Source: Dioscorea cayenensis subsp. rotundata
Taxonomy: Eukaryota; Streptophyta; Magnoliopsida; Dioscoreales; Dioscoreaceae
Direction of reading: 5' to 3'
DNA: 64,000 bases
Assembly (NCBI RefSeq): GCF_009730915.1
Contig: NC_052481.1
Span: forward strand, 4,340,001-4,404,000
The notes beneath the pieces are model-generated. The model had not been told where the DNA came from. It saw nothing but the letters and a program-made list of their open reading frames with translations, and did not search any database. Of the stretch, positions 1 through 64,000 are shown piece by piece. Numbering within the stretch: the stretch's first letter is position 1; each line of letters opens with the position of its first letter. The translations under genes were made by a program, and so were the position numbers.

Positions 1-1767
1 GTAAGAGTTAGGATTCTATCTTCACTTGCAGCCAACAGAAGAGAGATATTTTTTTTGGACATTCAGTTTTCCAAAACTAAGGGTCTAGAGCACTATGCAT
101 TCTCTATCTATTAGGAATTTATAAAAGGAACGAAAGAGAAGGTTATGTTATTTTTCAAATTCCAAATTTCCAAGTCATTCTGATTTCTCGAACAATCTAG
201 TATCGATGACCAGAAAGACAAACTTTCTGAGAGAGTAGTTGTGCTAAAGAATGTCTCATGTGAAGAAAATTTTTGTATTAATTGTTTAATCATAATCCAA
301 GGGAAATTACAATCATTGAAAAGGTCAGGCCATAAGTCCTTGGGAGCTCATCCTTCTAGCAAGTTATCGTACCATAACAGTGTGGAGTCGCTATTTTTCA
401 CAGTCTTAGAGATACAAATTTTGAAAGAAGGCAGTATCGGTGTGATCCCCGCCCAGGAGAAAGATTTGTTCCTAGGTGGTAAGTGGAACATTGGCTCTGG
501 AGGTCCTCTATTCAAGTAGTTAAAGTGAATGATTCTAAACCAACAGCTTTTTTGGCCAGCGTATATTTTGCACCATCACTTGCCTATAAGAGCTTTATTA
601 AATACATGTAGGTTAAGGATTCCCCATCCTCCCATATCACATATTATAGAGACCCTTTTCCAAGCTACTAGATGAAAGCCCTTCGATGCCAGCTCTAGTC
701 CATTCCAAAGAAAATCCCATTGGATCATGTCAATCTCTTTAACTACCTAAGTTGGTAAGTAGAATACTAACATCCAGTATATCATAATCAAGGTTAGAAC
801 AGAGTTATGAGGGTGAGACAACCCCCAAGAGAAAGGTAGTTAGCTTTCCAGGATTTGAGCTTAGCGTGAAACATAAGAATCAATTTTGTCCAGTCTTGTC
901 ATCTAGGGCGCCTCCTAAAAAGCGGGACTCCTAGATAGGTAAGAGGAAGACAATCCATTTTACAATTGAGGATTGTAGCTGAGGCCACATTAGGTTGATA
1001 ACCATAATTCATGGAATATATGCAACACTTAGAGAAATTAATGGTAAGTCCTGAAGAATCTTCAAAGAGATAAAGAATCAATTTAATGATTTGAAGGTCT
1101 TCTTGTCCTCCCGCTGTGAAAATGATGTCATTTGCATATTGAAGATGACAAATATTATCCAAGGGTTCAATGGGAACCCCTAATAAGACTTTTGTCCTAA
1201 ACACATACCAAAATATTGCACTTAATGCATTAGCTACTAAGGCAAAGAGCATAGGGAAGAGAAGGTCCCCTTGTCTAAGACCTCATTTGCAGCTAACATA
1301 TCTATGTTGCTCTCCATTAACTAGAACTTTAGCCTTGGGGAGTTGAGAATCTTATTGATCCAGGATAACCATCTAGTGGCTAAGATGTCCAGAAGGAAGT
1401 TCCAATCCAAAGAATCAAAAGTTTTCGCAAAATCTAGTTTGAAGGCATACCTAAGAAGTTTTCATTTTTGGAGGTTGAATATTAGTTCCTGGCTAGCAAT
1501 AATGTTGTATGCTATACATCTGCCTTTAATGAATGCAAATTGGGAATCATCTATCAATGAATTAATAACTTGACTTAGTTTGTTAGCGAGGAGTTTTGAG
1601 ATGATTTACACGAAGAAAGTTTTGCACATCAACTAAGTCCCCTAGATTTGGAATGCCATTGTTATTATCATTTAGGGTAAAAACTGCATTAAAATCCTCA
1701 TAGATAATCCAAGGAGAGGAGCGTGAATTTCTAACAAAGGGTAATTCATTCCAGAAATCATTTTTGA

Positions 1768-1775
1768 GAGATCTG
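1768..1775. repeat. Target site duplication, left copy (GAGATCTG)
   Basis: Perfect 8-bp direct repeat with 2345-2352, directly outside the terminal inverted repeats of the hAT-type element. Confidence 0.85.
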
Positions 1776-2344
1776 TAGGGCTGGTAACGGGGCGGGGAAT
1801 CCCCGATCCCCGCGGGGACCCGACCCGACGGGGACGGGGATTCCCCGGTTCATTCCCCCCGTGGGGGCGGGGACGGGGGGCAACCCGTCCCCGTTTGTTA
1901 AATGGGGCGGGGGCGGGGATTGCTATCCCCGCCCCGCAGGGTCCCCGCCCCCTGTTAAAAATAATATATATATATATATATATAAATTTTTAATTTAAAT
2001 TATTTATAATTTTGCCATTTTTATAAATTATCTCATTAAATTTCGTTTTGCTTAAACATTTGGAGTATTTTGTTTTGTTGGTTTGTTGAGCTTTATTTTG
2101 AATGATTTTTATGTTTATCATGTGTGTTAGTGTGTATTAGGATTAGATTTTTTTTTTTAAAATCAAACAAAACTTATAGGTATATGGGGATCCCCACGGG
2201 GACGGATCCCCGCGGGGACGGGGACGAGGAGATAACTCCCCCCCGTCGGGGAGTCAGGGATGGGGATTCCCCGTTCCCGACTCTCGCGGGGACGGGGACG
2301 AGGAGACCCCTCCCCGTCCCCACCCCGCCCCGTTACCAGCCCTA
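1776..2344. mobile_element. Non-autonomous hAT-type element, extremely GC-rich
   Basis: The element starts TAGGGCTGGTAACGGGGCGG and ends with the inverted complement, flanked on both sides by the 8-bp duplication GAGATCTG (1768-1775 and 2345-2352). An 8-bp duplication and TAGGG(G/C)TGG-type termini are typical of hAT elements. About 190 bp at the left and about 160 bp at the right are C/G-runs of the form CGGGGACGGGGA; the centre is AT-rich with a (TA)n run at about 1965-1983. No transposase is encoded. Confidence 0.85.
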
Positions 2345-2352
2345 GAGATCTG
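2345..2352. repeat. Target site duplication, right copy (GAGATCTG)
   Basis: Matches 1768-1775 exactly. Removing the element and one copy joins the two LINE endonuclease halves. Confidence 0.85.
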
Positions 2353-2714
2353 GCATTAGGTCCATAGATCATTGAACAAAGCCAAACTGAGTTGTCAACT
2401 CAGCTTGTGAATTCTAGTATCAGGGAGAAGGTCCTTGTATGAATTAGGGATCCACTGACTTGATCTTCGTCCCAAGCTATGACTATTCCCCTTGAAGTAT
2501 CAAAAGGTGGTAAATATTTAAAGGAATCTAGAAGTCAACCACCGATTGACTTCCACAAAGAAGTGTGTAAATCTTGAAGTTTGGCCTCCTAAAAACATAC
2601 TATGTTTGCTTTGGTAGTAATCAAGAAGTCTTTAACTAAGTGGCATTTGGAAGACCTTCCTAAACCTCTAACATTCCAAGATAACATTTTCATTTAGGAA
2701 TGTTGGGGTTCTAA

Positions 2715-5022
2715 TTAGCAGGCCTGACAGAGGGACCTGCCAAGTGCCAAGTGAGAGGAGGAAGAAACTCTCTCAACTTCAAGGTTCTTTATCATTTCAA
2801 GGCATTTACACTTATTATTAGGAGATCCCAAGAAATTAACACCACAAGAATTACTATAACTAAGAAGTTGAGCATCAGACCAGGAATTAATAATGGAGCA
2901 ATTTAAAGATGGCATACCATCTCTAGGATCCTCTGAAATCTTTTTCTTGGCAAATCTAGGTGAGTGAGGAAGAAATCATGCCTCTTCATTCCAGTAGGTA
3001 GAAGGTTTCTTAGCTCTATTACTCCTATGGATTTGAGCATGCATAGGAGTTGAGGCATGAGGACCTGTGAAGTGTGCTTCTTGAGACTATCTGTTCTCTG
3101 AAACCCTTGCTTCATCTAAATCCATCTATCTGTCATAAAGTTCAGGGATTAGGTCTCCCTATTCATCAAAAGCTAGATTCTCCTGTAAAGTGTCTTCATG
3201 TGCCTCAATCCTAAGATTAACTTCTTCCAAAAAAAAATTTTCATCTGCAAAATCTTCTGCAAGAAAATCTTGATCTTCATCATCTCCCCATCAACAAGTT
3301 CCTTGTACGCATTCATCTTGGTCTTCCAAAATGGGCACAGGTGGGGTTGATTGATTGGAGGTGATTTTATCAGAAATATCACATGGAATTAGTGACCATC
3401 CCCCTTGTAAGATTACTCATTTATACCTTTCTGGAATTGTAATTTTTGGTGGTTGGGTTTTCAAATGACAGGACATGGTGTGCTTTACAGTAGAGGCGAT
3501 GATGTTGTGAGACACTGGATTTGGGGGTTCCAAAAGAAATGAAGAAGAGTCTTCAAGATCAACCACAGTGTGTCCATCCCAAGGCAGCATTGTGTTAGGA
3601 AGATATGTGTTAGCATCTGAGAAAGTCCCATCCCGATGCAAACTCATAATTTTATCAGGAATAAACTCATCCTAAGGTAATTGGTCATCAACAAGGAAAG
3701 ATTTTGCTGGGAGATTAGAATGCTCATCTCAAGGAGGGTTAAAGTTGAAGAGGAGGCAGAGGCAACACAGGTCTAGGAATAACTATGGGGACGTCCTCAA
3801 ACTCCATCAAAGGTTCTAGTCCAGAGCCACACTCCACAGACTTGCCAGAAATCTCGATGGAGGGCATCACCAGAGCTTGGGATTTACTTTTGTGCTCACT
3901 AGGAATTTGGTGAGTGCTACATGATGTTTGGGGGGTTTGTTCAGTTACCACCGTATTACTGGAGGATGTCCGTTGTGCAGGGGCAATCAGATTAGATTTT
4001 GAAGAATCTGTAGAAGCTTGGACGACCTTAGAGAGAAGAATCGGAATACCAGAATCCTCCAACAACACATTGAAGCTTCGAACACCAATGTCGATGATGA
4101 TCTCCATCGGGAAAGAGATGGCATTCTTGAGTAGTGCTAAAACTTTGAGATATTGCAAGGAGGCCTCTTCTCTCTTTTGAACATATATTAGGTCTCCTAG
4201 TGGGCATAGCACCAGCACAATCGAGTCCCAGCTCCAGTGGTGGAGCGACATGTTAGATAGCCTGATCCAATGGTACTCGCCGGCGGCAATCGCGTGAGAT
4301 TCGAATTCTGGCATCTATGACGAGGGAGATATAGAGCATCGCCCTAGAGAGGAGTTGAAGGTGACTACGTCTCTTTTGATGTCGGCCGAAGCAATCCTCA
4401 CAGAAGGCATCATAAGGATAAAGTGGTCGTCAAAAGGAGTTACCATCTCGTAGTGATCTAACTTCAGAATCTCCGACAGGGCAAAAGAAAGAGAGTGAAC
4501 ACTAGCATTGCTAGATCTTACTTTGATGATCATCACCATCTTACATAGCTCTTCCTTCGATTTAATAATCTCCTCAGAAATGGGAAGGGACACTCTCAAT
4601 GTTAGTGACTTCGGCGGAGCTTGGTGTTTCCCTGACGTGCATGGCAGCACATCGAGTAATGGCCTTGCATAAGAATGGCATGTTTTAGACCTCACCTTCC
4701 TCATCTCTGATTCATTATCGTTTCCTGGTGGAGTCTTCAGGGGACATTTGGCAACGAAATTTCCGGTGCCGAAGCATCTTCTGCACATTAGTTTGTGTTT
4801 GCAATTCTCCACACTGTGGTTAGGTTTGAGACATTTTTTACACTTCTCGTTGAATTCTGGTGAGCAGAGGTGCTTCAAGGTTGGTGCAACATCTTCATTA
4901 GGTGAAGATCTACCCTTCCTGTTCACTAATTGCCATCCTGAGTCATGATCGAAAGTAAGGTGATGAGGATCTTCTGATGCAATGGTGTTGCAGACAACAT
5001 CGGCTGTGGACTCCGCCAACAT
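2715..5022 (-). pseudogene. LINE ORF1 (gag-like, zinc-knuckle protein), broken
   Basis: The reading frame starts at the ATG at 5022. It carries one good CCHC knuckle (CKKCLKPNHSVENC) and a second in which the His is replaced by Asn (CRRCFGTGNFVAKC). An in-frame stop at about 4315 separates it from a continuation (4314-3739) in which segments such as EYHWIRLSNMSLHHWSWD resemble plant LINE ORF1. Further pieces at 3647-3417, 3382-3173, 3115-2903 and 2915-2715 lie in shifted frames. Such proteins bind the element RNA in the ribonucleoprotein particle. With several breaks this is a relic. Confidence 0.75.
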
Positions 5023-6772
5023 TTGTGGACCTACCCCCTTTTCATTAAAGCCTAGTTAGGTTGCTAAGATTTTGATTTACTCCCTTAATCCCTTCTTCTT
5101 CTTCTTGTCACCTTGCTGGGAGAGTTTTGTGGAGAGAGGAAATTCCAGAGGGATTCCCGAACTCCCATCCCATCGTTGTCTCCCTCTTGGCCTAGCCTTT
5201 ACACCCCATGACCATCTTCCTTCTCCATTCTTCCATCTATCTCCTTTCTCTCCATTCTTCCACTCCACCTTGCTCTCTTGGGACAATTGATGAGAAGTTA
5301 TTACCATCGCCGGAGCTCATACTTCTACCGGAGATCTTAACGGGCTTAATGGAGGCTAAGGAGATCAACGAACCGCCGATGCTCCCCCGAAGTCTAGGTA
5401 GGTGTCTTGTTCTCTTGTTGGTGGCAGAGTTGGTTCTTGTGTAGTGTAAGAAACTTACTTGAATCAAAGTTTATAGCATGTGTTGTAGACGAAATTTCTG
5501 GTTTGAAGCATGTTTGGAAGCTTTTAGTTGCATGATAATTAGTGGGTGGTGATCTTAGTGCAAAGCTTGTTCATGCTAACTATCTTTGGCCTTTGTGTAC
5601 ACTCACCTTGTTGGCATTTATGCTTTTGTTTTCTTGAGGGCCTGCACTCTTTGATGGATTTTTGGACTTGTTCATGCATGAAACCCTGCCTTCTTTATGC
5701 TAAAAAAACACCTTGGTATCTAGTGATTAATTATAGTTCATGGCCTTGAATGTACATATATACTCACATGCATGGAAGCACCTTCATATATATATATATA
5801 TATATACATATATGTTTGAAACCACTCGTACATGTGCAGGAAATCATGTTCTCATTTGCATGAAACCATATGTTTACACCCTTGAATGTTAGCTTGCATG
5901 ATCCATGCATTGGTGTATGGGTTTTACATGCATACACCTGCCCTTATATATATAGATTATATTTATTTAGTATGTGTGCATTACAATAGCTCTTAAGTGG
6001 CATGCATCCTGGTTGTGATAATGTGAAATTATATATGTATTGGCATAGCAAACCACTATGTTGGTAGAGCATGAGCTGTGTTCAATTAATTATAGCTTTT
6101 GATGCTTTGCTTTTGTTGCTTCCTTTGAATCCTTGAGTTCTAATTTGTGGTTAGAAAGACCAAGCTTTGTTGTGGAGTATTGGTATTTTAGACTAGCTTA
6201 TCTTTAGCCTTTGTGCTTGAACTCTTCTAAGTATTCATATCTATTTGGTTTGGTTTGGTTCACCCCTTGGGTTATAGGACCACCTTGAGAAGATAACCTT
6301 GGATTTCTATTGGAATTAGAAGATCATCAAGTAAGTAATCTATCGTTATATTTTCGTATATATTTTGTTATTATTTATATTCCCATTTTCAGAAATTTTT
6401 GAAAATAAACTTTGTTAATTATTCGGTTATTTCTCTATGAGTACTAGGATATGTCTAATTGTCTTTCTACCTTTTGTGTAAATTCATTGAGTAATTATTC
6501 TAAATATCTTATTTATTAAGTTGTATATTTCTTTTATTTATTTTGAGGGGGGTGAGGGATAGTTGTGAATAAATTATTGTTTAGTTATTCCAAGCTATCC
6601 TTGAACTATATTTGATTAGTTGGATTACAGGTATATCTCATGGTTAGTACTTTTGGAGAATTATTTCTACTTTTAAATTCGTTGGATTCATGCTGCCATC
6701 CCTTTCAAACTTTTATGTTTTTATTTCCTTTGTTTAAGGGACTTTGTCTATTAATTACTTGATTTCTATCCA
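5023..6772. other. Non-coding AT-rich stretch, no gene recognised
   Basis: The first 380 bases are pyrimidine-rich on the plus strand and may be the LINE leader. From about 5450 the sequence is AT-rich with a (TA)n run at 5789-5806 and several CATGCA(T) motifs between 5670 and 6010. Short open frames have no recognisable domain. A degraded LTR is possible, but no TG...CA pair with a primer-binding site was found. Confidence 0.5.
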
Positions 6773-6784
6773 CACTACACCATA

Positions 6785-7190
6785 TTAGCTCTTTGCCGGC
6801 GTTTTTTTGAATTCTTAGCGGCGTTTTAAAACGCCGCCATATATGAACCCGGCGTTAATAAAATCGACGGGTATTACAACGTCGGTAAAGGGCCGGCGTT
6901 TTCCCTCGAAACGCCGGCATATCACCGGCGTTTTACATACAAACGCCGGCATAAGTCCCATGGTCACAACAAACGCATGTGAATCTTCCCCGGCGTGAAA
7001 CCTTGAAACGCCTCGCAAAACGGCGGTAAAGTTCTTTTTTGATAGCGGCGTTTAAAAATAAAACGCCGGTAAAGGTCAAATACTTACCATGCATAGCTGA
7101 TTCTTTGCCGGCGTTTTTGAAGAAAACACCACGCCTAAACTTCATGATACCGGCGTTTGTTTCGTAAACGCCGGGAAATGCATACAAAAC
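6785..7190. repeat. CACTA subterminal repeats (ACGCCGGC type)
   Basis: At least a dozen copies of a short GCCGGCGTTTT / AAAACGCCGGC motif in mixed orientation lie within about 400 bp of the CACTA terminus. In En/Spm such repeats bind the element's own TNPA protein. That role is inferred here from position and density. Confidence 0.75.
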
Positions 7191-7773
7191 CTGTATATAT
7201 TTTTTGTTTGGTATTTTCAAATACAGTTAATACATTAAAACCACATAAACCTGCTGTTAAATAGACAACCATTGTAACAATTACACATACAATAATTTGG
7301 TCATTCTGAATAACATGCCATCTCCATTCAACAATTTAAAATTCAAACAATCTCCCAAATATGCATCCAAGGTTTGTTACACAATAATTGCCAGACATGC
7401 AACAACATTATCAAAAAACACAAACTCAGTTTACAAACTGGTTTTGAGTAGTTGCACACATGTCAACTTAAATTCAAAAAACAAACCAAAACATCCGTTA
7501 GACAAACAACCAAATTAATAACTAATTGTTGTTGTTGGTAAGTTGTCTCCGCCGTGTATGCTAGCTCCATCGAAATTGTCCTACATTTAATTTAACTTAT
7601 GAAGAAATAGAAATAAATAGAAACGTTCTTAAATACTTTTTCAATACCTGAATGATCTTCAACATGAGCCTCTTGCATTAGTTTCTAGTGTAGTCGCTCC
7701 AACAGATTGGTTCTGTAAAAAATTTTATATAAACACAAAGTACAAATAATTATATAAGTTATTAATATTCCCA

Positions 7774-9245
7774 TTATACATGAGACCGCGAAGTCGATGC
7801 ACCTATATTAGGAAAAGGGATTTCTTTCCCGGGAAATTGATCTTGTAGAAAACTAACAAGGGCGCTGTAATGAGCACGTTCTTGGGCACATTCATGTTCC
7901 AGCTGTTGGACCCTTTGCACTAAATCTTGGTTGACTTGCCCATCACCCTGCCTTGTTTCCTTGCATGTACATGTAGACACCGGCTAATAGATGAACCATA
8001 GTACGTTTTAGGAGTTGGGCCTAACTGAAGCCCTCTAACTTGGCCATGCCTTTCTTTTCCTATGACTTGTGTCAAGATTTCAGCTTCAACCATCTGTGCA
8101 TCGTCATTTGTGCCTTCATATTCACCTAACAATTCATTTGCTTGTTCCTACATTAATTGATGACGAAGTTATTGGACATTAATTATTTGCACTTTCAACT
8201 AAATTATCATAGAATACATATGCGAACAAAAATGTATTCTTACCAAGATTTTCTCAGTTTCTACATTCACGTGGGATCCATTTTTCTTTGTGTGTGTCGC
8301 TTTGAAAAATTCAAAACGTCCAACTTTTTCCCCTTTTAGAAGCTCCTGCAAGTAAACAAAGTAGTAGGGTCATGCTAGTTCATATGGATGATCCTTTAGC
8401 TTTTTTTCAAATGTATGCAGATATATGTCCAATAATACTAAAATAATAATAAATCATATGAAATTAAAAATAATAACAATTAGTAACTGTAGATTTTATG
8501 ATTAGTTGCGTACCATTTCTTTTTTCTTCCTTGCAAAACTCTTTGATCCCGACGTATGTGTGTATTTTTGTTGCTTTCTACATGCGAGACCAATTTTTTC
8601 AGCCTCCTATATACGACATGTAGTAAGAAGTAAGTAGAATGTTATTTATAAGTAACATAAACCAACATTTATTCTAACCTCCCCTTTCCTTGAATACCAA
8701 AAGTCCACCAACTCCTCCCATTGCCAACGAACTGTCTCGTCAAGGTGGTTGTCTTTGTTTGCTTGTGGTCCAACCTCTCTTTTAAAGTAGCGTTTCTTCA
8801 AGTCGTGCTTGTAATCACGCCACTTTTTCCCCAGAGATTTCAGTACAAACTCCCTTGAACTTTTGAGAATGAATCGTAACTATCCATGACACTTAAATTA
8901 TCAAGTTCTTGATACAATTTCATTTTCAAAAGGATGATGTTGTCATTAAAAAAAATTCTTAAAGTTACATAGTGTACCACTCACCTCCACAAACTTTAGT
9001 AGTTCCTCCTTCAACGTCTTTGGCACTTTACGCCAATTTTCATAATGAAGGCCAACCCGCTGACCACATCGAGCAAGCATCCCTAAAAACCCAGATAGTA
9101 ATTGACCCTCAGGGCCAATTGGTTGGTCGAGTTCGTTGCTGCTCACCAAAATTTTCTCATTAGGAGGTAAGGAGTACAACTCCTTCAAAGTAGTAGGCCC
9201 TCTTCTTACTCGCTTTCCAACATTGTTAACTACATGAGATGACAT
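7774..9245 (-). pseudogene. CACTA TNP1/Transposase_24-like protein, multi-exon
   Basis: Minus-strand segments in order match plant CACTA accessory transposase: about 9245-8988 (RGPTTLKELYSLPPNEKI, then QPIGPEGQLLSGFLG), about 8855-8690 (SLGKKWRDYKHDLKKRYFK), about 8607-8520 (QQKYTHTSGSKSFARKKKE), about 8350-8250 (HTKKNGSHVN) and about 8145-7774 (IGKERHGQVRG, then a coiled-coil-like QRVQQLEHECAQERAHYS). These look like five exons separated by AT-rich introns. The last exon changes frame near 7980, so either a splice site was missed or there is a frameshift. The upstream end may continue into the gap. This family binds element ends; it is not the DDE transposase itself. Confidence 0.7.
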
Positions 9246-9369
9246 GTCAAAGTTAAAAATAATAAATTAAAGGATCAGACATATTTGCTACCCAATGCAA
9301 AATTTAAAACCATGGCATTCGTTTTAATGAAATGTGTTGGAAGATCATAACTTACCTGTAACCAAATTA

Positions 9370-10369
9370 NNNNNNNNNNNNNNNNNNNNNNNNNNNNNNN
9401 NNNNNNNNNNNNNNNNNNNNNNNNNNNNNNNNNNNNNNNNNNNNNNNNNNNNNNNNNNNNNNNNNNNNNNNNNNNNNNNNNNNNNNNNNNNNNNNNNNNN
9501 NNNNNNNNNNNNNNNNNNNNNNNNNNNNNNNNNNNNNNNNNNNNNNNNNNNNNNNNNNNNNNNNNNNNNNNNNNNNNNNNNNNNNNNNNNNNNNNNNNNN
9601 NNNNNNNNNNNNNNNNNNNNNNNNNNNNNNNNNNNNNNNNNNNNNNNNNNNNNNNNNNNNNNNNNNNNNNNNNNNNNNNNNNNNNNNNNNNNNNNNNNNN
9701 NNNNNNNNNNNNNNNNNNNNNNNNNNNNNNNNNNNNNNNNNNNNNNNNNNNNNNNNNNNNNNNNNNNNNNNNNNNNNNNNNNNNNNNNNNNNNNNNNNNN
9801 NNNNNNNNNNNNNNNNNNNNNNNNNNNNNNNNNNNNNNNNNNNNNNNNNNNNNNNNNNNNNNNNNNNNNNNNNNNNNNNNNNNNNNNNNNNNNNNNNNNN
9901 NNNNNNNNNNNNNNNNNNNNNNNNNNNNNNNNNNNNNNNNNNNNNNNNNNNNNNNNNNNNNNNNNNNNNNNNNNNNNNNNNNNNNNNNNNNNNNNNNNNN
10001 NNNNNNNNNNNNNNNNNNNNNNNNNNNNNNNNNNNNNNNNNNNNNNNNNNNNNNNNNNNNNNNNNNNNNNNNNNNNNNNNNNNNNNNNNNNNNNNNNNNN
10101 NNNNNNNNNNNNNNNNNNNNNNNNNNNNNNNNNNNNNNNNNNNNNNNNNNNNNNNNNNNNNNNNNNNNNNNNNNNNNNNNNNNNNNNNNNNNNNNNNNNN
10201 NNNNNNNNNNNNNNNNNNNNNNNNNNNNNNNNNNNNNNNNNNNNNNNNNNNNNNNNNNNNNNNNNNNNNNNNNNNNNNNNNNNNNNNNNNNNNNNNNNNN
10301 NNNNNNNNNNNNNNNNNNNNNNNNNNNNNNNNNNNNNNNNNNNNNNNNNNNNNNNNNNNNNNNNNNNNN
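9370..10369. other. Assembly gap of exactly 1000 N
   Basis: All bases are N. The round length suggests a placeholder of unknown true size. The right end of the CACTA element and the 5' LTR of the gypsy element are probably lost here. Confidence 0.98.
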
Positions 10370-10385
10370 CCAAAGGATGGCGGTG

Positions 10386-13300
10386 ATGATGAATAACCAG
10401 GTACCAAATGTTATCCAAACTAATGTTGGTTCTGGTGGGGAGGTAACTCAATACAGGAGAGGCCCTGAGAAGTACGATTAGAGGCGATGGAAGACAGGAA
10501 TGCTCACCGAGATTCTAGAATTCCATGGACGCCTACAACCAGAGGAGTTCCTCGATTGGTTGGTGATTGTGGAGGAGATCTTGGAGTTCAAAGGCGTGCC
10601 AAAAGATAAGCGCGTGTCTTTAGTGGCTGCCAGGCCTCAGAACAGAGACACTGCATGGTGGAAGCAACTGAAGCTAACTCAAAACCGGCTGGGAAAGCCA
10701 AAGATCTGTACCTGGGAGAAGATGAAGAAGCATCTATGCGCGCAATTCCTTCCTTATAACTTTCAGAGGCTGATGTATCAAAGGCTGCAAAACTTGAGGC
10801 AAGGTACCAAGTCAGTGGATGATTACACCAAGGAGTTTTACCAACTTGTGGCCTGAAACGAGATTCAAAAGACGGAGGATCAGTTGGTGGCGCGTTATAT
10901 TGAAGGATTGAGGATGTAGGTTCATGATATTGTTAACATGTTTAATCCTGTTTCTATGTCTGCAGCACATCATAGGGCTCTATAGGTGGAGAAGCAAGGG
11001 AGGTGTAATCCTAGTATTTCTGGGATGCATAGCAGCGGTGGTAGCAACAGCAATTCCCCTAGTGGTGTGAGTCATACTGAAGGAAGAAGCAGCCGAGTGC
11101 CTATCCAGTCTAGAAAAACGATCAGTAGTATGTTTTAGTGTTTTGGTTGTGGAGAATCGGGACATAGGCTATCTGAATGCAAGAAGTTCGCCAGCAAGAA
11201 GGTCCTCCTTGTTGAAGGAGCCAAGTTTGAGGAGGAGAATGCAGAAGTGGCGGTAGAAGAGCAACCCGATGATGAGGAGATTGTCAGAGGAGACATGGGT
11301 ACTGTGTTGGTTGTTAGGCGATCTTGCCTAAAGACACGGGCCGCTGAGGAAGATAGGTTGAAAACGAATATCTTCCAGTCCACCTGTACCATCTAGGGCA
11401 AGGTATGTCGCTTTGTGATTGACACAGGAAGTTGCGAGAATATTATGCCTGCGACAGTCATTCAAAAGTTGGGGATCGCGACCGAGGAGCATCCTAGGCC
11501 TTACAAGCTCGCATGGCTCAAGAAAGGAGGCGAGGTGACTGTGTCTTAGCGTGCTTTGATCTCCTTCTCTATTTGATCAAAGTACAAAGACACAATTTGG
11601 TGTGATGTGGTCACTATGGATGCGTGTCATCTACTATTCGGGTGGCCGTGGTAATACAATTGGGGCATTGTGCACCATGGAAGAACCAACACGTACAATT
11701 TTACCAAGGATGGAGTCAAGATTGTGTTACTACCTGGCAGGGACACCACCCTCGCAAGCCTAGCTATTAACAGTACCAATCTACTAACCTTGGAAAGGTT
11801 CGAGGAGGAGATACTAAAGTCAGATATGGCTTTCACACTGATAGGGAAGGGAGTTACAGTGGAGGAAGCCATTTCAGAGATTGCAAAGCCAATTGTGGAA
11901 GAGTTCAAGGATGTGTTCCCTGAAGACCTACCTGATGAGCTGCCAACATTGTGTGATATCCAACATCAAATTGACTTGGAGCCCGGCGCAGCTTTTCCAA
12001 ATTAACCCACTATCTAATGAGTCCTATAGAACATGAAGAGCTGCGACGACAAGTAGAAGTGCTGCTAGCGAAAGGGCATATTCAGAAGAGTTTAAGCCCT
12101 TGTACGGTTCCAGCCCTTTTAACACCGAAGAAGAATGGTTCCTAGAGGATGTGCGTGGACAGCCGAGCCATCAACAAGATTACGGTCAGGTATAGATTCC
12201 TTATTCCCTGTCTCGATGACTTACTTGACCAACTGAGTGGGGCTGCCATATTTACCAAGCTGGATTTGAAGAGCGGGTATCACCAGATTCGAATGAGACC
12301 TGGTGATGAGTGGAAGACGGCATTCAAGACACATGAAGGGCTCTATGAATGGCTCGTGATGCCCTTCGGGTTATCTAATGCTCCTAGCACGTTCATGCAA
12401 GTGATGAACTAGGTTTTGAAGCTATTTATTGGCAAATGTGTTGTTGTATATTTTGATGATATTTTAATTTATAGTGCTAAACCCAAAGACCATCTGGAGC
12501 ACTTGTGGGAAGTCCTTGAAGTTTTTCGTAGGGAAAGGTTCTTTGCCACAGTGAAGAAGTGCATATTTATGATATTCCAGAGTGTCATTCCTTGGCTATG
12601 TGATTTCTAGGGAAGGCCTACAAGTGGATGAATCTAAGGTGGAAGTAGTAGAGCATTGGCCGTGACCCACCACCATAACAGAGGTTCTTAGTTTTCATGG
12701 GTTGGCATCATTTTATAGACGATTCATTCCACATTTTAATAGTAGCATGGCCCTATTGACGGACTTCATGAAGGGTTGGAGATTTCTATTGACTGAGGAG
12801 GCGGAGAAAGCATTCGAGATGATCAAATTGTGCCTTTCCTCGGCCCCAATCTTGGTATTACCAGACTTCCACCAACCCTTCAAATTACACTCGGATGCCT
12901 CCAAGGTAGAGTTGGAGTAGTCTTGAGCCAGAACAGCAGGCCCATCGCCTATTTCAGCGAGACATTGTCGAGTGCCAGGACACGGTATAGCACGTATGAT
13001 GTGGAGTTCTATGCCGTCGTGTAGGCTATTAGGCATTGGGGCCATTACCTTTTTCACAAGGAGTTTACTTGTATATCGACCATGAGGCGCTAAAGCATTT
13101 ACATCAGCAGGATAAGGTGCCAGCACGGCATACTTCATGGGTGGCCTATTTGGAGTGCTTTACTTTCGTGGTGAAACACAAATCTGGGGTGACAAATAAA
13201 GTGGCTGACGTACGGAGCAGGAGGAAAGCCCTTTTGACTAGAATGCATGTTGAGGTACCTGGATTTGACTCTTTCAGTAACTTACTTGCTTTTGCCCCCT

Positions 13301-14572
13301 ATTTTTTTGATATTTTGGCTAGCATTGAAAGAGGGGAGGAGACTGAATTCTTGATCCATGAGGGGTTCTTGTTCAAGGGCAATCAGCTGTGCATCCCTGA
13401 TTGTAGTTTGTGGCCCTTGATCATTAAAGAACTCTATAGGTAGGGTCATGTCAGGCGGGACAGAACCTTGCAATTGGTTCAAGCCTCCTACTTCTGACCA
13501 ACTATTCGTAAGGAGGTAGAATGATTTGTGCAGAGGTGTCGGATCTGCCAAGTGTTCAAGGGCACAACCACTATTGTAGGGTTATACATGCCACTTTTGA
13601 TTCCTTCTCGATCTTGGATAGATGTCAACATGGACTTTGTAATGGGGTTACCCCGAACACATCGAGGTAATGATTTCATCTTTGTAGTTGTTAACCATTT
13701 CTCTAAAATGGTTCATTTCATCCCTTGCAAGAAGACCACAGATGAGGTGAACGTGGCTCAGCTATTCTTCTGCGAGGTATATCGTTTGCATGGTCTTCCT
13801 ATGTCCATTTTTTTTTTATAGGGACACTCGATTCTTGAGTCATTTTCTGGCAAAGTTTGTGGAAGATGGTGAACACCAAGTTAAATTTCATCAGTACCTA
13901 CCACCCTTAGACATATGGCTAGACGGAAGTCGTCAACAAATCCTTGGGAAACTTGTTGAGATGTCTAGTTGGGAGCATGTGAAGAGTTGGGACCAGAAAT
14001 TATGCCAGGTAGAATTTGCTCATAATCATGCAGTAAACCACAGCACGGGTTTCAGTCCCTTTCAAGTGGTGTACTCTTCTTTTCTTAGGGGTCCTCTAGA
14101 CCTACTCCCAGTACCAAGCATGACCAGACTACATGGGAAGGCAGAAGACTTTGTGAGCGGATTGCAGGGAATCCACAAAACAGTTCAGGACAATTTGGAA
14201 CATGCTGCGGGAAAAGACAAGGAAGATGCAGATAAAAGGCGTGGGCATGTGGAATTCGAAGTTGGTGATCATGTGTGGGACATCCTGACAAAAGAAATTT
14301 TCTCAGTGGGAGAGTACAACAAGCTGTCTGCAAAGAAGATTGGGCTGGTGGAAATCATCGAGAAGATCAACCCCAACGCCTACCGACTTAGGCTCCCAAG
14401 TCATGTTCGTACAGCTAACATGTTTAATGTCAAGCACTTGGTGCCTTACTGTGGTGATTCCTCAGATGATGATAATTCGGGAGCGAATTCTGTTCAACCA
14501 GGGGGGAATGATGCGGGCGGGATTGATGAACTAGCTTGCGCCTACATGGACAAGTGGGACGTGATGACCTAG
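10386..14572 (+). pseudogene. Gypsy gag-pol polyprotein, many nonsense mutations
   Basis: Recognisable parts in order are: gag (from about 10500, with WEKMKKHLCAQFLP), CCHC knuckle CFGCGESGHRLSEC near 11140, aspartic protease FVIDTGSCENIM near 11415, RT with [12 protein letters not shown] near 12262 and active site YFDDIL near 12450, RNase H from about 12880, integrase zinc motif near 13530, integrase core from about 13610, and C-terminal domain to 14572. No chromodomain was recognised. More than ten in-frame stops, mostly at positions where relatives have CAG, TGG or CGA, and frameshifts near 12610 and 13800-13830 inactivate it. Confidence 0.85.
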
Positions 14573-14574
14573 GC

Positions 14575-15103
14575 AGTGTCATTTTGATAATTTTACTAAA
14601 TGGTTAATTTTGGTGATCAGAGGGCCTATTAGATGAAAAATGGGTCAACGAACACAAGTCCTGCGCAAGCTCATGAGTCACACCATTTTTTGTCCAAATT
14701 CCATCATCTGGGACTCGAAATCAGCAATTTTTTTGGTTTAAGGAAAGATTTCCCGCATCCATATCTTAGGCTATAAATCTCTGATTGAGGCGCCGTTTTT
14801 GGTCTTTGCTTTGTTTAGTTTTGATTTTTAATTCTATGATATTGATTGAGAATTTTCTATTTTTGGAAAATTTTCAATTTGTTTCCCTTTTATGTTTTTT
14901 TATGGTTTTCTTGTTGGTCTATTTAATTGTAAGCTTTCGGGCTAGGATCAGTAGTTTTGGATGAAGTAAAACTCAGTTGTTCTTGTTTTTTTCTTCTAAA
15001 TTCCTGGGCATTCTTAGACTAAACATGATTTAGATTTTTACTTTGTTGTTGACTTGGGAATTCTCTGACTAAACAAGTCTTCAACCTTATCCCACTGCGT
15101 CAC
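14575..15103 (+). repeat. Probable 3' LTR region of the gypsy element
   Basis: Non-coding sequence between the last integrase codon and the start of MULE homology. It contains a possible TATA-like GCTATAAAT near 14770 and T-rich transcript-end-like sequence. The exact LTR start could not be fixed because the partner LTR is in the gap. Confidence 0.45.
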
Positions 15104-16217
15104 ATGGTAAGCATGTGGAGTACTCATCTAATGGCCAAGCGATCTAAATGCTAATTTGATAGATTCATTGGGATCAGATATGAAGCATATTCCCTCTTAT
15201 GGTGTTATACTTGAACGTAAGTGCTGCAAGAAGAAAGTCCATGCAACCAGCGTTTCTCCTTCCACGATTACAAAGCCAATCGGTATGATATTTTTATTAC
15301 CGTCTTATGCAACCGCCAACAGTAAAGTACCTTTGTATTTGCCATAAATATGTGTGACATCTATCAGGACGACTGGTTTGTAATATTTGAAAGCCTCCAC
15401 ACATGCAGGGAAGCTCCAGAAAACTCTTTCAAAGATGTGAGTATCATGTACCATGTAAGGTCCCTCGTATGCCGGCTGGGTCTCAAGATCAACTATTATC
15501 CCATGAATGAACTGTTGAAATGCTGATAGCCATCTTGGTAATTCGTTGTAGGACTCCTCCTAATTGCCAAATGCTGCTTTAACCACTTTTTGCTTAGCTG
15601 TCCATACTTTTCTAGATGTCGGTGTGTATCTGTATGGGTTCTTGATCTCCACTATTAAAACTAATACATTGATGCAGCTTGACTACTGTTTGACTAGTGC
15701 TTGTGTTTGCTAACAGATCATGTTTGAATCCAGCTTATAATGATCCTGGGAGATCATTGCTAATGCGCATGTTTGAGACCCAGTGTACTTTATAATTTCT
15801 CGAAGCTATCTCCGATTGTTGTAGCATACGCAAACCCACAAATTACATCCTTTGCCATATGACTTGCATTTACCTGAGTACCGAGTCAAATCATACTCAA
15901 TGACTTTGTATTCCACAGAATTCAGTGAGTAGTAATGCTTAATTCCGATCACAGCATCATCTTTGCTTCGAAATCACATGCATACATGCAGATCTCTCCA
16001 TTTGTCGTTGTTTCGCTTAATGTATCGGCGTACAATAAAGGGTAGTATGTAAATACTTGAGCGGGCGTTGCTTCCAAATCAAGGGTCCGCATATGTACTC
16101 GATGCTCTATTGGTGTCATCGTGAAATTTTGGCCGGGCATAGGGACATTTTTGAAATTGCGGTCTTCTAAGTGAATGTTATCAATGCTTGCTTCACTATC
16201 CTTCCCAAACCTATCAC

Positions 16218-16251
<34 letters not shown>

Positions 16252-16998
16252 GTCTCCACTAGATAACTAGTACCGACCGAATTTGGTTTTATGAGTATTA
16301 TGAAAAGAACTCTTTCCATCTTCTGGATGTTGTGAATTAGTGAAATCAATATTGGGTGGTGGATCATTCTGTGCTCTCCACTCCGTAGAGAGAGTTTCGA
16401 GGTTCATTAACTTAGCATGGTGATAAAATCTTCTCCGGTCCCATGTTGCATTGAACTTGGTCATCTATGGCAGTTTGTTGTTGGGAAGTTGCAAAGCTAA
16501 ACTCCAAGTATAATTCTATAATGCCAATATCGGGATTTTTTTTTTTATCAGTCGAACATTATTGTTTTTAATTTGGTTCATTCTCATTGATAAATTTTTG
16601 GCCTTATATAGAGCCTTACACCTCACTCTTATAAAAACAACCCTAGACTATTTCATAGTTACCTATTTGCCCATAGGCCCCTGAAAAACTTGAAAATATA
16701 TAAACATATAATAAATCTCAACAAACATCATCCGAACATCTCGGTCATCACGCAATTTGAATGATCGATAACAAATCTTGCCGAATTTTGAAGAAATTAT
16801 GAGCCGGTTATTGATACGTTAAACTTTTTGGTTATCCGCAGTCTTAATGTTTTTTTTCAATGGATCATTTTAAGTTTTCATAGGAGATGGCATCTTTGAC
16901 ATAAAAATATGATTGATCCTCCTACGAAAATATAGTTGTGTCTTCATTTGAAGTAATTAAACCATTGTAGTAAAACAAAACAAGTGAAGTCTCTGCCA
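15104..16998 (-). pseudogene. Mutator-like transposase fragment, copy A
   Basis: On the minus strand the N-terminal region begins near 16998. A poly-Asp stretch follows (encoded by the CAT/ATC run at about 16214-16251). Near 15350-15230 lies the MULE core with LIDVTHIYGKYKGTLL, where the first catalytic Asp is kept, followed by IPIGFVIVEGE. Stops interrupt it, for example within the core. The rest of the core, the SWIM finger and the zinc knuckle present in copy B are missing because the gypsy element starts at 15103. Confidence 0.75.
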
Positions 16999-17124
16999 TT
17001 ATTGAAGACAAGAAGAAAAAGTAAGGTGAATGAGTTGAAAAATTATAAATAGTGTGCGAGAGTGAAAATGAGCTACTAAGGTTGGTTTATATAAGGAGTT
17101 CGAATTTTAACTATTTTCATTTAT

Positions 17125-17745
17125 GATCATTGCAGGTTTGGCCATCATAATTAATAACCGGTGCAGGTTTGACCATCCTATTTTTTACTAATTACTGACT
17201 GGTGCAAGTTTGACCGTCTTACTATGTGCTAAAGACTTGTGTAGGTTTGACTGTCCTACTTTGTATTAATTACTGACCGGTGCAAGTTTGATCATCCTAA
17301 TTTGTGCTAAGTACTGACTGATGCAGGTTTGACTATCCTACTTTGTACTAATTACTGATTGATGCAAGTTTGACAGTTCTACTTTGTGTAAAGTACTGAC
17401 CGGTACATGTTTGACCATCCTACTTTGTGTTAAGTATTGATTAATGCAGGTTTGACCATCCTATTTTGTACTAATTATTGACCGATGCAGGTTTGACCGT
17501 CCTACTTTGTGCTAAGTACTGTCATACTTTGTACTAATTATTAACTGGTGCGGGTTTGATCGTCTTACATTGTACTAATTAATGACCGATGCGGGATTCA
17601 TTATTCTATTTTATACTAATTACTGACCGGTGCAAGTTAGACCATTCGGCTGATGCAGGTTTGATCATCCTAGTTCGTAATAATCACCGATCAATGCAGG
17701 TTGGACTGACAAACTTCATAATATTTCTTACCGGTGTAGATTTGA
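17125..17745. repeat. 41-bp minisatellite, copy A
   Basis: About 14 imperfect tandem units built on GACCGTCCTACTTTGT and ACTGACCGGTGCAGGTTT, period 41 bp with some shorter units. The array lies upstream of the transposase start and recurs at the same place in copy B. Confidence 0.85.
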
Positions 17746-18387
17746 CCATTCTATTTTCTAATATTTTTGAGATTTGTATTTTTTTTAAAAAAATAAAACA
17801 TAAAAAAAATATAATTGGACTATTATTTTCTACTATAAATTTTTTAAAAAAATAACAAATTCTTAACGGCAGGCATGCCTGGCTTCCGTTAAGAATTTTT
17901 TTTCAAAAAAAAGAGGAAACTGGGAGAGAATTTCCTATTTTCAATTTTTTTTATTAAAAAAATTTTAAAAAAAATGAAAGGAGAGAAGCTCTCCTGTTTT
18001 CTCCTGTTTTTTTAATAAAATTAAAAATAGAAAACGGAAGAGTTTCTCCAGTTATTTTTTTAAAAAAAAACAGAAAAGGGTTGAAAATGGGGAAAGCATC
18101 CCGCCCGCGTTTTGGTAAATAATCCGCAAAATGCGTAAATTCATAAATATTTTTTTTACAATATTTTAAAAAAAAGGCTCTACAATTGCGGAATATATTT
18201 AAAAAGAACAATGGAAGGAGGTGGTTCACATCATCACCTATTCATCTTGCTTTTCTTTCAATAATTTTTTATTTATTCATAGCACTAAAACAAGAGAAGT
18301 AAACAAGAAAACAAGACAAACTTACACCATGAATTACGTGGAGTTACATAAACACAATCACATTAACATGCTGTAGCTTTACATATA

Positions 18388-18733
18388 TGTTGGATCAAAG
18401 GCTAGATACCACCAGAACTAACTTTTCTATTACTTATCTTTTTGTTTAAAAAACAACAGCCTCATAATATTACAAAGTAAATGAGCCACACAAGTCCCCT
18501 GACTCAAACGCCACGATCCAACTTTGTCGCGTCATCCCACGACCAGGTATACTATGTCCTAAACTCACGCGCGCACACACACACACACAACAACTTCAAC
18601 ATGAATTCGCATGTCATTAGCCTGCATGTAGACCATGTAATACGGGTCACAACTCCACTACAACACTATGCAAATGTTAACATTCAAATCTAAAGTGGAA
18701 ACTAACAAAAAAAACTCTAGATTAATTTTAACA
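18388..18733 (-). repeat. Ty1/copia LTR (3' LTR of the element read on the minus strand)
   Basis: A 346-bp block begins TGTTGGATC and ends TTTTAACA, so its ends form the short inverted repeat TGTT...AACA. On the minus strand it is preceded by the purine tract AAGGAGGTGATT, as expected of a polypurine tract next to a 3' LTR. Its outer edge coincides with the point where homology to the sequence at 27480 stops. Confidence 0.75.
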
Positions 18734-18755
18734 AATCACCTCCTTAATCTAATTG

Positions 18756-21700
18756 TTATACATCCTTCACGCCAAGTTTCTGTCGCATCTTAAGAAACTT
18801 GACTCGCCCAAGGGCCTTGGTCAGCATATCTGCACGTTGCTTCTCTAAACTAATCTGTTCCGCTTCCATTTTTCCTACCTCCACACATTCTCGAATAAAA
18901 TGATACTTCATATCAATATGTTTGCTCCTCTCATGATGCACCGGATTCTTGCACAATGATATAGCTGACTTGTTATCAATTCTCAGTTCAAATCTCTCCA
19001 CTTCCTTCTTCAGCAAGTCTACCATCAAACGTTCAAGCCATATGCCCTGGCATGCGGCGGTCATCGCTGCTATATATTCCGCCTTGCAAGATGAGAGTGC
19101 CACTATTTTTTGCTTCTGTGACAGCCATGTAATTATGCTTGAACCAAAGAAGAAAATGGTACCAGTTGTGCTTTTACAATCATCAACATCACTCGCTAAA
19201 TCACTATCACAGTAGCCAACTAACTTTGGCTCTAGGTTGCCCATCTTTTCATAATAACAACTAAAGTTTAAAGTGCCACTAACATACCTAAATATATGTT
19301 TAACAGCAGCCAAGTGTTGAGTTATGGGGGACTTCATCAACCTGCTTACAATCCCGACGGCATAAGAAATTAATGTCTAGCCTTGTGTTTACTAAGTACC
19401 GCAAACTTCCTACAATGCTCTGGTACATAGTTGCATCTTCAGCAAGGTCTTCACTCTTCTTGCTTAGTTTCAGTCGGTTCTCCATGGGTGTTTGCCAAGG
19501 ATTACAGCCTTTCATACCTGATTGCTCAAGAATCTTTGCTGCATATCCAGCTTGGCACAAAGACACTCCATGGGCTGATTGTTTGACTTCAATCCCCAAG
19601 TAGTAGCTATGTTGTCCAAGATCACTCATGCTGAAATGTTTATTCATTTGATCCTTTAACTCAACAATGTCACCCACGATTGAACATGTGATAATTAAGT
19701 CATCAACATACACTCCCACCAACAATACCAAGCTAGCCATGATGCTCCTTCTTATACACTGCATGTTTAAGTGGACTCCTCTCAAAACTAAGTGAAATGA
19801 GACTCTTGTCCAACTTGTAATTCCATGCTCAGGGCGCTTGCCGTAGACCATAGAGTGCCTTCTTTAGCTTCAACACTGATTGTGGTCTTTTGTTATCAAC
19901 AAACCCTAAAGGTTGCGATGCATACACTTCTTCACTTAACTCTCCATTTAAGAATGCGGACATGACATTCATGTGATGCACCTCCCAACTATCATGAGCT
20001 TCCATAGCAATGAGCAACCTCAAAGTTTCGAGCTGAGCCACGAGCACAAAAACTTCCTCAAAGTCAACTCCCTGTCTTTGTGCATAGCCTTTAGCGACGA
20101 GCTGAGCTTTGGTTTTCACCACATTGCCTTTAGAGTCTTTCTTTACCTTAAAACCCAACTTGAGCCCAATTGATTTTTGACCTATAGGCAATTAAACTAG
20201 CTCCCAAGTCTTGTTCTCTTGGATGGAGTTTGTTTCTTCCTCCATGGCTTTCTCCCAGCACTTCTCCTTCAAGGCCTCTTCATGATTCACAAGTTCCTTA
20301 GTTCCTTAGTTTGCAGGAAGCACAATCCGAAGTACTCAACTTATGCATGTAGGTGGTGTCGTAGAGGTTCCTCACTGTGCGGTAGCATTGTTGCACATCA
20401 TTTGAGCATCATGACTCTTTGCTCGATGGTGATGTCCACTCTACGGCCACCGGAGTTACCGTTGAAGATGCTGGCGTTGTCGGCATTATCACCGACGAAG
20501 TCATCACTTGTGACATGACATCACTTGACGCTTCATCATGATCCTGTGTTTGTGTTGTCAAATCTTTAGCTTCGTTCTTGTTTTGAACTCTGTGGCCTGT
20601 GATAGGAGTAGTGGCAAACTCCACCGTGAATATTCCACTAATCTTATTCACTTCATCTCCTGTTGCACTGTTCCAACTCCGCTCCCTTCCTTTATCAAAG
20701 ACCATGTCACAACTCACCATCAGCTTTATATGCTCTAGTTATAGAACTAGTAGGATTTCGAACTGGGATCATAACCTATAAACACCACAGTAATGCTTTT
20801 GTCTTCATGTTTCTTGAGGTATGGAGTTGCAACCTTAATGTGGGTGACACATCCGAATACACATAGATGATGCACCTTACGTTTCCTTCGGTACCATGCT
20901 TCGTATGGAGTCTTGGCTTCTACGCTTTGTGTTGGTGCTCGGTTCAGGAGGTAGACTACCGTCAATATTGCTTCACCCCAAAACCTCTCGGGCACCTTCT
21001 TGTTCTTAAGCAAGCTCCTTGCCGTCCCAATGATTACTTGATTTCGTTATTCCATCACACCATTTTGTAGCGGGGAGTAAGGTGAGGAGAGAAACGCTTC
21101 ACTCCTTGCTCTTTGCAGTACGTGTTGAATTCTCGTGACACGAACTCACCTCCACGGTCCATTCACAGGGCCTTCAGCTTGCTTTTTACCTCCACTTATA
21201 CTCTTATACTGATCTTCTTGAAAAACTCCAATGCTTCATCTTTGCTTTTAATCAAGGCCACCCACATGAAACATGAGTAATCATCAACAACTAGTAGAAA
21301 ATACCTATTACCCGCAGGTGTTGTAGTTCTGATTGGACCACACAAGTCTGCATGTACTAGCTCTAAAGGTTTTTTATCTCGATATGTGGACATGTGTGGG
21401 AATGGACTGCAGTGTTGCTTACCCGCCAAATATGCCTCAGAGATCTGCTCTGGATGCTTGATGTGTGGTAGACCTTCAACCATCTATATCTGAGATAGGT
21501 TCTCAGTGCACGGAAATTGATATATCCATACCGGGCATGCTAAAGCCACTCTTTATCTTCATACTTTGTCAAAGACAAATTGGATGTGTGCGGTTTAAAC
21601 TGAGGACATATAGTCGGTTCCATGACTTCTTGACTATGCTCAGTGAGTTCTTCTCTTGATCGTAAATGCTCAGGCTGCAATCTTTTAGCCTTATCTTGCA

Positions 21701-22400
21701 CCCAGATTCATCAAGCTGACCTAGACTGGCTATATTACCACGGAGACAAAGAATGCAGTACACGCCACTCAATACCTTGTGTTCTCCCGATAACCCTTTA
21801 AGAAGAACTAATCCACGCCCATGTATCTCCCCCACAGAGCCATCACCAAACTTGACTTAGCCCATTACAGACATGTCCATATTAGTGAACACATCTACAC
21901 AGCCGGTCATGTGATTGCTAGCCCCTGTGTCTAAATACCGCAACTTTCTGCAACACTTTTCGTCGGCTCCAAGGTTGGGATTGACGTTGTCCTCTTTGAG
22001 CATCACAACCTCATCCCTGTGCTTCTTGGTCTTCGACATTTTACATGTCTAAATCATTAATAAGGAAGGCTCATCATCTCTGCTCTTCTCTGCAAAGTGA
22101 CCACATCTTACCCACCATCGTGGTGAGTTTCTATGAGAACTCCATGATGGTTTCAGAGTTCCCCATATCTATCCTGTCGAATTGCCTCTTCAGTACTTGT
22201 ACTCGAGCCTTCTTGACATGATCATCTCCGACTCACATCTCCTTGAGTGTATCCCATGCCTCCTTGGTTGCTTCCTTCTTCGAAATGGCCATCATCACAG
22301 CATCTGACACCGCCTAGGATATTGCAGCTAGGGCACCTTGGTCTTTTTCTTCTTCAACCACTCCATTGCCCTCGATCGCCTCCTTCCCCCCCCCCTACGG
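18756..22400 (-). pseudogene. Ty1/copia gag-pol polyprotein, broken
   Basis: Read from high to low coordinates: gag near 22320-22080 (KKEATKEAWDTLKEM), protease YLDTGASNHMTG near 21950, GAG-pre-integrase near 21835-21569, integrase near 21483-20747 (DLCGPI, VVDDYSCFMWV), RT from about 20190 (DFEEVFVLVAQLETLR) with active site GVYVDDLII near 19710, and RNase H 19340-18756 ending RADMLTKALG. The gag-protease-integrase-RT order is the copia order. Frameshifts (for example near 19840) and stops prevent a full polyprotein. The integrase zinc motif has lost a Cys (EAYLAGKQH). Confidence 0.85.
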
Positions 22401-23150
22401 CCCACAGACCATAGTTGGTGTCGGTCAACATCGGATACAAAATCAACAACCACCTCTTGCCAGTACCTTGTCAGACATTGAGGACTCGACAACAACACCG
22501 CTCATTGGAGTCCTTAGTGATGGTATCTCCATTTCCTTTGTAACCTGTGCTTTGGTACTCGATCGTCTCATCTCCATGGATTTCCTCCAGTTGAGCTCAA
22601 CAGATATTCGATTAATTATAGGATGAACTTCGTGCATAATTTATTTGAGTATAAACCTCATCCATCCATGGAACGCAAACAATCTAGTCATTCAACTCCA
22701 TTTCGGAAACAAGACTAGGAATCACCTCCAAACCCTTCATTGTTTACTATGAACCTGAACACTCCTGCTTCAGCAATGCATGATTCAGACAAATCATCTG
22801 ATGGCGATCCACTAGTTGAGTAAGCATGAAAACCTAGGCCACAGTGACTGCTTGACAGAGATATCCATCCATCTCTATGTTTTACTGAGAGGTGATAGCA
22901 TAGACGGTAGACTAGGCTTTTGTATTAGATGTTGTTTTTCTTTATTATGTGTGCAAAATGTTGTCTACTTTTTTTTTTTGCTTAGTATTCAATGTTGTGT
23001 ATTTATTTTTGTTTTTTTGCATTTATTTTTTCTTCATATGCTTAAACAAAGATTTTAATGATAAATCATTGCATGTTATTAATATTTGGAAAGTTTACAT
23101 CATAAAACATTACAACAAAGAAGACATTTAGAGTACATTACGACCGACTA
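22401..23150. other. Non-coding interval between the copia element and MULE copy B
   Basis: A second LTR matching 18388-18733 is expected here but no TGTT...AACA block was recognised. The T-rich stretch at 22960-23040 gives small open frames without domains. No gene is supported. Confidence 0.5.
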
Positions 23151-25775
23151 CTTAGACCAACCGCCAATGCTGGGACAATTTCACCAACTATGTCCTTCAT
23201 TGCGACATAAATCACAATGTTTTGGCTACACACCTTCCCTAATACCCATCTCTTTGTGAATTCTTGTAGATTTTGGTCATCCTTTCATCGGTCTTCTCAT
23301 AGTAACATCAGGACGTAGACGTGAACCATTATAAGGGTTCTAATATCCTCCATTTAATACTAGCTCGAACTCTTTACGATATACACATTAAAAATTTTCT
23401 AAAGCCTATACACATTGTCAACATATTCCTCCTGATGTAGACAAATATGCAAGCATGTTGTAAGGACATGGTGACATGGAAAATATAGCATCCGGAAAGA
23501 ACCATAGCTGCACCAATGAGATCTTAGATTGATGTGATAACTCCCAGCTATACCCCCATATTGTGGGGGTGACATCTCATCCACCATGAAAGACTTCTCT
23601 TCAGGGTCAAATTAACGAACGTAAATGCTGGATGCTGCTTGTTGATTCTCTTGGATTGTCTTCACTAGTGATTCTAATAAGATAAGGTCTGATGCGATTT
23701 GAGCTTGAGCCTGTACACCTTTCCTCACAAATGAATTAGCAAGTCAGAAGTACGTTGACTTAACCATAGCTGTTATGGGAAGGTTTCTTGTCCCCTTAAG
23801 CACTGAATTAACACACTCTGTGAGGTTGGTTATCATGTGGCCATACCTTCGCCCTTCTTTATGGAAGGCTTGAGCCCATTTCTCCTGTGGTATGTTATCC
23901 AACCATCTCGTCACCTCTACATCGTTGTCCCGCAGTAACCTGTACTAGTAGTTAAAATCTTGAATGATTTTTGAATAACCTACAACAATCAACCTATAAA
24001 GTTAAGATAATTACAACAATTAACAACAATGTAAGAGTTAGATTTAAAAAAAAAATTTAAACTTGTAACTTGCCAATATTAACAACTATCCATTGCATTG
24101 CTTTGTTTTTAAAACTGCGTATGAGATTGGCCGAGATATATTTGATGCAGTAAATATGGTAAGCACGCAGAGCACTCATCTGACGGCCAAGCGGTCTAAA
24201 CACTATTTAATAGATTTATGGGGATCGACTGGAACATAAGTTGCGTAAGAAGAAAGTCCATGCAACCAGCGTTTCTCCTTCCACAATGGCAAAGCCAATT
24301 GGCATGATATTTTTAGTACTATCTTGTGCGATCGCCAACAGTAGAGTACCTTTGTATTTTTTTTAAAAATATGTGTGCCATTTATCTGAACGACTAGTTT
24401 GTAATATTTGAAAGCTTACTCACATGCGAGCATCACATACCATGTAAGGTCCCTAGTATCCCAGCTGGATCTCAAGATCATCTATTGTCCCAAGAGCAAA
24501 CTGTTGTAACGCTAATAGCGATTTTGGTAATTCATTCTAGGACCCCTCCCAATTGCTGACTGTTGCTTCAACCACTTTTTGCTTAGCTGTCCATACATTT
24601 CCAATATGTTGGGTGTGTGTCCATAACGGTTCTTGATCTCCACTATTAAAACCAATGTAATACATTAATGGTTGACTATTGTTGGACTAGTGTTTGTGTT
24701 TGCCGACAAACCATGTTTGACTCCAGCTTATAATGATCCTGGGAAATCATTGCTAATGCGCACGTGTGAGACCTAGTGTACTTTGTAATTTTCCAAAACT
24801 GTCTCTGATTGCTGTAGGATGCGCGAACCCTCCAATTGCATCCTTCGCCATATTACTTGCATTTACTTGAGTACTGAGTTGGATCGGACTTGATGACTTT
24901 GTATTCCACCGAATTCAGTGAGTAGTAATGCTTAATTGCGGTCACAGCATCATCTTTGCTTCGAAATCACATGCCTACATGTAGATTTCCATTTGTCGTT
25001 GCTCAGCTTACTGTATTGGCGTACAATGAAGGATACTCTTGGGATTCTTGTGCGATATTGCTTCCAAATCAAGTGTCCGCATATGTGCTCGAGGCTCTAT
25101 TATTGTCATCTTAAAATTATGGCCGGGTATAGGGATGTCTTTGAAATTACGGTCTTCTAAGTGAATGTCATCAACACTTGCTTCACTGTCCTCCCCAAAG
25201 CTATCACCGTCGTCATCATCATCTTCTCCACTAGATCGCCCGTACTGACCAAATTCGGTTTCACTGGGTGATGGATCATGAATTAATGAAATCAATATTG
25301 GGTGGTGGATCATCCAGTGCCCTTCACTCTGGAGAGAGCCTTTCAGATTCATTAACTTAGCATGGTAATGAAATACTCCCCCGTCCCATGTTGCGTTGAA
25401 CTTGGTTATCTGTAGCGGTTTATTGTCGGGAAGTTGCAACGCTAAACTCCATGTATAATTCAATAATGCCAATATCAAGATTTTTTTGTGGCAGTCGAAC
25501 ATCATCCGAACATCTCGGTCATTGCGTAATTTGAATGACCGATAACAAATTTTACCGGATCCTGAAGAAATTAGGAACCGGCATTTGATAATTGAAACTC
25601 TTTGGTTGTCCTCTATCTTAATGCTTTCTTCTATGGATCTCTTTCAGTTTTCATAAGAGATGTCATCTTCGACATAAAAATATGATTGATCCTCTGACGA
25701 AAATATAATCATGTCTTCACTTGCAGTAATTGAACCATTGTAGTAAACCAAAACAAGTGAAGTCTCTACCATTGT
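23150..25775 (-). pseudogene. Mutator-like transposase, copy B, full span but inactive
   Basis: The frame starts near 25775 (MVETSLVLVYYNG), continues through an acidic stretch near 25220, and reaches the MULE core near 24410-24290. There the catalytic motif reads INGTHIF, so the first Asp has become Asn, and a run of added A residues breaks the following YGKYKG segment. Towards 23490 a SWIM-type zinc finger (FPCHH) is visible, and near 23190 a CCHC knuckle (CDLCRNEGH with a stop inside). An AT-rich interval at about 23950-24100 is probably an intron. These enzymes bind element ends and cut DNA; this copy cannot. Confidence 0.75.
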
Positions 25776-25920
25776 TGAAGACAAAAAGAAGAAGGGTGAG
25801 TGAGTTGAAAGAGAGTAAATATTGTGCAAAGGTGAAAATGGGCTACTAAGGTTGGTTTATATAAAGAGTTCGAATTTTGACTATTTTCACTTATAATCAT
25901 TACATGTTTGACAGTCCTAA

Positions 25921-26316
25921 GGGGCCGTTTGTTTCGCGGTAATGTAGAAAGATTACCACGTGTTACGTGGTAATCTGAAAATATTACCACGTTTGGCATT
26001 ACACCGGTGGTAATGTGGATAGTAATATCACATTACTAACTTATAAATATTACCAAGAAAGTGGTAATCCTATTACCACCAAATTTGGTGTCTATTTTGA
26101 ATTACCATGGTAATCTTATAATTTTTTATATTTTAACAAATTGATTACCATGACAACCAAACACGGTAATGAACTATTCCCGGTAATAAGAGTTCCCAAC
26201 CAAACATGGTTATATTAAACTATCGCAATATTCCCAACCATATAACATTTCCACTCATATTACTATGGTAATCTCGTTACGTGGTAATATGTTATTACCA
26301 CGAACCAAACGGCCCC
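25921..26316. mobile_element. Tourist-type MITE (PIF/Harbinger superfamily)
   Basis: A 396-bp element beginning GGGGCCGTTTGTTTCG and ending in the near-complement CGAACCAAACGGCCCC. It is flanked by TAA on both sides (25918-25920 and 26317-26319), the 3-bp duplication typical of this superfamily. The inside is built of GGTAAT/ATTACC repeats and can fold back on itself. Copy A of the host segment lacks it. Confidence 0.9.
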
Positions 26317-26324
26317 TAATTACT

Positions 26325-26870
26325 GACAGGTGCGGGTTTGACTGTCCTACTTTGTACTAATTACTAACCGGTGTAGGTTTGACCGTCCTACTTTGTGCTG
26401 AGTACTAACCAATACAGGTTTAACAATCCTACTTTGTGCTTAGTACAAACCGATGCAAGTTTGACCGTCTTATTTTGTACTAATTACTAACAGGTCTAGG
26501 TTTGACCGTCTGACTTTGTGTTATGTACTGACCGATGCAGATTTGACCGTTCTATGTTGTGCTAAGTAATGACCGGTGCAGGTTTAGCCATCATACTTTA
26601 TACTAAGTACTGACTGGTGCAGGTTTAACCATCCTACGCTGTACTAATTACTGACTGGTGCAGGTTTAATCATTCTACTTTATACTAATTACTGACCTGT
26701 GCAGGTTTGATTGTTCTAATTTATACTAATTACTGACCGGTGCAAGTTAGATCATCTGACATATGCTGGTTTGGTCGTCCTACTTCGTAATAATTACTGA
26801 CCGGTGTAGGTTGAACTGACCAAACTAATAATAATTTATGACTGGTGTAAGTTTGACCATCCTATTTTCT
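26325..26870. repeat. 41-bp minisatellite, copy B
   Basis: About 12 imperfect tandem units of 41 bp with the core ACCGGTGCAGGTTTGACCGT. Same repeat and same position as the array at 17125-17745. Confidence 0.85.
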
Positions 26871-27594
26871 AATATTTTTTAGATTTATATTTAAAAAAAG
26901 AAAACGTAAAAATATATAACTGGAATATTATTTTCTAATATAAATTTAAAAAAATTTTACAAATTCTTAACAGCATGCATGCTTGGATGCCGTTAAGATT
27001 AAAAAAAAACGGAAAATGGGAGAGAATCTCTTGTTTTCTAATTTTTTTATTAAAAAAATAAAAAATCATGAAAACGGCAGAAGCTCTCCCATTTTAATTT
27101 TTTTTAATAAAAATAAAAATAGGAAACGAAGAATTTCTCCCGTTTTCTATTTTTTAAAAAAGAAAGGTTGAAAACAGGAAAAATTCAGTGCACAATTTGC
27201 TAAATAATCCACAAAATACATAATTTTATAAATATATATTTTTTTATAATATTTTTTTTTAAAAAAAAAAAAGCCTCTACAATTGCGGAATATACTTTTA
27301 AAAAAATAACAATGAAAAGAAGTGGTTCTTATCATCATCTGTTCACCTTACTTTTCTTTCAATAATTTTTCATTTATTCATAGCACTAAAACAAGAGAAT
27401 TAAATAAGAAAACAAGACAAACTTACACTGAGATTTACATTGAGTTACATAGACACAATCACATTAACATGCTGCAGCTTTACATATATATACACAACAA
27501 AGGATAATAACAACAATTCACATAATGAATGCTTGATTGAAACAAGCACAAATAATAACACAAATAAAGACATAATATTACATTTAATTCAATT

Positions 27595-28694
27595 TCATGC
27601 AGTAGGATAGGAAGCTTGCATGGCAATGCCACAAAGACCTTCAGCAGCATCAACATCACGTTCCATCCTTATATACCCCTTTTCTCCCCATGATTTCCCC
27701 CATGAGTTCTTCACCAGCCAATACTTTGTTCCATCACTTGTTTTCCCATAACCAATCAAAGTCACACCATGGTCCAAATCCGTGCCGCATTCTCCGGTGA
27801 AAACACCGCTGGAGTAATGTTGGAAGTCATCTTCACCGGCATCAATGGCCACTGACACCGGCTGCTTGATAACTGTCTTTAACAATGATGACTCGCTGTT
27901 AGCTGGCACGTCTTCGAAGCTACTGATGCTGGCCGCATGAGATGATTCCTTGTTGGTGTTGCATGTGCCATCAGCTGCTTTGTAAGGGTAGTTTGATTCA
28001 GTAGTGAGTCCACCGTTGTTGATGATGAATTGGAATGCATCATCCATTAGTCCACCATTGCATCCTTCATCCTCATCGGTGTCACAGTCAACGAGTTCTT
28101 GCTCGGACAATGAGACCAGCTTCCCTGTTCTGATCTTGGTGATCCCTTCCATCGCAGCCACGGCAGAGAATGCCCAGCAACATCCTGTTTCATTCATTTG
28201 AATATTAAACAATCTATCTGAATTAACCATAAGATGTATATATATTCATGTGTATACATACCACATTGTCCTTGATCTTTGATTGGAGTAACAGCACCTT
28301 TGGTTCTCCAATCAACAGAAGCAGGGGCAGCAGTAACATTCTCGTATCTGAAGGACCCTGTGGCTTTCCTAGCACTTATTGTAATCTTCGAAGGCCTAAA
28401 ACCAGTATGAGTGGCTTTAAACTCCTGGTTGGTTAAGTCTGTGAACTGGTTGATACCAAGCTTGTATTTTCGATCTCCTGCGTTGTTCACAGACTCAATG
28501 TACTCCACATTGTTCTTGAATATCTTGAACCGGTGCGCTTTCTCAGCCGCATCCTTGTAGACTCGGTTGTACTTTGCCATCCACTGCTCGTGCCTGACTG
28601 ACATCGGTACATCGGTTATTGCTCTAGAGATTGCCCCAGAGACTGAAACTGCAAAGATGAACAAGGCAAGCCATAAGAATTGGTTAGAAGCCAT
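27595..28694 (-). CDS. Papain-like cysteine protease (senescence-associated SAG39/SAG12 type), exons 28694-28262 and 28184-27595
   Basis: Predicted 340-residue C1A protease zymogen. A signal peptide of about 20-25 residues ([15 protein letters not shown]) leads to the secretory route. An I29 inhibitor prodomain follows (about residues 35-95, ERFNIN-like, with [11 protein letters not shown]), and the mature enzyme starts near APASVDWR. The active site is complete: Gln141 (oxyanion hole), Cys147 in QCGCCWAF, His283 in [11 protein letters not shown] and Asn304 in NSWGKSWG. There is no C-terminal KDEL or granulin domain, so vacuolar or apoplastic action is likely. The 77-bp intron has GT/AG ends and splits a Gly codon between QC and CCWAF. 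The start chosen is the first ATG after the TATA box that gives a signal peptide. Relatives degrade proteins in senescence and programmed cell death; the role here is inferred. Confidence 0.93.
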
Positions 28695-28739
28695 TGCAAT
28701 TGTGATTCTGGTATACAAAAAATTGGGAGTTCTTCGGTG

Positions 28740-28747
28740 TTTATATA
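28740..28747 (-). promoter_or_regulatory. TATA box of the cysteine protease gene
   Basis: TATATAAA on the minus strand, ending 45 bp before the ATG. This leaves a leader of only about 15 nt if transcription starts 30 bp downstream. Confidence 0.55.
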
Positions 28748-28865
28748 CAGAGCTGCACATATTCTTCTGCGTGCCGTGGAGTTTTGAATTGGCATGAACG
28801 AATTGTTTAATGAATGGCAATCAGCAATCAGACAAATATTGATATCATCGTAACCTGGAAGGACT

Positions 28866-29095
28866 TTCGAAAGAGATGTTCCTGTCTTTTATCATTTGAT
28901 TTAGGTTTACCAACCCATGCAATGTTTTCAATTGAAGAAACATGCACGTCCTTCATAGTCTGATATCAGTTTGTTCCACAATTTCGAAAGCCCTCGTCTT
29001 TATTATTTGATTTAGGTTCACCAACCCATGCAACATTTTCAATTGAAGAAACATGCACATCCTTCGTAATGATATCAGTTTGTTGCACAAATTGT
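28866..29095. repeat. Tandem duplication (about 112-118 bp, two copies) upstream of the cysteine protease gene
   Basis: Copies at about 28866-28983 and 28984-29095 share blocks such as ATTTGATTTAGGTT, ACCAACCCATGCAA and GAAGAAACATGCAC. They lie 170-400 bp upstream of the protease start, within the probable promoter region. Confidence 0.8.
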
Positions 29096-29244
29096 TGATT
29101 CGACAACAGATATGTACAATGCAAGATTCATATATAATCAGCTAATTCACTTGCATCTGTCAAAAGCTCATCTTTGATAAATCATCAGGCTTTGCATCTG
29201 GTTCCTGACCGAATAGTATAAATCATTTGGATGACACCTTAGAA

Positions 29245-31997
29245 TTATGTCCTCACTTTTGCGGCAGCTTCCTTGATCTGCTCAATTGTGAAGACACCAA
29301 AGACATCATCATCGATGACTGCATTTACAACCGCGTATGCTACATCATCAACGCTTACAGGTGGTGCCAAAAGAAGATCGGAAGCAGGGAGTGAACTCAA
29401 GGGCTTTGTGAAGTTCTCAATGGCAGCTAGGAACCTTTCCAATGGTTCTCCGATTAAATCTAATGGGATCTCGAAACCATCTACTTTTCTTTTGCCATAT
29501 ATGAAACCTGGCCTTAGCACGACTCCTGCCACAGTAAAACAAGAATGTCGGTGAAGTACACAAAACTGAGATTTAATGTAGGAAAGGATAGTTACGGTTA
29601 AAATACCTGAACTCGGATATTTTGTGAGGACCTCCGACTCTGCCTTGCGCTTTCCAATGAAGTAACCAGTAGAAAGTAGGAATGACGGAAGATTGTAGTC
29701 ATGCACAGATATCAAAATGAACTTCGGAACTCCTACATGAAACAGAGCGTTAAACATGAGATTCATCTTTTACATTCATCAATTGATGCTGATGTACATC
29801 AAGCAAACTGAATATTCATCTAGATCAAACATAAAATATGATCTAATGGTGTCATCAAAATAGGTTTATGATAATCAATTTAACAAATTCATATTCATAG
29901 ATCTGCAAGAATTGTAATTGCGAAATTAAAAGTTAGTTTTATGATTTGTAATGATATGAACTTGTCTTGAGCCGTCTTTGGAAAGAATGAAAAACAAGTA
30001 ACTCTGGACCATGAACCTATGGATGATACTGTTGATGACAATAACAACAAGTCATCAGTCCCAACTATTTAGGGTTACATAAATCCTTTCTTTCCACGTT
30101 GCTCTATCAAAGGCTAAAAGATTAGATAAACCAAGCTCAAGCATGTTAATAATAGGTTTCACTCCCAGTCTATTTCGGATACTCTGTTTTATCATATTTA
30201 ACTTAACACGGTCAACTTCTAAAGTGTTTCTCTACATCTCCAATTTTAAGTAAACAATTTCCCAGCATTCATCAACTAAAAACACATCAGCAGCAAACAA
30301 CGTACACTAGGTATATGATCTTGAATATTTATAACCAATTCATCTATAATTAAAGTAAACAGGTAAGACTTGATGCTTAACCTTGACGTAAACCTATCAT
30401 GAACAGATCTTTCTTCCTATCAGTATCCTTCACCATCAACTGTCTTAATATATAAATTGCTTTTATAGTTGACCTTCTAGGCACAAAACCAAACTAAACC
30501 AAACTGATTTAAAAAAAAAAACACTTGTTTCACATCTCCACCTTTACTCAATTTTACCCTCCCAAAATTGCAAAGAGTAATTGAACAAAGATTAAGATGT
30601 CAAACAAGTGTTTCTTTCCCATAGTCTCTCAACCATGAAGCTTATAGACCATGTGCTAAATATTCAGAACTGTCATATTGTACAGGAAATCATATTAAGG
30701 GAATTTTTACCATAGTCTTTTGCAGCATTAACTGCTAAAATATTGGCCTCGCCATTTATCCTCTTCATCTGCTCCTCATTTCCAAATCCACCAAGAGTTG
30801 AAACAACTGCCGTGGCCCCAACCAATACCTCATCCCATCTAGCATAGAAAACATCACCTACATTGAACAAATAACTACTTTAAACAAATTGAATAACATA
30901 ATATGAGAAACAAGGCATATCGAGCTAATATGAGAAACAAGAAGATACCTTCTACCCAAGTGACTTGATCAACCCAAGAATCTGAGTAAGAAGGCCTTCC
31001 TGACCTGTAACACCGAAAAGAAATATCTTATGTAAGAATACGAGGAAACTCGTGCTTTAGAATTTTCAAGCAAAACTAATGAACCAGAGTGATGATCATC
31101 TTCGGGAAATGGACATATGCAGGACATGTAGATGACATCAATGTTCACCTGCTTAGGCTGACAACCTCGATGCCTTTAGACACTGCAGCCTTGCATATAG
31201 CAGTTCCAACAAATCCATTGCCTCCCAAAACCACAATCTAGATCAAACATGATATTATGAGATTTTGTACAAGTTTAATCTAAAAGTTTAAGATAAAAGC
31301 CATACTTTTTCAGTTTTGACATCAGCTACAACATCTATCGGCACAGACGAAGAATCCTCATTAATACCTGATGCAGTATAGCTGCACCTGACACTAATTC
31401 TGTAAAGAAGTAACATTAGTGATGCTATCAAGATCGAAGATTGTTATGAATTATTAAAGTATTTAGTCCAAAAATCAATTAAATCATCAAAAGATCATTC
31501 ATTTAAACAGAAAAAACTATCAACACTACTTCTCCATGCTACATTTCAAAATCACAAACATGAAACATTACAAATAGGAATTCCTTGTACTCAAGCTATA
31601 TATTCTAATCTTCTATTTAGAAAAGCAGTTTATCTGATTGAAATTAAAAACTAAGTTGCAAGGCTATAAATTGATTAATCATTCTTCTTAAAATTCAACC
31701 CCTAAAACCAGCATCTAAATCAATTTACACCTAGAAAAACTACAATTGAACAAATACAAGCCGGAAGCATTAAAAAAAGCTTCAATTTTTATCCATCTCA
31801 CCAAGAAAGGAGCTACCAAAGTGCCACCTTATCAAGCAAAATAAGAACAGGAACTGGTCCTAAAGATTAAATTTTGCTGACCTTCTGGGGAAGCGAGAGA
31901 GTGGAGAGGGAGCTTGGCGGCACGCCGTAGTAACAAGCGCTGGCTTCTTGAGAGCAGAGGCTAAAGGAGACAAGGACCGGAGAGAGACCACCGACAT
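29245..31997 (-). CDS. Plastid-targeted NAD(P)-binding Rossmann-fold protein (At1g32220-like), seven exons
   Basis: Exons 31997-31882, 31399-31306, 31237-31149, 31004-30949, 30857-30711, 29732-29607 and 29525-29245 join to an open 302-codon frame with all introns GT/AG. The first 40 residues are Ser/Arg/Ala-rich without acidic residues (MSVVSLRSLSPLASALKKPA), as in chloroplast transit peptides. Exon 3 begins with the dinucleotide-binding motif VVLGGNGFVGTAIC (residues 72-85). Later blocks (VSTLGGFGNEEQM, KFILISVHDYNLPS, GYFIGKRKAE, LRPGFIYGKRK) fit the atypical short-chain dehydrogenase family found in plastoglobule proteomes. The Tyr-x-x-x-Lys equivalent is probably in GYFIGKRKAE. Substrate is unknown. 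An in-frame upstream ATG at 32048 exists; MSVV was preferred because it matches the paralog. Confidence 0.9.
30035..30515 (-). mobile_element. RTE-clade LINE fragment in intron 5
   Basis: Within the 978-bp intron the minus strand encodes FVPRRSTIKAIYILRQL, an RT motif of RTE elements, followed after an internal deletion by a GLRQG-like segment with stops. It ends with a piece resembling the RTE 3' tail (AACCCTAAATAGTTGGGACT followed by GTTGTTATTGTC). It lies in the same orientation as the host gene and is heavily truncated. Confidence 0.65.
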
Positions 31998-32048
31998 CTC
32001 CGGAGAACGGCGGCGATGCAGGCGTGGGTGCGGCGCGTGGCAGACCAA

Positions 32049-32660
32049 GTGTTGGGTTGGGCTTGTGCTTGCTTCTCCACTTGAATCTTCTCTTCTTGAT
32101 TGATCTAATGGCTAAAAATTAATACTATGATTTTTTTATTTAAAAAAATTAAAATCAAAATATATAAAGGACGATTATGATTCACTTAAAAAAATATAAA
32201 TTATTTTTTATTAAAATATTGAAAAAAATAAAATTCCAACTCCTTTATTATATAAATAAATAAATAAATACGTAATTTATTCTTTTACAAGAATACATTT
32301 ATTAAATATTTTTATTATTTTAAAAGAGTATCTGTTATCCTATAGGTGCGACACATGAAAGGAACGAGAGGTTGTAGTAGAGAAAAAAAAATAACTCTTA
32401 TAAATATTTATTAAAAATTTTATATAATCATATAGCAAAATTAATTTGTATAATCTATCTGATTGTGACAAAACAAAGATCGAAATAAAATAATTGGAAC
32501 TGACGATTTATAATTTTTTATAAAATATTTTTTTTGTTTGTACAGAAAATGACAAATTACAAAGATCGTAACATCATGAAAAGAAAACATCACAACTACT
32601 ATATAATGGCGTCGATGTACATTGATGGTGATCAGGTATAAAACCTTTGGACAAGACACG
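32049..32660. other. Intergenic AT-rich spacer between the Rossmann gene and its pseudogene
   Basis: AT-rich with an (AAAT)n run near 32252-32270. It must hold the promoter of the gene at 29245-31997 (minus strand), but no clear TATA box was found close to 32050. Short open frames have no domain. Confidence 0.5.
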
Positions 32661-33424
32661 CAAGAACTATGTCCTCTGTTTGGCAGCAGCTTCCTTGATC
32701 TGCTCGATTGTGTAGACACCAAAGAAATCATCGTCGATGACAGCATTTAAAACTGCAAATGCAACATCATCGACACTCACAAGTGGTGCCAAGAGAAGAT
32801 CAGAAGCAGGGAGTGACCTCAAGGGACTTGCTGCAAAGTTCTTGGTAGATAACAACCTTTCTAATGGTTCTCCAATTAAATTTAACGGGATCTCAAACCC
32901 ATCTATTTTTCTTTTGCCATATATGAAACCTGGCCTTAGCACAATTCCTGTTGTTGGAGTAAAACAAGAATGTTGTTGAAGTACGCAAAACTGTGATTTA
33001 ATGTAAGTAAAGAATAATTGAAGTTAAAATATATACATGAACTTGGATACTTTGCGAGGACTTCCAACTCTACCTTGTGTTTTCTAGTGAAGTAACCAGA
33101 GGAAACTAGGAATGATGGAAGATTATAGTCATGCACAAAGATCAAAATGAACTTCGGAACTCCTACATGAAATGCAACGTAAAAACATTAGTTTCATCTC
33201 TTACATTCATCAGTAGATGCTAATGTACATCAAGCAAACTGAATATTCAGCCACTTCGAACATCATGTTCCACAATCTAATGATGTCATCAAAATGGGTT
33301 TATGACAATCAGTTTAAACAAATTCATATTCATGCATCTACAAGAATTCACAAAATTATGAGATATATAATTTTATGATTTGCAATAATATCAGAAAGAA
33401 TGAAAAACAAGTATTTCTCAACCA

Positions 33425-33676
33425 TGAACTTTTTTTTTTTTTACAAGAGGAACAGACAATCCAAAGGCCCTGATAAACCGTCAGGGGTGTGCACAAGCCT
33501 CGGTGGAGCAAGTGGGGACAGGGCCTGTGCACACATGGGCGCTGAGACCACCCGCACACAACCACTGCTCACATCTCCCAAAAATGTGCCCTCAGCCGAG
33601 AATCAAACTCTCACCACTCGGTGAAGAGCTCTATCAGTGATCCGTATACCAATAGACCATTTGGTCGTTGGCGAAC
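33425..33676 (-). mobile_element. tRNA-derived SINE
   Basis: Read on the minus strand, the head contains an A-box-like GGTCTATTGGTATACGG and a B-box-like GAGTTTGATTCTC at tRNA-like spacing. About 170 bp of unrelated body follow, ending in a poly(A) tract (plus-strand T run at about 33429-33442). This is the standard SINE plan with an internal RNA polymerase III promoter. A clear target duplication was not identified. Confidence 0.75.
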
Positions 33677-33957
33677 CTTTTAGATCATGCTGTCATATCA
33701 TAGCAAGGGAATTCTTACCATAGTCTTTTGCAGCATTAACTGTTAAAATATTAGCCTCGCCATTGATCTTCTTCATCTGCTCCTCATTTCCAAATTCACC
33801 AAGAGTTGAAACAACCGCTGCAGTATCAACCAAAAATAATCAGAAATATATAAAAGCATCAATTTTTAGCCACCAAAATAAGGCAGAAACATATAAAAGC
33901 ATCAATCTTTAACTGTTAGGCAGTCATTCCAAAGCCTCACCCTCTTTCCCCCTTGCT

Positions 33958-35657
33958 ATGGCGAGTGGGGGACAAACTTCCCATCCCCCAACCTCTCACC
34001 CTCCTCCTTCAACCTGGGCTCAAGTAGCTTCTTCTGGCACTCGATCCTATGATCCTTCACCACTTCACAACCCTCAGCTGCTCGAAAAGCTGAAGAATTC
34101 CTCTTCTTCCTTCGTTAAGCTTGATGCCGACTCCCTTTCCCGAGCTCATCAAAAGTTTCAGCATGCCCTCTTTGGTAAGTTCTTTGGGAAACCACCCCCA
34201 TTTGACCAAGTGAGGAAATTTCTGATGGACAAATGGGCGATGGTTTGTGACCTCCAAATCTCAGACCTTCCTAATGGGGTTTTGCTAATCCGTTGTGCCG
34301 CTTTCAAAGACATGCAACGACTTCTCACTGAGGGGCCGTGGACTCTCAATGGATTAACCTTACAGCTAGCTCCTTGGAGGCCATTTTTTGAGCCGACATT
34401 CACGAAACTATCCACTGCCGCTGTTTGGGTTCAGCTGTATAACCTTCCTGTCGAGCTGTGGGACGGAGAATCTCTGGACACCATTACTTCTCACTTGGGT
34501 AATCTTTTGAAAGTTGATGAATTTACTCTGAAGTTAACTGGATCCAAATTTGCCAAGGTATGCATCGAAATCGACCTTTCAAAACCCCTTTGCCGTGGTT
34601 TTTGGGTTGGCGATGATACTCATAGGGTGTTCGTTGTGGTTCTACACGAAAGGCTGCCTACGTTCTACTATACTTGTGGGATCATAGGCCATGGTACCAA
34701 CTCTTGTTCTCATGCAACAACAACCGGGGAGAATCGGACTTCTCCATCTCTCCATATTCCATGGGGATGGGTGGTAGGTTCAGTTCGGACCGAGGATGTT
34801 GTTGAGGGAATGGAGATGGATTCTAGTGCCAATAATCCCCAAGACGTTGTTAACTCTGTTGATTTCACACCGGACTCTAAATTTGGTTCTTGGATGTTAG
34901 TCTCCCGCCGGCGTGGTTGTACTCAGGGCCGAGGAGCTGGCCATCGCTCCGATTCGGTGCCTGTTGGCACTGTAGCCAAGGAGAACAGTGCTCCTTCTCT
35001 TCCCCGAGGAGTCCCATCCCGAGGTACATGGGTAGGAGCAAAAAGTCGTGATAGGGGGCGACTCTTTCTCTTCTCGGGCTTCCCATTTTCAATATTATAA
35101 TGCTGATCAAGTTTCAATGGAGGATGATTTGACCCCTTGAGACCCAAACCCTGACATTTCAGCTCCCCTGCCTCCTCGAAATGTCAATCCCACCGTTCTA
35201 TCTGACATAGAAGCCTCCCTCCCTATGCAAACCCAAGTTCCAAGTGAATATGGATAGTTAAAGACCTCTTCTCTCCCTGGCACTCCTCCTATTCCCAACG
35301 TTTCAAAAGTAACCTCATCTATGACCCATTATGGGTCTCCTCCACCTATCAATCATTCTTCGATCTTAAATACAATTAAGTTAGTCGCTTCCCCTTCAGA
35401 GAACCTCCACGCCATGGCTGTTGATCGCATCATCTCGGCCCTTGACGAGGAAAACCCGGAAGGAAGCGATCATGAGGATGAGGATTCGGATGATTCAGAA
35501 GATGCAATGTCTGATGATGATGAAGGTCCTGATGACTCTATGACACTTGTTCAGTACCAGGAAGAAGTTCGTAAAGAAACCTTGGCTCGTAAAAGCTCAC
35601 ACGTGATGGGTTCTTCCTTGAAGAAAGGAAGAATGGACATTGGGGATTATGGTTCTT
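33958..35657 (+). pseudogene. LINE ORF1 (DUF4283 plus zinc knuckle), one frameshift
   Basis: The first 380 codons from the ATG at 33958 are open. They contain a DUF4283-type region (about residues 80-200, including GPWTLNGLTLQLAPWRP and VWVQLYNLPVELWD) and a single CCHC-like knuckle (YTCGIIGHGTNSC, near residue 240). The frame is lost near 35050-35100. An acidic C-terminal part continues in another frame to 35657 (EDEDSDDSEDAMSDDDEG). This gag-like protein would package element RNA. Confidence 0.8.
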
Positions 35658-35754
35658 GAATCTAGATCTATACGTCTTATGTCTACTCTGGTTTCATTTA
35701 TTATGGAAGTCTTCTTTCTCGAATACTTTGTTTTTTCTCCTCTTATCTGTTATA

Positions 35755-38700
35755 TGGCTAATCCGAAGATTATATGCTGGAATTGTAGGGGGATCTCCTC
35801 CAAAGAAACCTCAGATCGTGTTCTTTATTTGCTCAGGACTCATCGGCCTAAGATCATCTGTCTTGTTGAAACGAAAGCTAATGCAAATAGAACTGACCGT
35901 TTTTTCTCTAAAATTTCAAATAATTGGGAATGGGCTGCCTCACTTGCAAATGGATTCTCTGGAGGTATTATTGTCCTATGGGATAAGTCCTTAGGCCATG
36001 TTACCCCCATTATTGTCTCTCGTCGTGCTCTTCATCTTGTTATTTCTTCTAATAATTCTATCAATTGGGTTCTCTCTGTGATTTATAATTCTAATCGTAT
36101 GATCTCTCAGCGTGCCCTTTGGTTGGAATTGTCCATAATGACTAATATTGGCCTTCCTTGGCTCCTTTTGGGCGATTTCAACTCCATTGTCAACAACTCC
36201 GAGCATCGTGGACGGTCTTATCATTATTACTCACATAAAGCAGCTACTTTTTCTGAATCTATAGATAGTAATAATCTTTTTTATTTAAATTTTTCAGGGT
36301 TTCGGTTTACCTGGTGCAATAATCAGGCAGGGACTTCCCGTCGCTGGCTCGTTTAGACCAATGTTTGGTTAATTCTGCTTGGTTTTCTATTTTCTCTGCT
36401 TACTCTTTAACTCACTTACCTCACATCTTTTCTGATCATGCTCCTCTTCTTCTTTCCATAACTCTTAATCCAATCCGAGGTAAACGTTTTTTTCGCTTTA
36501 ATAATTTCTGGCTCGAGTACATTAGGTGTCATGATGCGGTTCGTGAAGCTTGCTCTATTTCCCCTCATGGAAACCCAATGCATGCTTTTGTCCATTTGTT
36601 ATCTCGTATGCATTCTAAAATTGTTTCTTGGAGTGTTGCAGGTCTGACCCCTTTAGATAGAGCTATCAAGGAGACTGAATCTGCAATTAAACTCCTTGAA
36701 GAAGTTGAGGACTTTAACCATGAGTCCAATTCTTCTCTCTCGGAGTTTTATTCCAGGTTTGCTTCTCTTCAATTCCAATATTCTTCTAGATGGGCTCAAA
36801 AGGCTCATTTACTTTGGCTCAAGGATGGTGATAATAATACTGTTTTTTTCACAATTCTGTTCGCATTCGCTCCCATTTCAATGTTATTTTACATATTTAT
36901 GATTTGAATGGTTCTTATGTTACTAACCAAGCAGATATTGAGAGCAGGTTTATTGACTTTTATTCCAATCTATGGAAGGATAATCCCTATATTAATTTTC
37001 TTGATGTTTATAATGCTCTGCCGCATGGCCTTCCTATAATATCTGATTTGGATGGTTTTAACCTTATTAGAGAAGTTTCTCGTGATGAGGTTTTTTTTGC
37101 TCTTCATGAACTCCCCTTTGGTAAGTCCCCTGGTCTTGATGGTTTTAATGCAGAATTTTATAAGTTCTTCTGGTCTGAATTAGGTGATCATCTATTTGAA
37201 GCCATACTGTACTTTTTTGACAATACTATTATGCCAGACTCTTGGGGGAGGACTTATATAACTCTTATTCCGAAAAAAGATCATCCAAGGTATGTTACTG
37301 ATTATCGCCCTATTTCATTGTGCAATGTTTGCTATAAAATTGTTTCTAAAATCCTTGAGAATCGGCTTCAGTGTGTTCTTCCCAAATTAGTTAGCCGTAA
37401 GCAGGTCAGGTTTGTTTCTGGCTGTTGTACTTTTGATAACATCATAGCCCTTCAAGAGACTGTTCATTCTTTGGAACATACCATTAATGACCCTCCTAGG
37501 ATGTTAACCAAAATTAACATTGAAAAGGCATATGATACACTTAGTTGGAGTGCAATTCTTGCCACGTTAGCTAAAATGAACTTTCCTAATACTTGGAATT
37601 CTTGGATTGCTGCTTGTCTTAAGTCTAGCTCTTTCTCTATTCTCATTAATGGATCCCCTTCGACCTGGATTTCCTCTTCTAGAGGTATTCGACAAGGTGA
37701 TCCAATTTCTTCCTATCTGTTTATTTTGGTGTCCCAAAATCTTTCCTCTTTACTTAATCAAGCTTTGAATTTTGGCATGATTCCAAGATTTGATACTAGA
37801 TTGTCTTATAATTTTAATCATCTTATGTATGCTAATGATTAGGTTATTATTACCAGAGCTTCTAGATCTGTTGCCAAAAATATCAAACTCTGTATGGATT
37901 TCTATGCTTCTTTGACTGGTCAAAAAGCTAACGCTTCTAAATCGTCTATTTATTTACCTTCCTGGTTCAACTCTAGGGTTGCTAGAAGTATTAATGCTAT
38001 TTTGTCTTACCCTATTACTTCTTTTCCCCTCACTTATCTTGGTGTTTTGATTTCCCCTTTTAAGTTGAATGCGTCTTATTTTAAACCTCTCGTTGATCGA
38101 ATTAACCGTACCTGTGCTAGGTGGAAGAATCTCAAACTTTCTTTAGCACCCAAATCCACTCAGATTAATTCTTCCCTTCTTGCCATTCCCACCTATTATT
38201 TATCTGTTTATCCTATCCCTGACAACATTCTTAAGGACATCACTAAAATTGTTAGGAATTTCTTTTGGCATAAATGTGGCAATTGAAAGGGCATCTACGC
38301 AGTTTCTTGGAGTCACATTACTGAACAAAAAGCTGAGGGGGGTCTTGCTATCCGAAATCTGTTACTTGTCAAACACTCTCTTAAGGCTAAACATGTTTTC
38401 AATTATTTGAATTCTGATGATTTTATTTGGGTTCAAATTGCTCATCTCAAATATGGTTGCATTAATTTTTGGAAAGATTCTATTCCTAGAAATTGTTCTT
38501 GGTTCTTCAAAGGCCTGTATCAAACTGCTTATGTTACCAAGCCTTTTTGTGGGATTAAAACTGTTAACCCTTCTATTACATCTTTCCTTTATGATCCCTG
38601 GTGTGGAGAGATTCATCTTGCATTCAAACCGACCTTTCTAAATATGCAGTCTGATCTTGAATCTCTTCTTTACTCCGATCTGTGTATTGGCAATAGTTGG

Positions 38701-39630
38701 AATTATGTTTATCTCCATAGTATATTTGGCACTCATGCTGGTGAGTTTTTCTCTAGACTGGGTAATATTGATTACACTTGCAACAATAATTGGGTCTGGA
38801 CTCCTAAATCGACTAATTTTAAGATCACTTCTACTGTTTATCATTTTCTTAATCGCAATGTTTTAGAGCCCTCCTCTTGGGCTGGTTGGAGCAAGATTTG
38901 GTCTCTCAAAGTCATGCCGAGAGTGAAGCATTTCTTATGGTTATTATTTAATGGCAGGCTTGCCACTGCAGACTTTCTCTATTCCATTAATCTGGGCCCT
39001 AGGAGGATGTGTATCCTTTGCAATCTTGATTATGAGAATCCTGAACATCTTTTTCATACTTGCTGTAAATCTCAAGGTCTTTGGGCCCTCATCTCCAACT
39101 TGGTCATGGGCAACTGGCTTGTTCAAGCCAATTTCTCCTTAAAAGTAAAATCTGTTATTGCTTTAACTGTCTGGTTCCTTTGGAAAGCCAGGTACGATGC
39201 CATCTATCGGGATGCTAAAGCAAATTATCAAATCATCGCTCACAAAGCTATTTCCTATGCTAATAATATGCACAGTGTTGGCAATGACTCGAGCAGGAAG
39301 ATGATCATTAGTAACTTTTGCAATCTTGATGATCCATTCCTTTTTACTGCTTCAATTTGGAACTATTCCAACCAGGTTTGCAAGGGTGGCTTCTTCATTT
39401 CTTCTTCTAACTTTGCTATTTCCTTTCCAGGCAGCCATGTTTTCACAGCTGATAACCCTACTGCTGCTGAATTGAATAATTTGGTCACTGCTCTCCAGCT
39501 TGTTATTGAACACCAACTTAGGATGCAAATAATTTTCATTGTTGACTCCAATATATTGACCTTGTTAACGAATTCCAGCAATGCTTGCTCTTGGCATTTT
39601 CATCCTGTGATCAATGAAGGTTGCTTCTAA
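35755..39630 (+). pseudogene. LINE ORF2 (endonuclease, reverse transcriptase, RNase H), broken
   Basis: ATG at 35755 starts MANPKIICWNCRGI, the endonuclease N-terminus. LVETKAN and GDFNSIVNNSEH are catalytic-region motifs. After a stop at 36355 the frame continues through the RT: LPFGKSPGLDGFNAEFYK near 37110, IPKKDHPRYVTDYRPISL near 37270, KINIEKAYDTLSW near 37510 and GIRQGDPISSYLFIL near 37690. The active-site box reads YAND followed directly by a stop at 37840. A zinc-binding region (CILCNLDYENPEHLFHTC) lies near 39010 and an RNase H-like tail near 39440-39600. Stops at 36355, 36905, 37840 and 38284 make it non-functional. Confidence 0.85.
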
Positions 39631-40059
39631 GCTTGCTTCACATGGTTCATGTCTTCATCAGTTATCTCTTTTTCATTATGGACATGATCTTTTGCATTGG
39701 CTCATGAAATCTTTCTTTAAAGCTGGTTTTGTATTCTAGTTAGTTTATTTTGCTCAGTTTAGACTTTCAGGTTTTTTCTGTTCTTCTGTAAGCTTGTTTT
39801 CTGTAATCTCCCAGTTTCTCAATAAAAGCCTTTGGGCTCCTTTTTTTTTAAAAAAAAAAAGTGCCACCTTTTCAAGCTAAATATATAAGAGAACCGGTCC
39901 TAAAAATAAGATCTTGATGACTTTGAGGGGAAGCGAGAGAGAACGAGAGAGCGAGCTCAGCGGCACGCCGGAGCAACAAGCGCCTGCTTCTTGATGGCAG
40001 AGGCTAAAGGAGACAAGGACCCGAGGGAAACCACCGACATCTCTGGAGAACGGAAACAA

Positions 40060-40446
40060 TGCGGTCTTGTGTGCATGCAGGTGTAAGCATCACAGACCAA
40101 GTGTCAGTTGGGCTTATACCTGCAGTTTCTCCACGAAGATACTGTTGTTTAAAAGCACTTTTTTTCCCATATAATCATCACCTCATAGAGATCATCACAT
40201 CAAAAACTCACATTGAAAAAAAAAAGAGAGAAAGATCAAAGAGAGAATTGAAAAGAGGGAACTATAGCCTTTTTAAGTGTCGGTGAGTCACTGGAGTTTG
40301 CCCAGCAGCTCAAGAGAGAACTGAAAAGAAAGCCCTTCTCCGGTGGTGATGACAAAGTATATAGGCTGGCATACAAGACATGTAGCTAGTTAGGTAACCA
40401 CTAAATCTAGACCTACCCCAAACACATCCAAAAGTGAAACATTATG

Positions 40447-40535
<89 letters not shown>

Positions 40536-41242
40536 TTGCATATGTAGCAATCCAATTCATCAATATTGCATATATATGCTAATTCTCACCATCCATGTCT
40601 ATGCATGTCACTATGAAAAACCATGCTTGACTCTAATGTATACTTTGTGTTTAAAACAAGTCATGTGTTTATATATATATCATGTATGTGAGCATGTGAT
40701 TTATATGGGTAGTGCATATATAGGTAAATGTATTGTGTTTTTTTTTTCTTTTTCTTGTGATTTTTTTCTTATATGTATAATTAAATTGTAATAGCTTTAA
40801 TAAAAAATTATATTATCGTAGTATTTAATATTAAAAAAATTTATTGAATGATTTTTTTCTACATTTTGACTTTATTTAACCCCCTTACCAACTAGTATGC
40901 ATGGTTAGGCTTAATGGACGTTTAGCTTTTAGTTTGGATTATTAATCCATTGAGGCTAACAACCCAAGCTTATCTTATTTTCAAGAGTAGAGGGGCTATT
41001 TGGGAGCATTTTTGAGAAGAGGAACCAAAAGGGAAGAGAGAGAAAAATAGAGGGACCAATTCGGATATTATACCTAATTCAATCATATAAAAGGTCATGA
41101 CCTGAAAATGTGTAAGTTAAATCCCCAAAGTAAGAGAGACTTATTAAAGAAATCTCAAATGAACAACAAATGTAGCTCTAAGGTTTTTAAGGCAAACAAA
41201 AGTCAGAAACCCAAAAGCTTCACAAGTCAAAGTCCTAGAGAT
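40060..41242. other. Intergenic AT-rich spacer with a long (TA)n microsatellite
   Basis: It contains the (TA)n tract at 40451-40533 (listed separately) and otherwise no gene-like sequence. The part up to about 40130 is upstream sequence shared with the duplicated Rossmann gene (GACCAAGTGT block). Confidence 0.6.
40451..40533. repeat. (TA)n microsatellite, about 41 units
   Basis: An uninterrupted TA dinucleotide run of about 83 bp. Confidence 0.95.
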
Positions 41243-41504
41243 TATGGTAGTGTTTGGTTAGATGTAGTTGAAAATGCAGTGGATTTTCAATTACAGTGTA
41301 TTTGTAAATCTTTGGATTTAAAAATGCAGGAGAATCAAATTTGGTGTTTGGTTAACTGTATTTGAAAATACTGGAATTCTGAATTTTGTGTTTGTTTGGA
41401 AGGATTTGTAAACCTGGATTTTAAAAACATGTGTGTGGTTAGATGTATTTTTAGGATATAAAAACCTTTGGTGAGGTTACCCCCACTTTAACTTATCATT
41501 TTAA

Positions 41505-41872
41505 TTAATGATAACAGGGTTCTAACTCGAATATTGGGGTTAGAATTTTAAGGTTTTTTTTTAATAACGGCATTCATAACCCCGGCATTGGGGTTAGAAT
41601 TTTAATTTTTTTTAATAACGTGGTTCATAACCCCGGCATCGGGGTTAGAATTTTAAGTTTTTATTAATAACGGGGTTCTTAACCCCGGTATCGGGTTAGA
41701 ATTTTTTTTTTTAATAACCGGGTTCATAACCCCGGTATCGGGGTTAGAATTTTAAGTTTTTTTTTTTTTGAAACGAGGTTCTTAACCCCGGCATTAGGGT
41801 TATAATTTTAAGTTTTTTTTTAAAAGAGGTTCTTAACCCCAGCATCAGGGTTAGAATTTTAAGTTTATTTTT
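41505..41872. repeat. Tandem repeat of about 52-58 bp, seven units, near the left end of the PIF/Harbinger element
   Basis: Each unit carries TAACCCCGGCATCGGGGTTA followed by GAATTTTAAG and a T run. The CCCCGGYATCGGGG core is an inverted repeat, so every unit can form a small hairpin. Units differ by point changes and T-run length. Confidence 0.85.
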
Positions 41873-42750
41873 TAGAATTAAAACACATAATTAAATAACA
41901 TTACATAGTGGCTAGCAATCACCCAGCTAGATTAAAAGCCACATCAATTACAAAATGTGGAAGAAAGATATTCTTCCTCATTGCAAATTCAATATATATA
42001 AATAATAAAATAAAATAAAAAATCCAATCACATAGAAGCATCCCACATAAGTACTAACTACCAAGGTAGCAATTCACAAGGTTGGCCACTGAATCTTCTG
42101 CCAAGTTTAAAATAACAACTTTTTGACATGAGTAGTTTGATCCCCCTAACTATCACTCATTATCACGTTTTCATCTGGATGTAAATATTCTTCAAAGGAG
42201 TTCCCAAGCAAGATGAATAAACAAACTACAACCAAAGATGTCCTAACCAAGTCCGGCTCAAGCATGCACATAAACAAACTATTAGGGAGCTCTCATAAAT
42301 TTCCAAAAAATGGAAGGTTGTCTGGATAGAGAACTACCTGATAAATTCCCATAGTTTCAAGCTTTAAAACATTCAAATGAAGAAGAGTTTAGATTGAGTA
42401 CACAAACAAAAAATAAAAACACATTCAAAAGCAAAAGGGCAATCATTTCACAGTCAATCCCATCAAACTCCATTAGTTTACAATTCATTGCAATGAGCCT
42501 TCAATACTCAAAATCTTGCATATATGAAAAAAAATCCAATTTGTATTATCATTAGCTAATTAACAATAACAACATACAAATAATGATATTAATATTATTA
42601 GCTACCTGTTGCATTCTTCTTGGTCACATTGGTAAACTCTTTGGGATGCCCCATAGTTTGCATCATCCTATTAAAAAGTTTCTATAATATAATACATAAA
42701 TAACAATCATCATAATATTTCCTAAAAAAATTAAATAAATAACAACCAAC

Positions 42751-43823
42751 CTAAGTAGGCCTTTGAAAAAAGTCTCCTTGATTGTGAAATGATTGAAAGA
42801 AGTCCTCCGCCCAATACTTCCTTAACTCTTCATCTTTTGCCAAGAAACCCATAGCTCTACTATCGTCAGCTATTAACCAATCATAGGCCTTATTGACTTC
42901 ACGGCCAGAGTAGCCATATGATTTGAGCTTCATGCATTCACCAATCAATTCCTTTGCAAATTCTAAATCTCGAGTAGACTTCTTTCCACATAATGCCTCC
43001 TTAAATGTGGTATTCATCTCTTGAATTACTTCAACTTCTGAGGGCATTTTGCGTTTTCCTTTTTGTTTTCTTGATTGAGTGGAGGATGCTCCCCTAGGTT
43101 CTGCACTCTCTAATTGGTTGTGGATGGGCAGTGTCGTGTTGTAATGATAATCAGTATCTTCAAAGAACATGTCATCAAGACCATCAGTTTGAGATGGACG
43201 AAGGGAGTCAACATTATCATCCATGTGGGTGCCAATATCATCTCCAAATTGAATAGCATGGCTTCCAGTTGCTTGATCATTACCACAAATAAGCTCAAGA
43301 AAGTCATGGTCCTCAATTGGTTTGTTTAAATAAGGTTCATCCTGTGGATGAGCCTAGCATATAAAACATGTTAGGTGATCGTTTAGATAAAAACTATTTC
43401 ATTCAAATACATAATTGGACAACATAAAATAGGAATAAATAAGAAATAATTAATACCTATACATAGTTCCTGAATTCTGATTCACCCATAATAATCATCT
43501 TCTGTCTATTATCCCATCCCATTCCACTTAGCTCTTTCAGTTTTTTTAATTCTTGCCCATCGTTTGCGGATTGTTCTTAGGTGGTTAGTTACATTTCCTT
43601 CAGTAAATGTAACTCCAAACTCATTCCTCATTACAATAACTGCAGCATGCAATGCTTGAGGTTTGAATCCTTTGTCGACTTTGAGGCCTTGTTCCACTTG
43701 CGATGCCATGAAACTTATGAAAAATCGGCTTTCGGCAGTGGTCCATCTTTTATGACTACCAACTCTTTTAGTGGGGGTTCTCATTGATGACATTTGGCTA
43801 TCTTCTGACATCCCTATGTTCAT
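42751..43823 (-). CDS. PIF/Harbinger ORF1: Myb/SANT-like DNA-binding protein, two or more exons
   Basis: Exon 1 (43823 to about 43500) encodes a Myb/SANT-like domain: HKRWTTAESRFFISFMASQV, then NVTNHLRTIRKRWARIKK, about residues 20-95. After an AT-rich intron (about 43490-43360) the frame resumes with an acidic stretch and ends with LMxLKSYGYSGREVNKAYDW-like sequence near 42900 (here ECMKLKSYGYSGREVNKAYD) and a stop at 42751. PIF elements carry such a protein beside the transposase; it helps bind the element ends and bring the transposase to the nucleus. Exact splice sites were not resolved, so the model is approximate. Confidence 0.65.
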
Positions 43824-43999
43824 GATCTACAAGGAAGCACAATTACCGTTTATGGAAGCACAAAAATTGATAAAAAAATGCAAGAGCATAACATGAAATA
43901 AACAAGCAAAAAGTATCATCATTGTTTATGATATACAAGGAAGCACAATTGTTCAAATAAAACAAAAACAAAAATAAAAATAAAACAATTATCCATTAT

Positions 44000-44430
44000 C
44001 TACTTGTTAGCCCACATATCACGTGCAATCCGTTCTCTACATGCCACCCATTCTTGGGTCTCTTCCCTTTGTTCTCTTATGTTGCTTTCTGATGGTGCCC
44101 GTTGTGCTGTCCATTCTTCTTCATAAGGTATTAAAACATCTTCTCCTCCACTTATAATATAATTATGCAAAATACATGTAGCTAATACAAGTTCGGCTTG
44201 AGTTTTGAATGGAAAGAATGGTCTTGATTCGAATATTTTGAAGCGTCCCTTGAGGGATCCAAAAGCTCGTTCAATGGTGGTACGGGCAGATGAATGACGA
44301 AGGTTTAATAGTTCTTTATGGTTTGCTGGTGTCCGTGAGCCAAATTCTTTAAGATGGCATCTAACACCTCTATAGGGAGAAATAAAATCTGGCCTCGTTG
44401 CGTACCCAGCATCAACCAAGTAATATTTCC
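44000..44430 (-). pseudogene. PIF/Harbinger transposase, C-terminal half only (DDE_Tnp_4)
   Basis: The frame reads KYYLVDAGYATRPDFISPYR (with the second catalytic Asp), then NHKELLNLRHSSARTTIERA (with the catalytic Glu), FGSLKGRFKIFESRPFFPF and a C-terminal tail ending DMWANK. The N-terminal half with the first Asp and the helix-turn-helix region was not found upstream to 45240 in any frame. The sequence just before KYYL turns into an A/T-rich non-coding run. Either an unseen exon holds it or it was deleted. Confidence 0.75.
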
Positions 44431-45420
44431 CTAAAAAAATACAAACTTGGAAGTTAGCGCAACTATCATCTTTAAGTTGTTATTGTATGCTAACCTAAAT
44501 ACTAATTAACTACACAAAATAAATACCTTGAGGAACTAATAAAAGGAGAGGGCATTTGATGGATTGCTCTTATTTTGTTTAATTCTATATATACTTACTT
44601 TCCAAAAAAGCTTCTCATTATATATATATATATATCAAAAACAATAAAAATTATATATACATGTGTCTGCGTGCATAGTTGAGTTAAATTATTGAATCAC
44701 TTTATAGTTTTTCTTACTTATTACAATATTTTATATTATATATTTTTAGGTGAGCATAAACTATATATAAATAAATAAACTCATATTGAAATTTATTAAA
44801 TATTTGAAGACATAAATATAAAACTAAAAAAAAAAATATTCCGCATGTTAATAATTAAATGGTAATATGTGTTTAATAATATATACATATGAAGAAGAAA
44901 TTCAGGATGGCATCATGGCATTGGTGTAATTTCAAATCTTTGGTACTGAATTTGTCCATAATAGCCTGATCCACTTCATTCTTATCCCTTTCTTTATCCA
45001 CAAAATAATATATAGACTAATTTATCCATTTGATTTATCCCAAAAAAAAAAAACATAAAAAAAATATGCTTCATTCTTCACTGGGGAAACAACACAAAAC
45101 TAAATAATAATGAAACAAGGTTGCTAAGGAATTGTTAACAAGACATGATCAATAAAAAATTACAAACATACCACTAAGTGGCTTGTGAAAAGCAGCTTCC
45201 CCTATTGGCGATCTCTAGTGATTTCTAGCTTCAAAGCCTGGATTATTAAAAATAAAACCAAATTATCATTTATTCTATAGCATCCAAAGAACAAACACAA
45301 TGCAGTGCAACCCCTAAGAACCAAGACAATGCTTTCAACAAACTTCATCTTTGTCATTCAAATCCCCACCCATAATTGCACATCAAACAATTAATCAAAT
45401 ACAACATGATGTTACTAATG

Positions 45421-45459
<39 letters not shown>

Positions 45460-45837
45460 CAAATCACAAATGGAGTGGGGTGAAGAAAGAGAATCATCTT
45501 TGACTCAAATAACAAAGAAAGAGAAAGGAAACACAAATGTTTTTTTTTTTTTTAAATTCTTGCTTCATATTGTAAATAAACTAATTTCTTCAATAATAAA
45601 AACAAGGAAACATTGAATTAAAGGATGATGAAGCAAACACCCAAAAAAGGTTTTGAATAAGATATCCTCATTCCATACTATCATAGCTTGCAGAGATATG
45701 CATAAAAACCAAAGTTTTGAAACAAAGAAAACAAAGGGCACATGATAGCAAAGGAAAAGAAAACCAATACCTCAAAAGGATCCCCACTACCCTAGTCATT
45801 CACAGAACATGGTCTGAAGATAGAAGCGATGCTTGGA

Positions 45838-45869
<32 letters not shown>

Positions 45870-46060
45870 AGATGAAAAATGTGAGTATTTAGGATTCAAA
45901 GTGAATTCCCTGCATAGCTTAGGCAGAGGAGACAACCGGGCTGCCGACGAGATGAGGAAGGCAGGATGGTGGAGAAGAAGAGAGGATAGGAAAAGATCTA
46001 GATCTGAAAAAACCTTTTCATCAGACTTTTAAATCCTCAAATGTGTAATTCAAAAGTCAT
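44431..46060. other. Non-coding interior of the PIF/Harbinger element
   Basis: AT-rich with simple repeats: (TA)n near 44622-44634 and 45423-45458, and (GAAA)n at 45838-45870. No transposase N-terminus was recognised. Confidence 0.55.
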
Positions 46061-46061
46061 G

Positions 46062-46100
46062 GATTTGGTTTTACGGCTAATTTGGCCGTAAAACCAAATC
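46062..46100. repeat. Perfect 16-bp inverted repeat near the right end of the PIF/Harbinger element
   Basis: GATTTGGTTTTACGGC and its exact complement are separated by 7 bp (TAATTTG). The hairpin lies about 130 bp inside the right terminus. Confidence 0.9.
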
Positions 46101-46236
46101 ATTCAAAACAACCGGTCAAATATATTTTTTTAGTCAAATGAAAAACTAAATCCCTTAAAACAAACAAGGGATTTGGGCTGTTGATGTATTAGGAGTTACA
46201 TGTAACTCCAAATACATCAAAACAAACAGACCCTAT

Positions 46237-46389
46237 ATAAACATGAATGTCAAAGTCTTCAGATATTAAAATCAGAGGAAATCGAGTTTGTGGTTCGCAA
46301 GCACAAAGCAACCACAACTCAAATCCCACAAAATAGCCTCAAGATATAAATCCAAAACTCAAACAAAATCAAAGTCAACGAGTCAAAAG

Positions 46390-46420
<31 letters not shown>

Positions 46421-47112
46421 TAAGTGCACATCGCGGCAAGATAATTCGGAGCAACTAGGATGACAATATCCATACTTATGAAGCCGTAGGAGTTTAAATC
46501 ATGAGAAGAGGGAAAAGGTAGGAGAAATAGGATGTTTAGTCTGAGTACTTCTAGCCAAGTTGATGTATATATGTCAAGTTAATGTATTTTTTTTTGTTTC
46601 ATGAGATTAATAAAATCAATTTTATTTTATCTATTTGTTTTTTTATTCACATTTTTTCTTAGTTGAAGGTTTTCATGAGAATGTATAGGGTAAAAAAATA
46701 TTAAGGGCTTGCCCTTAATAGAAATTATGAATTTACAATCATTTAAAATTGTAAATAATTAAATTTTGATTTATGACTTATTATTTTTGACCGGTTAACC
46801 CTAATGAAGATCTCATGAAAATAAAGAACCTCACAAATATTCAAGTGCATATTATTTATTTATTTATTTATTAACAAAAATGAGGAGAAAATTAGATTCA
46901 TCAAAAATCTAATTTTATTTTTGAAGAACCTAAAAAAATTAATATATTTTTAATTAAAAAACACTCTTCCATATGAAATTTTGATTTAATGCTTTTTAAG
47001 AATTCATAAATAAAAGGTCTTTGAGAAACACATAACGGTTTCATGCTAAATCACCAACTTAATCTTCCTATATATATATATAGAATATCTATGATACATC
47101 TGATCACGAGGC
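46237..47112. other. Intergenic AT-rich spacer upstream of the phosphorylase gene
   Basis: A (TA)n run at 46389-46418 and an (ATTT)n run near 46855-46872. A TATATATATATATAG stretch at 47069-47083 might act as a TATA element for the gene that starts at 47255. Nothing coding is visible. Confidence 0.55.
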
Positions 47113-47189
47113 ATGATGAACGGCAGATCATCCAGTGATCATCATGAACTTCCATTGCCTCCCGAGTTTACAAGCTCTCTGAAGAGCTT

Positions 47190-47240
47190 ATCACTCTCTC
47201 ACTCACTCACTCACTCTCTCTCTCTCTCTCTCTCTCTCTT
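47190..47240 (+). repeat. (CT)n microsatellite in the probable 5' leader of the phosphorylase gene
   Basis: CTCACTCACT-type repeats pass into about 15 uninterrupted CT units 15-65 bp before the ATG. CT/GA tracts are common in plant leaders and core promoters. An upstream ATG at 47113, out of frame with the main start, precedes it. Confidence 0.85.
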
Positions 47241-47254
47241 CGAAGGTTGCTTTC

Positions 47255-49693
47255 ATGGCGGAGTTCACCAGACGGCGATGGCCGGCGATGTTCTTGCTCC
47301 TCCAGCTACTCCAATGGCTGCCATCTTCTCCACTTCCAGTGACCCACCCACTCCGCACGGCGGTGGACCTCATCAACGAATCCGGCCCATTCCTCGGCCT
47401 CGTCATGGCCTTCTCCGACGAGGCCAACGCTCTCCGATCCTCCGCCGCCTTCGTCCCCAGATCCGACATCCCCTGGCTCGACCTCTACGGTACTCTCCCG
47501 TTGACTTTCATTTTCATACTCATACTTGTGAAAAAGGGGGAAAAAATCCTCCCTTGAATTCACCAAAAATGGAATTTTTACAAAGCTCTCAGGTAGACGT
47601 TTTCATGTTGGGAGAATTCATGGTGTGAATGTTATATATGTGATGTCTGGCCAAAGAAGGGTAATATTAATTATCCAAAAAGAAGTAATTTTTCTTTTTG
47701 GATGATTTGATTTTGAATGTTAATTGATGATGTTGTTGTGTTGTGTTGTTTGAATTGAATTGTTTTACTGTATGTTCAGTTGAATGCAGGAATCACTGTG
47801 CAGATACTTTTAGACTTGTTTGATGTTTGTGGCATTGTTCACTATGGAATAGCAGGGAGTGCTAATGATTCATTGTCTTTTGGTGATGTTAGTGTGCCGA
47901 AGTTTATCGCGTATACTGGATCATGGACGTGGATGGTAACTTTATTTGAATGTTGATAAATTGTTGATTGTGTGCCTTTTTGTTTACACTAAGTGGGGCT
48001 TTTTTATGATTTCTTGTATGGATTTAGTTTCAGGTGTAAGTTTGGCATTAGTTGTTGAACACAATATCTTCAGTTAATTTGGTTTACGAACTAAAAAAGG
48101 AAGTGGGGTAAAAAAGGATGAACAACAATTGTCTTTTCGTTTAGGAGGAATGCTAAGTTACACATTAGTTTTACAATGATGTTAAGAATCTATTATTGAT
48201 TATCGAGGATTTAGTTTTATAATAAATGATGTTTATGTGATTTTTGGAGCAATGAGTTAGTCATGTTAGATGCAAAGCAAGTATGTTATTTGAGCCTGAT
48301 TCAACCCAAAAGCTTAAGCTCTGATAGAATGGGATGAATTAGCCAATGTGGGACTGATAGTTACACTAACATGCCTCCTTGACATATGCTAATTTTATTT
48401 TAATGAGCCACATTGCCAACAAACCAAATAAACTAAGCTCTAATACCATGTTATGTGATACCTCAGCTTTAATTTTGATTGATTTTAGGATTGTGTATAA
48501 GAAATGAACTAAATACTCTCATATCGGAAAAAGAAAAAAAAGATTTTTGTGCTTATAGGTATGACTTGGACCTAAACATGTGAGACATTTTTATGGGGCA
48601 AAACCATGAGGCTTGATATAGGACAGGCCAAAAAGGATAATTCTTCACATCTCACAAGTGCTGAGACAAGTAATTACAGCACATTCTGTTAATTCAGGAG
48701 CGCTGCTACAATGCTTAGGAATGGAATGGTCTTTGGAACCAGTTTGATTTTACACGGATCAATGGTCTTTGTTTTGGTTATGAGAATGTAATTGTTGGTG
48801 ATCTTATGAGTGGTTCTTTGCAGCAATTGGCGGTTTTTAGAATCAATCTGCTTGCATCTTAATTAATAGAATAAGTTGATTTTGTTCAGTCTTTTCTTTG
48901 TGACACAAGAACTTGGCACTTTCCTTCCTCGACGTCCAAATTATTCAATAATATTTGAGTGTTGTGCTTGGTTTTGTCTTATTGAAATTAGAAATTTGGA
49001 TCATTGGAGGAAGTGACTCCAGAATTGAGCTTTGGCTCATATAGCATTCCACAGAAGAGTGAAAACTTGCTGTCGAAAGTGAAGTTCAAAACTGAGGAGT
49101 TTTACTCAGTCAGTAAGGTTATGGAGGAAGTGTTTTGGCTACAAGTGGACCCGAAATGGTTCGAACTCGCACAACAGCTTGAGGTTTGATACCTAACACA
49201 ATTTCAGTCAAATAAATTCTTCAATCATGATTCATTTTTCATGATACACATTAATGTCAATATCAGGGGTTGGAATTACAACAATGTATAAATGAGACAT
49301 ACTGCCTCCCCGAGGCCCCTAAAGTAGTGTTTGGACTCAAAGCATCAACAGGCGATGTGTTTGTGGACAATGCTGCATATCGGAAGTTTCTTTTCATGGA
49401 ATTTGATGTCTCAACAGTCGACGAAGAGAGTGCAGCTATTTTGATGGTCTGTCAAAAATAAATATTTTTATGCATATCGTTTAACATCATTTTTGCATAA
49501 TTGTAAAATTTTGCCAATGATTTTATAGACAGCAATGTCGCCGGGGATTCCGGTGATGGTGTTCAGAGGAGTATCAGATTTGGCAGGAGGAGAAGAAGCG
49601 AAGTGGTCATCGACAAGCCTGAACACCTTGGCATGTGAAAATGCTCTCAGAGTAGCACTGGAGTTCATTGCAGCAATTGGCAAGCAAAGTTAA
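47255..49693 (+). CDS. Phosphorylase-superfamily protein, bark storage protein-like, six exons
   Basis: Exons 47255-47489, 47593-47660, 47780-47935, 48992-49183, 49267-49446 and 49529-49693 join without a stop to 331 residues, all introns GT/AG. The N-terminus has a hydrophobic signal-like segment (MFLLLQLLQWLPSSPL). The body matches the PNP_UDP_1 fold: RRFHVGRIHGVNVIYVMSG, LNAGITVQILLDLFDV, GIVHYGIAGSAN near residue 125, and C-terminal ESAAILM with GIPVMVFRGVSDLAGG, which holds the conserved Asp. The family includes nucleoside phosphorylases and 5'-methylthioadenosine nucleosidases; plant bark and vegetative storage proteins are secreted or vacuolar relatives with uncertain catalysis. Whether this copy is an enzyme or a nitrogen store is not decided by sequence. 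Intron 3 is 1,056 bp and may contain decayed repeat sequence. Confidence 0.9.
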
Positions 49694-50194
49694 ATTATTC
49701 ATCTGCAGATAAGCTAATATTTCTGCATGAATTTGTTTGTATTGTGTCAAATTTTCTCATCTTCTTCTGTACACTGTATTTGGAAATATCGATTTTTTGT
49801 CGAATAGTGTTTGTAATCCACATTAGTGTAATTTATATTGTTAAAGAAATTTGTATTTACTGTGATAGAAATCATCTTTATTTGTATTCTAAGAAAACAC
49901 CAATATTTATTTTTTTAAAAAAAAAGGAATATAACTACTGTTTTTCTATATTTTTCATAAGTAAATATCTTAATATAATTTTTTGGGGTGTATTTATATT
50001 TAGTTAGGGACTGTTGGATTAACCTCCGATGACTATAATTCATTTGTTAATATTATTCATAAATACAAAATAGTGTTAAATAGTATCACACAATAATTTA
50101 ATATAGTAATTTTATACAATATTTATATAAATAATAGTCATTAGATCTTATTGAACAACGCATCTACATAAATAGACACATAATTTAAACTAAT
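49694..50194. other. 3' flank of the phosphorylase gene, non-coding
   Basis: AT-rich sequence containing the gene's transcript end (not fixed) and the target site of the composite MULE. No gene is supported. Confidence 0.5.
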
Positions 50195-50203
50195 TTATAT
50201 TTA
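50195..50203. repeat. 9-bp target site duplication, left copy (TTATATTTA)
   Basis: Identical to 60025-60033. The length fits Mutator-superfamily insertion, and both copies directly border matching terminal inverted repeats. Confidence 0.8.
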
Positions 50204-51265
50204 GGGAAAATTACTGTTTATCCCTCGTGAATTTCAAAAATTCTCAAACAGTCCCTCCAATTTTGGCAAACCCCAGACAACCGTCCCGTTATTGTTTAAC
50301 TTCCCTTTTACCGTCTACTGTTCACTTGAAATGCGAACATATTATGAAATTTCATTTTTGCCCTTGAAAATGGTGGGGAAAAACGGTCACTCACATCATG
50401 TCCAATCTCTATACATACAATTTTACTGGTTTTTTTGGTGACTTTTGTCAAACAAAATTTAAAAGGCTCATCACATCTTCTTCTTCTTCTTTTTCTTATT
50501 CTCCTCATTTGGTTTGTTATATTTGAATTCTGCCGGTTTCTTGATAATGTTAGAATTTCTTCGATTCGAGGGCTATTGTTCACGGCGCTAACTCCTTGGG
50601 AATTGGTGTTAGCTTAACTTAAATACGTGAGCGATTGGTCTTGATGTTCCCCGTGTCAGAGCCGATGGATATAAAATGGTTTGTCCAATAGAAAACGAGA
50701 TTGACTTCCAGCGGATGTGTCATTGTTGATCTTGTCGAGACAGACGCTGTGGCATTGTCGAATCCTACTGAAAATGAATTTTTCTCGTTGTAAGATTCTT
50801 CTCTTTTATGCTTATCTAGTTGTATAAGTTGATTACCGTTTAACGTCACCTGTCTCTGTTTAAATACATTATTTTTATAACAATTGTCTTCTTCGTTTAA
50901 TTTATTTGTCAGTATTTAACTATTTGCATTACCGTTTAAAATTGTAATGTATCGTTTAAACATATTATGTCTCTACTTAAAATATTTTCTGTTCCGTTTA
51001 AACTAAAGTATTGCCAGGTGGCCAATGGCAAATTTATGGTATCCCGTGCACAAGAATTAATGACGGCATTAAATTCTATATCTCGTTATGGTATCCCATG
51101 CACAAGAATTTATAGCAAATTTATTCTTTCTCGAATCTGAAGCGTCAACCGGCTTACGGACTTCACACCATAAATGAGAAGAAAGACCACTTCCCCTGAA
51201 CACCCCCTCCTTCTCTTACTCTGCTTCTTCTCGGATGAGTTTCATCTTCATGTGTCCAGGATATT

Positions 51266-51496
51266 CGTTTAAAGTATGTGTCGTGATCATCCTCTTCTGG
51301 AGAATCGATCACGCAACAAGTTAAACTTTCTTTTCCTATTCAAGTTAGAAAGCCCGCCTAATTGCTTAAATAAGGAGGATGATGGGCAAGCAATTAAGCG
51401 GGTATTTTGACTTGATCAGGACAAGAAAGTTTTCACGCATTGCTTGATTGCGGAGGATTTTCCGGAGAGGGTGACCACGACACATACTTTAAAACG
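51266..51496. repeat. Imperfect long inverted repeat (arms about 110 bp)
   Basis: The left arm starts CGTTTAAAGTATGTGTCGTG and the right arm ends CACGACACATACTTTAAAACG. Pairing continues inward with mismatches (ATCATCCTCTTCTGGAGAAT against the complement of the right arm) to a short loop near 51380. It lies in the intron-like part of the deleted MULE copy. It could be a small foldback element or a hairpin-RNA source. Confidence 0.75.
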
Positions 51497-51859
51497 AAAT
51501 TGACATTTATCACTTGAGAATTGTTCTCAGAGTTTAAAAAAAGTTCCTTAGTGTGCAAATATTATTGTCTTCGTTTAACTGTTTAACTGCCTTTTTTTAA
51601 TTGTTCGTGTTCTCCGTTGTACAGGTTCAAGTTGATGCGCATGTTATGCAATCGCCGTGAGCATTCGAAGGTATAGATACTTGTTGAGGAAATCCGAAAT
51701 CTTAATAGACGAACTAGGATAGACTCGCAAGTGTCCGATGTCTGTGAAGACATTGTAAATGTTGTGGATGTTGTAAATGTTGTAAATATTTTATTTGAAA
51801 TGAAGCAAACGTATCTAAGTGTGAACGTTTGATATTTAATCAAAGGCCATTGTTAATGT

Positions 51860-52575
51860 TTAAATATTATAAATGAAACAAACTTATTTGAGTGTCAACC
51901 TTTGATATTTAAGCATTTTTAGTAACAAAAAAGGGCATTGTAAACAAACAAAATGTTAAACAAAATCGTCTTACTACTTAAACAGTGACAACGGTGTTTA
52001 AACAAAAAATAAATATGTGTAAACAGTGACAACGGTTTAAACAAAAAAATAAATATGTTTAAACGATATACAAATTATTTAAACAGTGAACCGACAGTTT
52101 AAAGAATATATATAATTGTTTAAACATAAAAAGGTTGACATTTAAACAGAGATCTATGAGGTACCCAAGAGGATTGATGGAATGCCTGTAACACAATGTT
52201 TTGGAAAAATATCCATCTTCAACACAATGTCGCAGAAAACATTCAATTTAAACAATCACATATATTTTAAAACAATTAAATCAAAATATTTAAACAGTTT
52301 ACATATTGGTTTAAACGACAATTAAGAATTATTTTAAACAGTGAGCAAGCAAGCTGCTTAAGTGTTCTCTTCATGGAGGCTCTGTCAGTGAACACAATGT
52401 CAGTAAAAGCATTCAGTTTAAACAATAACATATATTGTTAAATAGTGAAATGATAATATTTAAACGGTTTACATATTTGTTTAAACTATATAAAATGATT
52501 TTAAATAGTGAACCAATATATTAAAGACTATATCATATTTGTTAAACATTAAAGATTGATATTTAAACAGAGAGA
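51860..52575. repeat. TTTAAAC-motif array, block 1
   Basis: Roughly twenty copies of (T)TTAAAC(A/G), often extended to TTTAAACAGTGA or TTTAAACAGAGA, spaced about 20-40 bp apart. On the plus strand the motif reads mostly TTAAACA, matching the orientation in the minus-strand Ulp1 gene's introns. Confidence 0.85.
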
Positions 52576-53367
52576 ATCATGATAAGTGGAGTACTTTCCT
52601 TTGAGCGATGACAAGTTGGCTTCTATCGTCACTTGCTTACTTCCCGCCGCTTCTCGCTTGCAGTCGACCGGTCGCTTGCAAGGACTTCACACTGCAGCAT
52701 CGTCCTTACAAGCGAAGAAAAACTTCGAGACAATGGTTGAAAGCGGCAATGGTGGAAAGCGACAATGGTGGAAAACGAAGAAGAATTATGAGCCAAGGAG
52801 CCAGTAATGATTGTCTCTAGGGATTAACTCTTGTCGGTCATTTCAAGTGGGTCCATGTAATAAAATACCTTTTTTGCCATTTAAAATGGTGGGAAAAATA
52901 CCGCCCAATCATATCATGTCTGACTTTATGCATACAGTTGCGTACTTTTTTGTGAAACACATTTTAGAAGGCTCTTTACATCATCTACTTCTTTTTCTTC
53001 TTCTTCTTCTTCTTCTTCTTCTTCTCATTTAGTTTGTTTGATTCGAGTTCAGTAGTTATATTATGGATAGTTTTTGTGATATTGCTATATACAACGGGGA
53101 GGGAAAAGTGCTAATGTTTACGGCGCTGACTTTTTGGGAGTCGGTGTTAGCTGAGATATGTGAGCGATGGGGTTTCGATGTTTCCCGTGTGAGGGTGAAG
53201 TTTATCACACCCGATGGGTATAAAACGGCTTGTCCAATCAAAAACGATGTCGACTTCCAGCGGATGTATCACGTTCACTCAATCTTCAAATTTTCTGTAG
53301 TCAATCTTGTTGTGGAGAAAGACGATATGGCATTATCGAATCCTACTGAAAATGAGTTTTTCTCGTT

Positions 53368-53580
53368 GTAAGATTATTCTCTTTTATGTTTATCTAGTTG
53401 TATAAGTTCATTACGGTTTAAGTTTAACAGGCTCTGTTTAAATATATTATGATTGCAATTAAATTTTATCTTCATCGTGTAACTCTTTGACTTAACGTTT
53501 AAATTATGATTTTATCATTTAAGCACGTTATGTCTCTGTTTAACTTATGGATGGTTTCGTTTAAACTGAAGTGTTGGCAG
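53368..53580. repeat. TTTAAAC-motif array in transposase intron 1
   Basis: Copies read CTGTTTAA, CGTTTAAA, CTGTTTAAC and CGTTTAAAC on the transposase sense strand, about every 25-35 bp through the whole 213-bp intron. Confidence 0.8.
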
Positions 53581-54852
53581 GAATTCAGATTCTGCAAGCG
53601 CTCCCCGTCAACCCCATGGTGAACCTGACGGTGTGGGATGCCTTCCTTCCTCGTCAGATCATTCTGAAGTGTTGTCATTGGATATCGAACAACGTTTTGA
53701 AGGTGCTGAACATTTCAGGGACGCACTTCAAAATTTTGCAATCAAATGGAATTTCGACTTCAAATTCATAAAGAACGAGAAACACCGGGTGACTGTGGAA
53801 TGAGATGCCGTTGGTTGTCAATGGCGTCTTCATGCATCAAAAGAATATAATAAAAATACTTTCAAAATAAAGACAATGAACCCGTCACACACTTGCAGTG
53901 GTGGAGTGGGATCGGCCTCACACCCGAAAGCGTCCAAAAAATGGGTAAGCGCACGGGTGATTCAGAAACTCAAAGACCGGCCCTTGTATAAAGTCATCGA
54001 CATTCAGAAGGATATGCTGCGGGAACATGGTGTCCACATTCTATACAAGCAGATTTGGTTTGGAAAAGAGCATGCCCGGGTGGTGCTCGACGGTATCGAC
54101 ATCTCCAGCTATGATTTGTTGCTTTGGTACGTGGATAAGGTGGTTGAGACAAACCCCGGCAGCATTGCGATTGTGGAAAGAGACGGTGAGCGATTTAAAC
54201 GTGTATTCTTTTCTTTCAGAGCGTGTATTGTTGGATTCAAGAAGGCTTGCAGGTCACTGCTGTTTGTCGATGGTACCCACCTCCTTGGAAAGTATCGGGG
54301 TACTCTACTGGGTGCTACAGGCAAAGATGGAAACAATGGTTTCTTCCACGTCACCTTCGGTATTGTCGACAACGAGACCGATGCCAATTGGACTTGGTTC
54401 ATATCCAAGTTAGGTGATGCTTTATACAAGGAAGGAGATTATCATGAGATAATTACATTCGTCTCGGACAGGTCCAAGGGCCTTGTGAACTCTATTGCGA
54501 GAGTCTTCCCTTCTTCCCCACATACATACTGTCTTCGACACTTGGAGGCCAATTTCATGAAAGCCAACGTCAAATTAGGGAAGGCATTGAGAGAGGACTG
54601 CTGGTTTATATACTTTCGTATTGCTTGGGCATCCACGGCTAAAGATTTCAATGATACCGTGAATGAACTGCAGGCCACATCACCCGAAGTCCATCACTGG
54701 TTGATTAATAAATCGGACATGGCACATTGGTCGAATTATCTGTTCAGAGGCGAACATTGGGGTGAGATGTATTCCAATGTCATAGAGTCGTTCAATGCTT
54801 GGATCAAAGAAGCTCGGCATTTGCCGGTAACGAAGATGGTCGACTCCATAAG

Positions 54853-55051
54853 GTATTCGAATGTTCATTTTCACTTACGAATTCGTATTATCCTTTAAAA
54901 TAGTTTATAAATATTCAAATATATTTCTCTGCGTTTAACCATCTACATCATTGTTTAATTTATGATAATACTGTTTAATAAAGTGTGTTTATGTTTAAAT
55001 ATCAATGTCTTCGCTTAACCTTGTCTGAGAATTGTGTTGTACGCTGTACAG
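54853..55051. repeat. TTTAAAC-motif array in transposase intron 2
   Basis: GCGTTTAACC, TTGTTTAATT, CTGTTTAATA, ATGTTTAAAT and CGCTTAACC follow one another in sense orientation in a 199-bp intron. Confidence 0.75.
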
Positions 55052-55599
55052 GTTCAAGTTGATGCGCATGTTATGCAACTGCCGTGAGAAAACGAACAAA
55101 TGGGAGACCTACTTGTGCCTGGGCATACATTCGAAGGTGGAGATACTTGTGGAGGATAGCCAAAATCTTCGTGTTGGTCGTTGTATCAATAATCGTTATG
55201 AAGTGATTGACCAGTGCAGCTACTCTGTAGATCTTGCCATCAGAACATGCTCATGTCGCAGGTGGCAAGTTTATGGTATCCCTTGTAAACACGCTTGCGC
55301 TGCAATAATGCAGACAGACACCAACGTTCCTCGATTTATTAGCGGCTACTTCACCGTCGACAATTATAAATTGGCATATAAGGAAGCTATATTCTCCATA
55401 CCCGACGATGACAAGCCCACGGACGGAAATCATGAACTGCGTATGTGACCGCCTGTGACGAGAAGGCAACCTGGGCATCCTAGGCGAAAGAGGATCGAGT
55501 CACAAGCCTTTAAGGTCCGCGAGTTACGTTGCAGCCGCTGCCATGGCTCCGGTCACAATCGCAGATCTTGCAATGAAACTGTCGCCGACTAGCCATTAC

Positions 55600-55875
55600 A
55601 AAACAGCTGATTTTTAAAAAGAAACAAACTTAATTGTGTGCGAACTTTTCATTTTTAAACAGAGAAAACCTTATTCTTACAGTTAACACATGTATTAAAT
55701 AGAGACATTATTATTTTGAACGTTAAATAGTTATTTTTACAAGTGACTAGTTCTTCTTAAACTGTAACATGGAAATTTAAACAATGGCATTGATAGTTAA
55801 ACAATTATACTTAAAATTAAACAATGAAAGTGCAAGTTAAACAATGATACTGGAAGGTTAAAAAAAGAGTCAAGT
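55600..55875. repeat. TTTAAAC-motif array between the transposase and Ulp1 genes
   Basis: About ten copies, nearly all reading TTAAACAATG or TTAAACAGAG on the plus strand. This is the sense orientation for the convergent Ulp1 gene, not for the transposase. Confidence 0.8.
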
Positions 55876-56734
55876 ATATAAATATAGATACATGTAAATT
55901 TACATTGACAAAATTTGTCATGTTCTTCGAAAACAATGAATTGAGTTTAAATTGGTTTACATTTGAAACTAAGACAACGTATTCTATGAATCCGCTTTCA
56001 AACACTCCCCTTTGGCAGTGATGCCGGCTGCCCTCCCCTCCTTAAGTATGCGGGAAGCATACTTTAATCGCAGATAAGGGACGTCCGTCTGCGGTAGCCG
56101 TAGCTTCTCATCTGCGAGTAACTGCTCGATAAACTGCATCACATATACGGCGCAGTCGACACTTTCTTGTTTTTGTCGTGGGGTTTCAGTGTCATGAATA
56201 AGTGGGTACTTTGCGGTCGCCGACTCGCCGAACTCAATGTCGATACAAAGGTCGAATAAGTTCCGCTGTGGAGGTATACAAGTTCATATTAGAATACCGG
56301 TTATTTACCCAACACTATTACTCAAACACAAATTATTAAAGCACTTACCATGTCTAGCGCGTCTTTATCGTATTCTTTGCTTTGGCATGAAGAATAATGC
56401 ATGTATTCTTGTTTGTCATTATCAAGGACGATGATATGAAGTGGTCATTCATAATTATCGGGAGGATGATAATTTCAACATCATGCAAGTTGCACGCGGC
56501 ATCTCCGATCATAGCCATAGTAGTAACATGTGCGTCTTCCTGCATTGACATAAACATCGCCAGTGGTCATGTAATGGAGGCGCGCTTCTTATAACGATAT
56601 GGCACTATTGTCAGCGAATTTTGGATTATACATACGAAAGCGTCCATCACATCGTCTGCGACCATCTCCTTCCCCTCAAGCAGATCGAATAACCTAGACC
56701 GTGTGAGGCTGACAGAGTCATTCTTCCACACGAC

Positions 56735-56960
56735 AGTGCTGCGGTTAAACGGTAACAGAGATATGTAAACAATATTGTAAATATTTAACTAATACATCAA
56801 CCGTTTAAATTCTATGTCGAATATTTAAACGGTTACTATATAAATTAAATGGTAAAATATAATAGTTTAAATTCTATCTGGAATAGTTAAACATTAAATA
56901 TATAACTTAAAGGGTAACATGTAATAGTTTAAACAATATCATAAAAACTTCAAACTTACT
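56735..56960. repeat. TTTAAAC-motif array inside the Ulp1 gene (probable intron)
   Basis: About ten copies with mixed extension (TTAAACGGTAAC, ATTTAAACGG, AGTTTAAATTCTAT). Both orientations occur here, unlike the other blocks. Confidence 0.7.
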
Positions 56961-58124
56961 TGTCCAAAGGGCAATTGAGGAAGATCCTTATCAACTCCTG
57001 TTCGTACTTGTTGAGTCACGATTGGCCAACGTATTTTTTCTTCTTCGGAATAAAGACTTTCCGAACTTCTTCTAATTTTTTATTGGCATTGATCTTCTCT
57101 CTCGTCGTCATTTCGGCGGCATTCCCTTGACCCTCGTCAACTGCTGTTTTGGGATCATCATGTTGCACTGTTGTTGACGGTTGTCGGTGTTTAGCACCAG
57201 CATAATCTTCCTTCGATGCGGGCACAACAGCAGCATCAAGCGGAGACATATCCTTACATGTTTCTTGTTGTTGTGGGATTGTGTCTGCCTTCGATGCGGC
57301 AATGTCGGCCGTTGGTTCCACCGTGACTATGATTTTGTTGACAATAGAGTCAACGCCCTTCTCAACCGTGGCCACGGCAACAACATCAATGGGAGACACA
57401 ATGTTAGCTGGTTCTTATTCTTTAGGGATTGTGTCCATCTTTGATGCCGCACTGTCAGCCGCCCGTTCCACCGGGTTCATGACAGAGTCATTGATCTTAT
57501 CAACCGCGGCAATGGCAACACCATCTGTGATCTCCTCCACCGTGACGGTCATGTCAGCAACGGTAACACCATCAACAGCCGATGGTGCTGCTATTGTTTC
57601 ATCATCAACCGGTGGTGGAGACAGAGGTATTATTGTTTTCCTCTTTTTCGCAAGCCTCTTCGAATGAGGTCGTTTTCGAATGGCCTCCCCGATGATGTCG
57701 TCATCGTCAAAATCCGACGCCGCGTCTGTCCAGTATGCTTCATTTGTTCGGAGGGACAACGCAGTCGATTGTGACCGGCCTTCCAGCCTCAACCCTAGCG
57801 ACAAGCCGAGGGAACTCGGTCATCAATATCTGGCAAGCCTGCATAAGAGTTGTAGTGACTTCCTTGCCTAGTGCTGTCAGGGGCGCTGCCACGGTCGGGG
57901 GGCTGCCACGATCGGGGGGACTGTCGATGTCGTCGTCGGTAGGGGTGTTACAATTTGGCGGGGTAGGGGAGGGCTTTCTCCGGCGTCGAGCGGGCACAGA
58001 AGAGGTTGCCCTATCATCTTGCCTTCGAGCAAGTGGTTCCGGAGCAATAGCATCGAACCACGGTTGGCCCGAACAAATATATCTTCATCAGCATTCGCCG
58101 AAACCAGCTCAGGAAACTAACATG

Positions 58125-58330
58125 TGTAAACCAAACAATTTAGCGAAATCATTCAGTTTAAACAATAAAAACTATAGTTAAACATTGAACTTATATATTT
58201 AAACATTATAACATAAACGTAAACAGAGAACAAAAGTTTTAAACATTGAAGATACTTTTTAAATGGTAAATGAACAAAGTTAAACGATAAATAATATGTT
58301 TAAACATTAACGTCTACTGTTAAACACATT
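58125..58330. repeat. TTTAAAC-motif array inside the Ulp1 gene (probable intron)
   Basis: Nine or more copies, mostly reading TTAAACATT or TTAAACAGAG on the plus strand, that is CTGTTTAA in the sense of the gene. Confidence 0.8.
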
Positions 58331-59194
58331 GTTCATGATTTATTACCTCTTTTCCTTCGAGAGATGACAAACTGGTTTCTATCGTCGCTTGCTTCCGGTA
58401 AGTATTTTCACTGTAGCACAGCATCCTTGGAATCTTGTAGAAACGGACTTTTTTTCTGATTCCGGTCAACTCGTAAAACCAGATGTTAAGCGCGACCGTG
58501 CAACCCTTGATATACCCTGTGTTGGTCTTCTTCCCCGCGCATCTAGCTTGCACTCGAGCGGCTGCTTGTGGAATGTCCTCCATAAGCCACTTGTGTGTCG
58601 CCTGCGCCCATGCGTATCGCCCTATGCCAGGTAGATCATCGACATAATCAACGATCCAGTTAGGAACCGAGCAGGAGGTATTTGGGAAGAGGATTGTACC
58701 CATGATGTACACCATCAGTAGTTTCACAAAATTTTCTTCTTTTCCCCTCTGTCCAACGAGTTGATGAAGAGTGCTCCTGATGCAGTCTCTGTATCTCTCG
58801 TAGGTTTTGGATAAATACCTTTCTTCGAAAGCTGAGCGTGTTTTCTTCTTTTGAAACACGACTGCGTCTCCATCGCAACGCAGACCAAGAACGAGGCCCA
58901 CATCTTCAGGCTTGAAAGTCAGCATGCTTTCCCCGATCCTGAATTTATTGGTGCGGCTATCGTACCTTTACAACAGAGAATCAAGAAGGGCCCGCTCTTG
59001 GAATACAGCTTCCAACTCAGTGAATGCTGCAAACGGTGTCCTTCGGATGATCTCCCAGTGTCGAGGGATCATGCGAACTTTCAATTCAGCCATGGTCTCC
59101 ACTACCGGTGTCAAGTAGAATCGCCATTAACTAGATTGACCGCTATAATCACAAGCCTGCGACAATAACAGCACATTCAGCCAGGCGTATTCAC

Positions 59195-59385
59195 AAATTG
59201 TTAAGCGGAAATATAAGTTGTTAAATGATAAACTCTCAATTCTTAAACAGTGATATCACTTGTTAAACAGAGACCTATATTATTAAATAGGGATGCCAAT
59301 ATTTAAACAGAGACGACAAAACTTAAACGGTAAAAGCTCTTCTTTTAAACGGAGACCTCATTTATACAACTGCAACCATATCAAT
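59195..59385. repeat. TTTAAAC-motif array upstream of the Ulp1 gene
   Basis: Seven to nine copies such as CTTAAACAGTGATA, TTAAACAGAGACC and TTTAAACGGAGACC in one orientation, directly upstream of the ATG at 59093. Confidence 0.8.
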
Positions 59386-60024
59386 TGAAAGGGGAAACGT
59401 ATATTATAAACATTACACAAATCACAACAATCGAAAAACTATTTCGATCGTGTACACAGACGAAAATGTAAAACAAAACAAAACCCTAGCCGAGAAATCT
59501 CCCTGCAGACTAACAAAACCCCAGCCGATAAATTCCCCTGCAGGCTTCAATGTCTTCTAATAAAAACAAAATTACAAAACAAAACCGAAAAATGTTTCTT
59601 TGTAACAGAATAGTTAACATAAAACCATAATCAATACCTTAGATTGCAAACTGATGAAATGCTGAATACTTGCGCGGGACTTCTCCTTCGAGACACTGGT
59701 GGCAAGGGAAAAGCTGAATTTTACAGAGGATGTGCAAAAATGGCTAGAGACGCGAGTTGAGAGAAGACAAGCAAACGGCTCAAATGGCTGTAGCCTAACA
59801 ACCCCCCTACTTCCTCTCACACCGTCGAAATGGCTGCAGCCACGACTTCCCGTGCAAAGGTATTTTTGTCCATAAAATTTAAAAATCACTCCGTTAACTA
59901 CCGTTACATACTTTGGGGGTTTCAAAATCATGGAGTGTTAAAGGAAGGGGGTTTTGGGGATTACAAAATTAGGGGGATTTTTTGGCAATATGACAAACTT
60001 AGGGGATTTTCTGGCAATTTCCAC

Positions 60025-60033
60025 TTATATTTA
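60025..60033. repeat. 9-bp target site duplication, right copy (TTATATTTA)
   Basis: Matches 50195-50203 exactly and borders the right terminus of the composite MULE. Confidence 0.8.
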
Positions 60034-60335
60034 ACTACATAAATAAGCAGATAATTTAAAGCAATTTATATTTATGAAGTTATGAACTTTGACAAGAGTA
60101 AATATGCAAAATTTCCTAAAATTTTATTTTTAATATAATAAAAGGATTATTTAAAGAAAATGTAAAATTAAACTATTTAAATTAAATAAATTATAAATTT
60201 AATTTTCAAAAAAAAAAAGTTGCACAACCTTGAGAACCGGGGTTACTGGGGACTTGAAAGATCATTCTCAGACAATCCAACGGTTGATATTCTCAGGATC
60301 AAGATCCAACGGCTGGAAAGCCATTAAATTCCTTC

Positions 60336-60343
60336 TATATAAA
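60336..60343 (+). promoter_or_regulatory. TATA box of the TOL1-like gene
   Basis: TATATAAA about 65 bp before a likely 5' splice donor (60407, AAAAG then GTACTC) of a leader intron. The preceding 300 bp are AT-rich and hold two similar ATCCAACGG elements (about 60274-60316). Confidence 0.55.
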
Positions 60344-61366
60344 TCAATTAAAGCTAAATAATGTTTTCAGGGGAGCAGACCGAACGAAACCCCCAAAAGC
60401 CAAAAGGTACTCTTTTTCAGCTAAATTTTCTTCTTTTTTCCTTGAATTGCTATTTTTCTGTTATCATGGTAATCTGATTTGCTATTTATTGGTGTTTTAT
60501 TGTTGAAATTTGGGATTTTGGTGATGAATTTTTGTTAATTTCTTCGTTTCATTGTAAAAATGTGAATTTTCTTTTCAATAATTTGTCGATCGTGTGAGAT
60601 ATGTGCTGGATATGGATTAGATTTAAGAATTGTTGTTGTTGTTTTTTTGTTTTTTTGTGACTAAATTTGTTATTGTTTTGAAAAGGACTGTGAATTGATT
60701 AGATATGAAGTTGCAGTGATGAAACCCTAGAAGTCTCTGTCCTGGTATTCGCTTTGTGGATTTTTCATTTGTTTCAATTGATCTCAATACATTTTGATTG
60801 TTTTATGAATGTGTTTCTCTCTTGCTGGCAATCAATCAACAATTTCCCATGATTTCCCCATTTCTTCATCATGCTTTAAGGTTTATATTTCTGATTTGTT
60901 GGCCCTTAAGAAGTTTTTGATATGAGGTTTTCCTCACTGATTTTTGTATTTATTCTTGTTTTTATGCTTGGAAATGGAAGCTTTTGTTAATTTTGATTGT
61001 ATTTATTTATCTCTTGTTAGGTTGCATGCTTCTAAAACCTTGAATTTTGGTGAACTAAAATTAGGGACGTGCATCTTTTCTTGTGACCAATCAAACATTA
61101 ATCTTTAATGTTCTCAATAGTTCTTTTATCATGGTTTTAACTTTTAAGTTTATATTTGCTATTTCTTGTCCCTTTGGAAGTTTTCTGTAGTTATGCTCGT
61201 TTTTTGGCTTTGTAAAGTTGTTTTGATCAACTTTGTCAAGGTTAAATGGAAGTATGTGTTAATGGTTTTGTATGTTGATTTTGCTTGTATTTATTATCCT
61301 CATGTTAAGAATTTTTCTTATTTTCTTAGACGGAACTATTTTTTAGCTTTAATTCAAGTAATTGAG

Positions 61367-62869
61367 ATGGGGGACAATCTGATGGACAAAGTCAGCGCCT
61401 TTGGTGAGAGGTTGAAGATCAGCGGGGCAGAGGTGGGTCGGAAGATGTCAAGTGGAATGAGCTCAATGAGCTTCAAGATGAAAGAATTATTCCAAGGCCA
61501 GAGCCAAGAAGATAAACTTGTCGGAGAGGCCACTGCAGAGACTTTAGATGCACCCAACTGGTCTACCAACCTTGAGATTTGTGACCTGCTCAATTCGGAA
61601 AAGATTAACAGTGTTGAATTCATCCGGGCAATTAAGAGCCGAATTATGTTGAAGGACTCTCAGGTCCAATATCTTGCTCTGGTCCTTCTTGAGACTTGTG
61701 TGAAGAATTGCGAGAAGGCCTTTGCAGAGGTTGCTTCCGAGAGGGTCCTCGATGAGATGGTTAAACTGATTGATGATCCCCAGACTGTAGTGAATAATCG
61801 GAATAAGGCTCTTGTTCTTATTGAAGCATGGGGAGAGTCCGGAAATGAACTTCGATATCTGCCGGTTTATGAAGAAACCTACAAGGTTAAAAAAAACAAG
61901 AGAGAAAAAGAAAGCGTTATTAAATTGAACTGAGTGTATCTTACTCATGAATGAATTATGTGATTTTTTTTTTTTTTAATTTTGTAGAGTTTGAAGTCTA
62001 GAGGTGTTCGATTTCCCGGACGGGATGATGAGAGTTTAGCTCCAATCTTCACACCACCCAGGTCTGTTTCTGAGGTAGAGGCAAATTTTGATGGTTCTCA
62101 GTTCCTGCAAGGTCCTTCTGATGTTATGCTGGATAGTTTCTCTGCTGAAAATATCAAGGAAGCATTTGATGTGGCACGGAATAGCATCGAGCTTCTCTCA
62201 ACAGTCTTGTCGTCATCTCCACAGCAGGAAGCATCACAGGCATGTCTTCTCTTTGTTAAATGTGATCTACTATAGTCTATAATAGATGAAATCTACCACT
62301 ACCATCACCATCTTTGTTTAGATAGATAATCTTTAATGGTTTGTGGCTATATTTGCTTTGATTGTTAATTTTGATATTGCGCTTAACAACAAATTTCTCA
62401 AAGAAACTTCTAATATGGGCCTTTTATTTCTGTAATTGATTTCTCATTCTGATGGCAGGATGACTTGACAACAACGCTTGTCCAACAATGCCACCAAAGT
62501 CAGCTCACAATACAAAGAATTATACAGGCAGCTGGTGACGATGAGGCTGTGCTCTTCGAAGCCTTGAATGTAAATGACGAGCTCCAAAAGGCCCTATCAA
62601 AGTATGAACAGTTCAAGAAGCCTCCTGTTGTGCAGTCTGAACCAGAGCCTGCGATGATACCTGTTGCTGTTGAGCCTGAGGACTCTCCAAGGATCAGCAG
62701 AGAAGAAGCCCTTGTCAGAAAGCCGGCAGGATCTCGAGCTAAGTCTGGGGGAGACGATGACATGATGAATGATCTTGATGAAATGATATTCGGTAATAAG
62801 CAAGGAAATACATCAAATGACCGGCAGCAAAATAAGCAAGATGATAAAAATGATTTGCTCACATTTTAA
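61367..62869 (+). CDS. TOL1: TOM1-like (TOL1-type) ubiquitin-binding ESCRT adaptor, three coding exons
   Basis: Exons 61367-61885, 61988-62239 and 62459-62869 join to 393 residues. The N-terminus MGDNLMDKVSAFGERLKISG with KELFQG is characteristic of plant TOL1/TOL2. A VHS domain covers about residues 50-175 (ATAETLDAPNWSTNLEICDL, ALVLLETCVKNCEKAF, ALVLIEAWGESGN). A GAT domain covers about 200-310 (AENIKEAFDVARNSIELL, LVQQCHQSQLTIQRII). The acidic C-terminal tail has DDDMMNDLDEMIFGN. Plants lack canonical ESCRT-0, and TOL proteins bind ubiquitinated cargo at the plasma membrane and endosomes for vacuolar sorting. A leader intron (60407 to about 61352) probably precedes the start. The second coding intron uses a GC donor (CAG then GCATGT), the only choice that keeps the frame. 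Confidence 0.93.
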
Positions 62870-63075
62870 TGGTGTAATCAATCATACAGTACCAGATTCA
62901 ACATGAAGGTAGATTACATCTTTTTCTCTTTCCTTGTTATGTGTTCTTGACATTTAAAGATATAACCTGGGCAAGAGTTTCTAGAGAATTTATGCATGTT
63001 TAATGTAAAGCCACCGGGTTTTTCAGTCTATGTCGTGGGCTGTAATTCTTGTTTTGAATGAATCAACATCCATTG

Positions 63076-64000
63076 CTACCAATAATCTCTGCATGAACAT
63101 ACACCGTCCTTAAAATGATGGAACCGCTGCATATCCCTGACGATGATCTCCCGCCCTGTTAACCGAGAAATGAACTTGGTTGCATTATGGCAATCAGTAC
63201 AAACACGAAGATTTTTCCTGATTTGTATTGTGGCACCAGCTTTTGTGTTTATTAGACCAAATGCAATGGCCAGTTTCTCGCTGTGGCTATTGAGCAGCTG
63301 CACTTTCACATCATCTTCAACATCATGTATTGATTCGGTGTCGGGAACATATCCGATTGCTTTAATCTCATCGAAAAGTTTATCAAGTCTTGCATATATC
63401 TTCTCCGCTTGTGGGTGATTGGTAGACCCAGAGTAGAAGGTATGTACCTCATTCCTTAATTCTATGAAACTACAACCAGGAGTCTTTTGCAGGCCTTTCT
63501 TCTCCATCATTCTTCTCACTCTGGCAACTTCTTTCCACATGGAGTTTGTTGCGTAGATGTTTGACAGTAAAACATGGTAACCACCTTCTTCAGGCTCAAG
63601 CTCAAACAATCTCTGCGCTGCCTTTTCTCCTAACTCTACATTCTTGTGAATCTTGCAGGCGCCAAGCATCGCACCATAAACACTAATGCTCGGTTTAATC
63701 GGCATCTTCTCAATGAACTTCCAAGCCTCATTCATCCTCCCAGCACGACCGAGGAGATCGACCATAGTCCCATAGTGATCAACTGCAGGCTCCAATCCGT
63801 AATCTAGTTTCATGCTCTCAAAATATCTCTTTCCCTCATCAACCAAACCTGAATGGCTGCAAGCTGAAAGAACACACAGGAATGTTACATCATTCGGCTT
63901 TACCAGTCCCTTTCTCATCTCTTCGAAGAGCTCAGTAGCATCTCTTCCAAATCCATGGCTTCCATACCCATCTATCATCGCATTCCATGTAGTCACATGC
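63076..64000 (-). CDS. CRR22: PPR-DYW protein, CRR22-like organellar RNA-editing factor (3' part, truncated by the window)
   Basis: The last 308 or so codons of a PLS-class pentatricopeptide protein, open to the window edge; the true start lies beyond 64000. Two to three PPR motifs come first (TTWNAMIDGYGSHGFGRDAT, TFLCVLSACSHSGLVDEGKR, YGTMVDLLGRAGRMNEAWKF). E and E+ domains follow, then a complete DYW deaminase domain: zinc-site HSEKLAIAFGLI (HxE) and CTDCHNATKFIS (CxxC), ending CSCRDYW and stop. Such proteins edit specific C residues to U in chloroplast or mitochondrial RNA. The C-terminal half resembles Arabidopsis CRR22 (At1g11290) from memory; orthology should be treated as likely, not proven, since DYW tails are similar. 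No intron is visible, as usual for this family. Confidence 0.85.
   Translation of the reverse strand, partial: HVTTWNAMIDGYGSHGFGRDATELFEEMRKGLVKPNDVTFLCVLSACSHSGLVDEGKRYFESMKLDYGLEPAVDHYGTMVDLLGRAGRMNEAWKFIEKMPIKPSISVYGAMLGACKIHKNVELGEKAAQRLFELEPEEGGYHVLLSNIYATNSMWKEVARVRRMMEKKGLQKTPGCSFIELRNEVHTFYSGSTNHPQAEKIYARLDKLFDEIKAIGYVPDTESIHDVEDDVKVQLLNSHSEKLAIAFGLINTKAGATIQIRKNLRVCTDCHNATKFISRLTGREIIVRDMQRFHHFKDGVCSCRDYW

Follow-up and report, generated by a model that had tools for sequence, protein, structure and literature searches.

Why should one short word, centred on TTTAAAC, fill the introns and spacers of a single MULE in the yam Dioscorea cayenensis subsp. rotundata and be nearly absent from its exons? 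The element lies in a 64,000-nucleotide stretch of DNA that was analysed as a whole (hereafter the window). We argue below that the arrays of this word are very probably what the comparison with known transposons predicts: binding sites of a VANC/KIU-type (DUF1985-Ulp1) protein from the same transposon family.

The composite MULE spans 50204..60024 (no strand assigned), with its ends placed by eye from the sequence. It is flanked by a 9-bp target-site duplication, TTATATTTA, at 50195..50203 on the left (no strand) and 60025..60033 on the right; the element terminates in ...CAATTTCCAC at 60024 and has short imperfect terminal inverted repeats (GGGAAAATTACTG... and GTGGAAATTGCCAG..., reading inward). 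VANDAL target-site duplications are 9 bp long. Degenerate terminal inverted repeats are described for VANDALs in PMC10398659, and both features expected of a VANDAL are present here. Self-comparison showed that the left part (50322..52638, plus strand) is a degenerate, internally deleted second copy of the same MULE family: 50322-51018 resembles 52838-53581 (transposase 5' region, exon 1 and intron 1), 51607-51703 resembles 55034-55169 (the transposase intron 2/exon 3 junction), and 52406-52638 resembles 58146-58394 (intron 1 of the Ulp1 gene and the edge of its DUF1985 exon).

The transposase gene (53064..55592, plus strand; exons by eye at about 53064-53364, 53582-54850 and 55053-55592) matches the Pfam MULE domain (E 1.5e-19) and SWIM finger (E 3.5e-10). 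This copy is probably dead, because a stop codon lies upstream of the long frame at 53804. On the minus strand, the VANC-like gene (56005..59096, exon borders by eye) has a DUF1985/PMD exon at 58320-58964 and a C48 (Ulp1) catalytic end at 56005-56283, assigned to one gene from their order and strand, without a transcript; its middle exons have no Pfam match, and its frame is broken by stops in the window copy. The PMD match has an E value of 1.5e-11 and Peptidase_C48 one of 2e-6 (28.2 bits against a cut-off of 20.7). DUF1985 (E 3.9e-8) scores 33.8 bits, slightly below the Pfam cut-off of 35.1, which sister copies exceed (e.g. 39.7 bits in L065, at the same place as L006). A MULE transposase with a SWIM finger and a second gene with DUF1985 and Ulp1 (C48) domains are marks of a VANC/KIU-type VANDAL, and the window MULE has them all.

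The preliminary description of this locus had reported the word from the letters alone; the observation is real, and stronger than stated there. With exon borders drawn by eye from reading frames and GT...AG sites, and with 300 dinucleotide shuffles per segment giving the expectation, the 5,187 bp of noncoding element sequence contain 52 copies of TTTAAAC (27 plus, 25 minus) where 4.0 would be expected. The 4,624 bp of exon contain one, where 0.54 would be expected, and it is the case already noticed near 54190. The shorter TTAAAC gives 79 noncoding occurrences against 10.0 expected and a single exonic one against 1.8. A 14-bp weight matrix, trained on the noncoding parts of the window, finds 86 sites inside the element when run over the whole window, none of them in exons, and 57 in the roughly 53 kb outside. 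The packing of a word in one orientation into noncoding sequence, with hardly any in exons, is again a mark of a VANC/KIU-type VANDAL. All eight stretches listed originally contain sites, but the wording that the motif fills every intron and spacer holds only for most noncoding parts. The 64-bp intron at 56286-56349 and the segment 52601-53063 lack TTAAAC, 50204-50831 has just two lone sites (50210 and 50288, near the left end of the element) and 59357-60024 has none.

TTTAAAC alone is nearly palindromic, and polarity becomes visible only with the asymmetric tail of the full word, (T/G)TTAAAC(A/G)(G/A)(T/A)(G/A)A. Read in this way, the polarity by gene direction first proposed is clear. The transposase introns carry minus-strand arrays at 53410..53566 (intron 1; 7 sites, 0 plus/7 minus) and 54887..55020 (intron 2; 6 sites, 0 plus/6 minus), and plus-strand arrays occupy a Ulp1-gene intron at 56743..56940 (10 sites, 7 plus/3 minus), the intron behind the DUF1985 exon at 58156..58311 (8 sites, 8 plus/0 minus, 20-21 bp apart) and the 5' flank of the Ulp1 gene at 59199..59356 (7 sites, 7 plus/0 minus). 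These counts place the word chiefly antisense to the gene in whose introns it lies. In the tail-to-tail spacer, the array at 55612..55869 (plus strand; 10 sites, 10 plus/0 minus) is antisense to the Ulp1 gene and sense to the transposase. The left part of the element has an array on the minus strand in its copy of transposase intron 1 (50832..51003; 8 sites, 0 plus/8 minus), scattered minus-strand sites in its middle (51261..51588; 5 sites, 0 plus/5 minus) and a plus-strand array in the left spacer (51852..52574; 23 sites, 19 plus/4 minus). Antisense placement may keep the word's CAG, a splice-acceptor-like end, off the sense strand of introns.

The spacing, first given as about 20-40 bp, is instead a 20.3-bp grid, that is, two helical turns. 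Same-orientation distances within the element cluster at 20-22, 40-42, 60-62, 80-82, 101-102 and 122 bp, and the periodicity strength (periods 8-40, in steps of 0.1) is 0.80, against a maximum of 0.26 in 2,000 jittered sets (sites moved by at most 12 bp; steps of 0.5). Pairs of opposite orientation keep to the grid as well: all 25 of those no more than 64 bp apart, taking distances between TTAA centres, fall on it. Genome-wide, 27,093 pairs of TTAAACR stand 20-22 bp apart, whereas the 15-17 bp range holds 419 and the 25-27 bp range 423.

We also looked at other copies in the genome, as the preliminary description had proposed, scoring 150 of 5,644 first-look candidates. Family copies are numerous and offer natural variation in word, spacing and protein. 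Simple autocorrelation was weak in introns, and a k-mer grid test that assumes no word was used in its place (flank plus first intron; positive if above all 20 shuffles; the partial loci L001 and L002 left out here and in the tree, core comparison and orientation scan). Of the 60 loci, 54 have a 20-bp gridded word; counting distinct places only, 51 of 57 do. By this test, six DUF1985 loci forming one clade (L037, L041, L042, L045, L061 and L064) have no gridded word. The DNA adjoining L041 (L070) has C48 and transposase matches, showing that the gene can exist without such an array.

Three words, each following one DUF1985 clade, emerge: TTAAACRGWGA (class A), TATACACAGGAA (class B) and, in two loci, TTAAG(C/T)G (class C). 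In the DUF1985 tree (57 rows; L044, L053 and L065, at the same places as L028, L016 and L006, left out here and in the core comparison and orientation scan), classes A, B, C and "none" form one group each, with three changes, the least possible, on a tree whose bootstrap is not settled and whose root is a midpoint only. The classes were assigned by hand from the word and grid results, with L051 placed in class A although its best gridded word is TTAAGCG. The word thus changes in step with the VANC-like protein, as in VANC/KIU-type VANDALs, in the sense of a correlation only. Across the 43 distinct class-A loci, among them the window's own, 574 class-A sites out of 584 lie antisense, as do all 62 class-B sites in the six loci on which the B matrix was trained. 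The word classes are not entirely clean: scanning the 43 class-A loci with the B matrix yields 19 sites (14 sense, 5 antisense), the A matrix scores twice in class-B loci and 12 times in class-C loci, and in the array-free clade there are 6 A-matrix and 15 B-matrix matches. AAGTCC, ACTAGG and TCCCCA, tried as words of other loci, gave no 20-bp array.

Among 39 copies (the diverged class-A loci L047, L051, L054 and L060 and all class B, C and array-free loci also being left out), the mismatch of word cores is 0.051 and 0.073 in the two regions compared, against 0.219 for the spacer in both and 0.097 for exon; divergence of the cores is 3-4 times lower than that of the spacer. The word's tail is weakly conserved (0.176 and 0.146). 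Descent alone would also make the word differ from clade to clade; the case for selection comes only from the retained grid and the conserved cores, and homogenisation among copies may be a further source of core likeness. Repeat detection shows the arrays to contain tandem units of 20, 40 and about 61 bp. The locus L072 holds a 2.4-kb element with both family ends and 39 sites, 38 in one orientation, largely as period-20 tandem repeats; this element gave no coding match in tblastn at E 0.01 with five queries, one of which was transposase exon 1 in the wrong frame.

The system proposed here belongs to an established type, seen in the yam with new words and a strict spacing. DUF1985 occurs in the VANC proteins, which counter silencing in the VANDAL MULEs of Arabidopsis; as described in Hosaka 2017 (PMC5735166), VANC21 binds YAGTATTAY, at high density and in the same orientation, mainly in noncoding parts of its own element, and VANC6 works through a different word. 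The likeness extends to a MULE encoding a DUF1985 protein, to dense short words and tandem repeats in noncoding sequence (a single orientation being stated for VANC21) and to words that differ between families, although the Arabidopsis words reported there, YAGTATTAY and AGTTGTCC/AGTTGTAC, are not those found here (PMC5735166). The yam element differs from VANDAL21 and VANDAL6 in the Ulp1 domain of its gene; the 20.3-bp grid is shown for the yam, where binding is predicted. Sasaki 2022 reportedly found specificity in the KIU system to be set by the sequence, density and helical periodicity of the motifs. According to a 2026 review (PMC13317346, citing Sasaki 2022), VANDALs that carry Ulp1 (KIU) recognise particular motifs in the noncoding sequence of fellow KIU VANDALs, which overturns the earlier remark that nothing of the sort was described for Ulp1-bearing MULEs. 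The yam element shares with these Kaonashi elements a Ulp1-carrying VANC gene in a MULE and motifs in noncoding regions of the same group; the difference is the other genome. The Ulp1 MULE of melon is named CUMULE. Melon, rice and grape all have MULEs with a Ulp1 domain according to the same review (PMC13317346), a likeness known here by description only. For TTTAAAC as a MULE motif, a shallow literature search gave no description among the matches listed.

Could something other than a VANC-like protein account for the arrays? The words might be transposase binding sites, spread through the element to help transposition; this would suit the presence of arrays in the L072 element, where both family ends are present and no coding match was detected, and a class word would then be read by a protein common to all autonomous copies of the class. 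However, the outermost 600 bp or so at each end of the window element are free of arrays and contain only the two lone sites, and published precedent gives such sites to VANC (PMC5735166), so we regard this as very unlikely. The class-B transposase has diverged too (main exon 55-62% identical), hence divergence alone cannot decide the binder. Of the preliminary idea of dispersed transposase-binding sites, the dispersed protein-binding sites would stand, with the DUF1985 (VANC-like) protein from the Ulp1 gene, instead of the transposase, as the likely binder. The preliminary description also offered a sense-oriented RNA element (CTGTTTAA) working in splicing or export. The word is indeed antisense in both genes, but we give this idea little credence, because arrays also occur in the Ulp1 5' flank, the tail-to-tail spacer and the 2.4-kb element without a detected coding match, and a grid common to both orientations fits DNA better than RNA.

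The third early suggestion, a replication product entering wherever coding is not at stake, amounts to neutral tandem repeats, slippage products tolerated outside coding sequence. Tandem units are certainly detectable, yet the cores stay alike among copies whose intervening spacers have diverged, which disfavours it, and the 20-bp grid is retained with different words in classes B and C; we credit it as little as the RNA element. Regularly spaced TTAA could also act as a rotational nucleosome-positioning or bending signal, as the spacing of two helical turns might suggest, but the class-B word keeps the grid without TTAA, there is information in letters beyond TTAA, and nearly all same-orientation distances skip the odd turns, leaving this scarcely credible.

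If the arrays are instead sites of the VANC-like protein, we propose that the DUF1985-Ulp1 protein would settle on the dense arrays in introns, spacers and flanks, where neighbouring molecules would share one helix face and bind side by side, because sites recur every 20.3 bp. Occupied arrays would then lose DNA methylation and the element would be derepressed in cis, with other copies carrying the same word derepressed in trans. Exons would lack the word because they are constrained by protein sequence, and arrays would expand through tandem copying of 20-, 40- or roughly 61-bp units, so that the grid is kept, with protein and word evolving jointly between subfamilies. Rather speculatively, and with some doubt, the protein might form a regular one-sided polymer on the arrays: one molecule per two turns, the 20.3-bp repeat set by protein-protein contacts common to the subfamilies and only the word changing. 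Specificity would then come from a long in-phase row, giving at least three private codes in one genome.

Should the proposed binding be true, one 584-Mb genome has three or more pairings of an anti-silencing protein with its target word, all on one common grid. Two questions would then become directly testable: how a transposon protein recognises whole elements while leaving host genes alone, and how the protein and its word come to change in step.

The composite MULE at 50204-60024 is flanked on both sides by the 9-bp duplication TTATATTTA and carries two convergent genes: a plus-strand transposase gene with MULE and SWIM domains, and a minus-strand gene that has a PMD/DUF1985 exon and ends in a C48 (Ulp1) domain. 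Both genes appear to contain stop codons in this copy, judging from the reading frames with exon borders placed by eye. Self-comparison showed that the left 2.6 kb carries broken, repeated pieces of both genes; this degenerate copy includes an imperfect inverted repeat (51264-51498; about 240 bp match their own complement at 71.5%). A 40-bp stretch (87.5% alike) flanks the element at 50164-50203 and 60035-60074, adjoining the target duplication, as though the site before insertion had held a two-unit tandem repeat. In the Ulp1 gene, the middle exons hold a tandem duplication (57220-57525; 57220-57387 resembles 57370-57525 at 69%), and tandem peptide motifs are reported in the variable part of VANC, the anti-silencing proteins of Arabidopsis VANDAL MULEs (PMC5735166). 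Elsewhere in the window, plus-strand open frames at 33913-39630 resemble a non-LTR retrotransposon by eye.

Compared with dinucleotide shuffles, TTTAAAC was in strong excess in the noncoding sequence of the element (52 vs 4.0 expected in 5,187 bp) and not in its exons (1 vs 0.54 expected in 4,624 bp), bearing out the preliminary description. A weight matrix built on the noncoding parts gave 84 sites, with the consensus (A/G/T)(T/G)TTAAAC(A/G)(G/A)(T/A)(G/A)A; scanning the entire window with it found 86 sites within the element, all of them outside exons, plus 57 in the approximately 53 kb beyond it. The claim that every intron and spacer is filled held for most of them, but few or no sites lie in 52601-53063, in the last 670 bp or in the 64-bp intron at 56286-56349. 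Most segments use one strand, antisense to the gene, but the second Ulp1-gene intron (7 plus, 3 minus) and the left spacer (19 plus, 4 minus) are mixed, and sites in the tail-to-tail spacer run antisense to one of the genes but sense to its neighbour. With the two genes converging, an orientation antisense to the gene is indistinguishable from one that points outward.

The sites lie on a regular grid. Same-orientation sites in the element are 20-22, 40-42, 60-62, 80-82, 101-102 or 122 bp apart, with a best period of 20.3 bp (strength 0.80; maximum 0.26 in 2,000 sets jittered by up to 12 bp). All 25 opposite-orientation pairs within 64 bp, measured between TTAA centres, are separated by 20-23, 40-43 or 60-63 bp. 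Across the 584-Mb genome, of which the window covers 64 kb, 27,093 TTAAACR pairs are spaced at 20-22 bp vs 713 for the pattern read backwards, 419 at 15-17 bp and 423 at 25-27 bp. Tandem Repeats Finder detected units of 20, 40, 61 and 62 bp in the window arrays; arrays growing by duplication can thus stay on the grid.

To sample other copies, we scored the best 150 of 5,644 first-look candidates from a DUF1985-exon search and the best 150 of 455 from a PF09331 profile search, and examined 30 loci from each (3 places common to both). A test assuming no word was applied to two regions of each locus, the 5' flank and the intron following the DUF1985 exon; in 54/60 loci it returned a 20-bp gridded word that exceeded every one of 20 shuffles. 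The 43 distinct class-A loci (word TTAAACRGWGA, window included) have 574 antisense and 10 sense sites; 35 of these loci have antisense sites only, and their DUF1985 exons gave 12 hits in all 43. Six class-B loci (45-54% identity) use TTATACACAGGAA in the same flank and intron places, 62/62 antisense and mostly spaced by 20-23 bp or multiples. Two class-C loci (66-68% identity) have TTAAG words in 20-bp register; in the transposase half of one (L069), 13/19 sites found by the class-A matrix read TTAAG.

No gridded word was found in the same regions of six further DUF1985 loci (L037, L041, L042, L045, L061 and L064). These form one DUF1985 clade, which includes an Ulp1 MULE (L070, beside L041, has C48 and transposase matches) and has either lost the system or has one with a different kind of target. 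On the 57-row DUF1985 tree, the division into A (43), B (6), C (2) and no word (6) can be explained by three changes, the minimum possible, and C adjoins A. Cross-matches comprised 19 hits of the class-B matrix in class A; for the class-A matrix, 2 in class B and 12 in class C; and, in the array-free loci, 6 hits of the class-A matrix and 15 of the class-B matrix.

We also compared transposase halves from four further class-A and two class-B loci. The window polarity holds nearly throughout L033 and L034 (one minus site each within the plus half) and largely in L035, and L036 is mixed; class-B halves L067 and L068 show it with their own word (L068 has one minus site in its plus half). A single example selected for dense TTAAACR pairs at 20-22 bp, the 2.4-kb element of L072 (1601-4023), shares ends with the window element (79% over 107 bp, 73% over 190 bp) but a tblastn search at E 0.01 with transposase, C48 and DUF1985 queries found no match in it. 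Its 39 sites (38 plus), mostly in period-20 repeats, fit a putative target for a protein from another copy.

Among 39 class-A copies, core mismatch was 0.051 in the intron and 0.073 in the flank, compared with 0.176 and 0.146 for the tail, 0.219 in both for the spacer, and 0.097 for the DUF1985 exon. Since sites were chosen from a single copy and then assessed across the remaining ones, neutral sites are expected to diverge as the spacer does. Core conservation may instead come from homogenisation among copies.

Helical periodicity reportedly matters in the system of VANC and KIU, the Ulp1-carrying VANDAL group (Sasaki, in 2022). Given the grid, DUF1985-Ulp1 protein molecules could sit side by side on one helix face. 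VANC21 is described as binding YAGTATTAY, which is dense, in one orientation and mainly noncoding in VANDAL21, and as inducing DNA methylation loss in Arabidopsis; VANC6 likewise does so via other words, and DUF1985 is given as a domain of VANC (PMC5735166). According to a review, Ulp1-carrying VANC genes (KIU) work likewise on KIU elements (PMC13317346). As the window element shows all six tested sequence features of this system (DUF1985 narrowly), the arrays are most likely sites of the DUF1985-Ulp1 protein. The kind of system is already known; with binding and demethylation as predictions, its additions here are the new words, a strict grid of two helical turns, and three protein-and-word sets within a single genome.
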